Assembly: GCA_016788705.1 (NCBI GenBank)
Contig: JAEUSQ010000059.1
Location: forward strand, 84,449 to 148,448
Direction of reading: 5' to 3'
DNA: 64,000 bases
From: Bacteroidetes Order II. bacterium
GTDB taxonomy: Bacteria; Bacteroidota; Rhodothermia; Rhodothermales; UBA2364
The notes beneath the pieces are model-generated. The model saw only the letters and a list, made by a program, of their open reading frames with translations. It was not told the DNA's origin and ran no database searches. The position numbers and the translations under genes were made by a program. This document shows, piece by piece, positions 1-64,000 of this stretch. Numbering within the stretch: position 1 is the first letter of the stretch; the number at the start of each line of letters is the position of its first letter.

Positions 1-1
1 A

Positions 2-283
2 AAGCCACAAATGACCGCCCAAATCTTTATCAATAACGAGACCATTGGAAACGTGATTGTGATTCCGGAAACGGCCATCATGCGCGACGAAGAAGGTACA
101 AGTGTTTTTATTGCCAAACCCGAAGGCCGGAAAAAAGTGGCCAAACGGGTCAGTATCTCCATCGGACCTTCTCAAGAGGGGAAAACGGTGGTGTTTTCTG
201 GTATTAATGCAGGCGATGAAGTGGTCACCAATGGACAAAACAACGTGTCTGAAGGTGATCTTTTAGAAGTCGTTAAGGGTTAA
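2..283 (+). CDS. RND efflux periplasmic adaptor subunit, C-terminal fragment (5' end outside window)
   Basis: The frame is open from base 2 with no stop upstream, so this is the C-terminal end (about 93 residues) of a gene that starts before the window. The segment VIPETAI, followed by a short beta-rich domain ending in GDEVVTNG, is typical of the beta-barrel and membrane-proximal domains of HlyD/AcrA-type membrane fusion proteins, which join an inner-membrane RND pump to an outer-membrane channel. The RND permease starts 45 bp downstream on the same strand, which supports the call and suggests one operon. The substrate cannot be told from this fragment. Confidence 0.8.
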   Translation, partial: KPQMTAQIFINNETIGNVIVIPETAIMRDEEGTSVFIAKPEGRKKVAKRVSISIGPSQEGKTVVFSGINAGDEVVTNGQNNVSEGDLLEVVKG

Positions 284-328
284 GCGCCCAACATGCTCTT
301 TTTCCTCACTGATAATCCTTAACATACA

Positions 329-3300
329 ATGATTGCAGACTGGGCCGTTAAAAACCGCATTACCGTTCTCGTGTTGACGGTTTTGCTTACCATCTGGGGC
401 TTCTATGCCTATTTCTCCGTTCCGAAGGAAGCCCAACCCTCTATCAAAATCCCTAACATTTTTGTTACGGTTGTGTATCCGGGTGTAAGTCCCGACGATA
501 TGGAGGCCTTGGTTTCACAGCCATTAGAGCGTGAAATACAAAGCATCAGTGGAATCAAGGAACTACGCTCCACCTCCGGCGAAGGGGTTACATCGGTCAA
601 TATCCAATTTGAACCCAATGTACCCATCGAAGATGCTTATCAAAAGGTGCGCGACCGGGTGAATATCGCAAAATCCAAATTACCTTCCGATATTCAAGAA
701 CCTATTGTTCGGGAAATCAACATCTCGGAATTGCCTGTTATCACCGTTAACCTCGCCGCAGGGTATTCCTTGTCAAAATTAAAAGATGTTGCAGACAAAT
801 TAAAAGACGAATTTGAGGGCGTACCAGGTGTTTTGGAAGTTGAGTTGATTGGCGCATTGGAGCGAGAAATGCAAATTAATGTAGACCTTGCAAAACTGCA
901 ATCGTATAACCTCTCCTTTCAAGATGTCGCTGGTGCTATTCAGGGAGAAAACCTAACCATTCCGGGAGGGTCGGTGGACGTAGATCGCCTCAACTACCTT
1001 GTTCGGGTGAATGGTGAAATGAAGAGTGAAGCCCAATTGGAAAACCTGATCGTTAAAGTCCCCGAACCACAAGGCCCCATTGCCCGCCCATCACCAATTT
1101 ATTTGCGCGATGTAGCCGATGTAACCTACGGATTTAAAGACCGTACCACCTATTCTCGACTTCGCATCATTCATCCCGATGAAGGGGGCGTGGGCGGAAC
1201 CGTCAAATCAAAAGATGGGAAACCCTTGCAAGTGATTTCGCTTCAGGTAAAAAAGCGTTCTGGCGCAAACATCATCGAGACAGTGGATGGCCTGAAAGAG
1301 AAAATTAAAACCGCCAACCTACCCAACGGTACATTTGTGGTTTATACCGGCGACAATTCCGAGTTCGTCCGCAATTTGGTGGAAGAACTTCAAAACAACT
1401 TGGTAGCAGGGATTTTCTTTGTGGTGATGGCCTTGGTCTTTTTCTTAGGAATTCGTGCTTCTATGCTGGTGGCTATTTCGATTCCACTTTCCATGCTTAT
1501 GAGTTTCGCCGTTTTCCAAGTCATGGGACTCACCCTTAACTTTATCGTCCTATTTAGCCTGATCATTGCCTTAGGTCTTTTGGCAGACAATGCCATTGTG
1601 GTGGTAGAAAATATTTACCGCTTCCGAGAAATGGGGTACGAAAAATTTGAGGCTGCTCGTTTGGCAACCCGTGAAGTAACAGGGCCCGTTATTTATGCCA
1701 CCCTTACTACCCTAGCGGCTTTTTTCCCCATGCTGTTTTGGCCAGGTGTGATCGGCAAGTTTATGAGCTACTTGCCCTTGACCCTCATTATCACCCTCTC
1801 CACATCGCTGTTTGTAGCATTGGTCATGAATCCAGTCATTACCGCTTACTTGGTTCGCTTAGACAATGAACCAAAAGCGATTCCACCCAAGTGGATCAAT
1901 TATGTCACCTACATTGCCGTTTCCTCTCTAACGATTCTGATGCTCATTATTAATTGGGTAACGGTACCGGTCTTAATCGCTCTCTCCTTGTTGCTTTTCA
2001 CCTTTACCCGTTATTTCTTGGTCCCCGTTAGCGATTTTATTATTAATAAGCAGTTTCCACGATATTTGGTAAAGTATAAAGGGTGGCTTGAACTAATGAT
2101 GCAACGGGATTATCAGGTAAAATATGCCCTCTTACGAAATACCTTTACCTTAACAAGTTTTACCCTTGGGTTTATTTTACTTATTGTGGGCTCTCTACTC
2201 ACGATCGGAGAACCAGTCTATGGCGGGTTTACCCTTGCACAAGTGGTTTTCATGTTGCCCGCCGGGATCATTTTTCTAATAGGGGTTTTGGGAATCTTCT
2301 TTCATACCTTCGAGATCATGATTCGCGGCGGAAAAACCACCATTGCCCTCAGCTGGAAAACGGCGATCGCCATGTTGGTGGTATTTTTAATTGCTTGGTT
2401 ACGTACCGATTTTGAAAAACCTGATGCCAGCGAGCAATTAGTTAGAACGGCCTTATCCCTATCTATCACCCCCATTTTAATGCTCATTTTTGGTATTATT
2501 GGGTTTGTTTTAAAATCTGAACGGCCTTTGATTCTTACGGATAACCGCGCCATTGTCCTCAACCTAACCTTTGGATTGTTCTTTGGCATCTTTATGGTGT
2601 ATGCGATCGCACCAACGGGCGTCGCATTTTTCCCTTCTACCGATCCCCGCCAAGTGACCGTAAACCTACAAGGAGGAATTGGCACCAATGTCCAGACCAG
2701 TAATAAGATGGCACAAAAGGCGGAATCAAAAATTGAACGTCTGATCAATAAGGATCCGCTCGCTGCCGAAAACATAAAAAACTATCAGACTGGCGTCGGT
2801 ACTGCTGGCGGACAAGAATCATTTTTTGGCGGGGGGGGAAGCCCACAAAACTCATTTGTCACCATTAATATGGTGGATTATGGAGATCGGGGAGAATCCT
2901 CAAAGAACACGCTCACAAAACTTCGTGACGTGGTCAGAAGTATTCCTGGTGCATTGTTAAAGTTTACGGCTCCCAGCAACGGACCACCTACTGGTGCGCC
3001 TGTCAATATAGAAGTTTCTGGTCCGGATTTTGACGAGATTGTCCGGATTAGTCATGATTTGAAGTTTAAACTAAGCCGTGCCGCCGAGAAAAAACAAATT
3101 GATGGTCTGGTAGACGTGCGGGATAACCTCAATTCGGGACGCCCAGAAGTACGTGTTAAGATAGACCGTGAACGGGCACAACAATACAAGTTATCTACGG
3201 GCCAAATTGCAAGCACTATTAGGAGCGCCATCAATGGTACAGAAGCCAGTAAATTCCGGGACGGCGAAGATGAGTATGACATCACCGTTAGACTCCGCCC

Positions 3301-4264
3301 CGAAGACCGAAGTGCACTTGAAAGCATCCAAAATTTAACCCTACCCGTCAACGTGGGCGGAAATCCCAATAACCGCCGACAACTACCGCTTTCGGCTGTT
3401 GCTACACTTGAAGTGGGCGCCGGATTAGGCTCAATTACCCGATTAGATGGCCGCCGCGTGGTAACCGTTTCAGGGGATGCCGCTCCTGGATATAGCGGAC
3501 CCGAGGTTTTGAGTAAAGTCACGACTTTTCTGGCCGATTACAAGGTAAAAAAAGGGTATGTCCTGAATTTTACCGGGGAGAATAAAGACCAACAAGAAAG
3601 TTTTGGCTTTCTTTCTATCGCTCTTTTTATGGGCGTTGCCTTGATTTTTCTTCTTCTGGTTATGGAATTCAGAAATATCCGAGGTCCATTGGTCATCATG
3701 ATCGGTATGGGCCTTTCCCTTATTGGCGTTATGCTTGGTCTTATTCTGACCCGATCTCCTTTTGGATTAATGACCTTTATCGCCTTGATTAGTTTATCAG
3801 GACTTGTGGTTAACCACACGATCGTTCTGATTGACTTCGCCCTAAAAAGAGAAGAAGAAGGCGAAACTTCGCACGATGCCATCATTGAGGCGGGCGTCAT
3901 CCGAACCCGCCCCATCTTTTTGACCATTATCACTTCGGTTATTGGGTTGTTCCCTTTGGTTTTTGGCTTAAATATTGACTTTGTGGGCCTTTTCACCCAT
4001 GCCGATCCAGGCTTTCAGTTTGGCTCCGAAAATGGTCAATTTTGGCTCCCGATGAACGTAGCGCTGATCAGTGGTTCCATTTTCTCCATTTTCCTCACCC
4101 TATATGTGGCTCCAGTAATGTACAATGCCTTTACCTCCATTGCGAATCGGGTGGTAGCAGGCTTTAAAGTTATTGAAACAGCCGAACCCTTCCATCCTGG
4201 AGTCAGCGGCGATGGTGCCGTAAAAATGGATAGGGGAACCCAAGTGGTAGACAAGTCCGTTTAA
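329..4264 (+). CDS. RND efflux transporter permease subunit, unusually long (1311 aa)
   Basis: Proton-driven inner-membrane pump of the AcrB/HAE-1 superfamily. The N-terminal helix (residues about 8-28) is followed by the porter repeat with the VVYPGVSP and LVSQPLE motifs. TM4 carries GLLADNAIVVVEN near residue 415. The second half has its own porter repeat and the late TM10 motif LSGLVVNHTIVLIDF. The usual length is about 1030-1050 residues; here an extra stretch of roughly residues 520-745 holds about five or six additional hydrophobic helices before the normal TM7 (FGLFFGIFMVYAIAPTG). No Shine-Dalgarno site is obvious before the ATG. It follows the adaptor gene in the same operon. The substrate is unknown. 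Confidence 0.93.
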   Translation: MIADWAVKNRITVLVLTVLLTIWGFYAYFSVPKEAQPSIKIPNIFVTVVYPGVSPDDMEALVSQPLEREIQSISGIKELRSTSGEGVTSVNIQFEPNVPIEDAYQKVRDRVNIAKSKLPSDIQEPIVREINISELPVITVNLAAGYSLSKLKDVADKLKDEFEGVPGVLEVELIGALEREMQINVDLAKLQSYNLSFQDVAGAIQGENLTIPGGSVDVDRLNYLVRVNGEMKSEAQLENLIVKVPEPQGPIARPSPIYLRDVADVTYGFKDRTTYSRLRIIHPDEGGVGGTVKSKDGKPLQVISLQVKKRSGANIIETVDGLKEKIKTANLPNGTFVVYTGDNSEFVRNLVEELQNNLVAGIFFVVMALVFFLGIRASMLVAISIPLSMLMSFAVFQVMGLTLNFIVLFSLIIALGLLADNAIVVVENIYRFREMGYEKFEAARLATREVTGPVIYATLTTLAAFFPMLFWPGVIGKFMSYLPLTLIITLSTSLFVALVMNPVITAYLVRLDNEPKAIPPKWINYVTYIAVSSLTILMLIINWVTVPVLIALSLLLFTFTRYFLVPVSDFIINKQFPRYLVKYKGWLELMMQRDYQVKYALLRNTFTLTSFTLGFILLIVGSLLTIGEPVYGGFTLAQVVFMLPAGIIFLIGVLGIFFHTFEIMIRGGKTTIALSWKTAIAMLVVFLIAWLRTDFEKPDASEQLVRTALSLSITPILMLIFGIIGFVLKSERPLILTDNRAIVLNLTFGLFFGIFMVYAIAPTGVAFFPSTDPRQVTVNLQGGIGTNVQTSNKMAQKAESKIERLINKDPLAAENIKNYQTGVGTAGGQESFFGGGGSPQNSFVTINMVDYGDRGESSKNTLTKLRDVVRSIPGALLKFTAPSNGPPTGAPVNIEVSGPDFDEIVRISHDLKFKLSRAAEKKQIDGLVDVRDNLNSGRPEVRVKIDRERAQQYKLSTGQIASTIRSAINGTEASKFRDGEDEYDITVRLRPEDRSALESIQNLTLPVNVGGNPNNRRQLPLSAVATLEVGAGLGSITRLDGRRVVTVSGDAAPGYSGPEVLSKVTTFLADYKVKKGYVLNFTGENKDQQESFGFLSIALFMGVALIFLLLVMEFRNIRGPLVIMIGMGLSLIGVMLGLILTRSPFGLMTFIALISLSGLVVNHTIVLIDFALKREEEGETSHDAIIEAGVIRTRPIFLTIITSVIGLFPLVFGLNIDFVGLFTHADPGFQFGSENGQFWLPMNVALISGSIFSIFLTLYVAPVMYNAFTSIANRVVAGFKVIETAEPFHPGVSGDGAVKMDRGTQVVDKSV

Positions 4265-4290
4265 ACCCAAGAACGATAAAATCGTTTCGC

Positions 4291-4325
4291 AAGGCTGTTC
4301 CAAACCAAGGAACAGCCTTTATTGT
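4291..4325 (+). terminator. Rho-independent terminator after RND permease
   Basis: A perfect 11-bp stem (4291-4301 with 4309-4319, arm AAGGCTGTTCC) with a 7-nt loop is followed by TTATTGTTT. It lies 27 bp after the permease stop. Confidence 0.85.
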
Positions 4326-4393
4326 TTACGTCATTTTCCTTTACGGCATAACAATCGTTCAATATCTTGGACTATCTTTAAACAGGAAAAGCG

Positions 4394-5575
4394 ATGACGG
4401 CCAAACTCCCTCTTTCGGGCATTTTAATCTTAGATTTTACCCACGTTATTATGGGCCCTGCCTGTTCGCAAATATTAGCGGACATGGGTGCAGAAGTGAT
4501 CCATATTGAGCCACCACACGGAAATAGTACCCGGTATTTAAGTGGTATGGGTGCTGGTTATTTCCCCTTTTATAGCCGAAATAAAAAAAGTCTGGCCATA
4601 GATATCAAGCATCCTACTGGCAGAGAAATCGTGTATGCCCTCATTAAAAAAGCAGATGTACTGGTAGAAAACTTCGGCCCTGGGACTATGAGCCGTTTAG
4701 GTTATGGCTATCAGGACGCCGCTGCCATCAACAACCGCTTGGTCTATACAGAACTCAAAGGTTTCTTGTCTGGACCCTATGAAAATAGGCAGGCCATGGA
4801 TGAACTGATTCAGATGATGAGTGGAATTGCCTATATGACAGGCCCTCCCGGACAACCACTTCGGGCGGGAATTTCGGTTGTGGATATCGCTGGTGGCATG
4901 TTTGCCGCAATGGGTACTTTACTGGCACTCTATGAAAGAAAAGAAACAGGCACCGGAAAGCATGTTAAAAGCGCCCTTTTCGAGTCGGCGGTGTATATGA
5001 TGGGGCAATTTATGGCGGCTTCGGCCATCTTACAACAACCGATGCCTCCGATGCCCGCCCGTACCAATGCGTGGAGTATTTATAATTCTTTTCGTACAGC
5101 CGATGATCAAATAGTTTTCTTGGCCATTATTTCCGAAAAGCATTGGGAACGATTTTGTAAAGCTTTCGATAAGGAAGACTGGCTCAAAAACGAAGAACTA
5201 AATACCAATAACAAGCGCTTAGACTCACCTTGGTTCTTCAATGAGATTACCCGCTTAATTTCTAATCTGACCAAGAATGAGGTTTTGGAGAAATGTACTT
5301 TATTTGATTTGCCTTTTGCTCCTGTCAACACAACAGAAGACCTTTTCTTAGACCCACACCTTAATGCTGGTGACGGTATGCTACACACCCAACTTCCACA
5401 CAACCTTTCAGCAAACCTACCACGCTTACCCTTTGAATATGGAGATCAAACATTTGGACTGAGATATCACCCACCAACCATTGGTGAGCATACGTTCGAG
5501 GTATTAAACTCTGTGGGAATAGGATTCGCGCAACTGGAGCTTTTGATTTTAGATGGAATTATCGCGGGTAGTTAA
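4394..5575 (+). CDS. CaiB/BaiF family (class III) CoA-transferase
   Basis: The protein has 393 residues, matching class III CoA-transferases, which move CoA between carboxylic acids through an enzyme aspartyl-CoA intermediate. The N-terminus has the family signature LSGILILDFTHVIMGP, then LADMGAEVIHIEPP and the SLAIDIKHPTGR block. The expected catalytic Asp is D136 in the AMDELIQMMSG segment. The start is supported by AGGAAAAG shortly before the ATG. It is a single gene between terminators. The acid substrate is unknown; racemase members of this family (Amacr-like) cannot be excluded. Confidence 0.88.
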   Translation: MTAKLPLSGILILDFTHVIMGPACSQILADMGAEVIHIEPPHGNSTRYLSGMGAGYFPFYSRNKKSLAIDIKHPTGREIVYALIKKADVLVENFGPGTMSRLGYGYQDAAAINNRLVYTELKGFLSGPYENRQAMDELIQMMSGIAYMTGPPGQPLRAGISVVDIAGGMFAAMGTLLALYERKETGTGKHVKSALFESAVYMMGQFMAASAILQQPMPPMPARTNAWSIYNSFRTADDQIVFLAIISEKHWERFCKAFDKEDWLKNEELNTNNKRLDSPWFFNEITRLISNLTKNEVLEKCTLFDLPFAPVNTTEDLFLDPHLNAGDGMLHTQLPHNLSANLPRLPFEYGDQTFGLRYHPPTIGEHTFEVLNSVGIGFAQLELLILDGIIAGS

Positions 5576-5580
5576 TAGAT

Positions 5581-5616
5581 AAAAAAATAGCCCCCCAACG
5601 CTTTTGCATTAGGAGG
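5581..5616 (-). terminator. Terminator for the cohesin-like T9SS gene
   Basis: Read on the minus strand, an 11-bp stem (5606-5616 with 5591-5601, three G-U pairs) has a 4-nt loop and runs into seven T residues. The pairing is much weaker when read on the plus strand, so it serves the minus-strand gene. Confidence 0.75.
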
Positions 5617-5693
5617 CCCCTTTAACAATACCTCATCAAACCGACTGATGAAGCATGAGATGATGATTTCCAAAATTTAAACGAACCATGTAC

Positions 5694-7310
5694 TTACTTC
5701 AATAGGGTCATCCGGCCCATTTGTGTAACTTTGCCAGTGGTTAATTCGGCTGTCACACGGTAGAGATAAGTTCCTGATTGCAAAGATGCAGCATTGACGT
5801 TCATGGTTTGATTTGCACCACCTTGGAAGGCCATTTTAGGCATTTCCATGACCAGACGCCCCTGAATGTCATATACCTGAATACCCACTAAGGCATTACC
5901 GGGTAAATCAAAACTGATCTTGGTAGAAGGATTAAACGGGTTCGGGTAGTTGCCTTTAACGGCGAATTCAGCAGGAAGTTCCACTTCACCTTCAGTTGCC
6001 GTTACTGGGCCGCGTTTGAAATTAACTTTATTTGAATTGCTGGCCACTGCAGAATTCACCCCATCGTTTACTAATACACGGTGGTAGAACGTTGCGGTAG
6101 CACCACCAGCAATTTTAAAAGTGTTTTTCAACAACGCATTCAAATCACCAGTGGTGATGGAAAAACTCGTCGCTGAAGCAGCATCTTTTACATACGTAGC
6201 ACTACCTAACGGAAAGGTCGGATCCGTAGAAAGTTGCCATGTATATTTTAAAGGGTCATTTTCTGCATCCGTTGCAGCATTCCACGAAACAGTAAGGGTA
6301 CTGGTTGGAGCACCTTCCACTACAACAGTGGCATCATTCGTTGGAATAAGACCAGCAATTGCAGATGGACGCGCATTCACAACGCCACGAGTAAGTTCAA
6401 CCGTTGCAGCAGTACCCAGCGTGGTATTTACCCCATCCGAGGCATTAGCACGATGGTAAACTGTTACTTTTCCACCCTTTGCCACCCCAGCAGCAGCGAG
6501 GATATCATCCACTTGCTTAAAGGTAAGGGTTACTTTGGTGTCTGCTGTAGTTGCCGAATTTAAGATGGTCGTAAATGCTGCATCGGTAGCCAGTTGCCAA
6601 GTATAAGAAACGGCTTTTCCATCTGGATCCGTAGAAGCAGACCATGTTGGCGAAATTGTGTCGGTTGGCTGACCTGCTACCGTTACTTGAGCGCCATTCG
6701 CAGGACTCGTGATCGAGGTCTGGGTAGGAGCACCATTTACTTTCACTGTCCCGCTGATTGCCGGATTTATGGTCGTGGCCGCAAAGGCTTTGTCCAAAAT
6801 GGTCAATTCTTCCAGAGTAACCGTTCCCGACTTTCCGGTCGCAACCCCACTATTAATGCTTAAGGGAATGTTTGCCAAAAATCCACCACCCGTTACCGAA
6901 TTACTGGTTTGGCTTGCACTGTTCAACGCAACCGAAAGGGTAATCGTTGTTTTGGTTCCACTGGTTGTAATTATTTCGAGACCAGCACCGTTGAAAATCG
7001 TCCCACCATTTTGCGTTAAGAGATTCGCCTGGTTGGACTTCGTCCCTTTCAGACCAATTGTTTGCGCTGTGTAGGTGAAAAACGTATTATCAAACGAGAC
7101 CTTGATCTCGAATGCAATGGCATTGGTCACATTGGAAGCATGTACCTCAACATTGTGGGTATCTCCACCTTTGAGGTTGCTTTCAACACTTCGCAAGGCT
7201 TGATCACCTGCTTTCAAATCAAAGTCAATAGAGCCTCCGACCTGTGCGCGGCTGATCCCAACCAAAGCAAAAAGTGCCAGTACATATACGTGAATCTTGA
7301 TCAATTTCAT
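5694..7310 (-). CDS. Secreted T9SS-sorted protein with cohesin-like domain and two Fn3-like repeats
   Basis: 538 residues. A signal peptide (about 1-22, ending SRA-Q) leads into a beta-rich domain at about 25-190. Its VSFDNTFFTY segment, GGGFLANIPLSI segment and repeated Gly/Thr strands resemble the cohesin fold. Two related modules follow at about 195-308 and 315-433, each with a TWQL(A/S)TD motif and a YHR..V.DGVN motif, like fibronectin III domains. The C-terminal 90 residues are a type A T9SS sorting domain (YPNPFNPST, QSGTYLYRV, ending MTLLK), so the protein is probably exported and surface-attached. AGAGG precedes the ATG. It lies downstream of, and is co-oriented with, the dockerin-bearing gene. 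No catalytic domain is visible. Confidence 0.85.
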   Translation of the reverse strand: MKLIKIHVYVLALFALVGISRAQVGGSIDFDLKAGDQALRSVESNLKGGDTHNVEVHASNVTNAIAFEIKVSFDNTFFTYTAQTIGLKGTKSNQANLLTQNGGTIFNGAGLEIITTSGTKTTITLSVALNSASQTSNSVTGGGFLANIPLSINSGVATGKSGTVTLEELTILDKAFAATTINPAISGTVKVNGAPTQTSITSPANGAQVTVAGQPTDTISPTWSASTDPDGKAVSYTWQLATDAAFTTILNSATTADTKVTLTFKQVDDILAAAGVAKGGKVTVYHRANASDGVNTTLGTAATVELTRGVVNARPSAIAGLIPTNDATVVVEGAPTSTLTVSWNAATDAENDPLKYTWQLSTDPTFPLGSATYVKDAASATSFSITTGDLNALLKNTFKIAGGATATFYHRVLVNDGVNSAVASNSNKVNFKRGPVTATEGEVELPAEFAVKGNYPNPFNPSTKISFDLPGNALVGIQVYDIQGRLVMEMPKMAFQGGANQTMNVNAASLQSGTYLYRVTAELTTGKVTQMGRMTLLK

Positions 7311-7448
7311 TTTTTTCCTCTATCCTTTTTTTTGGTTCTATCCCGGTTTCATGCTTTGAATTACACCTCAGATCATTACAATAATCAATCGGTTCATTCA
7401 AAAATTTGCATGGTTTGTCTTGGAATACGTTAAGGGATTTCAAAACCT

Positions 7449-7480
7449 AAAAAGGGGAAGGGTTTGGTCACCCTCCCCCT
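7449..7480 (-). terminator. Terminator for the 1853-aa surface protein gene
   Basis: On the minus strand an 11-bp stem (7470-7480 with 7453-7463, one G-U pair) with a 6-nt loop runs into a T-rich end (complement of 7449-7453). It lies 27 bp after the gene's stop and separates the two T9SS genes into different transcripts. Confidence 0.85.
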
Positions 7481-7506
7481 TTCTCGGTCTGAACCTGATG
7501 TCAGGC

Positions 7507-10500
7507 TTATTTCAGAAGGGTCATTTTATTGACCTTCACGAAGTTGCCTGCTTGGATGCGATAGAGGTAAACACCACTTGCAACCGGAGCGCCCGCGTTG
7601 TCGGTCGCGTTCCAAGTCATGGTGTGTACACCAGCTTCAACTTGACCAGCAACCATCGTTTTAACGAGGCGGCCTGTCATGTCGAAGATTTGGAGTTTAA
7701 CATTGGCGTTTTCAGGCAAGCTGAAGCGAATGGCTGTTGTGGGGTTGAACGGGTTCGGATAGTTTTGATCCAAAGCGAATTCACTTGGGATGCCAACACC
7801 CGTTACTTCGTCTGCACCTTTAGCAGCACGGGCCTCAACCACGATGATATCGCTGAGTTTTACACTCTTCGCTTTCGCGCTAAGTTCAATCACCGCGATT
7901 ACGCCATTTTCAACTGCGCCTGCGGTAGAAGCAACAGCATATGTATTGCCGGAAGCTACCGAGAGGCTATTACCTTTGAATGCAGCGCCATCTTGTACCT
8001 TAACAACTTCGCCACCATCAACCGCGATGTCGAATTGGAAGCCTTGTACGTTGGCCAAGCCATTGGCACGAACATAAGCAAGGTTGCCTTTTACTTCAAC
8101 ACTCAACTTCGCAGAAGTTGCAGGGAGTTGCTCGGTTTTGCCGAGTGCAGCACCTGTGCCGAAGAGTTTCGCAAAGCGGGCATAGTCGGCCAAGCCGATT
8201 GAACCGTTGTTGTCGAAGTCAAATGATTTGGTGTAGTTACCAGCGCCAGCGGTTGCACCGTAGGTTTGGGCAAATACAGCCAAGTCTTGAACGTTCACTT
8301 TGCCGTCGCCGTTGGCATCACCAGGAACCGTACCGCCGATGGCTAAGCCAGCCGCAGCATTAGAGGCTTCTGAAACATTGATTCCGTCAGATGCCTTTAC
8401 AGTGTAGTTACCATCGCCAAAAGCAGGTGCTTCGAAGGTAATCGAAACTTTACCATCTTTTACGATAGCTTGGGTAACCGGAACGGTTGCCACAAGTGTG
8501 CCAGCAGCGTCATATACCTTGTATTCGGTAACTTTATAAACCGTCACAGTATTACCAACACTCGTTCCGAATGCCGGTCCGTAGGTTTCAAAGCGGCCAT
8601 GATCGGAAGAGGTGAACGAAGCAACCAATTGCTTGCCAGCATCACCGTCAACGATCGAGAGGTCTTTGCCAACATTGGCTGGAGGTACATCGTCGGTCAT
8701 GTTAACCGTGCCCCATGCAACCATGTTGGAAGCAGCGCCAGTAGCAAGCGTGTAGTTGTTACCTGCTTCACGTACGCCATCGTCTTTCGTCATGTTTTCG
8801 CCAACCACTGCTACACCAAATGTAACCGTTCCGCTGGTCGGAGCAACAGCAAATGTTACCGCAAATTTATCGGTACCAGTTGTACTATTTGAACCAGTTG
8901 ATGGCGGAGCAAATTGGGCAACCAACGTGGTTACACCACCTTTCGTCATGTAGATTTCATAGCGGGCAACTTTGGTTGCACCGAACTGATAGCTCGGATG
9001 GAACGGATCGTTAGTCGAGCGACAGATCTCGCCAGATACCACTGCACCATTGGTTCCTGCTACAAGAGCCGGTCCAGTTGCGCCGCAAGCGGTGATCGGA
9101 GAAACCGTACGTACCAAGTCACCGGCTTGAACTTTACCTGCATTCGGACCATTCAAGGTAGCCGTTGGGGCTGCACCTGCGCCGTTTTGCAAATTGAAGC
9201 GTGCAGTTCCATTCAGGTCTTTAATCTTGTTGATGCTCGAAAGCGACACCTTCAAGTTGTTAGACGGAGCAAGCATGAACAAGTTGATCGGGTATGTGGT
9301 ATAGGTGACAGCACGCGCTGTAACATTTACTGCAATGATGTTTGCAGGAGCAGGCAACGAGTTTGTATTGTTCATATCGAACAAGATGTCACCATTATCA
9401 ATGCCCGAAACATTTTCGGAGAAGTTCACCACAAAGGTGTTCGGGCCGATAATATTGGCACTTACAATTGCCGGACCAGCATAGTCCATAGAAGCAACAC
9501 CTGTGCTATTGGCAGCGATCTGGTTCGAGTTGAAGTCAGAAACAGCACCAGCAGCATTGGTTACTTGTGGCTTGGCGTCGGTATCACCTTCTGCTGCACC
9601 ACCTGTTTTTTCCACATTAAGTGCAATCCATTCATCTTGGAGTTGATCCACTTGATTCATCGTGGTGGCCGTGTTTTCGGCACCATTAGACCAATAATAG
9701 GTACGTGGGTCATTAGCACCACCAGCAGTGGCTGGTTTAATGAAACTATTGACCGTATATCCTGCAACAGTGAACTTAGAAGCATCAACGGTGTTGTCGT
9801 CAATTTCCTCGTCCAATTTAACCAAGATAAGATCCACTTTACCGTCAGAATTGCGGTCTAAGGTCCAAGACGCAACCACTTTCGGTGCATCCGGATCATT
9901 GATCGAGATGTCAACGCCATTGGTGATGTTGCCTTTGCGGTCGTTGCTGGAAGCAGCAGTTCCCCAGATGGGGTTTCCACCCTGACCAGCACCGGTTATT
10001 TGCATGGCTGTTACTACAGCAACACCAGAAGCCTTCGCTACCGTCGGGGTTGCGCCATAGCGGTCCGTTGGGAGGTTCGGGATATTCAGGGTGTTAGCAA
10101 TCGTAACCGTCGCACTGCGTCCGGAGACGGCGGTTGTACCAGCCATATCGGAAACATAGTTGTTATTGACCGTAATGTTTGCACGTACAATACCCAATAC
10201 ATCACCCAATACGTCGTACTTGATCAGGTTGTTATTGGTCGCATTTTCAATCGTAAAGGAGGTTGAACCAGCAGTAAAGGTAATTGCGCCACCACCGTAA
10301 GCAGAAGCATGGGTTGGAGTCGGGGTTCCTGGAGGTGTACCATCGTTGGTATAGGTAAAGTTTCCTTCGGCAGCACCAACTTCTTTTACGGTTTCAGAGA
10401 ACGTTACACGAATGCGCTTGAAGCCCACTTGACCAACAGCGCGAACAAGTACAGGCTCTGCATCATCAAAGAGGCGATCCAGAACAGCCGGAGTACCACT

Positions 10501-13068
10501 CTTGTGGTTCAACGTATTGTTCATAGCATCACTTACAGAGACCATTGCGTTTCCAGCAAAGTCTTTGATGTTGGTTCCTGTCAAGGCAACCGACAATTCA
10601 ACCGGAGCAGGGGTACCCGTTCCGTAAACTTTGAGGGAAACGGTACCATTTTGGAGTGCTGTTTTCAACGCAGCATCAACCGGAACCGTAGCAAAGATAG
10701 AACCACCACGGCCATTAACGGCTGCAACACCTGTTACGGCAGAAGTGATGTCCTTGTTGTTGGCAGCGTTTGCAGCATCTTCCAACATCAGCTTCGTGAA
10801 AGAAGTAGCCAAGTTAGAGAATGTACCCTCGATTGTCATCGGAGCGCTACCATCATACTTAACACGTACCTGACCACCACGTTGTGGTAAGTCTGGAGAA
10901 TCAACCATCGTCAAGAGCAGGTCAAGGTTGATGGAGGATCCAGAGTTAATGGCAGGGATTGCGCCTGTATCATAGTTACTGCCTTCAGCAAAAGATACAA
11001 ACACCACGTTGTCGTTGTCGTTCGCATCTTTTGGATGGTCAACGTTTACAGAAACGGTTCCGTATCCATCCACCGAGAATGCAGGGGTAACAGTGCCTTG
11101 TGCACCTACTGTTGCGCCATCTACTGGCTCGGAGAAGATAATGTAGTAGCCATCTAATTTACCGTTGGCATTTTGATCTACTGTACCTGCATACATAGCA
11201 ACCGGAGCCGCTTTGTCCGTTGCATTACGGAGCCACAATTCACGACCAGGAGCAGGGAAACCATCTGGAACCGCTTGGTTAGTTTGTACTGGATCGCGGT
11301 CGCCAATGTCTTCAGAGTTTCCATCAGCCAAGTAGCGGCTTTGTGGCATGTAGTCGGTATGATAGGTAGCAGCTTCGCCCGTTGCATCGGCCTTGGTGTA
11401 ACCCAAGTTGGTTCCAGCAACATCGGTTAATACAGACTTATCAAAACCTGTCAAGAATACGCGAATGGTACGGTCGTCTGGACGCGCTTGTGTGTAGGCG
11501 TGATCAATCGCAATGGGGTTGGTTCCGTCATTGGTGCGTACCAAGAAGTTGTTTTGGCTCCATTTAGCGTTGCCTTTTGTGGCTTCATCGGTACGTGCCG
11601 CTGCCGCACTGGCTTTGGCATTCAGGTAGAGACCCAAGTTATTGCCTAATTTTTCGGAGTAGAGGAATTCCAAAGCATCAATGTAACCATCTTTGTTGGT
11701 ATCCAAAGCACAGATATCAACAATGGCAGGCGGTGCATCATCATCACCAGGGAACGTTACACTAGAAGCAGTAGAAGAAGCTTCGGTGTTGCCTCCCTTT
11801 GCCAATTCAAGGCTTACCGCATCCACAATCCGCTTAGAAGCGGTTGCCTGATTGGTGTAGGTAAAACTTGGTGTTGAATCGGTATCTGGAGTTGATTTTT
11901 CCGTCAGGTTCAAAACACTTTTGGTGTAACGGTTTGCCAAGTTAGCATGAGGGCCAGACTCTAAGGTGCTTGCACCAAAAGAAGCAACCGTATAAGCGCC
12001 ATAGAATGCATCCGAGATGGAAGTGGCGGCTTTAAAGTCGGCCAGTGCCGGAAGGGTTACGACTTCCGAATAGGTAACGGTATAGGTATCAATTTTACCA
12101 TTGCCTTGCATATTTGGCGAACCTGCGATATGGGTAACCCCTGCGGTACCACCTGCAACATTGGTGTCATTCGTTTCTGCAGACGTTACAAACGGTGCCA
12201 CACAGTCTGCTACGGCAAAGTTAGTTGCAGTAGAGAGCGGAGCACGGAAGTTATTGAGCAGACGTAAGCCACCTTGATCGGTAATATTACCAGCGGTATA
12301 AACCATCGTGAGGGCTTCCCCTGTCCAAGCTTGTGGATAGGCCTCGTTGATGTTGAGGGTAATAACCCCTACACCAGCGTCATTGGCAATTCCACCACCA
12401 GTCACGCTGTGAGCAGGTGCTGGTGCAGCCGTCATATCAGCGAAAGCACTGCCTGCAAAACCTGTCGTGGCAATTGGGCCATTCAGTTTGATTTTTACTT
12501 GGTCAATCCGACCATCAGCATCGGCATCACCTGTACAAGCGGACGCAAACGATACAAAGACCCCATCTTGCTCTTCAAGGGTAAAGGTTTCGATCTGGCC
12601 TACTTTGGTTCCACCGCCGATCATCGCCAATTGGCCCGTGTTGGCATTGTACGTTACTTGTGGTTTGGCATCGCCGTCGAACGAAGCTTTTTCGGTAACC
12701 GACAAGAAAACGTCTTGATAGCCAGCACCTGCAATAGAAAGACCAGTTACACCGGCAGAACGCAGGGCATCAGCATAGGGCATCGTTGCAACATCACCTT
12801 CAAAGTCGCCAAATGTGGGGGCGGCATCGGAGAAGGTGTAGCCAGCAACGGAGAACCCGTCATAATTAGGGGCAGTACCCGCTTGGAAGGAGCTTCCTAC
12901 GGAGCCTGAGTTTATAAGAACGACCTTATCAATTTTGCCGTTACCGTTGGTATCCAACGTTAAAATGGCACTGAAAGGTTGTCCTGTCTGGGCAAAAGCG
13001 GTGCTAAGACCCAGTAAACCCACTGCTACGACTGCCAGTACTTTCGAGAAGGTTTTTTTCATCATCAT
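7507..13068 (-). CDS. Giant T9SS surface protein with repeated Ca-binding loops, dockerin and sorting domain (1853 aa)
   Basis: A signal peptide (about 3-26, ending AFAQ) is followed by about 1500 residues of repeated beta-rich modules. Several begin with EF-hand-like loops: DTNGNGKID (about 37), DADADGRID (about 180), DTNKDGYID (about 454), DQNANGKLD (about 630) and DRNSDGKVD (about 1067). These are typically followed by I/V-rich strands with SE, like Ig-like or SbsA-type adhesion modules. At about 1577-1640 are two dockerin-type loops (GDANGDGKVNVQDL and DFDNNGSIGLADY), then a short cohesin-like beta domain and a T9SS type A sorting domain in the last 91 residues (YPNPFNPTT, ending MTLLK). 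GAAGAGG lies 1 nt before the first of three ATGs; the third (13062) has the better spacing. Likely a cell-surface scaffold or adhesin; no enzyme domain seen. Confidence 0.88.
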   Translation of the reverse strand: MMMKKTFSKVLAVVAVGLLGLSTAFAQTGQPFSAILTLDTNGNGKIDKVVLINSGSVGSSFQAGTAPNYDGFSVAGYTFSDAAPTFGDFEGDVATMPYADALRSAGVTGLSIAGAGYQDVFLSVTEKASFDGDAKPQVTYNANTGQLAMIGGGTKVGQIETFTLEEQDGVFVSFASACTGDADADGRIDQVKIKLNGPIATTGFAGSAFADMTAAPAPAHSVTGGGIANDAGVGVITLNINEAYPQAWTGEALTMVYTAGNITDQGGLRLLNNFRAPLSTATNFAVADCVAPFVTSAETNDTNVAGGTAGVTHIAGSPNMQGNGKIDTYTVTYSEVVTLPALADFKAATSISDAFYGAYTVASFGASTLESGPHANLANRYTKSVLNLTEKSTPDTDSTPSFTYTNQATASKRIVDAVSLELAKGGNTEASSTASSVTFPGDDDAPPAIVDICALDTNKDGYIDALEFLYSEKLGNNLGLYLNAKASAAAARTDEATKGNAKWSQNNFLVRTNDGTNPIAIDHAYTQARPDDRTIRVFLTGFDKSVLTDVAGTNLGYTKADATGEAATYHTDYMPQSRYLADGNSEDIGDRDPVQTNQAVPDGFPAPGRELWLRNATDKAAPVAMYAGTVDQNANGKLDGYYIIFSEPVDGATVGAQGTVTPAFSVDGYGTVSVNVDHPKDANDNDNVVFVSFAEGSNYDTGAIPAINSGSSINLDLLLTMVDSPDLPQRGGQVRVKYDGSAPMTIEGTFSNLATSFTKLMLEDAANAANNKDITSAVTGVAAVNGRGGSIFATVPVDAALKTALQNGTVSLKVYGTGTPAPVELSVALTGTNIKDFAGNAMVSVSDAMNNTLNHKSGTPAVLDRLFDDAEPVLVRAVGQVGFKRIRVTFSETVKEVGAAEGNFTYTNDGTPPGTPTPTHASAYGGGAITFTAGSTSFTIENATNNNLIKYDVLGDVLGIVRANITVNNNYVSDMAGTTAVSGRSATVTIANTLNIPNLPTDRYGATPTVAKASGVAVVTAMQITGAGQGGNPIWGTAASSNDRKGNITNGVDISINDPDAPKVVASWTLDRNSDGKVDLILVKLDEEIDDNTVDASKFTVAGYTVNSFIKPATAGGANDPRTYYWSNGAENTATTMNQVDQLQDEWIALNVEKTGGAAEGDTDAKPQVTNAAGAVSDFNSNQIAANSTGVASMDYAGPAIVSANIIGPNTFVVNFSENVSGIDNGDILFDMNNTNSLPAPANIIAVNVTARAVTYTTYPINLFMLAPSNNLKVSLSSINKIKDLNGTARFNLQNGAGAAPTATLNGPNAGKVQAGDLVRTVSPITACGATGPALVAGTNGAVVSGEICRSTNDPFHPSYQFGATKVARYEIYMTKGGVTTLVAQFAPPSTGSNSTTGTDKFAVTFAVAPTSGTVTFGVAVVGENMTKDDGVREAGNNYTLATGAASNMVAWGTVNMTDDVPPANVGKDLSIVDGDAGKQLVASFTSSDHGRFETYGPAFGTSVGNTVTVYKVTEYKVYDAAGTLVATVPVTQAIVKDGKVSITFEAPAFGDGNYTVKASDGINVSEASNAAAGLAIGGTVPGDANGDGKVNVQDLAVFAQTYGATAGAGNYTKSFDFDNNGSIGLADYARFAKLFGTGAALGKTEQLPATSAKLSVEVKGNLAYVRANGLANVQGFQFDIAVDGGEVVKVQDGAAFKGNSLSVASGNTYAVASTAGAVENGVIAVIELSAKAKSVKLSDIIVVEARAAKGADEVTGVGIPSEFALDQNYPNPFNPTTAIRFSLPENANVKLQIFDMTGRLVKTMVAGQVEAGVHTMTWNATDNAGAPVASGVYLYRIQAGNFVKVNKMTLLK

Positions 13069-13316
13069 ACCTCTTCAGATTACTGTTAGTTTAGAGTGAT
13101 TGTTAAGGATTAGGTTATTGGTATTGTTAAGGGTCATTATTAAAGGTGATGCGTAGGTACCGAGGTGCTTAAACAAGAAAAGGGCATACATTTCCCCTGC
13201 CTCATTGGGCACATCGAACCCAATACATCACCGAGATATTACGTCAAGTCTAGGCAAAATGCAAATGAGGAATGCACCTCATGACACAAATTCGCAAGAA
13301 GTACGCAACGCACCCG

Positions 13317-13793
13317 TTAGTTTGTACAATTGTTGAAGGTCTTTTTTCCGTCTTTGTCGTAGTTCACGCTGCATATCAGTTTCCCTTGGCCATCATATTT
13401 GAATTCTGCAAGGACTTTACCGTCGGGGTAATATTTGGTCGTGGTACCTACTTCAATGCCGTTTTTATAGGTGCGTTTTAGCCGGAGAAACTCTTTACTA
13501 TTTTCGGTAAAATAGACTTTGTATTCACCTTCAAATTTTCCATTTTTCATTTTGGCATCCATCCGCTGGGTCACATCTTGGGGAATGGCGCCTTTGATTT
13601 CGCCGGTATAGGGTTTTCCGGTTTCGGCATCCATGTAGGTATCGTTTTTGAGCATCAGGTCTTTCCCTTCCTCTAAAAAGATTCCTGCCTTAGGATTCCG
13701 TCCTTCATACTTTTTGACGGGATCGTCTTGGCAGGCTGGGAGTGCAAGCAGCACAAGTAGAGAAAACAAATACTTAATTTGGTTCATTATCAT
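13317..13793 (-). CDS. Lipoprotein with YwqK/MORN-like repeats
   Basis: 158 residues. A short hydrophobic signal ends in the lipobox LPAC (Cys21), so this is probably a lipoprotein. The rest carries short repeats of the form G-x-x-x-x-Y-Y-P-D-G-K and Y-x-x-G-K (PYTGEIKG, YYPDGKVLAEFKYDGQGKL). These are typical of MORN-like or YwqK-family proteins, which automated annotation often labels antitoxin. No toxin partner lies next to it, so a toxin-antitoxin role is not supported. The true start may be the Met two codons later. Single gene, function unknown. Confidence 0.7.
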   Translation of the reverse strand: MIMNQIKYLFSLLVLLALPACQDDPVKKYEGRNPKAGIFLEEGKDLMLKNDTYMDAETGKPYTGEIKGAIPQDVTQRMDAKMKNGKFEGEYKVYFTENSKEFLRLKRTYKNGIEVGTTTKYYPDGKVLAEFKYDGQGKLICSVNYDKDGKKTFNNCTN

Positions 13794-13899
13794 TTTGCTT
13801 TCGAGAGAACGTCTTTAAAAACTTAAAAAGATACTGTTGAACCGTGCATGTTTGTACGATCGCGGGCACGTTTTCCCCAAATATCCTATTTCTAAAGGG

Positions 13900-14475
13900 C
13901 TAATTCAACCTTGGATCATCCGGAAAGTTAGCCAAAAGACCGAAAGGCCCTCCCATTTGCCGCAAAACTTGTCGCCAGGCCTGCGTACCTACACCTGCAA
14001 AGACCCAATCCGGTTTAACTGTGGTTAGAAACCAATCCTTTTGCTGGATTTCGCGTTCCAATTGTCCGGCGCTCCATCCAGAATACCCAAGAAAAAAGAC
14101 CATTTTTTCGGGCCGGAGTATCCCAAGCGCCAGTCGTTTTTCCAATTCTTCAAAATCTGCTCCCCAATAGAGGCCATCGGCAATCCATTGCGACTCTGGT
14201 AAATCATCATATGCATGAAGCACATGTAGGGTCTGAGGCTCGCACGGCCCACCCAACCGGAGCGGTGCATCAAAGCTACTGTTATAGTCCAGCACTTCCG
14301 AGACCATATGAGGCAAGGTGTCATTCAATACCAAACCAAAAGTACCTTCTTCGTTATGGTCGCAGATGAGCACAATCGAACGCCGGAAGTTGGGATCTGC
14401 CATCATTGGTTCCGAGATGAGCAAGGTTCCAATGGTTGGTTTAGGGGCTTTTTTCTTTTTTTCGGGCATGACCAA
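13900..14475 (-). CDS. YqgE/AlgH family protein
   Basis: 191 residues, the usual size for UPF0301/DUF179. The N-terminal family signature GTLLISEPMMADPNFRRSIVLICDHNEEGTFG is split here as GTLLISEP, FRRSIVLICDH and GTFGLVLN. It is followed by LRLGGPCEP and, later, FFLGYSGWSAGQLE. The family is widespread and its biochemical role is unsettled; AlgH was linked to alginate regulation in Pseudomonas. A Lys/Pro-rich N-terminal extension of about 13 residues precedes the domain. No transmembrane segment is seen, so it is probably cytoplasmic. Confidence 0.93.
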   Translation of the reverse strand: MVMPEKKKKAPKPTIGTLLISEPMMADPNFRRSIVLICDHNEEGTFGLVLNDTLPHMVSEVLDYNSSFDAPLRLGGPCEPQTLHVLHAYDDLPESQWIADGLYWGADFEELEKRLALGILRPEKMVFFLGYSGWSAGQLEREIQQKDWFLTTVKPDWVFAGVGTQAWRQVLRQMGGPFGLLANFPDDPRLN

Positions 14476-14581
14476 TCAGGGTTTGTCGTAGAAAATACGT
14501 TGCTCTTGGGCAAGATTCAATCAAATCATGGCCTTTTCCGTGGACAAAATCGGGTTATCAAGAAAGACCCGCCTCGTGCCA

Positions 14582-15679
14582 TTACGCAGGTGTTTGTGGT
14601 TTTAGTTTTCCTTCGAGGTATTCATCCGAGAAATCAATCCGAAATGCCGTCCAAAGTGGCAAGTGGTCGGACATTTGGTAAGTACGCCATTTTTTATAAT
14701 AGACCAATCTCCTTTTATCGTCTTCTTCAGTTGGTTCTGGATCTTCGTTGGGTGTTGATAAGTCAGGTTTGTTTTTCTTAGAGCGGTATGCGGCAATTTC
14801 GGCTGCATAAATGGGTTCATCCTCTTCACGAAACACATGCTCGAAGTAGTCGAAGGTACCACCTGTAATAAATTCTAAAGAGTCTTCCAATTGTCTAAAC
14901 AAAATTTGGTCGTATTGTTTGTCTCGTGTCACATTGGTATAGACCTCCTTCAAATGTTCGGGGACAATAAACCCTGCGTCTTCGAGGGGTTTATAGGTTG
15001 CATCTCCATGTTTGCCAATGTTAAAGTCGCCCAAGAGAATCAGTTTTCTGGCCCAAGCGGTTTTGTCTTCGGTTCTTTTTTTTAGGAATTGGGCCAGTCG
15101 TGTAATTTCTTCGATGCGTTCTGGTGGTGGTTTGCTTCCTTGGGCTTTGCCCCACAAGATATGGACGGAGCAAATCATAAACTTCGCCCATCCGGCCCGG
15201 AAGCCGCAGATAAGGGGCGTCCGCCAAAATTGCGGGATTGGCCTATTGTCTTCTGATGGGATTACCAATTCTCCGGCCAAGCCACCAAAGACCACTTTTC
15301 GCTTATCAAACACAAATGCAATGCACTCGCCATTGCCTTGTGTACCCTCGGTGGCATCAGTAAAAATGTAATCCCAGTCGCTTCCCAGAATCCGCATCAC
15401 CTCATTAAGTGCCGTCAAATCTTTATAGACTTCCTGAATGGCCACCAAATCGAATCGTGCAATGATTTCGGCAATATAATAGAAGGCCTCCTTGGATCGA
15501 AATCCGAAAGATGGCTTGTCAAAATCGCGTAGATTCCAAGTGGCAACCAAAAGTGTATCGTTCAAGGAGCGGCCCGGAATATCGGATCTGCGCAAAGCCC
15601 CTCGCAAGCGAATCAGGTTTTCTACAATTCGTTTATCTGTTTGATCACGCTCTGGGTGAAGGGTTTGATAAAAGGGCAT
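14582..15679 (-). CDS. Endonuclease/exonuclease/phosphatase (EEP) family protein
   Basis: 365 residues with the EEP catalytic motifs in order: TWNLRDF (Asn49), AIQEVY (Glu83), SVHILWG (His173), LLGDFNIG (Asp218, Asn220) and the terminal MSDHLPLW (Asp338, His339). These residues bind metal and cleave phosphodiester or phosphomonoester bonds in this fold. There is no signal peptide, so it is probably cytoplasmic. A charged insertion (about 285-330, rich in Glu, Asp and Lys) lies between the DFNI and SDH motifs. The substrate (DNA, RNA, inositol phosphate or other) cannot be assigned. It is divergently oriented from the BlaI gene. Confidence 0.88.
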   Translation of the reverse strand: MPFYQTLHPERDQTDKRIVENLIRLRGALRRSDIPGRSLNDTLLVATWNLRDFDKPSFGFRSKEAFYYIAEIIARFDLVAIQEVYKDLTALNEVMRILGSDWDYIFTDATEGTQGNGECIAFVFDKRKVVFGGLAGELVIPSEDNRPIPQFWRTPLICGFRAGWAKFMICSVHILWGKAQGSKPPPERIEEITRLAQFLKKRTEDKTAWARKLILLGDFNIGKHGDATYKPLEDAGFIVPEHLKEVYTNVTRDKQYDQILFRQLEDSLEFITGGTFDYFEHVFREEDEPIYAAEIAAYRSKKNKPDLSTPNEDPEPTEEDDKRRLVYYKKWRTYQMSDHLPLWTAFRIDFSDEYLEGKLKPQTPA

Positions 15680-15904
15680 AGCGGTTTTGGTAACGTATAT
15701 ATAAATGAAAATTAAGACATGGGGATGCGCTCGCAGGCTGGATGTATGTCCCTTTGCTTTAATGCTTTATGGGAAAGGATTTTCAATTTAAACCATTTCT
15801 TCCATAATACCAAGCCGAATGCTACCTAATAAGGGTGGCCTGTCCAAATCCAGCCAGATAAACCCGATGGAATTTCAAGGATTGCCTCATGAAAGCGCGT
15901 TTAC

Positions 15905-15977
15905 AACTATTATTTTAGTACACCTCTTGACAAAACTTTTAGTCTTTCGTAGATTATCAAATACTAAAATAATAGTA
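15905..15977. promoter_or_regulatory. Paired BlaI-type operators flanking the blaI promoter
   Basis: ACTATTATTTTAGTA (15906-15920) and its exact reverse complement TACTAAAATAATAGT (15962-15976) frame a promoter with TTGACA at 15927-15932 and TAGATT at 15950-15955 (17-bp spacing). The second copy extends to TACTA-N6-TAGTA, a near-ideal dyad resembling operators of BlaI/MecI-type repressors. The arrangement predicts autorepression of the BlaI-M56 pair from both sides of the promoter. Within 15680-15904, the rest of this 306-bp divergent gap, nothing else is recognised. Confidence 0.75.
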
Positions 15978-15985
15978 CGATAATT

Positions 15986-16372
15986 ATGAGAAAACCAATT
16001 GACCCTTTGGGTGCAACCGAGATGGAAGTGCTCCAAAATGTATGGGAGTTGGGCGAGGCAACCGTAGGCCAGGTACACGAACGCATCTTGCTTCAGCGTA
16101 AAACCGCCTATACCACCATCATGACCACCATGAAAAATCTAGCCCGAAAAGGATATTTGCGATACCGGGCGGAAGGTGTAACCTATATCTATTCTGCCAT
16201 TAGAACCCCCGAAGAAGTGCGAGGCGGCATGTTAGAGAATTTATTGGAGAAGGTTTTTAAGGGTTCATCGGTGGCCTTGGTACAAGCGTTGGTGGAGCAA
16301 GAGCGCCTCAGCGAATCGGAAAAGGCCGAAATTCGTGCAATGATTGCAGGAATGGACGAAGAGCCAGATTAA
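15986..16372 (+). CDS. BlaI/MecI/CopY-family transcriptional repressor
   Basis: 128 residues, the usual length. The winged-helix domain is recognisable by LGATEMEVLQNVWELGEATVGQV (parts: EMEVLQNVWELGEATV), then TAYTTIMTTMKNLARKGYLR, the recognition-helix region. The C-terminal third (LENLLEKVFKGSSVALVQALV) matches the dimerisation and cleavage region. In the known systems the repressor is inactivated by proteolysis triggered by a membrane M56 sensor; here an M56 gene starts 29 bp downstream. Two operator-like dyads lie within 80 bp upstream, so it probably represses itself. What it senses is unknown. Confidence 0.93.
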   Translation: MRKPIDPLGATEMEVLQNVWELGEATVGQVHERILLQRKTAYTTIMTTMKNLARKGYLRYRAEGVTYIYSAIRTPEEVRGGMLENLLEKVFKGSSVALVQALVEQERLSESEKAEIRAMIAGMDEEPD

Positions 16373-16401
16373 CCGCTCCATCACCCAAAAACAAAAGCAT
16401 T

Positions 16402-18042
16402 ATGGAAACCATCTTAGAAGCCCTACAAAACCTTGGGGCAAGGGTTTTTTTTGCCTTTTGGCTACCGATTGGCGTTTGGAGTGCCTTTGCTTGGATCATA
16501 GACCGTGCCCTTCTTCGGGTGCATGATCCGCACCACATCCTTGCGCTACGATTGGCGATTTTTTGGTCGTTACCGTTTGGCCTGATATGGGCCAATTGGG
16601 GCTGGTTGCCCATTTGGGAGGTAAAAGCCAGCTCGGGGCTGGTGGGGTTCGAACTGCTACAAAGCGCGTTTGGGGTATCGGAAACATCCGCAACTGCCCA
16701 GATACTCACAGCGCGGCTGTTGTACGCGATTCCATTGGTACTATGGGTTTTGGTGGTTTTGCGTGGCTTAAGGCTTGGAGGGGGGCTCAGGGCTTCGTGG
16801 CACGATTTGCAGGCGCTCCGCACCCTACTTTCTCCAGTAAACACTCCCGAATTCATTGCCGAGGTACAAAATCTGAGTACTCGAATGGGTATCCGCCGTA
16901 GTGTCCGACTGTTTTCGGCCCCAATGTCCTTTTCCCCATTCACTTTTGGCATCTTAAATCCTGTTTTGGTATTACCGTCGGCACTTTTGCCGCCCAGCCA
17001 TGCCCGCACCGTGGCCATCCACCACGAATTGGTACATATCCGCCGGATGGATGTATTATGGCGTTTTTTGGAGGAGTGTCTTTTGTTGGTAACGGGTTGG
17101 CATCCATTGGCCCATCATTATCACCATGAAATTTTGTTTGCCCGCGAGGCAACCTGTGATGCCGAAGTTTTATCTGGGTCGGAAGTATCTCGGCAGACTT
17201 ATGCCCAATTATTATACAAATTGCTTGCAAGCGAATCCGAGCGAACGAATCCATTGCTTTCCGCAATGGCCTCGCCGCAATTTCATCAACTCAAAAGAAG
17301 GGTTCAAACCATGAAAAAACAAACCTATTCATACCGAAGATTTCATCTTTGGTGGAGCCTGCTGCTACTGGTCTTCGCCACCGGGCTCACTGCCGCAACC
17401 GGTTTTTTTGACCGTCCTATAATGATGATCAAACCGGATAACACACTTATGGCCTCGCGCGACACAGTGAAGACCTTGATCGTAGAGCGAAAAACAAAAA
17501 CCATTCAAACAATAAGTGTCCATCCGAAAAACACCAAACCAATCCGAGTGACGTTTACAGACAAAACTTTTTTGGACATGACCTCGGACGAAGCACTGGC
17601 GAAAGGTATTATGCTCCCACCGCCGCCGCCGCCGCCAAGTGCGAAATGGGTAGAAAGGAAATTGGATCACAATACTACCAATCTGGAAGACTACAAGCCG
17701 CAATTAAATACCATGCCAGGCCAAGATGGTGTATGGACGTTTGTGGAGGTACAGCCCCAGTTTCCGGGTGGGCCTGCTGGTCTAAATGCTTACCTGTCTG
17801 GAAACCTAAAGTATCCTGAGTTGGCACAACGCACAGGTATCGAGGGCGATGTTTTTATTCAATTTGTGGTGAACGATGAGGGGCGGATTGTGGACGCAAG
17901 CGTGGTGCGGAGTATTGGTGGAGGCTGCGACGAAGAAGCACTCCGTTTGGTGAAAGAAATGCCCCACTGGACACCAGGAATGCACCAAGGCAAACCCGTA
18001 AAAGTGCGATATACGGTGAAAGTGCGTTTCAAATTGGCTTAA
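16402..18042 (+). CDS. M56 (BlaR1-like) membrane metallopeptidase fused to a TonB C-terminal domain
   Basis: 546 residues. Hydrophobic segments at about 14-34, 47-70 and 102-122 precede a cytoplasmic metallopeptidase domain with the zinc motif HELVH (His208, Glu209, His212) and the third-ligand region AREATCDAEVL (Glu249). A fourth membrane helix at about 316-336 is followed by a periplasmic part with a PPPPPPPP linker (405-412) and a TonB C-terminal domain (about 447-546: QFPGG, YP, GDVFIQFVVNDEG, GGGCDEEALRLVKEMP). The BlaR1 penicillin-binding sensor domain is absent and replaced by the TonB domain, a common Bacteroidota arrangement. With the adjacent BlaI it forms a sensor-protease/repressor pair; the signal may be envelope-related (inference). 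Confidence 0.9.
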   Translation: METILEALQNLGARVFFAFWLPIGVWSAFAWIIDRALLRVHDPHHILALRLAIFWSLPFGLIWANWGWLPIWEVKASSGLVGFELLQSAFGVSETSATAQILTARLLYAIPLVLWVLVVLRGLRLGGGLRASWHDLQALRTLLSPVNTPEFIAEVQNLSTRMGIRRSVRLFSAPMSFSPFTFGILNPVLVLPSALLPPSHARTVAIHHELVHIRRMDVLWRFLEECLLLVTGWHPLAHHYHHEILFAREATCDAEVLSGSEVSRQTYAQLLYKLLASESERTNPLLSAMASPQFHQLKRRVQTMKKQTYSYRRFHLWWSLLLLVFATGLTAATGFFDRPIMMIKPDNTLMASRDTVKTLIVERKTKTIQTISVHPKNTKPIRVTFTDKTFLDMTSDEALAKGIMLPPPPPPPSAKWVERKLDHNTTNLEDYKPQLNTMPGQDGVWTFVEVQPQFPGGPAGLNAYLSGNLKYPELAQRTGIEGDVFIQFVVNDEGRIVDASVVRSIGGGCDEEALRLVKEMPHWTPGMHQGKPVKVRYTVKVRFKLA

Positions 18043-18062
18043 TCTACTCTATTGTCTTAATC

Positions 18063-18104
18063 AACAGCGTGAGACGATATACAAGGTCTTACGCTGTTTT
18101 TTTT
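18063..18104 (+). terminator. Terminator after the BlaI-M56 operon
   Basis: A 13-bp stem (18063-18075 with 18086-18098, one G-T mismatch/G-U pair) and a 10-nt loop lead into eight T residues. Confidence 0.88.
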
Positions 18105-18123
18105 CGGGACTTTGGGTAGCAAC

Positions 18124-18140
18124 TTGCGTGGAACACGCAA
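18124..18140. repeat. Perfect inverted repeat TTGCGTG-GAA-CACGCAA
   Basis: Seven-base perfect arms with a 3-nt spacer lie between the M56 terminator and the decayed M56-tail copy. It has the form of a dimeric-repressor operator but no linked regulator other than BlaI is nearby. Its role is unknown. Confidence 0.4.
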
Positions 18141-18274
18141 ATTTAATCCTTACGGCTAAATCCCACATTTGTATTTTTTAGTAAAAATTACTCTTATTTT
18201 ATCCATCCATACCAATGAACTTGCTTTCCAAGATCATTTTGTTATCACACAACTTCAATCATAAAAGCCAAGTC

Positions 18275-18968
18275 ATGCAAAAACAGTCTGATACCTCCCG
18301 AAATTTTTATGTTTGATGGAGCCTTTTGCTCTTGGTGTTTTCTACCGGAATGGCTGCCTCAACAGGCTACCGCCACCATACTATAAAAGCAATAGATACC
18401 CACCACACCTACTTGGTTCCCCTCGATACTGTAAAGACACTAATTGTGGAGGGCAAAATCAAGACCATCAAAACGATTGGTCATCATCTCCAAAACGTCA
18501 AGCCCGTCCGCATGACATTTACAGACGAAACCTATTTATATCTCTCTAAAGAAGAAGCCTTGAATCAGGGCATCACGCTACCACCAATATCCTCTGATCC
18601 CACAACTGGATCGGGAGTGCCTCCCAAGCCAAGAACAAGTCAGAACTTTTGTAGATACACCACCAGAGTTTCCAGGCGGATTAAATGGGTTGAACGGTTA
18701 CCTTCTAAAACACATCACGTATCCCCATAAGGCGCACGAGGAAGGAATTCAAGATACTGTTTTTATTCAATTTACTATTAATAAAAATGGCTCTATTACA
18801 GATACAGAGGTAGTGAAAGGTATTGGTGGAGGATGCGACGAAGAGGGGATTAGGTTGGTAAAAGCCATGCCTAAATGAAAGCCAGGGATGCATCAAGACA
18901 AAGTTGTAAAAGTCCGGCATACCATTCAGCTACGGTTTAAGATTCAATACAAAGTAATTAGTTTTTAG
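18275..18968 (+). pseudogene. Decayed duplicate of the C-terminal half of the M56-TonB protein
   Basis: The reading frame beginning ATGCAAAAACAG resembles residues about 305-546 of the upstream M56-TonB protein: WSLLLLVFSTG, DTVKTLIVEGKIKTI, MTFTDETYL, EEALNQGITLPP, then EFPGG, DTVFIQFTINKNG, GIGGGCDEEGIRLVKAMP and GMHQDKVVKVRHTI. It has a TGA at 18314 directly before the conserved Trp of the membrane helix and a frameshift upstream of about 18633, after which the next frame continues the homology. A second TGA at 18876 falls where the parent has PHWTPGMH. The metallopeptidase half is missing. It looks like a partial tandem duplication now decaying. A split functional product is unlikely but the downstream TonB-domain frame (about 18633-18878) could still be translated. 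Confidence 0.82.
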
Positions 18969-19113
18969 GCTCAGATACCGCGCCCTACTTTCCGATAAAT
19001 GGAAGCTAGGCGGCCATTAAATGGGGTATTTTCTTTCGGAACTTCAGGTGAAGGCTTTCGTGGAAGAAAACCATACTGTTGTATTTTTCTTTTTCCATAA
19101 AACCTCATGCCAT

Positions 19114-19701
19114 ATGTCACCGAAACGCCTCTTATTTGTGTTTGGATGGTTCTTATTCGCGACCACCGCCCATGCCCAATCTCCCCCAACGCCCAATCCG
19201 GAATGGCTATATGGCCGTTGGGAAGTGGTTTCTTATTCTGAACAAGGAACACAAGTAGATAAAAAACAAGACCCTATACCACAAGCCATCCAAGTTTACC
19301 AACAGATAAAAACCGAAAGGACCAAACGGTATTATGGATTTGATGCCGAATTGGACGATCTAAGTCGGCGTGCAAGCCGTGCGTTTCGGCGTTGGGTTAT
19401 GGAGGACAGTACCAGAGAAGTAAGACGTATCATCCATGCGGTCGAAACGCCGTTTGTAGCGGTTTTTTTTCGAGACAGCACCCTTTCCCTGTATAATAAA
19501 GACACGGAGGGACACATCAGTAATGCGCGGATTCATCGGTACAAAATGGCCGTCAATAGCCTGCACATGGAACCAGGGCCACAATATCAGCCAAAATGGT
19601 TTGTTCAGATACTGAATTTAACCGCCGATAGGATGCGTTTGTTTTTACCTGAAGAAGCTTCTATTGTAGAATTGGTCAAAACAGCCTACATCCTTCCATA
19701 A
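19114..19701 (+). CDS. Secreted hypothetical protein
   Basis: 195 residues from the ATG at 19114. This start is chosen because it begins a clear signal peptide (MSPKRLLFVFGWFLFATTAHAQ); the frame is open further upstream but without coding character. The mature protein opens with NPEWLYGRWEVVSY, a W-G-x-W pattern common at the start of lipocalin-like or DUF4488-type domains, then a charged helical stretch (about 60-100) and strands with FFRDSTLSLYNKDTEGHI. I do not recognise the family with certainty. It is probably periplasmic or surface-exposed. It ends before a strong shared terminator. Confidence 0.65.
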   Translation: MSPKRLLFVFGWFLFATTAHAQSPPTPNPEWLYGRWEVVSYSEQGTQVDKKQDPIPQAIQVYQQIKTERTKRYYGFDAELDDLSRRASRAFRRWVMEDSTREVRRIIHAVETPFVAVFFRDSTLSLYNKDTEGHISNARIHRYKMAVNSLHMEPGPQYQPKWFVQILNLTADRMRLFLPEEASIVELVKTAYILP

Positions 19702-19722
19702 CCCAATTTAGCACATTTGCAC

Positions 19723-19756
19723 AAAACGCCTCCTCTTTGCAAACGGGAGGCGTTTT
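19723..19756. terminator. Bidirectional terminator between convergent genes
   Basis: A perfect 11-bp stem (19723-19733 with 19746-19756, arm AAAACGCCTCC) has T-rich ends on both strands. It serves both the secreted hypothetical gene and the metallophosphoesterase gene. Confidence 0.88.
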
Positions 19757-19778
19757 GCTTTGCGGGTCTTACCCAACC

Positions 19779-21260
19779 TCAAAGGGTTGAACGATACGTG
19801 CGACCAAACGGATCAATGGCTTCAACGATAACTTGAACCCCTTTTGCCGGATCAGGCGCATAAAATAAATGGTGTGTCCGGTTGGGTTCCGCCCACGTCC
19901 GCCGAGATGGTTTTTGATTGCCCAGCATTTGCTCAACCGCCAAAGGGTCATACCCGAGACGACGCGACATCCGGCCCTTTCGGATACCATCTTCGTACCA
20001 AGCGACCTGCCAATCTGGATTCCAATCCCAGACATTGGCCACAAACTCGTCTGGGGCTTTGGGTTCACTTCCCGTTTTGTATAGCCGTAGCTGATGGTCA
20101 TCTGCTTGTCCGGTAGCTTTGTATCGCCAAGAAACGGACTCGCCATTGACCTCGAAGACCGCATAGCCATTGGGGGTGCCATCCGAACAAATATCACCGC
20201 TCCACCATGCACCACAGACCGTCGCGAGAATATGTTCATGTACTCCCCCTTCATAAACATGTTCATGTTCGTGGGTATGCCCAGAAATGACATGTGTTTG
20301 ATAGGGTTTGAGCAGGCGGTAAATGGCTTCACGGTTGGTCACGCAGTTGGCAATATTAGGCCGAGACTCGCCGTCGCGGGCATATTGTGTAGAAAGGCCC
20401 GGAATATGCCAAAAAAGAACCACCGGACGACCTTTTTCTACCAAAGCCAAGTCTTGTTCTAGCCAAGTTAATTGCTCTTGATGGATGTAGCCCAAATAAC
20501 CGCTTTTTACCCACATCACATCTTCCAAAACCACATAATGCACCGCACCCCGGTTAAAAGAATAATATGTGGGTCCAAAATGACGGGTAAATGTACGGGT
20601 AGAGGACTCGTCTGTGAATCCATCAAAATCTAAATCGTGGTTACCCATCACTTGGAAAAAAGGAATCCCTGTTTTTTGAACGCCTGCTTCATAATCTGGA
20701 TATAGCGATAGATCGTCAAACATGATGTCTCCTACCGAAACACCAAAAGCAGCCGTTCCGGCACGGAGTGTTTGTTGAATGTCGGGCACAGTCTCGTCCA
20801 GAAAGCGTGCCGTTTCATATTTATTTTGGGTCTGAACATCGCCCAATGCCAAAAAACGGTGGTTCTCCTGCGGGACCTCTTCCGGTTGTAATACAAAAAG
20901 GGCCGTCATCTCCCCTTTCTTATCTGGTTGAATAGCCTGATAAAACCGTGCAGTTCCCGTTGCATTTCGGGGAATTTTATATCCCGCTGGAATGCTGATA
21001 TAGACAAAGGGCCGATTAGCGGCAGAAACTAAAGTGAAGACCCCTTTCGCATCGGTAACCACCACCGATACCCCATCCGTCACAGCCACATGTGGAATGC
21101 CTTTGCCATTACTTTGCACCGCCCCACGAATCCGAACAGGCATATAAGGAGAGAAATTCATCGGAAGTGGCCGATACGGATCGGAAATGATCCACTCTGG
21201 AATGGCAAGCGCCGGAATAGCCCATGCACTACTTTGTTTAAGGAAGCGTCTCCGGTTCAT
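19779..21260 (-). CDS. Tat-exported calcineurin-like metallophosphoesterase
   Basis: 493 residues. The N-terminus MNRRRFLKQSSAWAIPALAI is a twin-arginine signal. A beta domain (about 40-125, of the kind called MetallophosN) precedes the catalytic domain with LGDVQ (Asp141), VGDIMFDD (Asp178), MGNHD (Asn207, His208), FWHIPG and SGHTHEHEH, the metal ligands of calcineurin-like enzymes. The first block is LGD rather than the common D-x-H, which is seen in this extracytoplasmic subfamily. A C-terminal beta domain (about 385-493) completes the usual three-domain layout. Probably a periplasmic phosphodiesterase or phosphatase; its substrate is unknown. Confidence 0.9.
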   Translation of the reverse strand: MNRRRFLKQSSAWAIPALAIPEWIISDPYRPLPMNFSPYMPVRIRGAVQSNGKGIPHVAVTDGVSVVVTDAKGVFTLVSAANRPFVYISIPAGYKIPRNATGTARFYQAIQPDKKGEMTALFVLQPEEVPQENHRFLALGDVQTQNKYETARFLDETVPDIQQTLRAGTAAFGVSVGDIMFDDLSLYPDYEAGVQKTGIPFFQVMGNHDLDFDGFTDESSTRTFTRHFGPTYYSFNRGAVHYVVLEDVMWVKSGYLGYIHQEQLTWLEQDLALVEKGRPVVLFWHIPGLSTQYARDGESRPNIANCVTNREAIYRLLKPYQTHVISGHTHEHEHVYEGGVHEHILATVCGAWWSGDICSDGTPNGYAVFEVNGESVSWRYKATGQADDHQLRLYKTGSEPKAPDEFVANVWDWNPDWQVAWYEDGIRKGRMSRRLGYDPLAVEQMLGNQKPSRRTWAEPNRTHHLFYAPDPAKGVQVIVEAIDPFGRTYRSTL

Positions 21261-21374
21261 AAAGTTTATGGTTTAGGTGAAGGGAATAGTGTTCTAACAT
21301 ACACTAACTTTATGCCATGATCAAGAAACAAAAAGTATTATATTAGTATCAGATTATAACCAACTATTTTAACC

Positions 21375-22169
21375 ATGAAAATTATCTTATACTATCAAAT
21401 AGCACCTATCTTATTTATGTTCTCCTTTTTTACAGGTGGTTGTGTAAGTACCTATACACTTGGAACGGCTGTTGTCCCACACTTAGAAAAGGCAGGTGAT
21501 TGGGATCTCATGGTGGACGCGCGAAACCTTCAAATAAGCAGTGCTATAACCAAAGACCTTGCGGTCAATCTACATGCGCATTACAAAAAAGGAATAGTTG
21601 ATTTTTGGGTACTTGACACTGAACTTGGGGTTAGCAAGCGGTTGGAAACTGCGGTTGGTGCTTATAATATTCCTTTGTCTCCTTCTGTTCGAATGGCGAT
21701 TTGGGGTGGTGGTGGTTTCGGGGATTTAAAAACCTATTTCTATAGTGATAGAAAGAGGATTTACGATCAACGGGTTCCTTTGCGTCGGCTGTTTGTGCAG
21801 CCTAGTTTAACCTATACTTTTACTCCTCCAGTGCATTGGGTAAGGTGGAAAAATTATGGTCTTTTGTCTGATCTAATCGCAAGGGCTACTTTGAGTCTTG
21901 AAGTGGCCCAAATTAGGGCAGGAGACGCACAACAAGACTGCGACCCCGTCTTGAACAGTTATTGTACTCCAGTCGAAAAAGGGGGTTCATTTATCCACAC
22001 CGAGACAGCCTTTACTTTAAAAATAGGCAACAACCGCAGGGGTGTTTTTGGCCAGATCAAGACTTCAGACCGTTTAGGTACAGATCCGTATGAGTATCAA
22101 GAGGAACTTACTAAAACGTGGAATCCACTCCTCATTCAAGGGGGACTGTATCTCAACTTTGGCCGTTAG
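21375..22169 (+). CDS. Hypothetical lipoprotein, beta-rich
   Basis: 264 residues. A hydrophobic N-terminus ends in FTGGC (Cys23), a lipobox, so the mature protein is probably an outer-membrane lipoprotein. The rest alternates aromatic and polar residues in short strands and ends in LYLNFGR, a C-terminal aromatic pattern like that of beta-barrel proteins. One Cys pair (CDPVLNSYC) could form a disulfide. The family is not recognised. It is convergent with, and overlaps by four bases, the next gene. A sequence 13/15 identical to the BlaI operator lies 27 bp upstream of the start. Confidence 0.65.
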   Translation: MKIILYYQIAPILFMFSFFTGGCVSTYTLGTAVVPHLEKAGDWDLMVDARNLQISSAITKDLAVNLHAHYKKGIVDFWVLDTELGVSKRLETAVGAYNIPLSPSVRMAIWGGGGFGDLKTYFYSDRKRIYDQRVPLRRLFVQPSLTYTFTPPVHWVRWKNYGLLSDLIARATLSLEVAQIRAGDAQQDCDPVLNSYCTPVEKGGSFIHTETAFTLKIGNNRRGVFGQIKTSDRLGTDPYEYQEELTKTWNPLLIQGGLYLNFGR

Positions 22170-23029
22170 CGACGCCGGTTAATGAGCTGTACGGACAAAA
22201 TAACAGGGCTTTGCTGACTGCGTTTGGGTTCTAAAAATGCGTTGGTTACGGAGATTCGAATCAGGCTATTCAGATCCACCCCAAACGTCCAACGACCAGA
22301 AACAAACGGATGAAATTGCTTGCTGGTCAACCCTAAGTGTCGGTAAAAATCATCCGACCCCAACACAGCAGAAAGCCGAGTTTGTGCAAAAAACTGAAAC
22401 GTTTTGGAGACAGAAAGCAATAACCCTTGTGCCTCGAAGCCAATGTCTGCATTATAGCCTGGATTTGTAATGGCGGCATTGAGGGCCGGGATATCAAGCC
22501 CCACCCGTGGCAGAAAAACGAGAGAAACACGGGCCATCTCGTAGCGCTCGTGGAAAGCACTTTTGGTAACAATCGGCACATAAAGGTACATCATACCATT
22601 TCCCCCCCCGCTCAAGAATTGGGCCATGGTGGTTTTGGTAGAGTCTTGTCCTGTATTCACTAATGCCCCAAATCCAATCCGGCCATATCCTAAGGTTTTG
22701 CCCAGAAACAGATAATCACTCAGGAATTCGGCAAAAAGCGTGGCGCCGTTTTTAGAAAGTGAAAAAGAAACATTATCCACTGCTGCTCCCGTTTCACCAC
22801 CAAAATAGTTTTTGGCATCTGGTAACGTGGCCAATACGGCTTTCCGACCCGGTTTTTTGTCTCTTTCCTCCATTTTAGGGCTATCACCTTGTGCTGGATC
22901 CTCCAACACATCTTCCAGCAAAGCCTCCTCCTTTTCCAATTCAGGTTTGCTTTTTAAGGCTTGTGGAGCAATTTGGGCACGACAAAGAATGGCCGAAAGG
23001 CTTAAGAACAAAATGGTCAGTAACTTCAT
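22166..23029 (-). CDS. Hypothetical outer-membrane/periplasmic protein
   Basis: 287 residues from the ATG at 23029, chosen because it opens a signal peptide (MKLLTILFLSLSAILCRAQ); the frame continues upstream without coding character. A charged segment (about 30-60, rich in Glu, Asp and Lys) precedes a beta-rich domain with many aromatic residues (YFGGETGAAVDNVSFSL, LFAEFLSDYLFLG, FHPFVSGRWTFGVDLNSL) that reads like a small outer-membrane barrel. No known family is recognised. Its stop overlaps that of the convergent lipoprotein gene. Confidence 0.6.
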   Translation of the reverse strand: MKLLTILFLSLSAILCRAQIAPQALKSKPELEKEEALLEDVLEDPAQGDSPKMEERDKKPGRKAVLATLPDAKNYFGGETGAAVDNVSFSLSKNGATLFAEFLSDYLFLGKTLGYGRIGFGALVNTGQDSTKTTMAQFLSGGGNGMMYLYVPIVTKSAFHERYEMARVSLVFLPRVGLDIPALNAAITNPGYNADIGFEAQGLLLSVSKTFQFFAQTRLSAVLGSDDFYRHLGLTSKQFHPFVSGRWTFGVDLNSLIRISVTNAFLEPKRSQQSPVILSVQLINRRR

Positions 23030-23240
23030 TTTGGTATAGGTCTGCTTGGCGAAAGTCGGGTGCCCAATAAGAGCCCTTTTCAATTTGCACATAATATAAT
23101 GCCTTCATGGGTTATCCGTATGGCAAAATCAAAACGGTTAAACGTGGAACGGTTCGGGCCTCTAAGCGTTTTTACTTTTTTAAACAGCAACGTTCTTCAA
23201 CGACCTCCTTTTCTTCACTCCCAACCATGCCCTTTACAAT

Positions 23241-24065
23241 ATGAAAAAATGGATGCTACTTTGGATTTTACCCGCCTTTATACTAATCGCGGCCTACCCC
23301 AACGGGCCTGCCAAAGAAGGTGCACAAACAACCAGTGCGCCCTTGCCCGGAGGCAATACCGAATATTCTTGTAACAACTGCCATGCTCAAGGGGCAAATT
23401 ATGGTGTGCAGGCGGTTATTGAGCTTTTTGAAAGCGGGACTTCTAATCTTGTTACCGAGTATGTACCCGGAACGGCTTATGACGTGAAGATGTCAGCAAG
23501 CACCACCACAAACCCTGCTGGATTTGGCTTCCAAATGACAGCCATTAGAAACGACAATTTGGAAAGTGCCGGACAATTTTCTTTGCCGATGAATGCCGCC
23601 AGAATAATTGCGCTAAATAACCGGATCTATGTGGAACACACACAAAGACTTGCGAATAGCGTAAAAACATATGCTACCAAATGGCAGGCTCCGCAAATAG
23701 GGACCGGAACCGTTACCTTTTATGGCAACGTCCTTGCTGTCAATGGTAATGGGGGAACCAATGGGGATATGACGGCAAAAGCAACTTTAGTGCTAAGGGA
23801 AAAATCATTGACGCCCACGGAAAGAGAGACGTCGGCAGACGTATTTGCGCTTCAGGTCTTCCCCAATCCGGTTGCCGCGAACGTGCAGATTTTGAGTGTC
23901 CGCCCTGTAGCCCTGCGGGTATTTGACCTTAACGGACGGCAAGTATTTGCTTCAACACAAACCCAATTGGCCGAAATCAACACCCAAAACTGGCCACGTG
24001 GCTACTATCTGATTCGTGCTGAAGATGGCCTACATACCACCATCAAACCATTTATAAAGAATTAA
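23241..24065 (+). CDS. T9SS-sorted choice-of-anchor V-type protein with one CxxCH haem-binding motif
   Basis: 274 residues. A signal peptide (about 1-19) is followed by GAPLPGG-type text and CNNCH (Cys44, Cys47, His48), a c-type haem attachment motif. The next 140 residues form a beta-sandwich-like domain with VPGTAYDVKM and GFGFQMTAIR, the pattern of choice-of-anchor V/Reeler-like proteins. The C-terminus (about 200-274) has FPNPVAANVQIL and RGYYLIRAEDG, a T9SS sorting domain. It is first in a four-gene run with a Rieske protein, a His-rich membrane protein and YceI, suggesting an extracytoplasmic redox role. An axial ligand other than His48 cannot be assigned. Confidence 0.82.
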   Translation: MKKWMLLWILPAFILIAAYPNGPAKEGAQTTSAPLPGGNTEYSCNNCHAQGANYGVQAVIELFESGTSNLVTEYVPGTAYDVKMSASTTTNPAGFGFQMTAIRNDNLESAGQFSLPMNAARIIALNNRIYVEHTQRLANSVKTYATKWQAPQIGTGTVTFYGNVLAVNGNGGTNGDMTAKATLVLREKSLTPTERETSADVFALQVFPNPVAANVQILSVRPVALRVFDLNGRQVFASTQTQLAEINTQNWPRGYYLIRAEDGLHTTIKPFIKN

Positions 24066-24094
24066 TTTTTCACACCAATTATACATATTTAAAT

Positions 24095-24535
24095 ATGACC
24101 AAATCATCTCAAACCCGACGCACCTTTTTAAAGGATTCTTGCAGTGTACTGGTGGCCTTTGGGCTTGCAGCCTATGGCATCAACGTGGCTGGCTGCGATA
24201 CCACTGAGGAACCCACAGACGGGATTACCATCAGCGGAAAAACCATGAACATAGACCTATCCATTGTATCTGCATTGAATGCCGATAAAGGCTTTCTGAT
24301 GTCGAGCAGTGCCAAAGCAATTGTCATCAATGATGGTGGAACCTTCCGGGCATTTTCCAATGTTTGTCCGCATGAAGGAAACCCTGTAACCAGTTTCGAT
24401 GGTAGCCAAATTCGTTGTGTCCATCATGGTTGGACATTCTCCACCACCGGAACAAAAACCGGAGTCGCGCAAAAAAACCTTACCACGCTCGCAATTACCA
24501 AAAGCGGCAATATTTTGACCGTCACGCTCTTATGA
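24095..24535 (+). CDS. Tat-exported Rieske [2Fe-2S] lipoprotein
   Basis: 146 residues. RRTFLK at 8-13 marks a twin-arginine signal, ending in VAGC (Cys34), which looks like a lipobox. The cluster ligands are C91-P-H93 and C108-V-H-H111, followed by GWTF, the standard Rieske fold. It is small and single-domain, so it is an electron-transfer ferredoxin-like protein rather than a bc1 subunit. Its stop overlaps the next gene's ATG (ATGA), showing translational coupling. Neighbours suggest it passes electrons between a surface c-type haem and membrane-bound haem. Confidence 0.92.
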   Translation: MTKSSQTRRTFLKDSCSVLVAFGLAAYGINVAGCDTTEEPTDGITISGKTMNIDLSIVSALNADKGFLMSSSAKAIVINDGGTFRAFSNVCPHEGNPVTSFDGSQIRCVHHGWTFSTTGTKTGVAQKNLTTLAITKSGNILTVTLL

Positions 24536-25143
24536 AAACGTTTATTTTAGTACTCCTTAGTACTTTATTTCCTTCATTTGCTGTTTCACAAGATGCAGAT
24601 AGTCTGCTCGCTCTTTTAGACAGTAGCCAAGATGCAACCCCGTTACTTCCGGAGCAGATGAGCGTTGCCAAACGCTGGCTTTGGAGTGAAAAAGGGCTTA
24701 TGCGCAAAACAGGAATCTTTCCACTAACAACCGAAGACCGACAGCGCGAACTTCGCCTCCGCCGCAAAATGCTTAAGACCCATCAGGTGGCCGGATATGC
24801 CACCTCTGCACTGATGTTAGGAACCGCCATTGCTGGGCAAAAGGCTTATGACGGAGAATGGAGCGGAAACATCCACAAGAGTATTGAACTGGTAATGGCC
24901 ACAAGTTATGCAGTAACGGGTGCCTTGTCGTTGCTTTCTCCTCCGCCCTTATTGGTTGAAGGCAAAAAGTTGAGCAACATTAAAGTACACCGAATTTTGG
25001 CCTACGTCCACGGAACAGGAATGATTACAAACGGTCTTTTTGGCGAAACAATGCTCCAAACTGGCCGCCGAGACCTCCATCGTGTGGTTGGATATACAAC
25101 CGCCGGAGCACTTTGGGGCGCAATGATCGTGATGAAGTTCTGA
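24532..25143 (+). CDS. Four-helix membrane protein with one His at the start of each helix (cytochrome b561-like)
   Basis: 203 residues from the ATG at 24532, which overlaps the Rieske stop and begins a signal peptide (MKTFILVLLSTLFPSFAVSQ). After a charged region come four hydrophobic helices, each opened by His: KTHQVAGYATSALM, NIHKSIELVMATSYAV, KVHRILAYVHGTG and DLHRVVGYTTAGAL. Because helices alternate direction, the His of helices 1 and 3 face one side and those of 2 and 4 the other. This is the arrangement of two bis-His haems in cytochrome b561-type proteins. That it binds haem is inference; the family name is not certain. Confidence 0.75.
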   Translation: MKTFILVLLSTLFPSFAVSQDADSLLALLDSSQDATPLLPEQMSVAKRWLWSEKGLMRKTGIFPLTTEDRQRELRLRRKMLKTHQVAGYATSALMLGTAIAGQKAYDGEWSGNIHKSIELVMATSYAVTGALSLLSPPPLLVEGKKLSNIKVHRILAYVHGTGMITNGLFGETMLQTGRRDLHRVVGYTTAGALWGAMIVMKF

Positions 25144-25197
25144 CCCCCTAACCTTTTGGTTACCATCTCGTACCTATGAGCAATTTCCACTAAATCC

Positions 25198-25740
25198 ATG
25201 ACCATGAAAAGTTTTATCCTCTTCTTTTTGCTCTTTTTTCCCTTTGCCTTACAGGCGCAAAACAACCTAAACATCCTTAAAAAGGAGTCCTATATTCAAT
25301 ACACCCTCACCCACCCAATGCATGTGGTTGTGGGAAAAAGTGCCGAGCTTTCAGGGGTATTGCGGTATAATGCCGCCACGAAATCGTTCATCAGCACCGC
25401 CATTGCTGCCCCCGTCCGGTCTTTCGACTCTGGAAATGGTAGCCGCGATTCTCACATGCTCGAAGTGGTAGAGGGCCTAAAATTCCCCCGCATCACCTTT
25501 ACCAGCAATGAAGTTCGTGTAAATGGGGAGAACTTAAACATCAAAGGTAATCTGACGTTTCACGGCGTAACAAAGCCCGTCAGTTTTACGGCTAAAACCT
25601 GGACAAAGGACAACAAGGTTTATGTACAGGGAAAAACGGAGGTTAGCCTCACCGCTTTTAATGTAGAGAAGCCCTCATTTATGATGGTGGAAGCAAAAGA
25701 TGAACTAAAGATTGAATTCCGGGCGGTATTCCAACTGTAA
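25198..25740 (+). CDS. YceI family periplasmic protein
   Basis: 180 residues. A signal peptide (about 1-22, ending LQAQ) leads into the YceI lipocalin-like barrel: YTLTHPMHVVVGKSAELSG, FDSGNGSRDSHMLEV, FPRITFTSNEV and GNLTFHGVTKPVSF. Family members bind polyisoprenoid or amphiphilic molecules in the barrel. The start could also be the second Met (25204). It closes the redox operon 54 bp after the four-helix gene. YceI genes are often found next to b561-type cytochromes, which supports both calls. Confidence 0.93.
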   Translation: MTMKSFILFFLLFFPFALQAQNNLNILKKESYIQYTLTHPMHVVVGKSAELSGVLRYNAATKSFISTAIAAPVRSFDSGNGSRDSHMLEVVEGLKFPRITFTSNEVRVNGENLNIKGNLTFHGVTKPVSFTAKTWTKDNKVYVQGKTEVSLTAFNVEKPSFMMVEAKDELKIEFRAVFQL

Positions 25741-25912
25741 AACCGCCTTCGTATGTCCCAAAAAAGCCCTTGTATGCCTTGTGTGTACAGGGGTTTTTGA
25801 TTTTCCCACGGATTGTTATCAGATGAAAATACATTGTACGAGAAGCCCTTGGCCCTTCGCAAGCCTTAGCTTATGCTGTAAATACCCCTCTTTTGAAAAA
25901 GAAGATTTCAGA

Positions 25913-26572
25913 ATGTCTATGACCCAAGCCCTTATTTTTGATATGGATGGCACGATTGTGGACAATATGGCAGTTCACATCGAAGTATGGCTATCCCTTT
26001 TGGCAAGACACGGGGTTACCCAAACCGCCGAAGATTTTCATCATACGTCATCAGGAAAAACAAATCCTGAAATATTACGGTACTATTTAGGGCCTCATCT
26101 GAGTGACACAAGCGTTTCGGCATTGGGGGAAGAAAAAGAATTATTATACCGGACAGTCTATAAAGATCGCTTATCAGCCATAACTGGACTTTATGAAATA
26201 CTGGGAGAAGCTCGCGGCAAGGGCCTTCGCCTCGCGCTGGCTACGTCTGCACCACCCGTTAATGTCTCTTTTGTGCTGAATGGTTTGCACCTAAAAGACA
26301 CCTTTGACGCCATTGTTACCGCAGAGGATGTTCTCTTGGGCAAACCAAATCCAGAGGCTTTTCTTACCGCTTCCAAGCGATTAAAATGCGATCCGGTGCA
26401 TTGTGTTGTGTTTGAAGATGCCCCAGTTGGCATTCAAGCAGCGCAACGGGCTGGTATGCGCTGTGTAGTCGTGGCCACCTCGCCAGTCTCGCCCTCCGAT
26501 GCAGCAGCGCCACATGTCCTCCAAGTAGTTCAGGATTTTACGATGGTGGACCGTCGTTTATTGGACCTTTAG
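25913..26572 (+). CDS. HAD superfamily hydrolase, beta-phosphoglucomutase-like
   Basis: 219 residues from the ATG at 25913. The frame is open upstream but that part is Cys-rich and unlike the family. Motif I is FDMDGT (nucleophile Asp and acid/base Asp), motif II LATSAPP, motif III the Lys of GKPNPEAF, and motif IV FEDAPVGIQAA. The helical cap between motifs I and II gives class IA. It could be a phosphatase or a beta-phosphoglucomutase; the cap residues do not decide. It is convergent with coaX, with 15 bp between the stops. Confidence 0.9.
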   Translation: MSMTQALIFDMDGTIVDNMAVHIEVWLSLLARHGVTQTAEDFHHTSSGKTNPEILRYYLGPHLSDTSVSALGEEKELLYRTVYKDRLSAITGLYEILGEARGKGLRLALATSAPPVNVSFVLNGLHLKDTFDAIVTAEDVLLGKPNPEAFLTASKRLKCDPVHCVVFEDAPVGIQAAQRAGMRCVVVATSPVSPSDAAAPHVLQVVQDFTMVDRRLLDL

Positions 26573-26587
26573 GTTGTGGTGAAAATA

Positions 26588-27364
26588 TCATCCTGCTTTC
26601 AGGTGCTGTAGCCAAGCATGAATACCTTCATGTACCAAAGCAGGATGATGGTGATGTACCTCTGGCAACTCTGCCCGCAACAAATGCCCCCAACCACCAG
26701 TCGAAACCACACATAACGGAGCAGACAGTTCCCAAGAAACCCGTCGGATCAGGCCAGCAACAGCATCGGCCAGCATAAATACAACGCCAGCTTGTAAACA
26801 TTCTTGGGTAGATCGTCCAATCGCCCGATCCGGCCACATGGGTTCCACCTGTGGCAATTGCGCTGTTCCGCGTGCCAATGCCCGCAACATCAGTTCCACG
26901 CCTGGTGCAATGGCCCCTCCTAAATAGCACCCATCCGGCGAGACCACTTCGTAATTCACCGCTGTTCCGGCATCAATTATGAGCAGGCCTGTCCCCACAG
27001 ATCCGTATCGCATCCAACCTCCAATTGCTCCTGCCAACCGATCAGCACCCAATGTACGGGGCGTATGGTATGCCATTTGTAATGGTGAGGGCAAGTCAGT
27101 TGTCAGATGTAGGGCTTCTTTCCCTGTCCACTTTTTTATTGCCGATTGGAGGGCTGTATCTACTGCTGGGACCACACTCACATAGGCCACATCCAGATGT
27201 TCCAGCACGTCGGGTATTAATGGGGCGTGTTTCTGAAACACTTCTGCTTTAATACGTTTGAGATCGGTAGGCAACCGAAAAAGTTCTTCAAACGTATTAG
27301 GCCCAAATAAAGCGACTTTCACAGCCGTATTTCCAACATCAAGGGTGAGTAAATTTTCTGACAT
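26588..27364 (-). CDS. coaX: Type III pantothenate kinase
   Basis: 258 residues, the normal size. Catalyses ATP-dependent phosphorylation of pantothenate, the first step of CoA synthesis, in the cytoplasm. Visible motifs: LDVGNTAVKVALF (phosphate-binding, Asp9), TPRTLGADRLAGAIG (Asp108, pantothenate and catalytic region), IDAGTAVNYEVV (Asp131) and GGAIAPGVELML. All key residues are present. It is a single minus-strand gene here; the biotin ligase birA, a frequent partner, is not next to it. Confidence 0.95.
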   Translation of the reverse strand: MSENLLTLDVGNTAVKVALFGPNTFEELFRLPTDLKRIKAEVFQKHAPLIPDVLEHLDVAYVSVVPAVDTALQSAIKKWTGKEALHLTTDLPSPLQMAYHTPRTLGADRLAGAIGGWMRYGSVGTGLLIIDAGTAVNYEVVSPDGCYLGGAIAPGVELMLRALARGTAQLPQVEPMWPDRAIGRSTQECLQAGVVFMLADAVAGLIRRVSWELSAPLCVVSTGGWGHLLRAELPEVHHHHPALVHEGIHAWLQHLKAG

Positions 27365-27646
27365 GCCTTACCTCTTTTTTTCAGTACACCAAGGAGATGC
27401 GCGACCTTAACGGGGCATAGACCTTTTGTACAAAATAGGCATCTTACCTCATCGAACAGGATAAGATTCCGAAAAGATGCAGCGGCGATCCCGCCATATG
27501 GACGGTCTCACCATATGTAGGCATATTTCAAACCCCAGCAGACCAGAACGTGAAATTATTTTTTGACCTCATGTAACAAAATGGCGTGCTCCTTCGTTAC
27601 GCATTAATCTGATTTCCTTTCACAAAACCTTAACCGGAGAGCCGTT

Positions 27647-28804
27647 ATGGATGCACGCAAACGACTCCTGATTCTGGCGCTGGGCTTTGGCCTGATGGGT
27701 ATTGGCGCCTACCAAATCAACCAACAAAAGTCCAAACATTGTCAGGAAAAACGGCGACACTGCCCACGAAGCATTGGTTTTCACTCGGTACATTATTCCA
27801 CATCAGGTAACACAGATTTCCCTGAATCGGCCTATCAAGCCATGTTTTCCCGTACTTTTGATGTACAGGATGGCCAAAAACTTCAGGTGGATATTCCCAT
27901 CGGCGACGTCCGAATCGAAACCACCGAACGAAACAAGGCCCATATAGAATTTAAAATGGCATCCCATAATAGCCAAAAAGCCAAAGTTTTTTTTGATCGG
28001 CTGATGTTTAATGCCATTCAAGAGGGTTCGCTGGTGCGGGTATTTTCGCAGAAAGACCGTCACTGGAGTACTTGGGAAGACGATCCCAGTGGCAATGCCA
28101 ATATTCGGGTTGTTCTCCGGATTCCCAAGTCGTTTCACGTTCATGTCAGAACCGGCATTGGCGACATCTCTACACAAGCCCTGGTTGGTGAAGTGCGGCT
28201 AAGCAGTGATGCAGGTGATATTTCTACCGAATCCATCAGTGGGAACACCATCGAAATTCAGACAGAAGCCGGAGACATTTCAACAGGGAATTTGACAGGA
28301 AACGTTCGGATAGATACCAATGCTGGAGATATTAACTTGGGTATCGTAAAAGCATTTCACCGCTTAGACATTCACAGCGCGGCTGGAAGCATCGAGGCCG
28401 ACCAACTTCATGCCAATCAAATTTCCATTCGCTCCGAAGCAGGTGATATTGCCGTGCGTGAGGTAAAAGGGACGACTGAAATCAAAACCCAAGCCGGAAA
28501 CATTTCTATCCAGCACATGTTTGGTAAATTAGAAGCCATTAGCGAAGCTGGCGATGTGGACGTTCGGCTGCATGAATGTAGCGGTGCTTCATTAGACACC
28601 GAAACAGGCGATATCGAAATATCGGTTCCTAAGTCATTCGGTGCAATTTTAGACTTAGAAGGTTCGGAAGTGGATATCTCCTCAGAAATTACGGCCCAGC
28701 AAAACGATACTGGAACGATCCAAACAGAACTTAATGGCGGTGGTCCATTAATCGAAGCACGAAGTGGTGTTGGTTCTGTTAGTCTGACGGCCTTTGCCCA
28801 TTAA
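27647..28804 (+). CDS. DUF4097-type beta-repeat protein
   Basis: 385 residues. An N-terminal membrane anchor or uncleaved signal (about 6-24) is followed by a linker and a long run of about 20-residue repeats of the form G-D-I-x-x, for example SDAGDISTESI, TEAGDISTGNL, TNAGDINLGI, SEAGDIAVREV, TQAGNISIQHM, SEAGDVDVRL and TETGDIEISVP. This pattern is typical of DUF4097/DUF4098 right-handed beta-solenoid adhesin-like domains. Probably periplasmic, anchored to the inner membrane. Its function is unknown. It ends 57 bp before a good terminator. Confidence 0.88.
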   Translation: MDARKRLLILALGFGLMGIGAYQINQQKSKHCQEKRRHCPRSIGFHSVHYSTSGNTDFPESAYQAMFSRTFDVQDGQKLQVDIPIGDVRIETTERNKAHIEFKMASHNSQKAKVFFDRLMFNAIQEGSLVRVFSQKDRHWSTWEDDPSGNANIRVVLRIPKSFHVHVRTGIGDISTQALVGEVRLSSDAGDISTESISGNTIEIQTEAGDISTGNLTGNVRIDTNAGDINLGIVKAFHRLDIHSAAGSIEADQLHANQISIRSEAGDIAVREVKGTTEIKTQAGNISIQHMFGKLEAISEAGDVDVRLHECSGASLDTETGDIEISVPKSFGAILDLEGSEVDISSEITAQQNDTGTIQTELNGGGPLIEARSGVGSVSLTAFAH

Positions 28805-28861
28805 CCCCATTTGCACCCTTTTAAGGTGTGTACGGCCTCAGGCGGAGCCTTGCGCACTTTT

Positions 28862-28888
28862 GCCTCCGAAAAGTTCGGGGGCTTTTTT
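28862..28888 (+). terminator. Terminator after the DUF4097 gene
   Basis: A 9-bp stem (28862-28870 with 28874-28882, one G-U pair) with a 3-nt loop is followed by six T residues. Confidence 0.9.
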
Positions 28889-29331
28889 GTAACCCCAAAG
28901 AGAAGTTACATGAATGATAGCCACTTTTGTTTCGGGCAAAAAGCCAAAAGGATAATTTATTAAGAAATAAAATATCAAACACCTAATTTGTTTAAAAATA
29001 TGATCGAAGGAAATTTTTTGAACCACGTCCTTGTGAGTCCTAATCAATTTCATACCTATTAAGGTTTACACAAATAGGACAATGTGTGATTTTTATTTAT
29101 TTTTTTAAGGTTTTAAATCATTTTAATACTTAATTAATTTAGTTAACATGTAGAGAAGAGGAGGCAAGAAAAATTGGAACTATGGACCATCAGGTGGGTT
29201 AAGGCGGCCTTTATTTCCTTAACCCACCTGTTCACATAGCTCTTTCGGTGCCGCCCCCCTTTTAAGCAATGCAGATTTGTTCTTCTCCGTTAGCATACCA
29301 AGAAGACCATTTTGGGGCTTGATTGGGAATA
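28889..29331. other. Gene-free, AT-rich convergent intergenic island
   Basis: Between the terminators of two convergent genes there is no credible coding frame. The stretch 29085-29150 is strongly AT-rich. A perfect 14-bp stem (29191-29204 with 29217-29230, arm CAGGTGGGTTAAGG) with a 12-nt loop lies within it but has no T-run on either strand. A small RNA or a relic of an insertion are possible; nothing more can be supported. Confidence 0.5.
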
Positions 29332-29355
29332 AAAAAGGGCCGCCAACGCAGCCCG
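29332..29355 (-). terminator. Terminator for the DUF4175 gene
   Basis: On the minus strand a 7-bp stem (29349-29355 with 29338-29344, one G-U pair) and a 4-nt loop run into six T residues, 20 bp beyond the stop codon. Confidence 0.85.
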
Positions 29356-29375
29356 CTGATGTGGTGTTTCCGGCT

Positions 29376-32300
29376 CTATTTACCCTGTTGCATCAATTCG
29401 AAGTACTTCCGAATGAGGCGCTCATAATCGGGAGCATATCCAGTTTCGATGGCGCGGATAAGGTCACGTCGGATTTGTGTGGCGCGGTCTTGGGGTTTTA
29501 GCTGCATCGGCGATGATTGGTTGCGTTCTTTGGCACGTTCACTTTGGCGTTTCTCCTCGCGTCCACGGGTATTAAGGGAACGGGTAGCCTCCAAAAGGCG
29601 CGATAAAATCTGGTTTTGCCGATAGGTGGTTTGTCGTGTGATGTTACGGTTTTTGAGTTCCCGGATGGTTTCGTCCATATCGTCAGAAACACGTTTCATA
29701 TCTCCCAAGACTTTCTGATTAAACTCCGGATTCTGCATCATTTGCTCCAATTGCCGTTTAATGGCTTGTTGCTGTTGTGATATTTGGCTGGCACGTTCTT
29801 GTTGGCTTTGGCTCATACGGTCGCCCTGCATTTCATTTAGCAACTGCTGTATTTGTTGATTCAACCGTTGTTGTTGGTTAGACATTTGCTGAAGCATATC
29901 CATCATTTGTTGCATAGACATAGATCCGGGGCCAGCCTGAGCTTGCATTTGGCTCAGGAGTTCCGAAAGCAAGAGGGCCAGTTCATTGAGATGGGTCATG
30001 GCTGCTTTTTGGTTACCAGAAGCCATCCCCACCTGCCGCTCCGTTGCCATACTCACAGCCAAACTCATCTCACCTTGCGCCCGTGTGGCTTCGGTCTGGA
30101 TTTTGGCATTCATCTTGGGGATGCGTTTAGACAATGTGAGCAACGTATCGGAAACGATTTTCAGGCCGTCGCGCAGTTCTGATTGTTGTTGAGCAATGCG
30201 ACGTAGGCGGGGATTATCACCTTGCAAGCGACCAGTGGCATTCCGCAAGGATTCTTGTTCCTGCGAAAGGGTAAGCACATCATCCAAAACACGACGCAGG
30301 GCCTCTACATTGAGTTGTACTTGTTGCTGTTGTTGTTGCTCTTGCATCGAACGCATTTGCTGGGCCATTTGCATCAGGCGTTGTTTCATTTGTTGTTGTC
30401 CCTGCTTAGCCTGCTGCATTTTTTGGTCCTTCATCTGCTCTTTATTCTGCTCCATTTTATTGGAGAGTTTATCCTGCTGGGCTTCTTTGTTCATTTCTTT
30501 CATTTCTTCTTTAGGACCATTTTTCATTTCTTGCATGTCCTTGTTCAGCTCGCCCATTTGCGCCTCCATCTCCTTCATTTCTTGCGCATTCCGTTGTTGT
30601 TGTTCGGCCATTTGGTTTAGGTCGGCCTGTTCTTTGGCGTCCAGTTTGCCATCTTTCTGCATTTCATTAATTTTCTCGGAGAGTTGTTCTTGTTTGTCGG
30701 CCATTTGTTCTGCTTTATTCGCCAATTCGTCCAATTTGGCATTGGCTTTGAGTTGTTTGTACAATTCTTTAAGCCGTTCGAGCCGTTGGCGCATCTGTTG
30801 TTCTGCATTTTTATACTCCTGCATGGCCCGTTCCATCTGTTGCGGATTCATCTGACGCATGGCCTCTTGAAGCCTTCGAAGGGCTTCTTGAAGGGCAGGT
30901 GTTTTGATTTCTTCGGCAATACGTTCCAGTTCTCTAAACATCTCCAAGGTCTTTTCATTCACCAGATTTTGCTCCTGCATTTGGTCGTTTAGTTCTTGTA
31001 TCTGGTCTTTCAGTTCTTGGGCGCGGTTTTCCATCTGCTGCTTATTTTCCATTAATCGTTGCAGGTTGCGCTCATCATTCCATTCGGGGGCCTGTTTTTG
31101 CCGAAGTTGTTGCTGGAGTTCGTTGAACATCTGGTTCATGTCCGAGGATTCATGTTGCATATTCCGCATTTGATCCTCAATATTGTCAGATTTTTCTTCC
31201 AGTTCCTTGTACTGTTGCGTGAGCGATGGAATTCGGAGGGTAAAAATGGCACTACGGGCCGTTTGGTATCCTGCAACGGCATTATTGTCCCAAACTTGTA
31301 TGTAGTATTCAAGGACATCCCCTTCCCGCAAATCAAGCCCTGTTGCTTCGGGAACTAACCATTCATAGGCCAATTCCTGATCCAATTCTCGGCCTTTAAT
31401 ACCCAGTCCAATACAGCGGCTTTCCGGCATCGTTTGTCCTTCTATGCGTTCGGCCAATCGCCAGCACAACGAGGCTTTAGAAAACCCATAATCGTCCGTT
31501 ACCCGTGCCACCACCAATTCCCGCTGAGACTCGCTCATGATTTGATTATCCGAGGGTTCCGTAATCACCACACTAGGCGGCGCATCACGCATCGTAGAAA
31601 TGGCATACGTAATCGTATTTTCATTGGTAATCTGATGTGCATTACGCAATAAAACCTGGTAGTTACCGTCTTTTCGGATATTAAAAGCACCATAAGCCTC
31701 CTCTCCATTGATGGTGAGTGGCAGATGTTCACCATCATCGAAAAGTAAATTGGCTTCGGTAATATTGGATTGGTTGAGTTGAAGGCGTATGTTGACCAAA
31801 GTGCCCGGTAACCCGACCACATCCCCAACATTATTATCGAGACGTTGACCACCAAGTCCAGAATAAGAGGGAGGATTGATCGAAACATTCAGGCTTCGGA
31901 CAGCAGGACGTTCTAAAACTTCGATGGTGTACCATGCGCTCTCGATCCCATCGGACACCATGCGATATCGGGTAGTTTGGCGGATATTGGTCAGTTGATG
32001 CGTAAAACGGCCCTCTGCATTGGCCGAAAGTGGAATTTTATCTGTGTGCTCTTCGTCTTTCAACCCCATTTCTAAAGTAGCCTGAATGGGCATAACCGTA
32101 CCATATGTACGCACATTCATGGGAAGAGAAGCCCCTTTCACCACCTTGGTATTACCCGGCTCCACCACAAACCGAAATAAAGCAGGTGGTTCGAAGGTTG
32201 TACCCGGCGCAAGAAGGCGTTCTGTTGCCGACAAAAATGATTGCGGTGCCAAGCCAATAAACAAGCCAAACGCCAACAAAGGTACCAACAGCCATTTACT

Positions 32301-32768
32301 GAAGTGCTTTGGTTGGCTAAAATTTTCCACCTGTTCAAACGGAACAACAGATACTTCGTTGCTCAATCGTTCAACGGCAGCATTTAAAAGCGGATTAGGG
32401 GCCTGAGAGTGGCGGCCTGCGGAGAGGTGGAGCAAATTGGTAAGGCGATCAGAAACCTCCGGAAATCGCTCGCCAATACGCTTTGCAACGACTTCTTCGC
32501 TTGGGCGCGACACCAATGGCCGAACCAAAAACCAGCCTATACCACCCAGTAGGGAGAGGCAAAACAGGAAAAACAACGCCGAACGGAGCCACGTAGGTAG
32601 CCATAACCAAGCTTCTAAACCCGTAAGCAATAGCCAAATACTCCCACCTACGACCACCAGAAAAAGTAGCCCGTAAAAAAAATTTGCCAAAGTTAATCGC
32701 CGAGCAGCAACCACCAAGCGCTCGTGAATCCGTTGAACCAGTGAAGCGGTTTGTTCGTGCATACACAC
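29376..32768 (-). CDS. DUF4175-type membrane protein with long Gln-rich coiled coil
   Basis: 1130 residues. Three hydrophobic helices lie near the N-terminus (about 28-48, 57-80 and 158-178). A beta-rich region follows (about 190-500, with the repeated phrase Y-x-V/I-x-D/x-x-R and PPSVVITEPSDN). The remainder, about 520-1130, is helical and very rich in Gln, Glu, Met and Lys (many QQQ and KEM runs), a long coiled coil ending in a basic tail. This matches DUF4175 proteins of Bacteroidota, whose role is unknown. In this window the upstream small membrane-protein gene is 102 bp away. A start two codons later (MHEQTAS) is also possible. Confidence 0.85.
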   Translation of the reverse strand: MCMHEQTASLVQRIHERLVVAARRLTLANFFYGLLFLVVVGGSIWLLLTGLEAWLWLPTWLRSALFFLFCLSLLGGIGWFLVRPLVSRPSEEVVAKRIGERFPEVSDRLTNLLHLSAGRHSQAPNPLLNAAVERLSNEVSVVPFEQVENFSQPKHFSKWLLVPLLAFGLFIGLAPQSFLSATERLLAPGTTFEPPALFRFVVEPGNTKVVKGASLPMNVRTYGTVMPIQATLEMGLKDEEHTDKIPLSANAEGRFTHQLTNIRQTTRYRMVSDGIESAWYTIEVLERPAVRSLNVSINPPSYSGLGGQRLDNNVGDVVGLPGTLVNIRLQLNQSNITEANLLFDDGEHLPLTINGEEAYGAFNIRKDGNYQVLLRNAHQITNENTITYAISTMRDAPPSVVITEPSDNQIMSESQRELVVARVTDDYGFSKASLCWRLAERIEGQTMPESRCIGLGIKGRELDQELAYEWLVPEATGLDLREGDVLEYYIQVWDNNAVAGYQTARSAIFTLRIPSLTQQYKELEEKSDNIEDQMRNMQHESSDMNQMFNELQQQLRQKQAPEWNDERNLQRLMENKQQMENRAQELKDQIQELNDQMQEQNLVNEKTLEMFRELERIAEEIKTPALQEALRRLQEAMRQMNPQQMERAMQEYKNAEQQMRQRLERLKELYKQLKANAKLDELANKAEQMADKQEQLSEKINEMQKDGKLDAKEQADLNQMAEQQQRNAQEMKEMEAQMGELNKDMQEMKNGPKEEMKEMNKEAQQDKLSNKMEQNKEQMKDQKMQQAKQGQQQMKQRLMQMAQQMRSMQEQQQQQQVQLNVEALRRVLDDVLTLSQEQESLRNATGRLQGDNPRLRRIAQQQSELRDGLKIVSDTLLTLSKRIPKMNAKIQTEATRAQGEMSLAVSMATERQVGMASGNQKAAMTHLNELALLLSELLSQMQAQAGPGSMSMQQMMDMLQQMSNQQQRLNQQIQQLLNEMQGDRMSQSQQERASQISQQQQAIKRQLEQMMQNPEFNQKVLGDMKRVSDDMDETIRELKNRNITRQTTYRQNQILSRLLEATRSLNTRGREEKRQSERAKERNQSSPMQLKPQDRATQIRRDLIRAIETGYAPDYERLIRKYFELMQQGK

Positions 32769-32870
32769 TCCGTTACGTCGCTAGAAAAAGGAAATGCTTC
32801 TTATGTCGTAAGACGGCCCCATGGGCCATCTGGTAACGACCTGTATCAAAAAACGCGCCAATGGTATCAC

Positions 32871-33203
32871 TTAATTTCCCATAAGCGCCATAATGCAAAG
32901 AAAAAACAACACCACCAACATTAAGGTGATCATCAAAAAATGTCTTTTCTGGAATTGCGCCCTAAACATGCCATCTTGGCTCTTAGGGAACCCAGAAATT
33001 TCATTGGTGGCCAATACCCAAATCTGTATAAACAAAGCTATCATTAGCGCAGGAAGCCCCAAAAGTCCCAACTTGAGAAACAGCAGAATGGCGGTAAAGC
33101 CGATTGCAAGCGAAAGCCAAAAAATCAGGGGCATAAGATAGGGATACAAACCCTCATGGCCCGAATCCTGTACATCCAATGGAGTAAATTCCATACCAAC
33201 CAT
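32871..33203 (-). CDS. Small hypothetical membrane protein
   Basis: 110 residues if the ATG at 33203 (MVGMEFTPLD) is used; the frame extends nine codons further upstream to 33230. Three hydrophobic stretches are visible (PYLMPLIFWLSLAIGFTAIL, LGLLGLPALMIALFIQIWVL and the C-terminal FLMITLMLVVLFFLCIMALM), so it probably spans the inner membrane. No family is recognised. It is in the same direction as the DUF4175 gene and could be cotranscribed with it. Confidence 0.6.
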   Translation of the reverse strand: MVGMEFTPLDVQDSGHEGLYPYLMPLIFWLSLAIGFTAILLFLKLGLLGLPALMIALFIQIWVLATNEISGFPKSQDGMFRAQFQKRHFLMITLMLVVLFFLCIMALMGN

Positions 33204-33298
33204 TATTTTCTTAATTGGGGTGTAATACAATATTGGCGTGGGTATTTACGAATGGTGGAATGCTAATACCCGAAGACCCACGCATGGTTCCGAGAAAG

Positions 33299-33613
33299 TT
33301 AATCGCTTTCACCTTCCAAATCAACCGGAAAGGCTTTCGTCTGGCTCCATGCCTGTGGCGGTGCACCAAACAGAACCTTTGTTCTTGCCCATGTAGCCTT
33401 GAAATATTCGCTCTGTCGGTAACGTGCTAAGTCTTCAGCAGCCTCCCAATGGCTAAACGTGCTGAAGACTTCCGGCAAATCGGCATCTTGCCATAATTCC
33501 AGATGACGACATCCGGGCATATTTCGAATGACAGGACAGATTTCCTTAAACAATGCCAGAAAGTCGGGGACGGTTTCTGGACGAAAAGTCATCCGCACAA
33601 TACGAATCAGCAT
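33299..33613 (-). CDS. Antibiotic biosynthesis monooxygenase (ABM) domain protein
   Basis: 104 residues from the ATG at 33613, which starts the domain cleanly with MLIRIVRMTFRPE; the frame continues upstream for 19 codons of unlikely sequence. The fold signature is a single ferredoxin-like repeat: FLALFKEICPVIRNMPGCRHLELWQD, then FSTFSHWEAAEDLARYRQSE (given here in parts: PGCRHLELW and SHWEAAEDLARYR). Members include quinol monooxygenases and haem-degrading enzymes but many have no known function; the residues seen do not decide. Confidence 0.85.
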   Translation of the reverse strand: MLIRIVRMTFRPETVPDFLALFKEICPVIRNMPGCRHLELWQDADLPEVFSTFSHWEAAEDLARYRQSEYFKATWARTKVLFGAPPQAWSQTKAFPVDLEGESD

Positions 33614-33722
33614 GGCAATAAGGTATTTAAGGAGTGGATGATGTAATTTATGGCTTGGGGTAAAGTACAACTTCTTTCTAAAAACGGTTCGCCCGTCTTT
33701 GGAATTTTCGTAAGATTACACG

Positions 33723-35024
33723 ATGCAAGCCATTCCTGTCCATTTAGACATTCCAGAAAATCGTAAGCCACAAGCTGTGTATGCTTTTCAGATGCTTTTA
33801 AAGCCATTGGGCCTGACGCCTACCTTTACAGAAGGACAGACAACAGGGCAGATATATTATGGCCCTCTATTGCCCACTGACGATAGAACAGTGCATATAC
33901 CGTATGTATGGCCGGACAACAACCTCCCCTGCCACTGCTATGTGTGGATTCAGGGCAGGCGCATTCCGGTCGTATATGCCAATAAACATGGTGCTGATTG
34001 GGTTGCCTCCGCCTTTTTCTGGCTGGCAGATGTACAAACCTATCTCATAAAGGAACGCGATGCACACGGACGTTTTCGGTATGAATCGTCGTTTCAAGCA
34101 AAATGGGGCGAGGAACCATTCCCTTTTGTGGATTATTACCGACTCGCCATCCGGGAAAAACTCCAGCAAATGGGGCTACCAATAGAACCACCTAGCTGGC
34201 AAGGGCATCCATTTACCGTTTGTATGACGCACGACATAGACCATCTTTATAAATGGACACTCCGGCGATGGTGGAAGGAGAAACGCCCTATAAAGCCCTT
34301 TTTTCAAAGAATAGACGGCTATCAGCGGGGCCTTGAACGACTTTTGGCCGTGGACCGTCGGTACAACTTAAAAGCAACTTGGTTTTTCAAAGCAGGTGCC
34401 AATGCACCCGAAGACCATTTTTACCCGCTTCACTCGCCTGCTGTCCAAACATTATTCCAAAGACTCCACCAGAACGGGCACGAAATCGGGTTACATCCAG
34501 CGTATTTTAGCCATGCCCATCCAGCTTTTTTCCGAAGCGAGGCCGAATACCTACGAAAACATACGCCTCACAAAAACACAAGCGTTCGGCAACACTATCT
34601 ACGATGGGATGCCCATCAAACCCCAAATATTCAACAATTAAATGGCTTTGTATTGGATGCCGGGCTCAGTTTTGTAGATCGCGACGGATTTCGGAATGGC
34701 ACTTGTTTTCCATTTCTTCTTTATGACCACCTAAACAACAAGCCCACGACTGTATGGGAAGTACCCTTGTGCCTACACGACACCACCTTGATGCAATACA
34801 GGGCACTCACAGCCCATGCAGCACTCGAAAGAACAAAGACATGGCTGGAGATAACGAAAAATCTGAATGGCATTTTGGTGGGCTTGTGGCATAACGTAAT
34901 TTATGACCAAGACGAGTATCCGGATTGGGCCACCCACTTCGAGGAGTCTGCCGAAGCATTCAGCCTTTCTGGTGCGTGGTGTACTACTCTAAACGACGCC
35001 TTAACATATTTTACAAATACTTAG
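33723..35024 (+). CDS. Polysaccharide deacetylase-like protein
   Basis: 433 residues, cytoplasmic by sequence (no signal peptide). The N-terminal third is a separate alpha/beta domain (about 1-140, with YGPLLPTDD and FFWLADVQTYL), of the type found before NodB-like deacetylases. The catalytic part begins at TVCMTHDIDHLYKW (about 163-177, metal-binding Asp/His). It contains ATWFFKAG and NGHEIGLHPAYFSH (about 250-263), and ends near VGLWHNVIYD. NodB enzymes remove N-acetyl groups from sugars; here the substrate could be a cell-envelope glycan. The next gene starts 9 bp downstream, so the two are probably one operon. Confidence 0.85.
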   Translation: MQAIPVHLDIPENRKPQAVYAFQMLLKPLGLTPTFTEGQTTGQIYYGPLLPTDDRTVHIPYVWPDNNLPCHCYVWIQGRRIPVVYANKHGADWVASAFFWLADVQTYLIKERDAHGRFRYESSFQAKWGEEPFPFVDYYRLAIREKLQQMGLPIEPPSWQGHPFTVCMTHDIDHLYKWTLRRWWKEKRPIKPFFQRIDGYQRGLERLLAVDRRYNLKATWFFKAGANAPEDHFYPLHSPAVQTLFQRLHQNGHEIGLHPAYFSHAHPAFFRSEAEYLRKHTPHKNTSVRQHYLRWDAHQTPNIQQLNGFVLDAGLSFVDRDGFRNGTCFPFLLYDHLNNKPTTVWEVPLCLHDTTLMQYRALTAHAALERTKTWLEITKNLNGILVGLWHNVIYDQDEYPDWATHFEESAEAFSLSGAWCTTLNDALTYFTNT

Positions 35025-35033
35025 CCTCCTTTT

Positions 35034-35711
35034 ATGTTGCGTGCAGCCCTTCTTGTTTTTGCCAAAGAACCTATTCCTGGAGCGGTCAAAACCCGTTTGA
35101 CTACTTTGCTTACGCCCGATGAAGCGGCAAGCCTTTATGCTGCTTTCCTGAAGGATGCTTGGTCTCAATATCAGAAAATAGAGGCCGACCTGCGCCTGTA
35201 TGTGCCCCCCCCTATGAAGCCTGGAAGCGAATGGATACCCAAACAAGCACCCATATTTACCCAACAAGGATCTGGCCTCGGCGAGCGGATGTTGATGGCT
35301 TTTCTCGAAACCTTCAAGGCTGGATACGAACGGATTGTCATTGTGGGGACAGACCATCCTACGCTCCCAGATGATTTTTTGGAGATGGCTTTCGAAGCCC
35401 TAAACGAGCGGTATAGTATGGTGATTGGACCCAGCGAAGACGGGGGGTATTATCTTTTGGGCATGAACGAATGGTATCCCGAAGCCTTCGAATTGATGCA
35501 CTATAGCCACCCAGATGTCTTCAAACAAACCCTTGCACGAATCGAAACAACAGAAGCGTCACTTTCCATTTTACCAAAGTGGTATGATGTAGATACACCC
35601 CAAGATTTGGTTCGGCTTAAAGCAGATTTAAAAAATCTTCCGGAAAATGTTGCACAAAATACACGCCATTTTGTCCAAATCTTGACCAAGAACTATCCGC
35701 AAGTGCTGTAA
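35034..35711 (+). CDS. DUF2064/TIGR04282-family glycosyltransferase-like protein
   Basis: 225 residues. GT-A-like nucleotide-sugar binding fold: LLVFAKEPIPGAVKTRL at the start, IVGTDHPTLP (about 102-111) and GPSEDGGYYLLGMN (about 132-145), ending with WYDVDTPQDL. This family was named from arsenosugar biosynthesis loci and is often found beside other glycan genes. No arsenic methylase is next to it here, and its neighbour is a deacetylase, so a glycan role is as likely as an arsenosugar role. GTG/ATG choice is not in doubt; the ATG at 35034 follows a C/T-rich stretch without a clear Shine-Dalgarno site. Confidence 0.9.
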   Translation: MLRAALLVFAKEPIPGAVKTRLTTLLTPDEAASLYAAFLKDAWSQYQKIEADLRLYVPPPMKPGSEWIPKQAPIFTQQGSGLGERMLMAFLETFKAGYERIVIVGTDHPTLPDDFLEMAFEALNERYSMVIGPSEDGGYYLLGMNEWYPEAFELMHYSHPDVFKQTLARIETTEASLSILPKWYDVDTPQDLVRLKADLKNLPENVAQNTRHFVQILTKNYPQVL

Positions 35712-35774
35712 TCTCTTTTAAAATTTCCGGAAGCGCTTCTGGTGACCTATGTTCCTCTAATTTCTTTATTTATT

Positions 35775-36797
35775 ATGTCAACTACTCGTCTCTTGACCCT
35801 CGAACAGTTTATCGTAGATCGTCAGGATGCCGTCACGGGTTCTACAGGGGCTTTTTCGCGCCTTATCCGTGACATCAGCATTGCTGCAAAGATTGTACAG
35901 CGGGATGTTCGCCGTGCCGGATTGGTGGATATTCTCGGAGCCTCTGGCGAAACCAATGTTCAGGGCGAAATTCAGCAAAAGTTAGACCGACTTGCCCACC
36001 AGGAGTTTGTTAAGGCATTAGAACGCGGTGGCGAATGCTGCTTGATTGGCTCGGAAGAACATGCCGAAGCCATTCCACTTCGTCCGGCCAGCGGGGCAAA
36101 AGCAGGACGTTATATTGTGCTCATGGATCCATTAGACGGTTCAACCAATATAGATGTAAACGTTTCAATCGGAACCATTTTCAGCATCTTTCGCTTGCCC
36201 GAGGGGGCTGAAAGTCCTGAACTGGAGCATGCCCTTCAACCGGGTGTCAATCAGGTGGCAGCAGGGTATATCTTATATGGTTCTTCGGTGATGTTGGTAT
36301 ATACCACTGGAAATGGTGTAAATGGTTTTACGTTAGATCCTTCAATTGGCGAATTCATCTTGTCTCATCCCAATATGCGGGTTCCAGAGATCGGAAAAAT
36401 ATACTCGATTAATGAAGGAAACTATCATTCTTGGCCATTGGGACTTAAAAAGTACATTAAATGGGTTCAGGAAGAAGCCCCAGATGGCACACGGCCTTAT
36501 ATCGCACGTTATATCGGTTCATTTGTAGCAGACTTTCACCGTAACTTAATCAAGGGTGGGGTTTATATTTATCCTGCCGATACCCGTAGTCCTGCTGGTA
36601 AACTTCGGCTGATGTACGAGGCCAATCCTATGGCATTTCTCATCGAACAGGCAGGTGGGCGAGCAACCGATGGGCATCGCCGAATTTTGGAAATTCAGCC
36701 CAAGATGTTGCACCAACGCACCCCTGTATATATTGGAACCGACCAGATGGTGCGCGACGTGGAAGAGTCTATTCGGGTTTGGGGCAATATTCATTAA
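35775..36797 (+). CDS. fbp: Class I fructose-1,6-bisphosphatase
   Basis: 340 residues from the ATG at 35775 (MSTTRLLTLEQFI), which gives the usual length; eleven further upstream codons are open but not expected. Hydrolyses fructose-1,6-bisphosphate in gluconeogenesis. Visible signatures: GEIQQKLDRLA, SEEHAEAI, the metal-site LMDPLDGSTNIDVNVSIGTIFSI (in parts: MDPLDGSTNID, VSIGTIFSIFR), RYIGSFVADFHR and GKLRLMYEANPMAFLIEQAGG. All motifs look intact. It is 63 bp after the DUF2064 gene and precedes the tRNA gene. Confidence 0.96.
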   Translation: MSTTRLLTLEQFIVDRQDAVTGSTGAFSRLIRDISIAAKIVQRDVRRAGLVDILGASGETNVQGEIQQKLDRLAHQEFVKALERGGECCLIGSEEHAEAIPLRPASGAKAGRYIVLMDPLDGSTNIDVNVSIGTIFSIFRLPEGAESPELEHALQPGVNQVAAGYILYGSSVMLVYTTGNGVNGFTLDPSIGEFILSHPNMRVPEIGKIYSINEGNYHSWPLGLKKYIKWVQEEAPDGTRPYIARYIGSFVADFHRNLIKGGVYIYPADTRSPAGKLRLMYEANPMAFLIEQAGGRATDGHRRILEIQPKMLHQRTPVYIGTDQMVRDVEESIRVWGNIH

Positions 36798-36890
36798 GCA
36801 AAGTGACAAAGCTGCACATGAAATCAGCGTCAAAGCACACGAATGCCTTGCCAAGACCCGCTTTATTCCGTATTTTGTGGGTCTTGCTTA

Positions 36891-36964
36891 CGGGAAGTAG
36901 CGCAGTCCGGTAGCGCACCAGCATGGGGTGCTGGGGGTCGCAGGTTCAAATCCTGTCTTCCCGA
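36891..36964 (+). tRNA. tRNA-Pro (anticodon GGG)
   Basis: The 74-nt cloverleaf folds completely: acceptor CGGGAAG/CTTCCCG with the C1-G72 pair typical of bacterial tRNA-Pro, D stem GCGC/GCGC, anticodon stem CCAGC/GCTGG with loop ATGGGGT (anticodon GGG), and T stem GCAGG/CCTGT with TTCAAAT loop. The discriminator is A and the 3' CCA is not encoded. Confidence 0.96.
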
Positions 36965-36981
36965 CATAAATAAAAAAATGA

Positions 36982-37014
36982 CTCGGTCTTGTTTTTTGGG
37001 GCCGAGCTTTTTTT
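36982..37014 (+). terminator. Terminator after tRNA-Pro
   Basis: A 7-bp stem (36982-36988 with 37000-37006, one G-U pair) and an 11-nt loop are followed by CTTTTTTTATTTTA. Confidence 0.75.
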
Positions 37015-37075
37015 ATTTTATATTGACGCTAAACGTGCCCCCAAAACCCTCCTTTTTTACCAGACCCTGTTGAAT

Positions 37076-38347
37076 ATGGATCAACCGGATAATATCACCG
37101 GAAATGTATTCGCCGACGACTTCCGGCGCATACGTGAGTCCCGTAAAATCTCCATTGCGGAGTTGAGCCGTACCACCCTGGTGACAGCAGACATTTTGGA
37201 AGAATTTGAACGAAGCGCTCTTTTAGGTCATCCTCGGTTTAATACCGTCTATCTGAAAGCATTTGTTCGAACCTTGGCCGAAGCGCTGAATATTCCCAAA
37301 GAAGTAGCGGTATCGAGTTTGGAAGAGATGCTACAGGGTCAGTACTCAGGTGCTTTGAAAGGGTTTATCAACCCGGAATCTGTGGTAATTCGGTCTGCGC
37401 CAGCCCCTAAAGCAACGGCTAAAACGGAGCCCCTTCCCGAGGCGCCGACAAAAACCTTGACAGAAACACCAACCAAACCCATTGAGGAAAAAGCCGTTCC
37501 CACAAAAGCCCGCAAACCCTCCAAATCGCGTGTAGAAAAAGAAAAAACCATAGAAACACCGCTTGATTTATCCGTTGATCTTCCAAATCCTTTACCAGGC
37601 CCGGAGTCCAGCGGAGAACTTCCGGCGGCTCCCTCCCTAGAACCCGAATCAGAAAACTTGGCACCAGAGGCAAAGGAACCCATAAACCCGGTAAAACTAA
37701 GCATTCCACCTCCAACACCCAAGGAGCCTATCAGTACAGCGAGCAGTACCGTTCCCAAGACCCAGCCGATTGTTTTTGATGATACCCGTGGTATTCGCCC
37801 GCCTTCTCCCCCCATCCGAAGTTTAGAACCAGAATCGGATGGCATCAACTGGTTTAAAATTTTGGTTCCGATTGCTGTTTTAGCAGTATTGGGAGTCTTT
37901 GTATGGTTTATTTATAGTGAATGGAACTCGGCTGAAAGCGAAAGTCTTTTAGCCGACTCGAATACCGCCAGTACAACCCAAGAGCCGACCACCAGTCCTC
38001 ATACCAATACGACTGTTGATACCAATGCCTCTACGCCTTCTGCAAACGGCAAGGCGCTTGCGGATAGCTTCATGGTTTCGATTTTGTCTATAGATAAGCC
38101 GATTTCGGGTATGAAGTTGACGCCAGATACCAAACCACGTTTCCCCGTTTGGGTGGAACTAGGAGACACATTGGAGTTGAAGCTTAAAAATCAGCCACTC
38201 TACGTGAAGCAATCGCTTAAATTGGAAGGGGGGCTTCAAAATGCACGTGTTATGGTGCAAGGAAAAGCCTTTGCCATCCCCGGCGCCGATTCGCTTCAGG
38301 TTGTGACGCTTAGCCGCGATATGATTACAAAACTGATCAGCCAATAA
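37076..38347 (+). CDS. RodZ-like helix-turn-helix membrane protein
   Basis: 423 residues from the ATG at 37076 (MDQPDNITGN); 29 open codons lie upstream but overlap the tRNA terminator. The N-terminus carries a helix-turn-helix (about 10-80: FADDFRRIRESRKISIAEL, TTLVTADILEEFER, NTVYLKAFVRTLAEAL), followed by a Pro/Lys-rich linker of about 150 residues. A membrane helix sits near 258-280 (ILVPIAVLAVLGVFVWFIY), and an extracytoplasmic C-terminal domain near 320-423. This is the layout of RodZ/YfgA-type cell-shape proteins that link MreB to the envelope. Its identity as RodZ itself is inferred from architecture. Confidence 0.82.
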   Translation: MDQPDNITGNVFADDFRRIRESRKISIAELSRTTLVTADILEEFERSALLGHPRFNTVYLKAFVRTLAEALNIPKEVAVSSLEEMLQGQYSGALKGFINPESVVIRSAPAPKATAKTEPLPEAPTKTLTETPTKPIEEKAVPTKARKPSKSRVEKEKTIETPLDLSVDLPNPLPGPESSGELPAAPSLEPESENLAPEAKEPINPVKLSIPPPTPKEPISTASSTVPKTQPIVFDDTRGIRPPSPPIRSLEPESDGINWFKILVPIAVLAVLGVFVWFIYSEWNSAESESLLADSNTASTTQEPTTSPHTNTTVDTNASTPSANGKALADSFMVSILSIDKPISGMKLTPDTKPRFPVWVELGDTLELKLKNQPLYVKQSLKLEGGLQNARVMVQGKAFAIPGADSLQVVTLSRDMITKLISQ

Positions 38348-38364
38348 ATCCAAAGACATCACCC

Positions 38365-40541
<2,177 letters not shown>

Positions 40542-40577
40542 ATGATGCTACGCATCAGGGCAGAAGTAACTTATAAA

Positions 40578-40614
40578 GGCGGGCTATTTTTCAATAAACC
40601 GAAAGTAGCCCGCC
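40578..40614. terminator. Hairpin between ligA and NDH-2 genes
   Basis: Perfect 9-bp stem GGCGGGCTA (40578-40586) with TAGCCCGCC (40606-40614), lying between convergent genes. There is little T-run on either side, so its efficiency is uncertain. Confidence 0.55.
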
Positions 40615-40627
40615 CGTAGATTTGACT

Positions 40628-41977
40628 TCATCGTACCCACTCCTTCTCAAGGACGAACGGGGTTTTCTTTTCGTCGGAAAGGGTAATCATATCAGCAGAA
40701 GTAGGACGACTCCGGAAGGGATCCGGAAAAATCATCCGCGCACTGCGATCATAAGAAATATAGTTCCATAACCAATCAAAAAAAACCAGCAAGCGATTAC
40801 GAAACCCTACCAAGTACATCAGGTGAACAAAAAGCCAAGCCAGCCAAGCGCCAAAACCTTTTGCTCGAAAACCCCAAGGCGTTTCTGCAACAGCAGCATT
40901 ACGACCAATGGTGGCCATGATGCCTTTATCAAAGTACCGATAAGGCTGGGTTGGGAGATGATGTATCAATGCGTTCAGTTGTAGGGCCACATGTTTCCCC
41001 GCCTGAATGGCATTTGGAGCCAATTGTGGATGCAGGTTCCCGTTTTCATCGGTACTGGCGGCCATATCCCCAATCACAAATACATTTGGATCATCAGGAA
41101 GGCTTAAGTCAGGCCGCACCTCTATGCGCCCAGCAGCACCTTGTTTTACACCCATCAAATCTGCAAGTGGATTAACCCGAATGCCTGCAGCCCAGATAAG
41201 GGTTGCTGTTGGAAGGCGCTCTCCCGTGTGTAGCAACACGTCATTGGCCGATACACGCACCACCTTGGTCCCTTGATAAACTTGAACGCCCCGTCGTTTT
41301 AGTTCTGCTACAGTATAGTTGCGATATCGTTCATTAAACGCATTCAACAAATGCGAACTGGCCTCGATCAGTGATACTTTTGCACGGTGAATGGGCAAGT
41401 GGGGAAAATCTTTTTTCAACACCATTTCAAACAATTCAACAAGCGCACCCGCCATTTCCACTCCGGTAGGCCCTCCCCCAACAACCACAAAATGCAACAA
41501 GCCATCATCGTACCGATCGGCATAAAGATTTGCTTCTTCAAAAACGGATAAGACGTGGCTGCGCAGTACCATCGCGTCTTGCATGGTTTTAAGGGTAAAA
41601 GCATGTTCGGCCACGCCCGGAATGCCAAAAAAATTATTGGTTGCTCCTGCTGCTAAAACCAAATAATCGTATGAACACGTGAATCCCGTTTCCAAAGTAA
41701 TTTTCTTATCGGATCGGTTCACGGCAATCACTTTGCCCAACACAAAATCTACATTCTTCTGCCGCTGGAGCATACTCCGGATACTTCTTCCGATGCTTTC
41801 AGGCTCCAAACCAGCCGTTGCAACCTGATATAATAATGGTTGGAAGGTGTGGTAATTGTTCTGGTCAATGAGGCGGACTTCTACGGGGGCGTTTCTCAAA
41901 GCACGTACAACGGCGAGGCCGCCAAATCCAGCACCAATGACGGCGACAATGGGCTTGCGAATCGGTTTGGGTTTCAT
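40628..41977 (-). CDS. ndh: Type II NADH dehydrogenase (NDH-2), FAD-dependent
   Basis: 449 residues from the ATG at 41977 (MKPKPIRKPIVAVIG); the frame is open 29 codons further upstream. Transfers electrons from NADH to quinone without pumping protons. GAGFGGLAVVRAL is the first dinucleotide-binding motif, then NYHTFQPLLYQVATAGL, the second GxGxxG-type motif VVVGGGPTGVEMAGAL, and AAGIRVNPL and FVIGDMA for FAD. A hydrophobic C-terminal helix region (AWLAWLFVHLMYLVGFRNR) fits membrane association. It is convergent with ligA. A ferredoxin-NADP reductase-like alternative is unlikely because of these motifs. Confidence 0.93.
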   Translation of the reverse strand: MKPKPIRKPIVAVIGAGFGGLAVVRALRNAPVEVRLIDQNNYHTFQPLLYQVATAGLEPESIGRSIRSMLQRQKNVDFVLGKVIAVNRSDKKITLETGFTCSYDYLVLAAGATNNFFGIPGVAEHAFTLKTMQDAMVLRSHVLSVFEEANLYADRYDDGLLHFVVVGGGPTGVEMAGALVELFEMVLKKDFPHLPIHRAKVSLIEASSHLLNAFNERYRNYTVAELKRRGVQVYQGTKVVRVSANDVLLHTGERLPTATLIWAAGIRVNPLADLMGVKQGAAGRIEVRPDLSLPDDPNVFVIGDMAASTDENGNLHPQLAPNAIQAGKHVALQLNALIHHLPTQPYRYFDKGIMATIGRNAAVAETPWGFRAKGFGAWLAWLFVHLMYLVGFRNRLLVFFDWLWNYISYDRSARMIFPDPFRSRPTSADMITLSDEKKTPFVLEKEWVR

Positions 41978-42285
41978 ATGAGGAATGGGGTTTGGTTTGG
42001 GCCACATACGAATTATGGGGCAAATTTGTTTTTTTTGCAAACCTTTTCTACTTGAATATTTCACATCATAAAGATTGGTTTAGTACTCAATACAAGAACT
42101 GTCTATAGACATGTTACCCGCCCTTCTTTGGTAAGTGGGAAGGCGGATATCGCGATATTGTTCAAACATCGCTCAGAATCAAGTTTTCTTATGAGAGATT
42201 GTAAAAAAACTCTTTTTTTGCTTGTGTAATTAAGATCGGTTCCGATTTATATTAGGCAGCCTTCTCGACTAAACATCTATGGATA

Positions 42286-42846
42286 ATGAAAACCCTTTTA
42301 CCGATTATACTGGCCTTTTACGGTTGTTGTATAACCGTCTGGGGGCAGACCAGACAGCCCAGCACCATCAACAAAACCCCTCAACCATACGAATTGGCAG
42401 CGCAATTATGTGAACGGGGGATGGAAAAACTTTTTGAAGGGAATGAAGTTGGTGCATTGGCAGCATTTAACGAAGCCCTGAAAAAAGATTCGACTTTCTC
42501 CCGTGCCTACCACCTAAGGGGAGAATTACGCCTAAAACAAGGAGCCTTAGAGGAGGCTTTGCATGACCTGAATCGCGCCATTTCGTTCGTGGGCGATTAT
42601 CCTGACTATTTTTATGCCCGTGCCAATATTCAAACGCAAAGAAAGGCATATACAGAAGCCATCTCCGATTATACCAAGGTGTTAACGCTTCGGCCCAACT
42701 ATCCAGAGGCCATCTTAGATCGGGCCATTGCCAAATTAGAATATGGGGATGTCTCAGGTGGATGCGCCGATATCGCACTTGCAGAGCAATTAGGCCTAAA
42801 AGACCGTGCCCTAAAAGAAAAACATTGCGCTATGCAAAAAAACTAA
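42286..42846 (+). CDS. Secreted TPR-repeat protein
   Basis: 186 residues. A signal peptide (about 1-21, ending VWGQ) precedes three tetratricopeptide repeats (about 40-170: ALAAFNEALKKDSTFSRAYHLRGELRLKQG, ALHDLNRAISFVGDYPDYFYARANIQTQRK, AISDYTKVLTLRPNYPEAILDRAIAKLEYG, here given only by their positions and their A-x-x-x-Y/F pattern). TPRs mediate protein contacts; no partner is known. It is a single gene. A Bacteroidota-like upstream region (42200-42285) is AT-rich but no promoter is certain. Confidence 0.85.
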   Translation: MKTLLPIILAFYGCCITVWGQTRQPSTINKTPQPYELAAQLCERGMEKLFEGNEVGALAAFNEALKKDSTFSRAYHLRGELRLKQGALEEALHDLNRAISFVGDYPDYFYARANIQTQRKAYTEAISDYTKVLTLRPNYPEAILDRAIAKLEYGDVSGGCADIALAEQLGLKDRALKEKHCAMQKN

Positions 42847-42965
42847 TGTAAAACCCTAACCACCTGAGACTTAACTTATATCATGTACGGGGTTTTATTC
42901 TATCAGAGAAAGGGCCTAAAACGTAACCACTATTTGCCACATCACACAACCCAACATTCAAAAAG

Positions 42966-42997
42966 AACGGCGCACCCTATGTAATGAGTACGCCGTT
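42966..42997. terminator. Weak hairpin between TPR and OsmC genes
   Basis: AACGGCG (42966-42972) pairs with CGCCGTT (42991-42997). It lies between a plus-strand and a minus-strand gene end but has no strong T-run. Confidence 0.4.
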
Positions 42998-43041
42998 TAT
43001 GTGGACCCCCATGCCACATAGCCGTAACACGGCATTTCGTA

Positions 43042-43500
43042 TCAAGAAGGAACGTTCTTTGTGACCCGAATTTTCGGGGATAGCACAATTTCCGACTTAA
43101 CTGACCGGGAAATAAGGCATGCTTTTTCGGCTTTTTCCAAAATGCGTTGCGCCTTTTCTACCTGAGCCTCCGAGGTCAACTCAATTTCGGGGCGAAGAAC
43201 TACTTGGGTGATCGCAAAGCCTCCTAAGCCATCTTTTTCCAACTTCCCAACTGCATTACAGCCAAAAGAAGTAAAATCCAACCTACTATTTTCAGCGATG
43301 GCAAGAAATGTAGTCATCAGACAACTACTTAGGGCAGCCACAAACAGGTGTTCTGGCGACCAAATACCAACTTCGCCTTTTGTAAATTCTGGCGGAGTGG
43401 CTACCTCAATTAGTTCCGACAATACGGGCGAGGTCAGTAACCCCTTCCGGTCATGCGTCCAAGAAACGTCCACTTCATATAAATGATGTACATCCATCAT
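43042..43500 (-). CDS. OsmC family peroxiredoxin-like protein
   Basis: 152 residues. OsmC/Ohr proteins reduce organic hydroperoxides with two Cys. Cys60 lies in ALSSCLMTTFLA and Cys128 in EKACLISRSVK, the two catalytic positions of the family. SPEHLFVAALSSC and the following Glu-rich strand are typical of the OsmC fold. No signal peptide, so it is probably cytoplasmic. Ohr and OsmC subfamilies cannot be separated from sequence alone here. The start has a second Met immediately after the first. Confidence 0.92.
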   Translation of the reverse strand: MMDVHHLYEVDVSWTHDRKGLLTSPVLSELIEVATPPEFTKGEVGIWSPEHLFVAALSSCLMTTFLAIAENSRLDFTSFGCNAVGKLEKDGLGGFAITQVVLRPEIELTSEAQVEKAQRILEKAEKACLISRSVKSEIVLSPKIRVTKNVPS

Positions 43501-43677
43501 GGCAGATCACTCGTTTCGTTTTGAGTAGAATGTAATGCAGGATAGTAGGGCTGTTTATCCTAAAAAAACCTTTTCACCTGTATATATTTATCGTACATGG
43601 GTAAGGCCACAACTGTCACGGAAGGGCAATTTTGCCTTATTTTACAGAATTCCTTTTCCACATCAACTTCGGCGTAT

Positions 43678-45399
43678 ATGCGAAAAAAAATCGGATTTTG
43701 GCTGGCTACTATACTGCTTTCGACTGCACCCTCTTTTGCACAACCAGTATTTGAAATCTCATTTTCTAAAACACTGTCTCTGGAGCCTTTGGATGGACGG
43801 ATTATTTTGATGTTTACCAAAGACAATACATCAGAACCCAAGTCACAGGTGAGATGGGGCCTGAATGCCATACCCATCTTTGGGAAAAATGCAGAAAGTT
43901 GGCGCCCCAATCAGCCACAAGTCATAGACCATACGATTTTCGGATACCCCTACGAAAGCCTGAAGGACCTACCTGCCGGCGAGTACTATGTACAAGCCGC
44001 ACTGAACCGCTATGAAACTTTTAACCTAAAAACCGGGCACCAGGTTAAATTACCCCGTTCATGGGATGCGGGCCAAAATTGGAGAAAGGAACCAGGAAAT
44101 TTGTTTTCCAAGCCCCAAAAATTGCGTATTGACCCTACAAAGAAACAGATTATCCGACTAAATCTTACCGAAATCAACCCAGAAATCACGCCGCCAAAAG
44201 ACACCCCTTATATCCGCCACATTAAAATCCAAAGCAAACTGCTAACAGAGTTTTGGGGACGTCCTATGTATTTGGGGGCACATGTTTTGGTTCCGGAAGG
44301 GTTCGATGCGCATCCGGAAGCACGCTATCCGCTGATGTTGTTTCATGGCCATTTCCCCGCAGATTTTGGAGGATTCCGGACATCAGCCCCTGACCCAAGC
44401 CTGATTTGTGCATATAGCGAACGATTCCGGTTAGACTGTTATAACCGAATAGAACAACAAGAAGCCTACAATTTTTATCAGAAGTGGATTAGCAAAGATT
44501 TCCCCCGTTATCTGGTCGTGGAAATTCAACATGCAAACCCTTACTACGACGATTCATACGCCGTCAATTCTGCAAATTTAGGCCCCTACGGAGACGCCAT
44601 TATGACAGAACTACTTCCGGCCATCGAGCAGAAGTTTCGTGGCATTGGCGAAGGCTGGGCACGTTTTACCTATGGTGGCTCTACTGGGGGCTGGGAGGCT
44701 TTGGCTGCACAAGTCTTTTACCCAGAAGCCTTCAACGGTGCTTTCGCAGCCTGTCCGGACCCGGTGGACTTCCGTGCATATACGCTCGTCAACCTATATG
44801 AAGACAAAAATGCTTACACTTGGCACGGTCCACACCGCGAAATAGAAAAACCGGGCTATCGCAATTATTTAGGAGAAGTCACCGCCACAGTCCGAGATCA
44901 AAACCATTATGAACTGGTTTTAGGAGACAAATCCCGCTCTGGCGATCAGTGGGACATCTGGGAAGCAGTTTATTCTCCACAGGGTTCCGATGGCTATCCC
45001 AAACGCATTTTTGATAAAAAAACTGGCAAAATAAACCCAGAAGTCGCTGCTTACTGGCGAGAAAATTACGACTTAAGACATATCATGGAACGGGACTGGG
45101 CTAAACTCGGCCCTAAATTACAAGGAAAGATCCACCTCTACTGCGGCGATATGGACAATTATTATTTGAATAATGCGGTGTACTTGATGGAGGACTTTTT
45201 GCGCAACCGCACCCAGAACCCCAAATCGGATGCTGTCATTGCTTATGGCGATCGTGCAGAACATTGCTGGAACGGCGATCCTGAGAATCCAAATGCCATC
45301 AGCCGTCTTCGCTACAATTGGCAATACCTGCCCATGATTCTAAAACGCATCGAAGATTCAGCACCACCGGGCGCAGATGTGCGGAGCTGGCGATACTAA
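43678..45399 (+). CDS. Secreted alpha/beta-hydrolase (esterase family)
   Basis: 573 residues from the ATG at 43678, which starts a signal peptide (MRKKIGFWLATILLSTAPSFAQ). An N-terminal beta domain (about 22-180) precedes an alpha/beta-hydrolase core: PLMLFHGHFPADF, nucleophile Ser in the elbow FTYGGSTGGWEALAAQ (near residue 333), a probable acid in YCGDMDNYY, and a His in RAEHCWNG. This is the Ser-Asp-His triad of esterase-like enzymes. The substrate is not known; carbohydrate esters or a peptide-like ester are both possible. It is a single gene following the OsmC gene divergently. Confidence 0.78.
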   Translation: MRKKIGFWLATILLSTAPSFAQPVFEISFSKTLSLEPLDGRIILMFTKDNTSEPKSQVRWGLNAIPIFGKNAESWRPNQPQVIDHTIFGYPYESLKDLPAGEYYVQAALNRYETFNLKTGHQVKLPRSWDAGQNWRKEPGNLFSKPQKLRIDPTKKQIIRLNLTEINPEITPPKDTPYIRHIKIQSKLLTEFWGRPMYLGAHVLVPEGFDAHPEARYPLMLFHGHFPADFGGFRTSAPDPSLICAYSERFRLDCYNRIEQQEAYNFYQKWISKDFPRYLVVEIQHANPYYDDSYAVNSANLGPYGDAIMTELLPAIEQKFRGIGEGWARFTYGGSTGGWEALAAQVFYPEAFNGAFAACPDPVDFRAYTLVNLYEDKNAYTWHGPHREIEKPGYRNYLGEVTATVRDQNHYELVLGDKSRSGDQWDIWEAVYSPQGSDGYPKRIFDKKTGKINPEVAAYWRENYDLRHIMERDWAKLGPKLQGKIHLYCGDMDNYYLNNAVYLMEDFLRNRTQNPKSDAVIAYGDRAEHCWNGDPENPNAISRLRYNWQYLPMILKRIEDSAPPGADVRSWRY

Positions 45400-45477
45400 A
45401 TTCCCTAACCATATAAGAAGCTCTACGACAACACAGAAGTCTTAGGAAAAGGTTGGTATCAAAAAATTTGGAACCAA

Positions 45478-45715
45478 TTACAGCGCCACATCCTCCAACC
45501 GTTGTGCGGCCATGGCCTTTCCGTACAGGTTCAAGATTTTATCCGATCATCCAAATATCCGGCAATGTACCAAACTTAGCGGTGAGGCTTTTTCCTTCAC
45601 CTCCGCCGAGGTGTAGGGCCTGTATTTTTTGGATAGCTCCGTTTGGTAGGTAAAAGTCAGGTGGAAAAGGGGTACCTTTCAAAAATGCCCATAGACATTA
45701 CGATGCACCTTAGAT
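45478..45715 (-). pseudogene. Degraded C-terminal coding remnant of unknown origin
   Basis: On the minus strand, one frame reads CLWAFLKGTPFPPDFYLPNG, then GGGEGKSLTAKFGTLPDIWM and stops after IG. One base shift continues DKILNLYGKAMAAQRLEDVA and ends at a natural stop (45478-45480). The sequence has protein-like composition in both parts, so it appears to be the end of a decayed gene with a frameshift near 45543. Its 5' part is gone. No family is recognised. Confidence 0.45.
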
Positions 45716-45746
45716 GAGGGGAAATCTTTACTTACCATTGAGAAAA

Positions 45747-45776
45747 GCTCCGTAGGAGCGACATCATACGAGAATC
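45747..45776. repeat. Possible intergenic repeat with GCTCC-GTA-GGAGC core
   Basis: AGCTCCGTAGGAGCGACAT contains a short palindrome. Similar GGAGC-type elements are common in intergenic DNA of some Bacteroidota (recalled, not checked). Only one copy was noticed in the window, so it cannot be proven to be a repeat here. Confidence 0.3.
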
Positions 45777-45974
45777 CAGCAGGCCGCATAAAATGTGAAA
45801 GAGGTGTTCACGAGGTAATTTGGAAAGTTTTGAAATGCACTCGTGGAAAAGTGTGTCGGTACACATCGTTTTGGGGTTATAAAGCCAACACACGCGATGC
45901 AAAAACCAAAGAAGACAGGTGTGGATAAGTTTAGGCTACAATTTTGGGCAATTGTGAATACAAAAATGCCGAAA

Positions 45975-46004
45975 AAAGCCCGAAACCATTAGGCTCCGGG
46001 CTTT
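45975..46004 (-). terminator. Terminator for the 791-aa T9SS gene
   Basis: On the minus strand a perfect 8-bp stem (45997-46004 with 45975-45982, AAAGCCCG/CGGGCTTT) runs into T residues (complement of 45972-45977). It lies 22 bp beyond the stop. Confidence 0.85.
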
Positions 46005-46026
46005 AGAAAAAGAAGCAGATGTGGGC

Positions 46027-48402
46027 TTATTTCACCAACATCACCTTTTGCATTCCGCTGAAGTTCTCACCCATCAGACGCACAAAATACGCACCGCTTT
46101 GTAAGGTACTGCCATTCAGTTGGATGGTTTGGAGCGTATTGGCTTCTGGCACGCCTTGGTACAAGACCGAAATTTGTTGTCCCAACGCATTGAACAGCGT
46201 CATGGTAACGGCTTGTTTTTGGGCAACGGCAAAGGTGAGCGTGGTTTGCGGATTAAACGGGTTGGGATACGCGGGATTCATCACAAACGTACCCGGAACT
46301 TCTACCGAAACAGTGACCTGTTTGCTGTATTTTACCCCGCCGTCTTTGTCCACACTTTTCAAGCGGAAGTAGTGTGTACCCACTTGCAAGCCTTGTATGG
46401 CTTGGGTATAGGAACGTACATCCGTACTGGAGCCTGCTGCTTGTACGGTGGCCACGGTTTTCCACGCGCCATCTACCAAGTGTTGCACCTCGAATACATC
46501 GCTATTCACCTCCGAGATGGTTTGCCAGTTCAGCGTAACCATATCTTTCGTCGCCTGCGCCGTGAAGTCCGCCAACTCGATGGGGAGGGGGGTAGAGGAT
46601 GCATTCTGAATGGGGAAATTTAGGGGAGCCAATATCCCACCTGTTGCAACCACTACGTCTTGAGCGGTTGTAGAAAAATCCATTCGCAATGCCAATGTAG
46701 GACCCGCGCTTGTTTTACCAAGAGCCATACTGCCCACACGGTCAACCCCCCAGATATATCGTTTCGCAGTAGCTGTGATTGACTGAGACAAGCCCGTCAC
46801 TACATAATCGGTACCATCATGGGTTGCAGTACCCAATAGCGTATCTCCGCCATCAATTAAATTGTCGCCATTTACATCCAACCAAAGTTTTACGGCTGCA
46901 ATATCAGAGGTAGTTGCAGTTGACCCAGAAGCGATAAAGCAACGGGCTTCCGTAACAGTAGCGGTACCATGATCTGTATTCAGTGAGAAACCCAAGTATT
47001 CTTTGTCTGTTGTAGGAGGATCTGTACTGGCTCCTGTCCCAGCATCAAAAGTGCGTTCGGCATAAACCATCGCAGGCATACCAATTTGATGAACCCCTGA
47101 TGTCGGTTTTGTATGTCCTTTATCTGAATCCGTAATAAAAGTGTTTATATAGACACTCTGATCAGATAATTCCAAGGTACTACTAGAACTATAGGGCATG
47201 GACATATACATAAGTGCTTGTGTTGCGCTACCGGGCTGCGTACCAGAGGATCCAACCCTATACCGCGCTGTTTGTACTTTGGTATCTGCGTAGGTAGCTC
47301 CCCCACCCCAACTTTGCCCAAAGCCATCCGTTAATACAAAAGCATAAGAGGCCATATCGCTACCAGTACGTACAAAACGATTGAAGGCTGAAGCAGTATC
47401 AGAGGTACGAAATGATGCAAGCAAATACACATAGCTTCCGTCTTTGTACATTTTCACACTATTGACATTACCGGTAGCACCAGAACCCTCAAAAGTTTCT
47501 AAGTTAGTACGAGGTAACTGAATACTCCTTGAAGGCAATACACCTGTCCCACTGGAAGCGAATGCAAACCCATGTATGGCCCTTTTAGAATTCGCAGGAT
47601 CCCCAATCCAAATATTTCCTTCGGGATCAAACGTTACATCTCGAACAGCACTTGACCCAAAAACTGCATAAGTTGTTCCGGCACCATCCATATCGGTCGC
47701 ACTTTCAAATTTCATGGTATAAGTTCCAGCCACGCCTGTTGTACTTTCCCATACTTCAAGATGCGTACCCATGCCCACGGCAGCCGTTACCGTTCCTGTA
47801 CTACAATCTCCAGAAACTCGTACTGCCAGTCCCCTTCCAGTACCGCCCGCTCCAGAAGCATTGCTCATCTGCGTGATGTGTGTAATACCTGTTGCGTTTG
47901 CCGTGCTTGCAACCCCACCACCAGAAGGAGAGCCACCAAGTGCGCCTCCGCTAAAGTACCATAGCCGAGCAGTAGAACTAGCGCCGTCAATCACCCATAC
48001 TTTATCACAAGTAGGCTCATAAAAAATCGCTTGAATAAAGCTAAAGTTCGCAGGTGTACCACCAGAGGTAATTAGCCCGGTATCCGTATAGTTAGATGCC
48101 CCATAGGCTTCCAACTTAATGGCGGCAATACCAACAACACCACCGGTACGCCCATCCCCTGTTGTGGTACCACCTCTGCCAATATAGACAATTCCGGGGG
48201 AACCCGGTCGGTAGGCAATGCCGCGTTCTTGACCTGTAGTATTGCCATAGTTAGTACTGGTAATGCCTGTGATACCGCCTGTATTGTCGTTGGCAACATC
48301 CAAAACATTATAGCCAGCACTAAAAGTCCATTGGGCTACTGCCACTTTCGGCAAACAAAACGCCAGAAGCGTAAGCCCGACAATTTGTATTCTTGTTTTC
48401 AT
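46027..48402 (-). CDS. T9SS-sorted secreted protein, DUF4623-like
   Basis: 791 residues. A signal peptide (about 1-23, ending VAVAQ) leads into a long Gly/Ser/Thr-rich beta-propeller-like domain (about 30-450) with YRPGSPGIVYIGRGG and DVTFDPEGNIWIGDPANSKR, patterns seen in DUF4623 and related six- or seven-bladed proteins. A region near 500-570 contains DVNGDNLIDGGDTLLG, a dockerin-like or Ca-binding loop. An Fn3-like domain (about 620-700) and a T9SS sorting domain (PAYPNPFNPQTTL, QSGAYFVRL, ending MLVK) close the protein. It is the tandem neighbour of a related shorter gene; the 36-bp gap suggests one operon. Function unknown. Confidence 0.82.
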   Translation of the reverse strand: MKTRIQIVGLTLLAFCLPKVAVAQWTFSAGYNVLDVANDNTGGITGITSTNYGNTTGQERGIAYRPGSPGIVYIGRGGTTTGDGRTGGVVGIAAIKLEAYGASNYTDTGLITSGGTPANFSFIQAIFYEPTCDKVWVIDGASSTARLWYFSGGALGGSPSGGGVASTANATGITHITQMSNASGAGGTGRGLAVRVSGDCSTGTVTAAVGMGTHLEVWESTTGVAGTYTMKFESATDMDGAGTTYAVFGSSAVRDVTFDPEGNIWIGDPANSKRAIHGFAFASSGTGVLPSRSIQLPRTNLETFEGSGATGNVNSVKMYKDGSYVYLLASFRTSDTASAFNRFVRTGSDMASYAFVLTDGFGQSWGGGATYADTKVQTARYRVGSSGTQPGSATQALMYMSMPYSSSSTLELSDQSVYINTFITDSDKGHTKPTSGVHQIGMPAMVYAERTFDAGTGASTDPPTTDKEYLGFSLNTDHGTATVTEARCFIASGSTATTSDIAAVKLWLDVNGDNLIDGGDTLLGTATHDGTDYVVTGLSQSITATAKRYIWGVDRVGSMALGKTSAGPTLALRMDFSTTAQDVVVATGGILAPLNFPIQNASSTPLPIELADFTAQATKDMVTLNWQTISEVNSDVFEVQHLVDGAWKTVATVQAAGSSTDVRSYTQAIQGLQVGTHYFRLKSVDKDGGVKYSKQVTVSVEVPGTFVMNPAYPNPFNPQTTLTFAVAQKQAVTMTLFNALGQQISVLYQGVPEANTLQTIQLNGSTLQSGAYFVRLMGENFSGMQKVMLVK

Positions 48403-48438
48403 AACCTTATGTGTTTAATGAATGAATAAGTGATGGGT

Positions 48439-49776
48439 TTATTTAAGCAAGGTAAGAGGTCGGGTGGTATGGAAGGTTTCGCCAGAAAGCCGGACGAAGT
48501 ACGTTCCAGCGGGTAGGTTACCAGCGTTGATACGCACGGTTTGTAAGGCATTGGCCGGAACCGAACCGGTAAACAAGGCCTGAACAGACTGTCCCAAGAG
48601 GTTAACCAGCGTAAGTGTGACGGATTGGCCTTGCTTTACCGAAAACGTGACGTTTGCACTTGGATTAAAGGGGTTGGGATACGGGGCACTCAGGTAGAAC
48701 GCGGTAGGTAGTGGGTTTTCCTCGCGATCGGAAAGTGTAGCCAAAGAATTGGTGGTATTCACCGATACGATGCCATTGTTGGTAGCCATGGCAAAAATAG
48801 TGGCCGTTCCATCGCCATTGATTCGTACATCCACATCTCCAGCGCCATTCCCATTGGCACTTGAGGCTGGATTGGCAATATCAAAAAAGCCATAGCTCCA
48901 TCCCGTAGCAAAGGTATTGCTGAGATTGGCCACACGGATGCTATATTGTGCCCCAGCAGCACCAATCGTTCCACTATAAGCAAAGGTGGCTAAAAACGTT
49001 TTCCCACCCGAAGAAAAAATCCGCAGGGCATTGTTGTTTACCGTCCCACCAATCGAAGCAGCCGGCAAGGTTCCGGCGACGGTCGCACTGGTTGTCTCAT
49101 AATATTTAGGAGCGGTGCTGTTACCATTCACCACAAATCCTGCGCCATAAGGGAAAACGGAGGCCTGGTTACCGATGGTGGCATCGGTGCTGTATTCTGT
49201 TCCACTTAACACAGTCCCACTAGCCGGAAGCGTGAGTTTATATGCCTTGTTATTGGTCACACTTGCCACCCAAATGGCCAGGTTGCCCCCACTTACACTT
49301 CCGGTAACGGTTATTTTGTCGCCCAACCGAGCAGCGGCTGGGGTTTGGAAGGTATAGTGCGTGGCTTCAAGTTGGCTTTCTGTATCCCAGCGGTGGCAAC
49401 GAAAGGGCGAGGCCGCATCCGAGTTTGCACTCACGTTACAGGCAAAGATTACTCCATCTTCACTTACCCCAACATCATTCAGCACCAAAGCGCCGCCTGC
49501 TACACCTGTCAACGACAACTCGGCGGGAGAAGCCGCAGCACCCGTATTGGCATTTAAGATGTAAATATGGTTGCCCGTATAACGCGAAACATAGTAGAGA
49601 CGTTCATTTCCACCTACCACACCATAGGCCAAGCCACGGTATAAATCCAACGAGGAACTTCCTTGGCCAAGTCCGGGCATAGAACCATGCGCCAAACTCC
49701 AGTTGGTGGTGAACTGAGCATAAAGGGAAGTTGTTCCAAAGCATAACATTAAAATAAATGGTGTCAATGTTTTCAT
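48439..49776 (-). CDS. T9SS-sorted secreted protein, shorter DUF4623-like relative
   Basis: 446 residues from the ATG at 49776, which begins a signal peptide (MKTLTPFILMLCFGTTSLYAQ). A propeller-like domain follows (about 25-340: YRGLAYGVVGGNERLYYVSR, SRYTGNHIYILNANTG, GDVDVRINGDGTATIFA). It ends in a T9SS sorting domain (PYPNPFNPSANV, PAGTYFVRLSG, ending LTLLK). The layout parallels the 791-residue protein but lacks its Ca-loop and Fn3 parts. It lies directly upstream in the same transcription direction. Likely surface proteins with related binding roles; no enzyme motif is seen. Confidence 0.8.
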   Translation of the reverse strand: MKTLTPFILMLCFGTTSLYAQFTTNWSLAHGSMPGLGQGSSSLDLYRGLAYGVVGGNERLYYVSRYTGNHIYILNANTGAAASPAELSLTGVAGGALVLNDVGVSEDGVIFACNVSANSDAASPFRCHRWDTESQLEATHYTFQTPAAARLGDKITVTGSVSGGNLAIWVASVTNNKAYKLTLPASGTVLSGTEYSTDATIGNQASVFPYGAGFVVNGNSTAPKYYETTSATVAGTLPAASIGGTVNNNALRIFSSGGKTFLATFAYSGTIGAAGAQYSIRVANLSNTFATGWSYGFFDIANPASSANGNGAGDVDVRINGDGTATIFAMATNNGIVSVNTTNSLATLSDREENPLPTAFYLSAPYPNPFNPSANVTFSVKQGQSVTLTLVNLLGQSVQALFTGSVPANALQTVRINAGNLPAGTYFVRLSGETFHTTRPLTLLK

Positions 49777-49956
49777 AGGATGGGTACGATTGAGGGTTAG
49801 CAGAAGATTAATATTTTGGAAATATAATTCCAAAATCAGACTTCTGAAAGGGCTTTTCCAAAAAATAGGCAGGTAAGCAACTGGGAACACCCCATGGCTA
49901 AAGCAATATCTATAAATTTCCCGTTTTTTGTCTCATCTGTGGCAAAGTAGGAGGAT

Positions 49957-49988
49957 AAAAAAAGGGAAGAAACGCCTTGTCTCTTCCC
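49957..49988 (-). terminator. Terminator of the six-gene operon
   Basis: On the minus strand a 7-bp stem (49982-49988 with 49964-49970, GGGAAGA/TCTTCCC) and an 11-nt loop run into seven T residues (complement of 49957-49963). It lies 25 bp after the last gene's stop. Confidence 0.85.
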
Positions 49989-50013
49989 CACAAACCTGCA
50001 AGACGATGTTCGA

Positions 50014-50637
50014 TCAACGAATCAGGCTCAGACCTTCTTTGGCAGAAGTATCATCAGGTGCATAGAGCAAGACTTTATTAAACAATACCTTGGCTTCGTT
50101 TCTTTTACCGAGGTTAAACTTTGTCCAACCCAACATCAGCAAGCTGTAATAATCAAAAGGATACATATTGAGCACTTTTTGAAGATATTTTTCCGCACGA
50201 GGATAATCTTTACGATAATAATAAGCCACCCCTGTTTGGTAATTTGCTTTTGAATGATTGGGGTCTATCTGGAGAATTGCCAAATATTGATTGAGCATGT
50301 CATTCCATTTTTCAAGTGCGTATGCAGGCTGAACGTACCCTAACCGGGCCTCGATGGACATCGGCATTTGTTGGATACATTTTTCATAATAGCTTATTGA
50401 TTCTTGGTACTTACCGTCTAAATAATAAAGCCAGCCCAAACGGAGGTTCATTTCATATGTATTGCTATACACCCGACGTAGCGAAGTGATTGCCGATGCA
50501 TAATCCTTGTTATTCTCGGCGGTATAACTGCTCTTAAAAGCCTGTTGAACGTCCTGTGCATAAAGATTATTTACGGATGTGAACAGGTAAAAAAATCCGA
50601 TTAAACAGATAAAGGAAGTAAGTTTAAAGCGTTTCAT
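50014..50637 (-). CDS. Secreted TPR protein, last gene of the operon
   Basis: 207 residues. A signal peptide (about 1-27, ending LYAQ) precedes at least four tetratricopeptide repeats with the pattern Y-x-x-A-I/E (DYASAITSLRRVYS, YQESISYYEKCIQ, YPRAEKYLQKVL, NEAKVLFNKVL). It begins four bases inside the preceding gene (ATGA-type overlap), so the two are translationally coupled. It is probably periplasmic, docking with the TPR-barrel protein. No partner is known. Confidence 0.82.
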   Translation of the reverse strand: MKRFKLTSFICLIGFFYLFTSVNNLYAQDVQQAFKSSYTAENNKDYASAITSLRRVYSNTYEMNLRLGWLYYLDGKYQESISYYEKCIQQMPMSIEARLGYVQPAYALEKWNDMLNQYLAILQIDPNHSKANYQTGVAYYYRKDYPRAEKYLQKVLNMYPFDYYSLLMLGWTKFNLGKRNEAKVLFNKVLLYAPDDTSAKEGLSLIR

Positions 50638-51866
50638 GGTTTTATTTTAATTCCGGTTATGATCGCATGGTTTTGATAGGACGTGTTGGATTTTTCTTTG
50701 GCTTCCAACTGATAAACGCCGTACAATGAAACGTTGGGGGTTACAGGGAATTCAGCCATTAAGCCCCACTTTTTCGTCGTAAGATCCGGTGAATTGAGGA
50801 ACAAACTTCCCTTATCTTCAGAAGCCAAAGGAACACGTCCAGCGTAATAGAAGGTAGTAAGGTTCAATTTCGGGTGAATTTGGGCCCAGATCCGGGCTTT
50901 CATCAAAAAGAAGACTTGGCTATTCTCCTCAAGTAAGGTATCATATTTATGCAATGCCACTTCATTTTGCCAACCCAGCCATATGCGCCCTTTCCCCATT
51001 CGCGGCCAATACCCCACGGACAAGCCCACCTGTGTGGTCGTTGCACTGGAGTCCTTAACTGTAGCCCCTGCACTGGTTTGGAGTGCCGTTTGTAGGCGCG
51101 TCCAAGTTACCTGCGGGGTTATTTCCCAGCGAGTGGGGGCCCACCTCCAGCCTCCATATAACGCGAGGCCCTTTTGTTCCATGCCAAAGGTGTTGCTTTT
51201 GCCATTCATTCCAACCACATGCAGGGCTGTTTCGACGGTTTGGTTTGGCACAACGAGTCCTTGATTCAGCAAATAATATTGGTACTGTTGATAACGAAAT
51301 CCATTATTTTCCTGAGCGATGTACGCCCCTGCATGGTAGGCCTCCATCGTACGACCCAGTCGATGGCCTATGCCAAGGGTGCTCAATACCATGGGTTTAA
51401 GTCCTTCAAGGGTGCTTAACTTTGCACCCGGCTCTATATAAGTGAACATCCACTTTCGGTTAGGCTTCAGTCCCAATCGTGCTTGGTCTTCTGGCTCCAT
51501 CTCTCTCGCTACTGCATTTGCCTCCAGACCACGATCCAGCAACAATAGCGTAAAGTAGAGGTATTCTTGTGTAATGGGTTCGGAGCCAAAATATGCCAAA
51601 GCTTTGCGAAAGTGTGGCAAGGCTTGCGTGTATTGCTTTTGGCGATAATACGCAATACCCAAATACTGCCGGATCACAAAGGCATCATTGCCTTCCGCGA
51701 GGGCTTTTTCACAAATTTGTACCACCTCCTTCCAATGGGCTTTCTGAAAGGCGGCATCGGTTTGATCCAAAATTTCCGGATAAGACAAGGACCTTTCTTG
51801 TGCCTTTACGTTTCCCCAAGTGGTGAACAGTAACAACAAATAGAGGCAAAGACGAATGGATTTCAT
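50634..51866 (-). CDS. TPR plus outer-membrane beta-barrel protein
   Basis: 410 residues. A signal peptide (about 1-22, ending VKAQ) is followed by two to three TPR units (about 30-130: FQKAHWKEVVQICEKAL, YTQALPHFRKALAYFG). A domain of short amphipathic strands with many aromatic residues then runs to the end (about 140-410: YGGWRWAPTRWEITPQVTWT, LNLTTFYYAGRVPLA, VSLYGVYQLEAKEK). This reads like an outer-membrane barrel with a periplasmic TPR adaptor. It starts 14 bp after the urea-transporter-M23 gene. A secretion-channel or envelope-scaffold role is possible but unproven. Confidence 0.78.
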   Translation of the reverse strand: MKSIRLCLYLLLLFTTWGNVKAQERSLSYPEILDQTDAAFQKAHWKEVVQICEKALAEGNDAFVIRQYLGIAYYRQKQYTQALPHFRKALAYFGSEPITQEYLYFTLLLLDRGLEANAVAREMEPEDQARLGLKPNRKWMFTYIEPGAKLSTLEGLKPMVLSTLGIGHRLGRTMEAYHAGAYIAQENNGFRYQQYQYYLLNQGLVVPNQTVETALHVVGMNGKSNTFGMEQKGLALYGGWRWAPTRWEITPQVTWTRLQTALQTSAGATVKDSSATTTQVGLSVGYWPRMGKGRIWLGWQNEVALHKYDTLLEENSQVFFLMKARIWAQIHPKLNLTTFYYAGRVPLASEDKGSLFLNSPDLTTKKWGLMAEFPVTPNVSLYGVYQLEAKEKSNTSYQNHAIITGIKIKP

Positions 51867-51880
51867 GTATTTTAAGTGGC

Positions 51881-54094
51881 TTATAATGCGGGAGAAATAC
51901 GCCTTAAGGTAAGGTTTACGTTTCCAAATTGCCCCGAAAACGCCGTGATATGCCCTTGTACAATTTGGGTTTTAAAGGCATATTGTTGTTTTTTATGGCT
52001 TCCAATAAATAACTCGACCGATGAACGGACGGTGATATCCTGAGGTACTTCTTCGGGCGCTTCATTGATGGCCGTAAATGCAGCTTTCCCCGTTACATGA
52101 AAAGGAGACCAGAAGTCAGAAATCCAGCGCCTTGGAGTTTGCCAGATTTGGTGGAGTGGTAACTCATCAAAAACAGAAACCCCCCGATAAAATGCCAATA
52201 ACACCTTATGACACCCCATATAAAAGGCAAATAAGTCACTTTTTCGGTCGCCTTCATAATGGGTAAAATAAAAAACGGTTCCATCATTCACAAAATAGGC
52301 TCGTGTACCCGAAGCAACTTCATGGAAGCAGGTCTTATTCCAAGCATCTGTTTCCACTTGCCAATGGGTTACTTCGCCCTCCTTGTCTTCTCGTTGGAAA
52401 GAAACCGTTTGACCAGGGAGAAAAGCAAAAGCGGCAGCTAAACCTGCATGGGATTGGACAGCCGATATCTGTTCTCCTTCTTCGGGATAGCCATATTGCC
52501 TTAGTGCTACCCCTTCTGTTGAATGGGTTAAATAGGCTGCGATGGGATACCGAAGGGTAGCAGCACCAATATAAGGCGTGGCCTGTAGCTGAAAATGCAA
52601 ATGAGGCTCTGGCGAACGTCCAGAATTCCCTACTACACCGAGACGTTGTCCGGTTTGTACAATATCGCCAGTTTTTACACAAACCGTCCCCGCTTTCAAG
52701 TGGCTCAATTTGGAATAAAGGCCCTCTGCATGTTGGATAACCACTGTATTGCCCCAATTTTGCCCAAGATTGATCTGTCCGATTTCATTTTCGGGAATGT
52801 GGTCTTGTACAGCCACAACAACCCCATTTGCGGGTGCCAAAGCCGGAAGGTTATAACAATAATAATTTTCTCGATGCATGCCGGGATACTCAAACGTTCT
52901 CCCTTCGGCATCCGTCTGATCGAAATCCCAAGCGTATTGCCAATGTTCCCGATGTGTAATTCCGCCATTATGCCCTTGCGATACACGCCATGTTCCAAAA
53001 AAGGGTAAATAAATTTGCTGCCAAACAAATCCTTTAAACCTTTGTTTTTGATTGTGATACGCATATAAATTTTCTTCTGGCGAACGCAATTGTAACAAAA
53101 CGGGTGCCAATACATCGGTACGATTAGAGAACTTAATGACGTACATCATAAAGCCAGTTGCCAGTGCAAAAGGCAACGAATATATAGGCACCTGAAACAT
53201 CTTCGCGAACTCAGATAGTCCCGCATTCAACGTCATAACCAACGGAATAACGGCCATAGCGAGGCCATAGCTATGTACATTAGGAATAAAAAAGTACCCC
53301 CCCAGCGCCAAGGTTGTCAGGACGTAATTAAACCCTAATGTGCCGTAATTTAAGGTTGTGAGGTCCATACCCAACATCCATTGCGAACCATAGCCCAGCA
53401 AAAAACCCATAATGGAAAGCGAAAACAAAATACGCGAAGCAACCAACAATCCCAGTGCAATCAAAAGCCCGGCAAACCAATTGTTCTGGAACAAAATGGC
53501 AGCCAACGAACGCAAATAACCTTCCATTAAACTGGGTAATTGCACCCCTAAAAAGGCTTCATAAGCCTGAACCAATCCACTTCCACCCCATTTATAAAGT
53601 TCATTGAGGGTATAGATAGAACCGGTACTCCACTCCAGCAAAGCAAATTGCCGCGAGGCCACTTCCATCATCCAAATACCCAACACAAAAGGCAGGCTGA
53701 GTACCGGAACTCCCCAATGCGAGAGGCCGTAATGTAGCGCAACCCCTATTACGAGCGTAAACATACAAGCCGCTACCAACAAAAGGACAAAAGGGAAATT
53801 TACCTGAAATAAAAGGGCCAACCCAAAAACGACCAACAGGCTATTAAGCCCCAACATGCCGCCACGGATAAGCGATTTATCGAATCCGGCGATCCACGCC
53901 AGAGCATGTGTGAGCCAAATGGCCGGAAGCCCCCAACGCCCCACTTCCCAATTGGTGAAAGAGGCCACCATCACCATAACCGAAAGTACACGGCTTTGGG
54001 AGAAAAACAGTTGGCCATAGCTGTTCAGGGTACTCTCTAACCACAAGGGCCACAACCGCCAGATTTTCAGCAACAATTGGGATGTTTTGGGCAT
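51881..54094 (-). CDS. Urea-transporter domain fused to an M23 (LytM) peptidase domain
   Basis: 737 residues. About ten hydrophobic segments fill residues 25-330, with the urea-transporter-like features LNSYGQLFFSQSRVLSVMVM and RGGMLGLNSLLVVFGLAL (Asn in the selectivity region). From about 370 an M23 domain begins: HWQYAWDFDQTDAEG (metal His/Asp near 388), GVVVAVQDHIPENE, GNTVVIQHAEGLYSKLSHL and PHLHFQ (near 498). The M23 fold usually cleaves peptidoglycan cross-bridges; all metal-binding motifs look intact. A C-terminal beta domain (about 540-737) follows. Urea transporters alone are about 300-400 residues. Fusions of this kind are known in Bacteroidota (recalled). The cargo of the channel is not known. 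Confidence 0.85.
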   Translation of the reverse strand: MPKTSQLLLKIWRLWPLWLESTLNSYGQLFFSQSRVLSVMVMVASFTNWEVGRWGLPAIWLTHALAWIAGFDKSLIRGGMLGLNSLLVVFGLALLFQVNFPFVLLLVAACMFTLVIGVALHYGLSHWGVPVLSLPFVLGIWMMEVASRQFALLEWSTGSIYTLNELYKWGGSGLVQAYEAFLGVQLPSLMEGYLRSLAAILFQNNWFAGLLIALGLLVASRILFSLSIMGFLLGYGSQWMLGMDLTTLNYGTLGFNYVLTTLALGGYFFIPNVHSYGLAMAVIPLVMTLNAGLSEFAKMFQVPIYSLPFALATGFMMYVIKFSNRTDVLAPVLLQLRSPEENLYAYHNQKQRFKGFVWQQIYLPFFGTWRVSQGHNGGITHREHWQYAWDFDQTDAEGRTFEYPGMHRENYYCYNLPALAPANGVVVAVQDHIPENEIGQINLGQNWGNTVVIQHAEGLYSKLSHLKAGTVCVKTGDIVQTGQRLGVVGNSGRSPEPHLHFQLQATPYIGAATLRYPIAAYLTHSTEGVALRQYGYPEEGEQISAVQSHAGLAAAFAFLPGQTVSFQREDKEGEVTHWQVETDAWNKTCFHEVASGTRAYFVNDGTVFYFTHYEGDRKSDLFAFYMGCHKVLLAFYRGVSVFDELPLHQIWQTPRRWISDFWSPFHVTGKAAFTAINEAPEEVPQDITVRSSVELFIGSHKKQQYAFKTQIVQGHITAFSGQFGNVNLTLRRISPAL

Positions 54095-54110
54095 GACACA
54101 ACTTGTTTTT

Positions 54111-55469
54111 TTAATGGACCAATTCCATCAGGTGTTCAGGAGTAGATTCGTTCATGACGAGGTCGTCTAAGGTCTCGGCGGCACGGATAATGTGTGGTTT
54201 CCCATCCATATCCAATAGCACCACATTCGGGCGCAGTGTGATAAACTGCATCCATTGTGTCATGTTATAGGCACCAACCCGATGTACCACCACCTGATCT
54301 CCTCGGTTGAGGGGTGGGAGTTTAATATGCTCGCGGATCACATCAATGTTCATACACAAAGGGCCATATAATACGGCATCTTCTCCATATTGGCCGCAGG
54401 CTTGCGCTGTCGAAATGGTATGTTCGTACCAAAAAGCGGTAAAAAGGATGTTGACACCAAAGTCTAATATGGTGGCGCGGCGACCATCCGAGAGCCGTTT
54501 ATTGGCAATAACCGATCCCAAAAGATATCCTGCATCATCCACCAGTGCCCTTCCCGTTTCCAAGATTAAGGTGGGTAATTGCCCTGCCTGAAATCCAGCA
54601 TTCAGCAAGACATCTGTAATGGCCTCGGCATAGTCGTGAAAAGAAGGCGCCGCATCTGTCCCATTCAAATAGGCCCCACGCAAGGTATTTTTGGTGGCAA
54701 ACCCCCCACCCAGATCCAGATACGAGAGCGAGTGCCCAAAGTGTTCGGCGATATGAAGCGCCAGTTTGGATAATTTTTCCGCTGCTATTCGGTAAGCATC
54801 TGTCGAAAGCATAAAGGTGCCAATATGACAATGTAAACCCAGCAACTCCAAAATGCCGCCTGTCATAATTTTCTGAACGGCTTCCATTGCCTGTCCAGAT
54901 TCATAGTTGAACCCAAAACGATCCCAGGTGGGGTACACACCCGTATCCATATTGACACGAATCGCCACTTTTGGCTTGATGCCCAGTTCAACGGCCACCA
55001 TAGACAACATATTCAGTTCATCAAAGTGGTCTATATGAATTAAAGCACCATGCTGAACCGCCGTTCTCAGATCATCTTCGGTTTTTTCCGGACCATTGAA
55101 GATAATTTTATTGCCCGGAACACCATTTCGCAAGGCTTTTTCAAACTCGAACCGAGAAACCACCTCCGCCCAAGAACCTTCTTGATGGAAAACCTGACAA
55201 ACCGCATTCAGGTAATTGGTTTTATACGACCACGCAAATTGCACTTTGGGATAACGGGTGGAAAATGCACGGTAGGCCGCTTTATAGGTTTGGCGCAGGG
55301 TCCGCTCGGAAATCACAAATAACGGAGAGCCATAATCGGCGATTAACTCTTTGACGGCCATGCCATCTATATGGGTAAAAGGCTTGAACCCTGGAGAAGC
55401 CCCAAACTTTTGGGTGATGGTACTGTTGAGCATCCGGATTATCGGACGTTCATATCTTAGTTTAGACAT
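54111..55469 (-). CDS. Type III PLP-dependent decarboxylase (diaminopimelate/ornithine decarboxylase family)
   Basis: 452 residues from the ATG at 55469 (MSKLRYERP); 43 open codons upstream overlap the neighbouring gene and are unlikely. The alanine-racemase-like barrel begins with GSPLFVISERTLRQTYKA and has the PLP Lys83 in AWSYKTNYL. Then come the strand/loop set HCHIGTFM, LDLGGGFATKN and the Glu-Thr-Gly ETGRALVDDAGYL. Near 370 is GPLCMNIDVI, matching the catalytic Cys of the family, and further on VGAYNMTQWMQF. The usual CES-D is C-M-N-I-D, so substrate recognition differs from a standard LysA. It lies 49 bp after an ATP-grasp gene. The amino-acid substrate is not known. Confidence 0.85.
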   Translation of the reverse strand: MSKLRYERPIIRMLNSTITQKFGASPGFKPFTHIDGMAVKELIADYGSPLFVISERTLRQTYKAAYRAFSTRYPKVQFAWSYKTNYLNAVCQVFHQEGSWAEVVSRFEFEKALRNGVPGNKIIFNGPEKTEDDLRTAVQHGALIHIDHFDELNMLSMVAVELGIKPKVAIRVNMDTGVYPTWDRFGFNYESGQAMEAVQKIMTGGILELLGLHCHIGTFMLSTDAYRIAAEKLSKLALHIAEHFGHSLSYLDLGGGFATKNTLRGAYLNGTDAAPSFHDYAEAITDVLLNAGFQAGQLPTLILETGRALVDDAGYLLGSVIANKRLSDGRRATILDFGVNILFTAFWYEHTISTAQACGQYGEDAVLYGPLCMNIDVIREHIKLPPLNRGDQVVVHRVGAYNMTQWMQFITLRPNVVLLDMDGKPHIIRAAETLDDLVMNESTPEHLMELVH

Positions 55470-55518
55470 CGTATTGCTATTTTGAAAGTTAAGAAGCGGG
55501 GGTAATGATCTGGTAGGA

Positions 55519-56601
55519 TTACCAGTAAAACGCCTGAAGTTTTGGACGATGTTCCAGCGTCCCTTGTGTAGAGAATGTCGCAAAGTCACGAAGTTCACAG
55601 ATCATATCAAAGGCGTAGCGGATAAACATTTTTCCGACTTCATAACCCACCATTGGCGGCACTTCTTCACCAAACGCCAGCCGAACCAAGGCCTCGGGGT
55701 GGTTTTGTCCGCAAGCAGCAGAAAGATATACCCAGGCAGGAAAGCGGGGATTGATCTCGATCAGGTACACCTTACCCGTTTTTTCTTCTTTGATCAGTTC
55801 CAACTCCATGCCCCCTGCCCATTTTGTCTTGTGCATAACCCGCTCGGCCATCTTTAATAGGACGTTATCACGGATAGAGATTCCGGCCCAAGCTTTTCCC
55901 GCCTGAGTGATGTAGGTCTTGCGCATGGCTACCGCCCCAATCAGCACCCCTTTTCCATCTCCCAAAGCCGTCACATTTAGCTCCTGACCCGTAATGTGCG
56001 CTTGCACGACCACTGGAGTCCCCCATTTGGCAGCCAGTTTGTAATAGTACTGAATGGCCTCGGCCTCCGAGTGGGCGGTATAGGCTTCGTAGTATTTGCC
56101 CTTTACAACCACAGGATATTCAAACGTCCGAAGGGTTTTTACGAATTCCGGAATTGAATAAACTGTTTCGGAGTATGGAACCAGAATCCCGTGCGCTTCG
56201 CCAAATTGGTTCAGCTGATGCTTGAACCGCTCCTCAAATTGCGCCAACGTTGGTAAAAACGTTTTTATCCCCATATCCGAAAGAAAAGATTTAAGTTTAA
56301 TAAATCCAGTAATTTCGGCATCCAATGTTGGGATAATCATATCCATTTGCTCTTGCTCGTGTATCACCAAAAGACGGTCTAACAACACCTGATGGCCATT
56401 AGAGGGATAAGGAATCTGATAGACTACATCCACCCATTCGTTCATGTATATCCCAGGATCTAAGGCTTCATACGCCAATCCCACAATCCGTACATCAAAA
56501 TAAGTACTTTCACGAAGTGCCCGAATAACGGAAATACCCGGCCCTGGACTGTCTATGGCATTGAGACCTGTAACAGCGATGGTATAAAGGGGCTTGCTCA
56601 T
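55519..56601 (-). CDS. ATP-grasp domain ligase
   Basis: 360 residues. The N-terminus has a nucleotide-binding-like start (YTIAVTGLNAIDSPGPGISV) and a Rossmann-type preATP domain. The ATP-grasp core has PVVVKGKYYEAYTAHS, a VVVQAHITGQELNVTALGD segment, and the metal-binding GGMELELIKEE...YLIEINPRFPAWVYLS (ELELI and EINPRF). Carbamoyl-phosphate synthase-like or carboxylate-amine ligases share this layout. It probably joins an amine to a carboxylate using ATP, but the substrates are unknown. It begins inside the PqqD-like gene (4-bp overlap) and is followed by the decarboxylase. Confidence 0.85.
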   Translation of the reverse strand: MSKPLYTIAVTGLNAIDSPGPGISVIRALRESTYFDVRIVGLAYEALDPGIYMNEWVDVVYQIPYPSNGHQVLLDRLLVIHEQEQMDMIIPTLDAEITGFIKLKSFLSDMGIKTFLPTLAQFEERFKHQLNQFGEAHGILVPYSETVYSIPEFVKTLRTFEYPVVVKGKYYEAYTAHSEAEAIQYYYKLAAKWGTPVVVQAHITGQELNVTALGDGKGVLIGAVAMRKTYITQAGKAWAGISIRDNVLLKMAERVMHKTKWAGGMELELIKEEKTGKVYLIEINPRFPAWVYLSAACGQNHPEALVRLAFGEEVPPMVGYEVGKMFIRYAFDMICELRDFATFSTQGTLEHRPKLQAFYW

Positions 56602-56843
56602 GATGCCTCCAAGATTTGATAGTGGCGTAATACGTCAAAAAAATCGGACACGTCTTTCTCGATAGTGGCAAGATCGGCATCATACCGATGCTCAATCTCC
56701 CGCACCACTTCGGCTGTGGTTTGGCCTTGTCGCAATAACCGGAGAATTTCCGCTCCAACCGGATTGACCGAGAAGGAGTCACCACGCTCGGCGTGAAAGA
56801 CGAATCCACCTTCGCTAACGGCTACATTTGGATTTATGGTCAT
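56598..56843 (-). CDS. PqqD-family small protein (RiPP-recognition-element-like)
   Basis: 81 residues, the whole of a PqqD domain: GFVFHAERGDSFSVNPVGAEILRLL, GQTTAEVVREIEHRYDAD and DVSDFFDVLRHYQIL. The small winged-helix-like fold in this family usually binds a precursor peptide and presents it to a modifying enzyme. Here no precursor peptide gene is recognisable upstream, so its partner may be different. It is the first gene of the six-gene operon; the next starts four bases inside it. An inverted repeat lies about 100 bp upstream of its start. Confidence 0.88.
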   Translation of the reverse strand: MTINPNVAVSEGGFVFHAERGDSFSVNPVGAEILRLLRQGQTTAEVVREIEHRYDADLATIEKDVSDFFDVLRHYQILEAS

Positions 56844-57236
56844 GGCTTTAGGGGTTTAGATGGTTTAGCGTTTCTGGTTATAAGAAACGAACATAAACAG
56901 TAAAGATGGTTTAGAAGTACCTACACAAGTCCCGATAATGTATGACAAAATTGTCACAAACATTTATTTGAAGGCGCCATACCAATGCAAGACGGGCAAA
57001 AATTAAGAATGCACGTTTATTTCAATCCCAAAGAGATTGGATGTTTATAGGGATTTTAGATGTTTGTAGAAATTGGTTCAAAGCAATGGATACGGCTCGT
57101 ATGTAGGATGCCATTGGTTATAAACATGGGAACATTGGAACCCGTTGGGTTCTATCGGGTGTAAAGTGGCGAATCTATTAACCGATGCTAGGCGGATTAA
57201 TACCCGATTTTGGCCCCTCACATACGGTACTAAAAC
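56844..57236. other. Upstream region of the six-gene operon, no gene seen
   Basis: The 522-bp gap between the PqqD-like gene and the NqrM-like gene (56844-57365) contains no convincing short coding frame on either strand, including for a precursor peptide. Inside it are the inverted repeat at 56943-56956 and, beyond 57237, the terminator of the NqrM-like gene. Confidence 0.55.
56943..56956. promoter_or_regulatory. Inverted repeat TGACAA-AA-TTGTCA upstream of the six-gene operon
   Basis: Perfect 6-bp arms separated by two bases, about 100 bp before the first gene. The form suggests a dimeric regulator site. No regulator gene is adjacent, and a -10/-35 pair could not be fixed with confidence. 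Confidence 0.45.
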
Positions 57237-57264
57237 AAAAAAAGGAGCCGTACCAAGACGCTCC
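57237..57264 (-). terminator. Terminator for the NqrM-like gene
   Basis: On the minus strand a short stem (57260-57264 with 57244-57248, GGAGC/GCTCC) with a longer loop runs into seven T residues. It lies about 100 bp beyond the stop codon, so the assignment is fair rather than certain. Confidence 0.6.
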
Positions 57265-57365
57265 CCTGCTATTTAGGTGATATTCTAAAATCTTTTGAGA
57301 TCAGGAAATCCTACAAATGGATCATCACAACCATTGTGGATAAAACAACGTGACGATTAAGAATC

Positions 57366-57584
57366 TTAGTTTGTGTGAAGCGAAATCGCATTATTTTTCC
57401 GGCGGTCACATTCTTCTGGCTTTCGGCCGCAGGCCCCACAGGCCAATCCTTCTTTGTTCAACATCGGATTGTTTGTGGCACAGGTACCATGAAATTCGCC
57501 ATCTTTTTTAAATAATACGCGGACGCTCATCAGGGCAAACGCCACGCCCAGAATGAGCAGGGTTGCAAACAATACAGGTAACAT
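57366..57584 (-). CDS. Small Cys-rich membrane protein, NqrM/DUF539-like
   Basis: 72 residues. One membrane helix (about 2-22: LPVLFATLLILGVAFALMSV) is followed by VRVLFKKDGEFHGTC, then NKEGLACGACGRKPEEC. The four Cys in a short soluble tail after a helix and basic residues resemble NqrM, which helps mature the FeS or FeS/flavin parts of the Na+-translocating NADH:quinone reductase. No nqr genes are present in the window. The call is by pattern; the family name is moderately sure. Confidence 0.6.
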   Translation of the reverse strand: MLPVLFATLLILGVAFALMSVRVLFKKDGEFHGTCATNNPMLNKEGLACGACGRKPEECDRRKNNAISLHTN

Positions 57585-57721
57585 AAGATATAGGCTTGGT
57601 TATCGTTGGCATACCAAACGTTTCCCACCCAAACAGGTTCCGATCCTGAATCGTTTTTTGCTTAAGTGGATGTGCTTAGGCTTTTAGAGGCGACGAAAAC
57701 ACCCTGAATCGGGGCGATTTT

Positions 57722-58966
57722 CTATGCCTTCCAATACGCCTTTATTACTTGAAGCAACTGGATACACTCTTCCATGCTATTATAAATGTGTGTGGAAACA
57801 CGGATGGCGTTCAGGTTGGCCTCCGTAACCGAACGGACACGAAAACCATTTTTAGACAAATAGGTCAATAATGAACCCGTATCACCTGCTTTTGGCCGGA
57901 ACGTGGTGATAGAACTGGCCAAAAGTGGGTTAGTCGGGGAAAGTACCTCAACCGGTAACAAACTACGTAGTTCTTGGTTCAGAAACCGCGCCAGGCCAAA
58001 GCCGTGATTGGCCACCTGACGCATGTCCAACTGGTTCAGAAAGGCAATAGCCGCTGCAAGCCCCGCTGCTTTCGTTTCGTCTTGCGTACCCGCCTCATAC
58101 CGTTGGGCTGTAGGATGATACGAGAGTGTGTGGGGCAATTCGTAATCCCCATTAGAGTATGCTCCCACATCGGTGGGAATAATACGGTCTCGACGGGCCG
58201 GATCTATCCACAAAAAACCAATCCCATGCGGGGCCAGCATCCATTTATGCGCACTGGCCGCGAACGAGTCGCATTGCAAATCTCTAAGATTAAAAGGAAA
58301 CATGCCTGCCGATTGTGCCCCATCCACATGAAGCCAGATATCTTTTTCGCGTACCCATTCCCCAATTTCCTGAACAGGCATACGAATTCCGGAGGGCGAG
58401 GTAACATGACTGATTTGTACGACTTTGGTTTTGGGCGTCCACAATGCCTTCACAGCCTTGATGTTTTGCGAAATACTTGTAGGCGAGGGGGTAAAAACCT
58501 TAACCTTGATACCAAACTCCTTTTGCAAAACCATCCAAGGGATGGCGCCACCCGGATGTGCCTCGTTGTCCAAAATCACTTCATCTCCGGGTTTTAGACG
58601 CAACCCAAAAGCAATTGTGCTATTTCCCTCCGTGGCATTACGATTCAAGGCCAAATCCTCCGGACTGCACCCCAAAAAACCAGCCAAAGGCGCATGGGTA
58701 GCCGCAAAAACATCGTGACCCGGCTCCCCAAGTGTCTGATACCGAAGCAGGGCATCTTGTACCGCCTGAATAACCGAATAAGGCGCAGCGCCAATACCAC
58801 CCGTATTAAAATAGACACGAGAACCTTGAAGTGGAAACTGTTTGCGTACCTCTTCCCAAGACTGCAAAGAAAGGATTGCTTGATTGGTATTTGGCATCCA
58901 AGCCCCCGACGAGGCCATAAGGGCAGACCCCATACCAAGATGCGTAAAAAAATCTCGTCGCTTCAT
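57722..58966 (-). CDS. Tat-exported class V aminotransferase-fold PLP enzyme
   Basis: 414 residues from the ATG at 58966 (MKRRDFFTHLG), a twin-arginine-type signal; the 42 codons upstream include the tandem repeat and are not coding. PLP-Lys near 240 in AASAHKWMLAPHGIGFLW; the early strand set VYFNTGGIGAAP and ALNRNATEGNSTIAFGL, the HVDGAQSAGMFPF Asp motif and GTQDETKAAGLAAAI match isopenicillin-N epimerase- and cysteine desulfurase-like enzymes of fold type I. Exported members are less usual; the substrate is not known. A 21-bp perfect tandem duplication lies just upstream. Confidence 0.85.
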   Translation of the reverse strand: MKRRDFFTHLGMGSALMASSGAWMPNTNQAILSLQSWEEVRKQFPLQGSRVYFNTGGIGAAPYSVIQAVQDALLRYQTLGEPGHDVFAATHAPLAGFLGCSPEDLALNRNATEGNSTIAFGLRLKPGDEVILDNEAHPGGAIPWMVLQKEFGIKVKVFTPSPTSISQNIKAVKALWTPKTKVVQISHVTSPSGIRMPVQEIGEWVREKDIWLHVDGAQSAGMFPFNLRDLQCDSFAASAHKWMLAPHGIGFLWIDPARRDRIIPTDVGAYSNGDYELPHTLSYHPTAQRYEAGTQDETKAAGLAAAIAFLNQLDMRQVANHGFGLARFLNQELRSLLPVEVLSPTNPLLASSITTFRPKAGDTGSLLTYLSKNGFRVRSVTEANLNAIRVSTHIYNSMEECIQLLQVIKAYWKA

Positions 58967-58999
58967 GTGTAATGAACCTCTTCTTGGATGGTAGCGCAC

Positions 59000-59041
59000 A
59001 CAGGTGGCGTGTGTACACCAACAGGTGGCGTGTGTACACCA
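59000..59041. repeat. Perfect 21-bp tandem duplication with GTGTACAC core
   Basis: Two identical 21-bp units in a row (59000-59020 and 59021-59041), each containing ACAGGTGGC and the palindrome GTGTACAC. They lie 34-75 bp before the aminotransferase start and between divergent genes, so they may be a doubled operator. Two copies are too few, and without spacers, to be CRISPR. Confidence 0.7.
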
Positions 59042-59184
59042 TTGGTATTGTGGGACTAAGATAGATGTCTTGCTTTTTGAAAGGTAAAACACTCCATGAT
59101 TTCTTTACAACAATCAGCAGGAACCGAATGGCTCTACAAGAATTCAAGTTGTTCTATCAAGTCATTACAACCAAATATCACCCT

Positions 59185-59415
59185 ATGAAAACCCTATTTA
59201 AGTACCTCGACTGGAAAATTGCTTTGGTCATGTGCCTCACCTTGGGCTTGGCCCCTTTTTATCCAGAACCACACCTTTGGGGAAAACTACGGTGGGTAGC
59301 CGGTGGCGCCATTGGCATGACGGCTTTAGATTGGTTTGACTTGGTCTATCATGGATTTCCATTTGTATTACTGGTTCTTTCGGTCTTCTTCCGCGGGAAA
59401 ACGCCACAACCTTAA
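59185..59415 (+). CDS. Conserved small membrane protein (often labelled RND transporter)
   Basis: 76 residues from the ATG at 59185 (MKTLFKYLDWKIA). Two hydrophobic helices (about 11-28 and 56-70) with the conserved core LTLGLAPFYPEPHLWGKLRW, GGAIGMTALDWFDLVYHGFPF. This is a widespread short Bacteroidota protein that databases often call RND transporter, although it has no RND features (recalled label). Its function is unknown. It ends 37 bp before a long shared hairpin. Confidence 0.75.
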   Translation: MKTLFKYLDWKIALVMCLTLGLAPFYPEPHLWGKLRWVAGGAIGMTALDWFDLVYHGFPFVLLVLSVFFRGKTPQP

Positions 59416-59452
59416 TACAGGAACGCTTTTGAGGCTTTTGAGATGAATTTTT

Positions 59453-59506
59453 ATGACATCAGCCCCCCATCTCTCCCAAGTTTGGAGACTGGGGGCTGGA
59501 TGTCAT
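59453..59506. terminator. Long bidirectional hairpin between convergent genes
   Basis: Arms 59453-59467 (ATGACATCAGCCCCC) and 59491-59506 (GGGGGCTGGATGTCAT) pair over 15 bp with one bulged G. The minus-strand flank has TAAAAATTC and the plus-strand flank TCTTTTAAAAAT. It ends both the 76-aa gene and the 779-aa gene. Confidence 0.8.
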
Positions 59507-59512
59507 CGTCTT

Positions 59513-61852
59513 TTAAAAATCAAACCGATAGCCGAGGGCTATTCGGGCGTAATCTAACAGCCGCAATGTAGAGACTTCGATAAAGACATTTGCCTTCCTG
59601 AATTTCAACTCCCCGCCCAGCATTAGGTTTAGCCCACGGAACGACTCCCGGCCAGTACCACTGGTATTTTCAATAAATCGGACGCCATATCCTATTCCCA
59701 GAAAAGGCGCAATGGGACGGGCTTTAAGGTTAGGTAACCCCATCACTGCATTCAACGAACCACCAATACCATTGCGGCTACCCGTATTATACACCAATTC
59801 AGGTACAATTTTGAGGGCTGTTCCCATCAACGCAAACCATGCCTGGGTACCCAATTGCACGCCATTTTGGTGTGCGCCAAGACCCAAACCAGCCAAAACA
59901 CGGCCTTCCAAAAAATGAACCCTTCTTTTAGGAGGAACGGGCGTTACAACTTCCAATGTATCTGTAACAGCCGTCTTTTCTGTTGCGAATGCTTTGTCCA
60001 TAGCCACGCCTTTTACCGAGACCGACGGCACAGGTGCAGGATCGGCAGGAGGAGTTCCTTGCTGATGATCCATCCGTAGAATGACCGGTGCTGGGCTTAT
60101 AATGATTTTCCGTTGTAGGGTATCTCGTTTGGCCAACAAGGTTTGCAAAGAGTCCACTTTCCGCTCCAACTTATGCAATTTGACCAACCATCCAGAATCG
60201 GAGGGCGACGTTTTTCCGTCAATCACGGGACGCATGGTAGCAGGTGATTTTCCAAAGCGGATATAAACCTCGCCTTCTTCCAAAACGGGCAACGTGATTA
60301 CACGTCCCTCTGTACTTTCCCGAATGCCATTTTTCTGTTCCCCCTTTTGAAGCGGTTGACCTTGTGTAGCAACAGGCGTTGTGGCGCGATGCAGCACATC
60401 TACGGGTTTGATCGGCGTCAACGGAACCGCATCGTGCATGGCGCGGGTCTCCTGAAGGGCTTTTTGGAGATGTAGGGCAGCCAACGAATCGCCACGGGCC
60501 TCGGCGCGGGCAATCGCCACTTCGAGTGAATACATCTTTTCCTCATAGGAAGCACGCAAGGCATTCTTCTCCGCCTGCCACGCCTGTTCCGCCAAGGCAC
60601 GGTCGGATTCAACCTGGTCTTTCCGCACAACGTTGGGCTTATTGGGCTTTCGGCCAATGATCAGGTTGATTCCGGCATGATACATCCAATTGGTTTGGAG
60701 TTGATCTGGTTGATCCAAGCGATCCAAATCCTGATTGCTTGCCAAAAGGACTCTTGCGCCACCATTCAGCTCCACAAACCGCCCAATAGGAATCGTAATC
60801 CCACCACCACCCATCACAAAAGGCGTATCGTCAGGCGTCAGACCACTTTTTCCAAGATAATTTTGTCCCACGTCTATCAATCCACCACCCATTGCTAAGT
60901 AGGGAGTTATGCCTTGTCCTTCGTTCAGACGAAAGTTCAGTTCACCTCCGTACAAACGCAAGTCGTCCTTTTTCCACGCCTCTTCTTTCATGCTCTGCCA
61001 GTAAAATCCCCGTATCCCGATCAAAGGTCCAAAGTTAAGTCCTGCATTTGCACCAGCCAATCGCGTACTCCGGAAAGGGAGGTTATCCGAGAAGTCCAGT
61101 TTACCAAAGAACGCATGGGCAGGAACACTCAATCCAGAGAATCCACCAGAAAATTGCCGCATCATCTCGCGGTCCACCTTGGTCAATTGACCCGATTTTC
61201 GTCCACCGAGGTACAATGCAAACGAAGCACCTGCACTCCAGTTCGTAAAACTCCGCCGTTCTGTAACAGCCGCATCTATGTCTAACTCCTTTAGGGTCTG
61301 TACATCCACAAACGTGGCAATTGGGTTCAGACGAAATGCGGTATTTCGTGCATAAAGGGAGAACGTAAGCCGATCTATGGAGCTTACTGTAAGCCCACCA
61401 CCAGCATTGAGGTAGATGACAGAACGGCCATCATCGCCAGATGGACGAAACGTCTGAACACCCGCGCCAAGATTTATAAAGGGAAATACCTTTCCGCGCA
61501 ATAAATTAAAGCGAAGATCGCCGCCCACTTTTCGGTATGATAGTACTTGTGTCCCCAATTCGTTCTTTTGGAAAGTGGCAAGCCCTATCACATTTTCCCA
61601 ATCTGTTTCCATTTTATTATTCCACAGGTACAAGGCCCGTAGTTCAATAAATTCACCAAAGCCAAATCCTACTTGTCCGCCCAACAAAGGCGCCTTTTGT
61701 AGACCCAATTCAGGATGCCAACGGACGTATTCTCCCGAAGGAGACAAGGTGTAGCTCAATCCAGAAACTTGTGCTTGCAAAAGCGCACAACTGGAACCCG
61801 CCAAAAGGATGACAAAAAATAAACGTGATGTATAAGAAAAGATTTTGTTCAT
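59513..61852 (-). CDS. Large outer-membrane barrel protein with coiled-coil segment
   Basis: 779 residues. A signal peptide (about 1-28) precedes beta-rich, Gly/aromatic sequence at about 30-215 and 235-405 that reads like barrel halves: GGQVGFGFGEFIELRALYLW, FPFINLGAGVQTF, GGDLRFNLLRG, GINLIIGRKP. A helical segment (about 410-475, QAWQAEKNALRASYEEKMYSLE) and a charged linker follow, and a further barrel-like domain runs at about 645-779 (LAGLGLGAHQNGVQLG, KFRKANVFIEVSTLRLL, ending IALGYRFDF). Probably an outer-membrane protein with a periplasmic coiled coil between. No family is recognised; function unknown. Confidence 0.65.
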   Translation of the reverse strand: MNKIFSYTSRLFFVILLAGSSCALLQAQVSGLSYTLSPSGEYVRWHPELGLQKAPLLGGQVGFGFGEFIELRALYLWNNKMETDWENVIGLATFQKNELGTQVLSYRKVGGDLRFNLLRGKVFPFINLGAGVQTFRPSGDDGRSVIYLNAGGGLTVSSIDRLTFSLYARNTAFRLNPIATFVDVQTLKELDIDAAVTERRSFTNWSAGASFALYLGGRKSGQLTKVDREMMRQFSGGFSGLSVPAHAFFGKLDFSDNLPFRSTRLAGANAGLNFGPLIGIRGFYWQSMKEEAWKKDDLRLYGGELNFRLNEGQGITPYLAMGGGLIDVGQNYLGKSGLTPDDTPFVMGGGGITIPIGRFVELNGGARVLLASNQDLDRLDQPDQLQTNWMYHAGINLIIGRKPNKPNVVRKDQVESDRALAEQAWQAEKNALRASYEEKMYSLEVAIARAEARGDSLAALHLQKALQETRAMHDAVPLTPIKPVDVLHRATTPVATQGQPLQKGEQKNGIRESTEGRVITLPVLEEGEVYIRFGKSPATMRPVIDGKTSPSDSGWLVKLHKLERKVDSLQTLLAKRDTLQRKIIISPAPVILRMDHQQGTPPADPAPVPSVSVKGVAMDKAFATEKTAVTDTLEVVTPVPPKRRVHFLEGRVLAGLGLGAHQNGVQLGTQAWFALMGTALKIVPELVYNTGSRNGIGGSLNAVMGLPNLKARPIAPFLGIGYGVRFIENTSGTGRESFRGLNLMLGGELKFRKANVFIEVSTLRLLDYARIALGYRFDF

Positions 61853-62361
61853 ATGAATGGTGGTTAAGGTGTAAACCAGAGAAAGGTCTGTTTAATTAAA
61901 AATAAGACATTTTTCATCTATAAAAAACCATAACGTCATGATTTTGTGTAGTGTTTTCTTTTACAAGAATGAACGTTTTTTCCACACAAACATCAAGGTT
62001 TAAACATAGTGTTTATGCGATGTTCGCCAACTTTTTTTGCGATAAATAAAGGCTGCTCTATGGGTAAATTTCAGAAACTGCTTTATCCTATATGCTCATG
62101 CTTTAAAATACACGAAGGAGAAGGGGGCATATTAGGCATATTACCACCTTGAGAAAGCTCCTGCGGATATTTCTGGACTGGTAACAAAAAAAATAGTGAC
62201 CTGCCAGAGACAAAGGCAAGTGACCTATACCGATAGCGAAGAATGAACCCATTGACACGGCGACCGATCTGTACGCACTTCCCCTTTTAAAAGCAGGGTT
62301 TAATTCAGAGGCAACACCGACAGTAGTGAACAAAACAGGTTATATCGCCCCGAAACGTACT
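61853..62361. other. 509-bp gap with no supported gene
   Basis: Between the barrel gene's start and the fucosidase gene's stop there is no coding frame with protein-like composition. The first part is AT-rich and probably holds the barrel gene's promoter. An inverted repeat TAAACA-TAG-TGTTTA lies at 62001-62015, about 150 bp upstream of that gene's start. Confidence 0.5.
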
Positions 62362-63777
62362 TTAACGCTTCATACGGATCACCCACGCCCAGTCTGTTGG
62401 CGGATTTTGTTGCAAGGTTGGCGGAATTGCAATGACGGTTCCATTAACGGTAATCTTCCACTTTAAGGGTTTGGTATAGCCCAGCAGGAAAAGTTCCGCG
62501 TTTTTCGGCGGTGAGAAATGCGCGATCGTAAAGGATGTTGGCATCTTTTCGCCTTCTTTGGCCAAATAAATAGCATATAAGGCATCTTTTTTGGTGGTAA
62601 ACCGCCATTGATTTTCCACATAAGGGGCAATGGGTTTTGTACCATAGATCGCTTCTTGGTTTACTTGCATCCAACTCCCGATTTGTTGTAGCCGTACATA
62701 GGCTTCGTCATGCCAAGTTCCATCCGGCCCTGGCCCAATGTTTAGTAAAAAATTCCCTCCTTTAGCCACAATATCTGCCAATAGGTGTATGAGTTTTCGG
62801 GCAGGCTTATAAGTATCATTAGGCACATAAGACCACGACCCCGCCATCGTCATACAGGTTTCCCATGGAAAATCGTGTGGTTCTTCAGGCACTTCTTGTT
62901 CGGGCGTGGTATAGTTCTCATACAATCCCGGAACCGAACGATCCACAATGATCAGTCCCGGTTGATGTTTACGTGCCATCGCTGCAATGCGCGGCATATC
63001 CACATCTTGCCCAAACGGCACACTCGCTTGCCAAGAAATCGAAGAATCTATACTCGACTGTGGCCGCACCCAACCACCATCTAACCACAAAATATCCATC
63101 TTCCCATAGCCCGTCATCAGTTCTTCAATTTGGTTGTAGGTAAAATCCTTGAAGCGCTCCCAGCGCTCGGGATAGCGCTTAATATCGTAGTTAACATGAC
63201 GGTCTTTGGGTGGAAAATAGGGCCACCAGAAGTTTTCGTTGTGCCAATCTGGTTTCGAAAAATACGCCCCCACCATAAACCCTTTTTGACGAAATGCCGC
63301 GAAAATTTCTTTTGACACATCGCTTCGAGGATGGGAAGAAAAGGGCACTTGTGGCGCGGTAATTTTATAATCCGTTTGTTTGGTATCAAACATCGAAAAG
63401 CCGTCGTGGTGTTTGGTCGTAAAAACCACATAGCGCATTCCTGCCGCTTTTGCTGCCTCCGCCCATTTTTCTGGATTAAATTTTACTGGGTTAAATTGTG
63501 TGGATAAATTTTCGTAAGCCTTTTTATATTCGTACCAATTGGTTGAAAATGGCCCTCGGCGAACGGTCCAGCCCTCGTCTTCGGGGCAGAGGGACCACGA
63601 TTCCACAATCCCCCATAGGCTATACGTCCCCCAATGCATCAACAGACCAAACTTTAGGTCTTGCCACTCAGTGAGTTTTGCCTGTACCAATGGGTCGTCC
63701 GGTGGGGTATAAGATTTAGAATGCTGGGCCGCCGCCAATACAGGCAACAGCATACAGATAAGGAACAGACGTTTCAT
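62362..63777 (-). CDS. Secreted alpha-L-fucosidase, GH29 family
   Basis: 471 residues. A signal peptide (about 1-17, ending AAAQ) precedes the GH29 (beta/alpha)8 domain: LKFGLLMHWGTYSLWG (about 41-56), WAEAAKAAGMRYVVFTTKHHDGFSMF (HHDGF at 123-127), and ILWLDGGW with the expected nucleophile Asp233. GGNFLLNIGPGPDGTW is the typical late motif. A short C-terminal beta domain follows (about 385-471). It hydrolyses alpha-linked fucose from glycans outside the cytoplasm. It stands alone here: no sulfatase, transporter or SusCD pair lies beside it within the window. The residue acting as acid/base cannot be assigned. Confidence 0.92.
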   Translation of the reverse strand: MKRLFLICMLLPVLAAAQHSKSYTPPDDPLVQAKLTEWQDLKFGLLMHWGTYSLWGIVESWSLCPEDEGWTVRRGPFSTNWYEYKKAYENLSTQFNPVKFNPEKWAEAAKAAGMRYVVFTTKHHDGFSMFDTKQTDYKITAPQVPFSSHPRSDVSKEIFAAFRQKGFMVGAYFSKPDWHNENFWWPYFPPKDRHVNYDIKRYPERWERFKDFTYNQIEELMTGYGKMDILWLDGGWVRPQSSIDSSISWQASVPFGQDVDMPRIAAMARKHQPGLIIVDRSVPGLYENYTTPEQEVPEEPHDFPWETCMTMAGSWSYVPNDTYKPARKLIHLLADIVAKGGNFLLNIGPGPDGTWHDEAYVRLQQIGSWMQVNQEAIYGTKPIAPYVENQWRFTTKKDALYAIYLAKEGEKMPTSFTIAHFSPPKNAELFLLGYTKPLKWKITVNGTVIAIPPTLQQNPPTDWAWVIRMKR

Positions 63778-64000
63778 AAGCGTTTTAGGTTTGTAAACAT
63801 AAATACATATTTATTAGATGCTGTGCAAACAAGTTTATATAGTTTTTTATGACTCGCGGTACACTCCTTGTCTTGTTGCGTAGCAGAAAGCGCCGATAAG
63901 CGGACGAAGGAAGCAAAGTGGATAACCCATACAAAACGAAACGCCTCCCAATCAATCGGACGAGAGTCGCCCTATTCTACACCTCATACACCACGGCTCA
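63778..64000. other. Window end, no gene recognised
   Basis: Upstream of the fucosidase start the sequence has an AT-rich stretch (63795-63850), probably its promoter. No convincing frame reaches the window edge. A gene starting outside cannot be excluded. Confidence 0.4.

Follow-up and report, generated by a model that had tools for sequence, protein, structure and literature searches.

The six-gene operon and its distribution

The window analysed here is a stretch of 64,000 nucleotides from a Bacteroidetes Order II. bacterium, in which six ORFs, all on the minus strand, follow one another with overlaps or gaps of −4, 49, 16, 14 and −4 bp. In the order of transcription, the features are as follows.

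56929..56959 (−): conserved promoter-like block 5′ of the operon, including the inverted repeat at 56943-56956
56598..56843 (−): P0001, PqqD-like discrete RRE, 81 aa (PqqD Pfam/NCBIfam match, 4e-15)
55519..56601 (−): P0002, ATP-grasp ligase, 360 aa (ATPgrasp_Ter 2e-8, PRK12767-like 2e-26)
54111..55469 (−): P0003, alanine-racemase-fold PLP decarboxylase, 452 aa (Orn/DAP/Arg decarboxylase 6e-34)
55401..55469 (−): leader-like N-terminal tag of the decarboxylase, residues 1-23, MSKLRYERPIIRMLNSTITQKFG
51881..54094 (−): P0004, UT-like channel fused to M23 in a single ORF (UT 4e-51, Peptidase_M23 3e-16)
50634..51866 (−): P0005, secreted TPR and putative outer-membrane beta-barrel protein, 410 aa (TPR match)
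50014..50637 (−): P0006, secreted TPR protein, 207 aa (TPR match)
49963..49989 (−): intrinsic terminator of the operon (11-bp stem, T7)

The gene coordinates and spacings of the original prediction proved exact, its domains are confirmed by Pfam/NCBIfam, and the single terminator that it placed 3′ of the operon is the hairpin at 49963-49989. The decarboxylase starts with the ATG at 55469, while the longest ORF begins instead with a GTG at 55598. Downstream T9SS-type proteins were rejected as members of the set, because the terminator intervenes and an opposite-strand gene comes next in the congener G238. As predicted, an inverted repeat (TGACAATTTTGTCA) lies upstream and occurs once in the genome, but its palindrome is broken in both congeners, where the conserved part is TTGTGACAATTTTGnCATACnTTATC. 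Since the palindrome is lost and TTGTGACAATTTTGnCATACnTTATC is kept, the block is probably a promoter, and its role as an operator was ruled out.

The order PqqD-like protein, ATP-grasp ligase, PLP decarboxylase, UT-M23 fusion, TPR(-barrel) protein and TPR protein is found on the same strand in both congeners and, beyond them, in many other genomes, with protein identities of 30-70%. This conservation of gene order far exceeds chance, and the six-gene set is a phylum-wide cassette in Bacteroidota, matched in about one-fifth of the genomes in one sample of the phylum and about one-sixth in another. The proposal that the operon works as a system is thus strongly supported by the neighbours that stay adjacent in related genomes. 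All the UT-M23 fusions examined fall inside the cassette, and stand-alone UTs never do. Around 36 loci, the only conserved neighbours beyond the cassette are a T9SS-sorted protein and a barrel. P0005 itself aligns with the barrel protein that Ignavibacteria-like loci encode separately (hhalign probability score 94.8). A query with a single protein over genome contigs gave a match only in UBA2364, the congener. Relatives of the cassette proteins were absent from viral contigs, as was the decarboxylase from plasmids at 1e-80. A reading as an anti-phage defence system was dropped, since none of the six proteins matches the PADLOC models. No published description of the cassette was found in the literature.

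The PqqD-like protein and the tag on the decarboxylase

P0001 is the sole PF05402 protein in the genome. Its AF2 model (pLDDT 77) consists of three strands (8-10, 15-17, 23-25) and three helices (28-38, 43-54, 58-74), and among solved structures it comes closest to lasso RREs in complex with leader peptide (Z 13-15). TbiB1 and TfuB1, the best matches by profile, superpose with Z of 14.6 and 13.4, respectively (rmsd 1.3 for TbiB1). Lasso-type RREs bind leaders carrying [Y/W]xxPx[L/V/I/F/A], and LppB contacts its leader by N33, F74 and D70, the last of which H-bonds the motif Tyr (PMC13381572). N27 and D64 of P0001 are equivalent to N33 and D70, with the same spacing, and in the P0001 family N27 is kept in 101/101, D64 in 89/101 and F68 in 95/101 members. 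At eight of the 11 pocket positions the residue is hydrophobic in every row; position 57, equivalent to LppB V63, is mismatched. The discrete lasso RREs (TbiB1, TfuB1/FusB1, LppB) share with P0001 the fold, the pocket positions, the Asn and Asp contacts and, with their YxxPx[L/V/I] leaders, the ligand motif. That P0001 might be a carrier modified at its C-terminus was also considered and rejected, because the C-termini are not conserved.

The matching motif, [YF]xxPx[ILV], is found at the N-terminus of the decarboxylase in 101/101 non-redundant cassettes. Pro(+3) and Lys(+15) are invariant at constant spacing in all 101, and G+11 and G+17 are nearly so; in the window, the tag reads Y6xxP9xI11 followed by the invariant K21 and G23. 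It lies outside the decarboxylase fold, as alignments to PDB entries begin only at about profile position 31. A profile of the tag matched nothing except the decarboxylase across 12 genomes, and no known RiPP leader family in Pfam/NCBIfam, in a search for which 36-residue queries are hard for HMMER. Furthermore, residue 64 of the RRE is Asp in 89/89 cassettes with a Tyr tag and Tyr, Ser or His in 12/12 with a Phe tag, and it is the sole column among 81 that separates the two classes. On the tree this covariation amounts to just two coupled changes, so that the row count of 89 plus 12 overstates it.

The original prediction saw no precursor peptide gene nearby and suggested that the PqqD protein may use a different partner. 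A search now bears out the former: no conserved small ORF exists within 2 kb of 36 cassettes, where clustering yielded only antisense ORFs and ORFs common to close relatives, and a separate precursor peptide nearby was rejected on this ground. The separate precursor gene expected of a RiPP cluster was not seen within that distance, the tag being found on the decarboxylase only. The latter suggestion can be made specific: the motif, the covariation and the RRE models point to the decarboxylase's N-terminal tag as the best partner. The PqqD-like protein seems to grip this tag rather than a separate precursor peptide, and the comparative evidence for such binding is strong. While lasso systems carry the motif on a precursor peptide, the cassette carries it on a 450-aa enzyme. 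Lasso clusters also comprise a B2 protease, a cyclase and a peptide gene, none of which was found with the cassette; judged by neighbour conservation at 36 loci, the transglutaminase-like B2 protease and the asparagine-synthetase-like cyclase appear to be absent. An RRE fold in a non-RiPP pathway is likewise present in the BmdC oxidase of bacillamide NRPS, whose RRE-like domain was judged a relic (PMC8795117); unlike BmdC, the cassette keeps the RRE binding residues and a matching tag.

Decarboxylase, ligase and channel-peptidase fusion

The decarboxylase was expected to act on basic amino acids. The evidence does not support this: in its loop (C372-M373-N-I-D) no acidic residue directly follows the catalytic Cys, the DAP-binding Arg343 is replaced by Thr344, and among solved enzymes N-citrylornithine decarboxylase is the nearest (PMC7857480). 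P0003 scores 236 bits against the lysA equivalog model (cut-off 298), and does not qualify as LysA. FigC carries Met (M355) after its catalytic Cys (PMC7857480), and Cys-Met is found in the cassette decarboxylases as well as in a Streptomyces fusion, though as a marker of the alanine-racemase-fold enzymes that decarboxylate attached amino acids (FigC, SbnH, AcsE, MccE, BtrK) the Met is shown for FigC only. P0003 is not an N-citrylornithine decarboxylase by its residues, either: the citrate-contacting H357 and R387 of FigC are I375 and Q405, and the FslC model gives 231 bits (cut-off 500). By sequence, the active site looks like the one in N-citrylornithine decarboxylase rather than those of lysine- or polyamine-making enzymes.

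P0002 retains the ATP/Mg motif EINPR. A distant Streptomyces protein, found in plasmids by the ligase query, is a natural ATP-grasp-decarboxylase fusion with an SCMEND loop; it has no tag, and no PqqD was seen beside its gene. The FigA/FigC (FslA/FslC) rhizoferrin pathway shares the Cys-Met loop and ligation before decarboxylation, but its ligase is an NIS synthetase and the cassette has no siderophore genes. In butirosin synthesis, the ATP-grasp enzyme BtrJ and the alanine-racemase-fold decarboxylase BtrK likewise work on an attached amino acid. BtrK decarboxylates glutamate bound to a carrier, BtrI (PMC7857480), whereas the cassette has no acyl carrier protein and instead has the RRE and the tag.

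P0004 consists of a UT-like channel (about 1-320), an M23 domain (about 365-510) and a C-terminal region. The urea-transporter fold of the prediction is supported by homology (match to 3k3f, 2e-29; clear similarity to dvUT and UT-B across ten membrane helices), but pore residues differ and the filter is changed in part, with Q at position 28 in 28/35 fusions and E at position 199 in none. The filter residue E187 of dvUT/UT-B is A, L or S in the cassette fusions, which add the M23 domain. The M23 Zn/catalytic residues H381, D390, H465, H498 and H500 are kept in 35/35 fusions, as would befit an M23 peptidase. Charge bias (K+R 10.6 versus 3.5) is present in 35/35 fusions, with the polarity of 7/7 stand-alone UTs, and there is no extra membrane segment ahead of M23. 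Charge bias and homology thus predict a cytoplasmic location for the intact M23 domain, which makes the proposed peptidoglycan cutting and envelope deployment doubtful. A two-sequence structure model of the fusion (pLDDT 31) was too low for use, and an apparent natural split between UT and M23 at one locus, which might have revealed the side on which M23 lies, was discarded, as its break falls in a T7 homopolymer and can be accounted for by a one-base shift.

Possible workings of the cassette

Probably, the ligase and decarboxylase of the cassette form a cytosolic complex that is coupled to a route of export. The RRE would bind the YxxPxI tag, as lasso RREs bind leaders, and may thereby dock the decarboxylase to the ATP-grasp ligase. 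The ligase would acylate an amino acid through an amide bond, after which the decarboxylase would strip the alpha-carboxylate from the acylated molecule, an order suggested by the active site and the natural fusion and known from FigA/FigC and BtrJ/BtrK. The small product may cross the inner membrane through the UT-like channel, the fused cytoplasmic-side M23 may act on the product or the tagged protein, and the TPR and TPR-barrel proteins may serve the periplasm and outer membrane. Against this reading, the pores of UTs admit nothing larger than urea-sized molecules.

To our knowledge, the RREs whose ligands are defined all bind modification substrates, and one that binds an enzyme merely for docking would be without precedent. 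Or the tail may itself be the substrate, as the RRE-bound chain is that of the partner enzyme in RiPP systems: the ligase would charge K21, which would serve as a swinging arm, the cargo would be decarboxylated in cis, and the cytosolic M23 would release it. The invariant Lys at constant spacing, the nearly invariant glycines, the intact M23 ligands on the predicted cytosolic side and the carrier logic of Glu-S-BtrI/BtrK (PMC7857480) all fit, but an invariant Lys can be structural, and in the Streptomyces fusion ligase and decarboxylase are joined although no tag is visible; we consider this possible but rather unlikely. Its full form, a non-RiPP cassette in which the RRE presents the tail to the ligase, the Lys is charged, the same protein decarboxylates and the UT-fused M23 releases, is unlikely. 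Similarly improbable is that the N-terminal arm is a structural part of the decarboxylase dimer, with the lasso-motif match and covariation coincidental or lineage effects and PqqD binding an unlinked peptide or protein. The covariation does rest on two changes, and no description of RRE binding to another tagged enzyme was found, but motif, spacing, contact residue, N27 invariance, a sole genomic RRE and the lack of other tag-bearing proteins all agree against it.

An ordinary RiPP cluster, in which the decarboxylase would act on a precursor peptide encoded at a distance, is hard to reconcile with a channel too narrow for peptides, and neither a conserved small ORF within 2 kb nor another tag-bearing ORF in 12 genomes was seen. 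RREs (PMC12710340) and ATP-grasp enzymes are generally known from RiPP clusters and a precursor with a different motif may lie elsewhere, yet we regard this as very unlikely. The M23 domain and the secreted TPR and barrel partners could also suit an envelope system, in which M23 would trim peptidoglycan and the stem peptide or its products would be altered by the small-molecule enzymes; with M23 predicted to be cytoplasmic throughout the 35 fusions, with the polarity of the stand-alone UTs and no added membrane segment, this is quite improbable.

The apparent cytoplasmic placement of an intact M23 peptidase would be unusual. PqqD/RRE domains are genome-mining markers of peptide natural products, and an RRE that lacks a peptide gene seems to lead nowhere. 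No report of a PqqD-family protein gripping a tag on its operon's own enzyme was found in the literature; an enzyme as the leader-like partner would widen the roles of RREs and explain some orphan RREs. Because the cassette is widespread and no paper on it was found, a small-molecule product with its own dedicated export route may be common across Bacteroidota.

A conserved cassette and its surroundings

All six minus-strand genes of the original prediction, with their overlaps or gaps and their terminator, were borne out on re-examination. Domain searches identify the products as a PqqD-like protein, an ATP-grasp protein, an alanine-racemase-fold PLP decarboxylase, a fusion (UT-M23) in which a complete urea-transporter (UT) domain is followed by Peptidase_M23 in a single reading frame, and two secreted TPR proteins, the first of which carries a putative outer-membrane barrel. 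The predicted inverted repeat is present as a single copy genome-wide, but its palindrome is disrupted in both congeners; since the surrounding TTGTGACAATTTTGnCATACnTTATC is retained in these two despite the disruption, the block reads as a promoter. Three other genes flank the operon:

46027-48402, minus strand, secreted protein with a T9SS type A sorting domain
48439-49890, minus strand, secreted protein with a T9SS type A sorting domain
57722-59092, minus strand, Class V aminotransferase-like protein (Pfam 1e-53)

The first two lie directly past the operon terminator and are not shared with one congener (G238), and the third, upstream of the operon, is not a conserved cassette neighbour.

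The proposed check of gene order in related genomes recovered identical order and strand in both congeners and in about ten genomes representing other families within the class, in which most of the proteins show 37-60% identity and the cassette is complete to the limits of the contigs. Urea transporters in 394 sampled Bacteroidota genomes fall into two kinds, stand-alone (~300 aa) versus UT-M23 (~690-750 aa). The order PqqD, ATP-grasp, decarboxylase, UT-M23 surrounds the fusion in all 27 further fusion-bearing genomes inspected, with TPR genes next in nearly all of these regions (undetected in L089 and L090), whereas none of seven regions inspected around stand-alone transporters has cassette partners. 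Relatives of the ATP-grasp protein were found by profile search in 60 of 295 genomes of one class and 33 of 197 of another. Outside Rhodothermia/Balneolia-like lineages (names read from the sequences), the TPR gene is often followed by a distinct gene for the barrel, and in many of these loci a secreted, T9SS-sorted protein is encoded immediately upstream of PqqD. For example, many cassettes of the Ignavibacteria-like loci L094-L109 lie between two such genes: ahead of them one for a conserved T9SS-sorted protein of ~280 aa (as at L097:2856-3698), as if it were a secreted partner there, and behind them one for a distinct outer-membrane barrel, also of ~280 aa (as at L097:9230-10048). In one one-contig genome (G338, contig C1), the cassette is found at both ends (L086 and L111), probably an overlap left over from circular assembly; in another, the UT-M23 gene is interrupted at a T7 homopolymer (L116 as fetched, about 6999-7020) by what looks like a frameshift. 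Full-text searches of open-licence papers found no description of the cassette.

A leader-like tag and its candidate recognition element

No conserved small ORF is found within 2 kb of the cassettes, which upholds the prediction that a precursor peptide gene is missing nearby. The decarboxylase, in turn, has about 28 residues ahead of its fold (alignments to PDB profiles begin at profile position ~31). In 101 non-redundant cassettes this tag has the consensus K-x-x-[YF]-E-[RK]-P-x-[ILV]-x(5)-G-x-x-[NS]-K-F-G with constant spacing; Pro(+3) and Lys(+15) are present in all 101, Gly(+17) in 100 and Gly(+11) in 96. A tag-profile search of 12 genomes matched only the decarboxylase in each, the next best hit being partial (E 0.005). 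Discrete RiPP recognition elements (RREs) of lasso peptides bind the motif [Y/W]xxPx[L/V/I/F/A]; in one of these, LppB, Asp70 forms a hydrogen bond to the motif tyrosine, Asn33 holds the proline kink in place and Phe74 divides the pocket (PMC13381572).

The PqqD-like protein, the single PF05402 protein in the genome, has the lasso RREs TbiB1 (2e-12) and TfuB1 (2e-9) as its closest PDB relatives by profile search, and its model (pLDDT 77) superposes on leader-bound TbiB1 (Z 14.6, rmsd 1.3 over 81) and TfuB1 (Z 13.4). Asn33, Asp70 and Phe74 of LppB have N27, D64 and F68 as their respective counterparts here, spaced identically. N27 is present in 101/101, while position 64 is Asp with all 89 Tyr tags and Tyr, Ser or His with all 12 Phe tags, as expected if Asp were required only where the tyrosine hydroxyl is present. 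Column 64 alone of 81 has disjoint residues between the two groups, and its pairing with the tag gives the top normalised mutual information among all column pairs. The row-based Fisher value (8e-16) is not independent evidence, because the ATP-grasp tree shows only two coupled changes, one of them an apparent joint reversion (L198/L202).

Active site and membrane protein

The nearest solved enzyme to the decarboxylase is the N-citrylornithine decarboxylase FigC (2e-58 by single sequence, 2e-71 by profile). Lysine, ornithine, arginine and DAP decarboxylases have an acidic residue after the catalytic Cys, which binds the distal amine (PMC7857480). The cassette enzyme has Met there, like FigC, and lacks the DAP-binding Arg; unlike FigC, it has Q405 and I375 in place of the citrate contacts R387 and H357. 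Judged from these residues, its substrate is probably an amino acid already acylated at the far end, by a group other than citrate. The only departure from the invariant Cys loop, FFLFFMNID in a draft contig (L054, G074:C261), is probably due to a sequencing error.

Homology of the transporter domain to dvUT extends across all ten helices, and no fusion has Glu at the position of the second-half filter glutamate. The N- and C-termini of urea transporters lie on the same side of the membrane, cytoplasmic in mammals. Among 35 fusions, K+R counts average 10.6 on the termini side versus 3.5 opposite (35/35; 6.5 versus 0.9 in short loops only); seven stand-alone transporters share this polarity. 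The M23 domain has no hydrophobic segment ahead of it, and all five of its metal/catalytic residues are invariant; the positive-inside rule predicts that it is cytoplasmic.

A natural fusion and the proposed pathway

A Streptomyces zaomyceticus plasmid (L247:5992-8268, NZ_CP108525.1) encodes a 758-aa protein, annotated as hypothetical, in which ATP-grasp (28% identity to the cassette protein) and alanine-racemase-fold decarboxylase (23%, loop SCMEND) parts are joined. It has no visible tag, no PqqD is annotated within 6 kb on either side, and the following gene product (195 aa) has no Pfam match. This absence of RRE and tag where the two enzymes are fused is consistent with the RRE serving to dock them. 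BtrJ, of the butirosin pathway, is an ATP-grasp ligase as well.

Comparison establishes the conservation of cassette and tag, the RRE fold, the motif match, the covariation of contacts, the active-site change and the natural ligase-decarboxylase fusion. A more daring, rival reading of the tag is that the decarboxylase tail itself is charged on Lys21. In the docking reading, the RRE would bind the decarboxylase tag in this organism and thereby dock the decarboxylase to the ATP-grasp ligase, ligation would come before decarboxylation, the product would be exported, and the M23 domain may have a role in the pathway.
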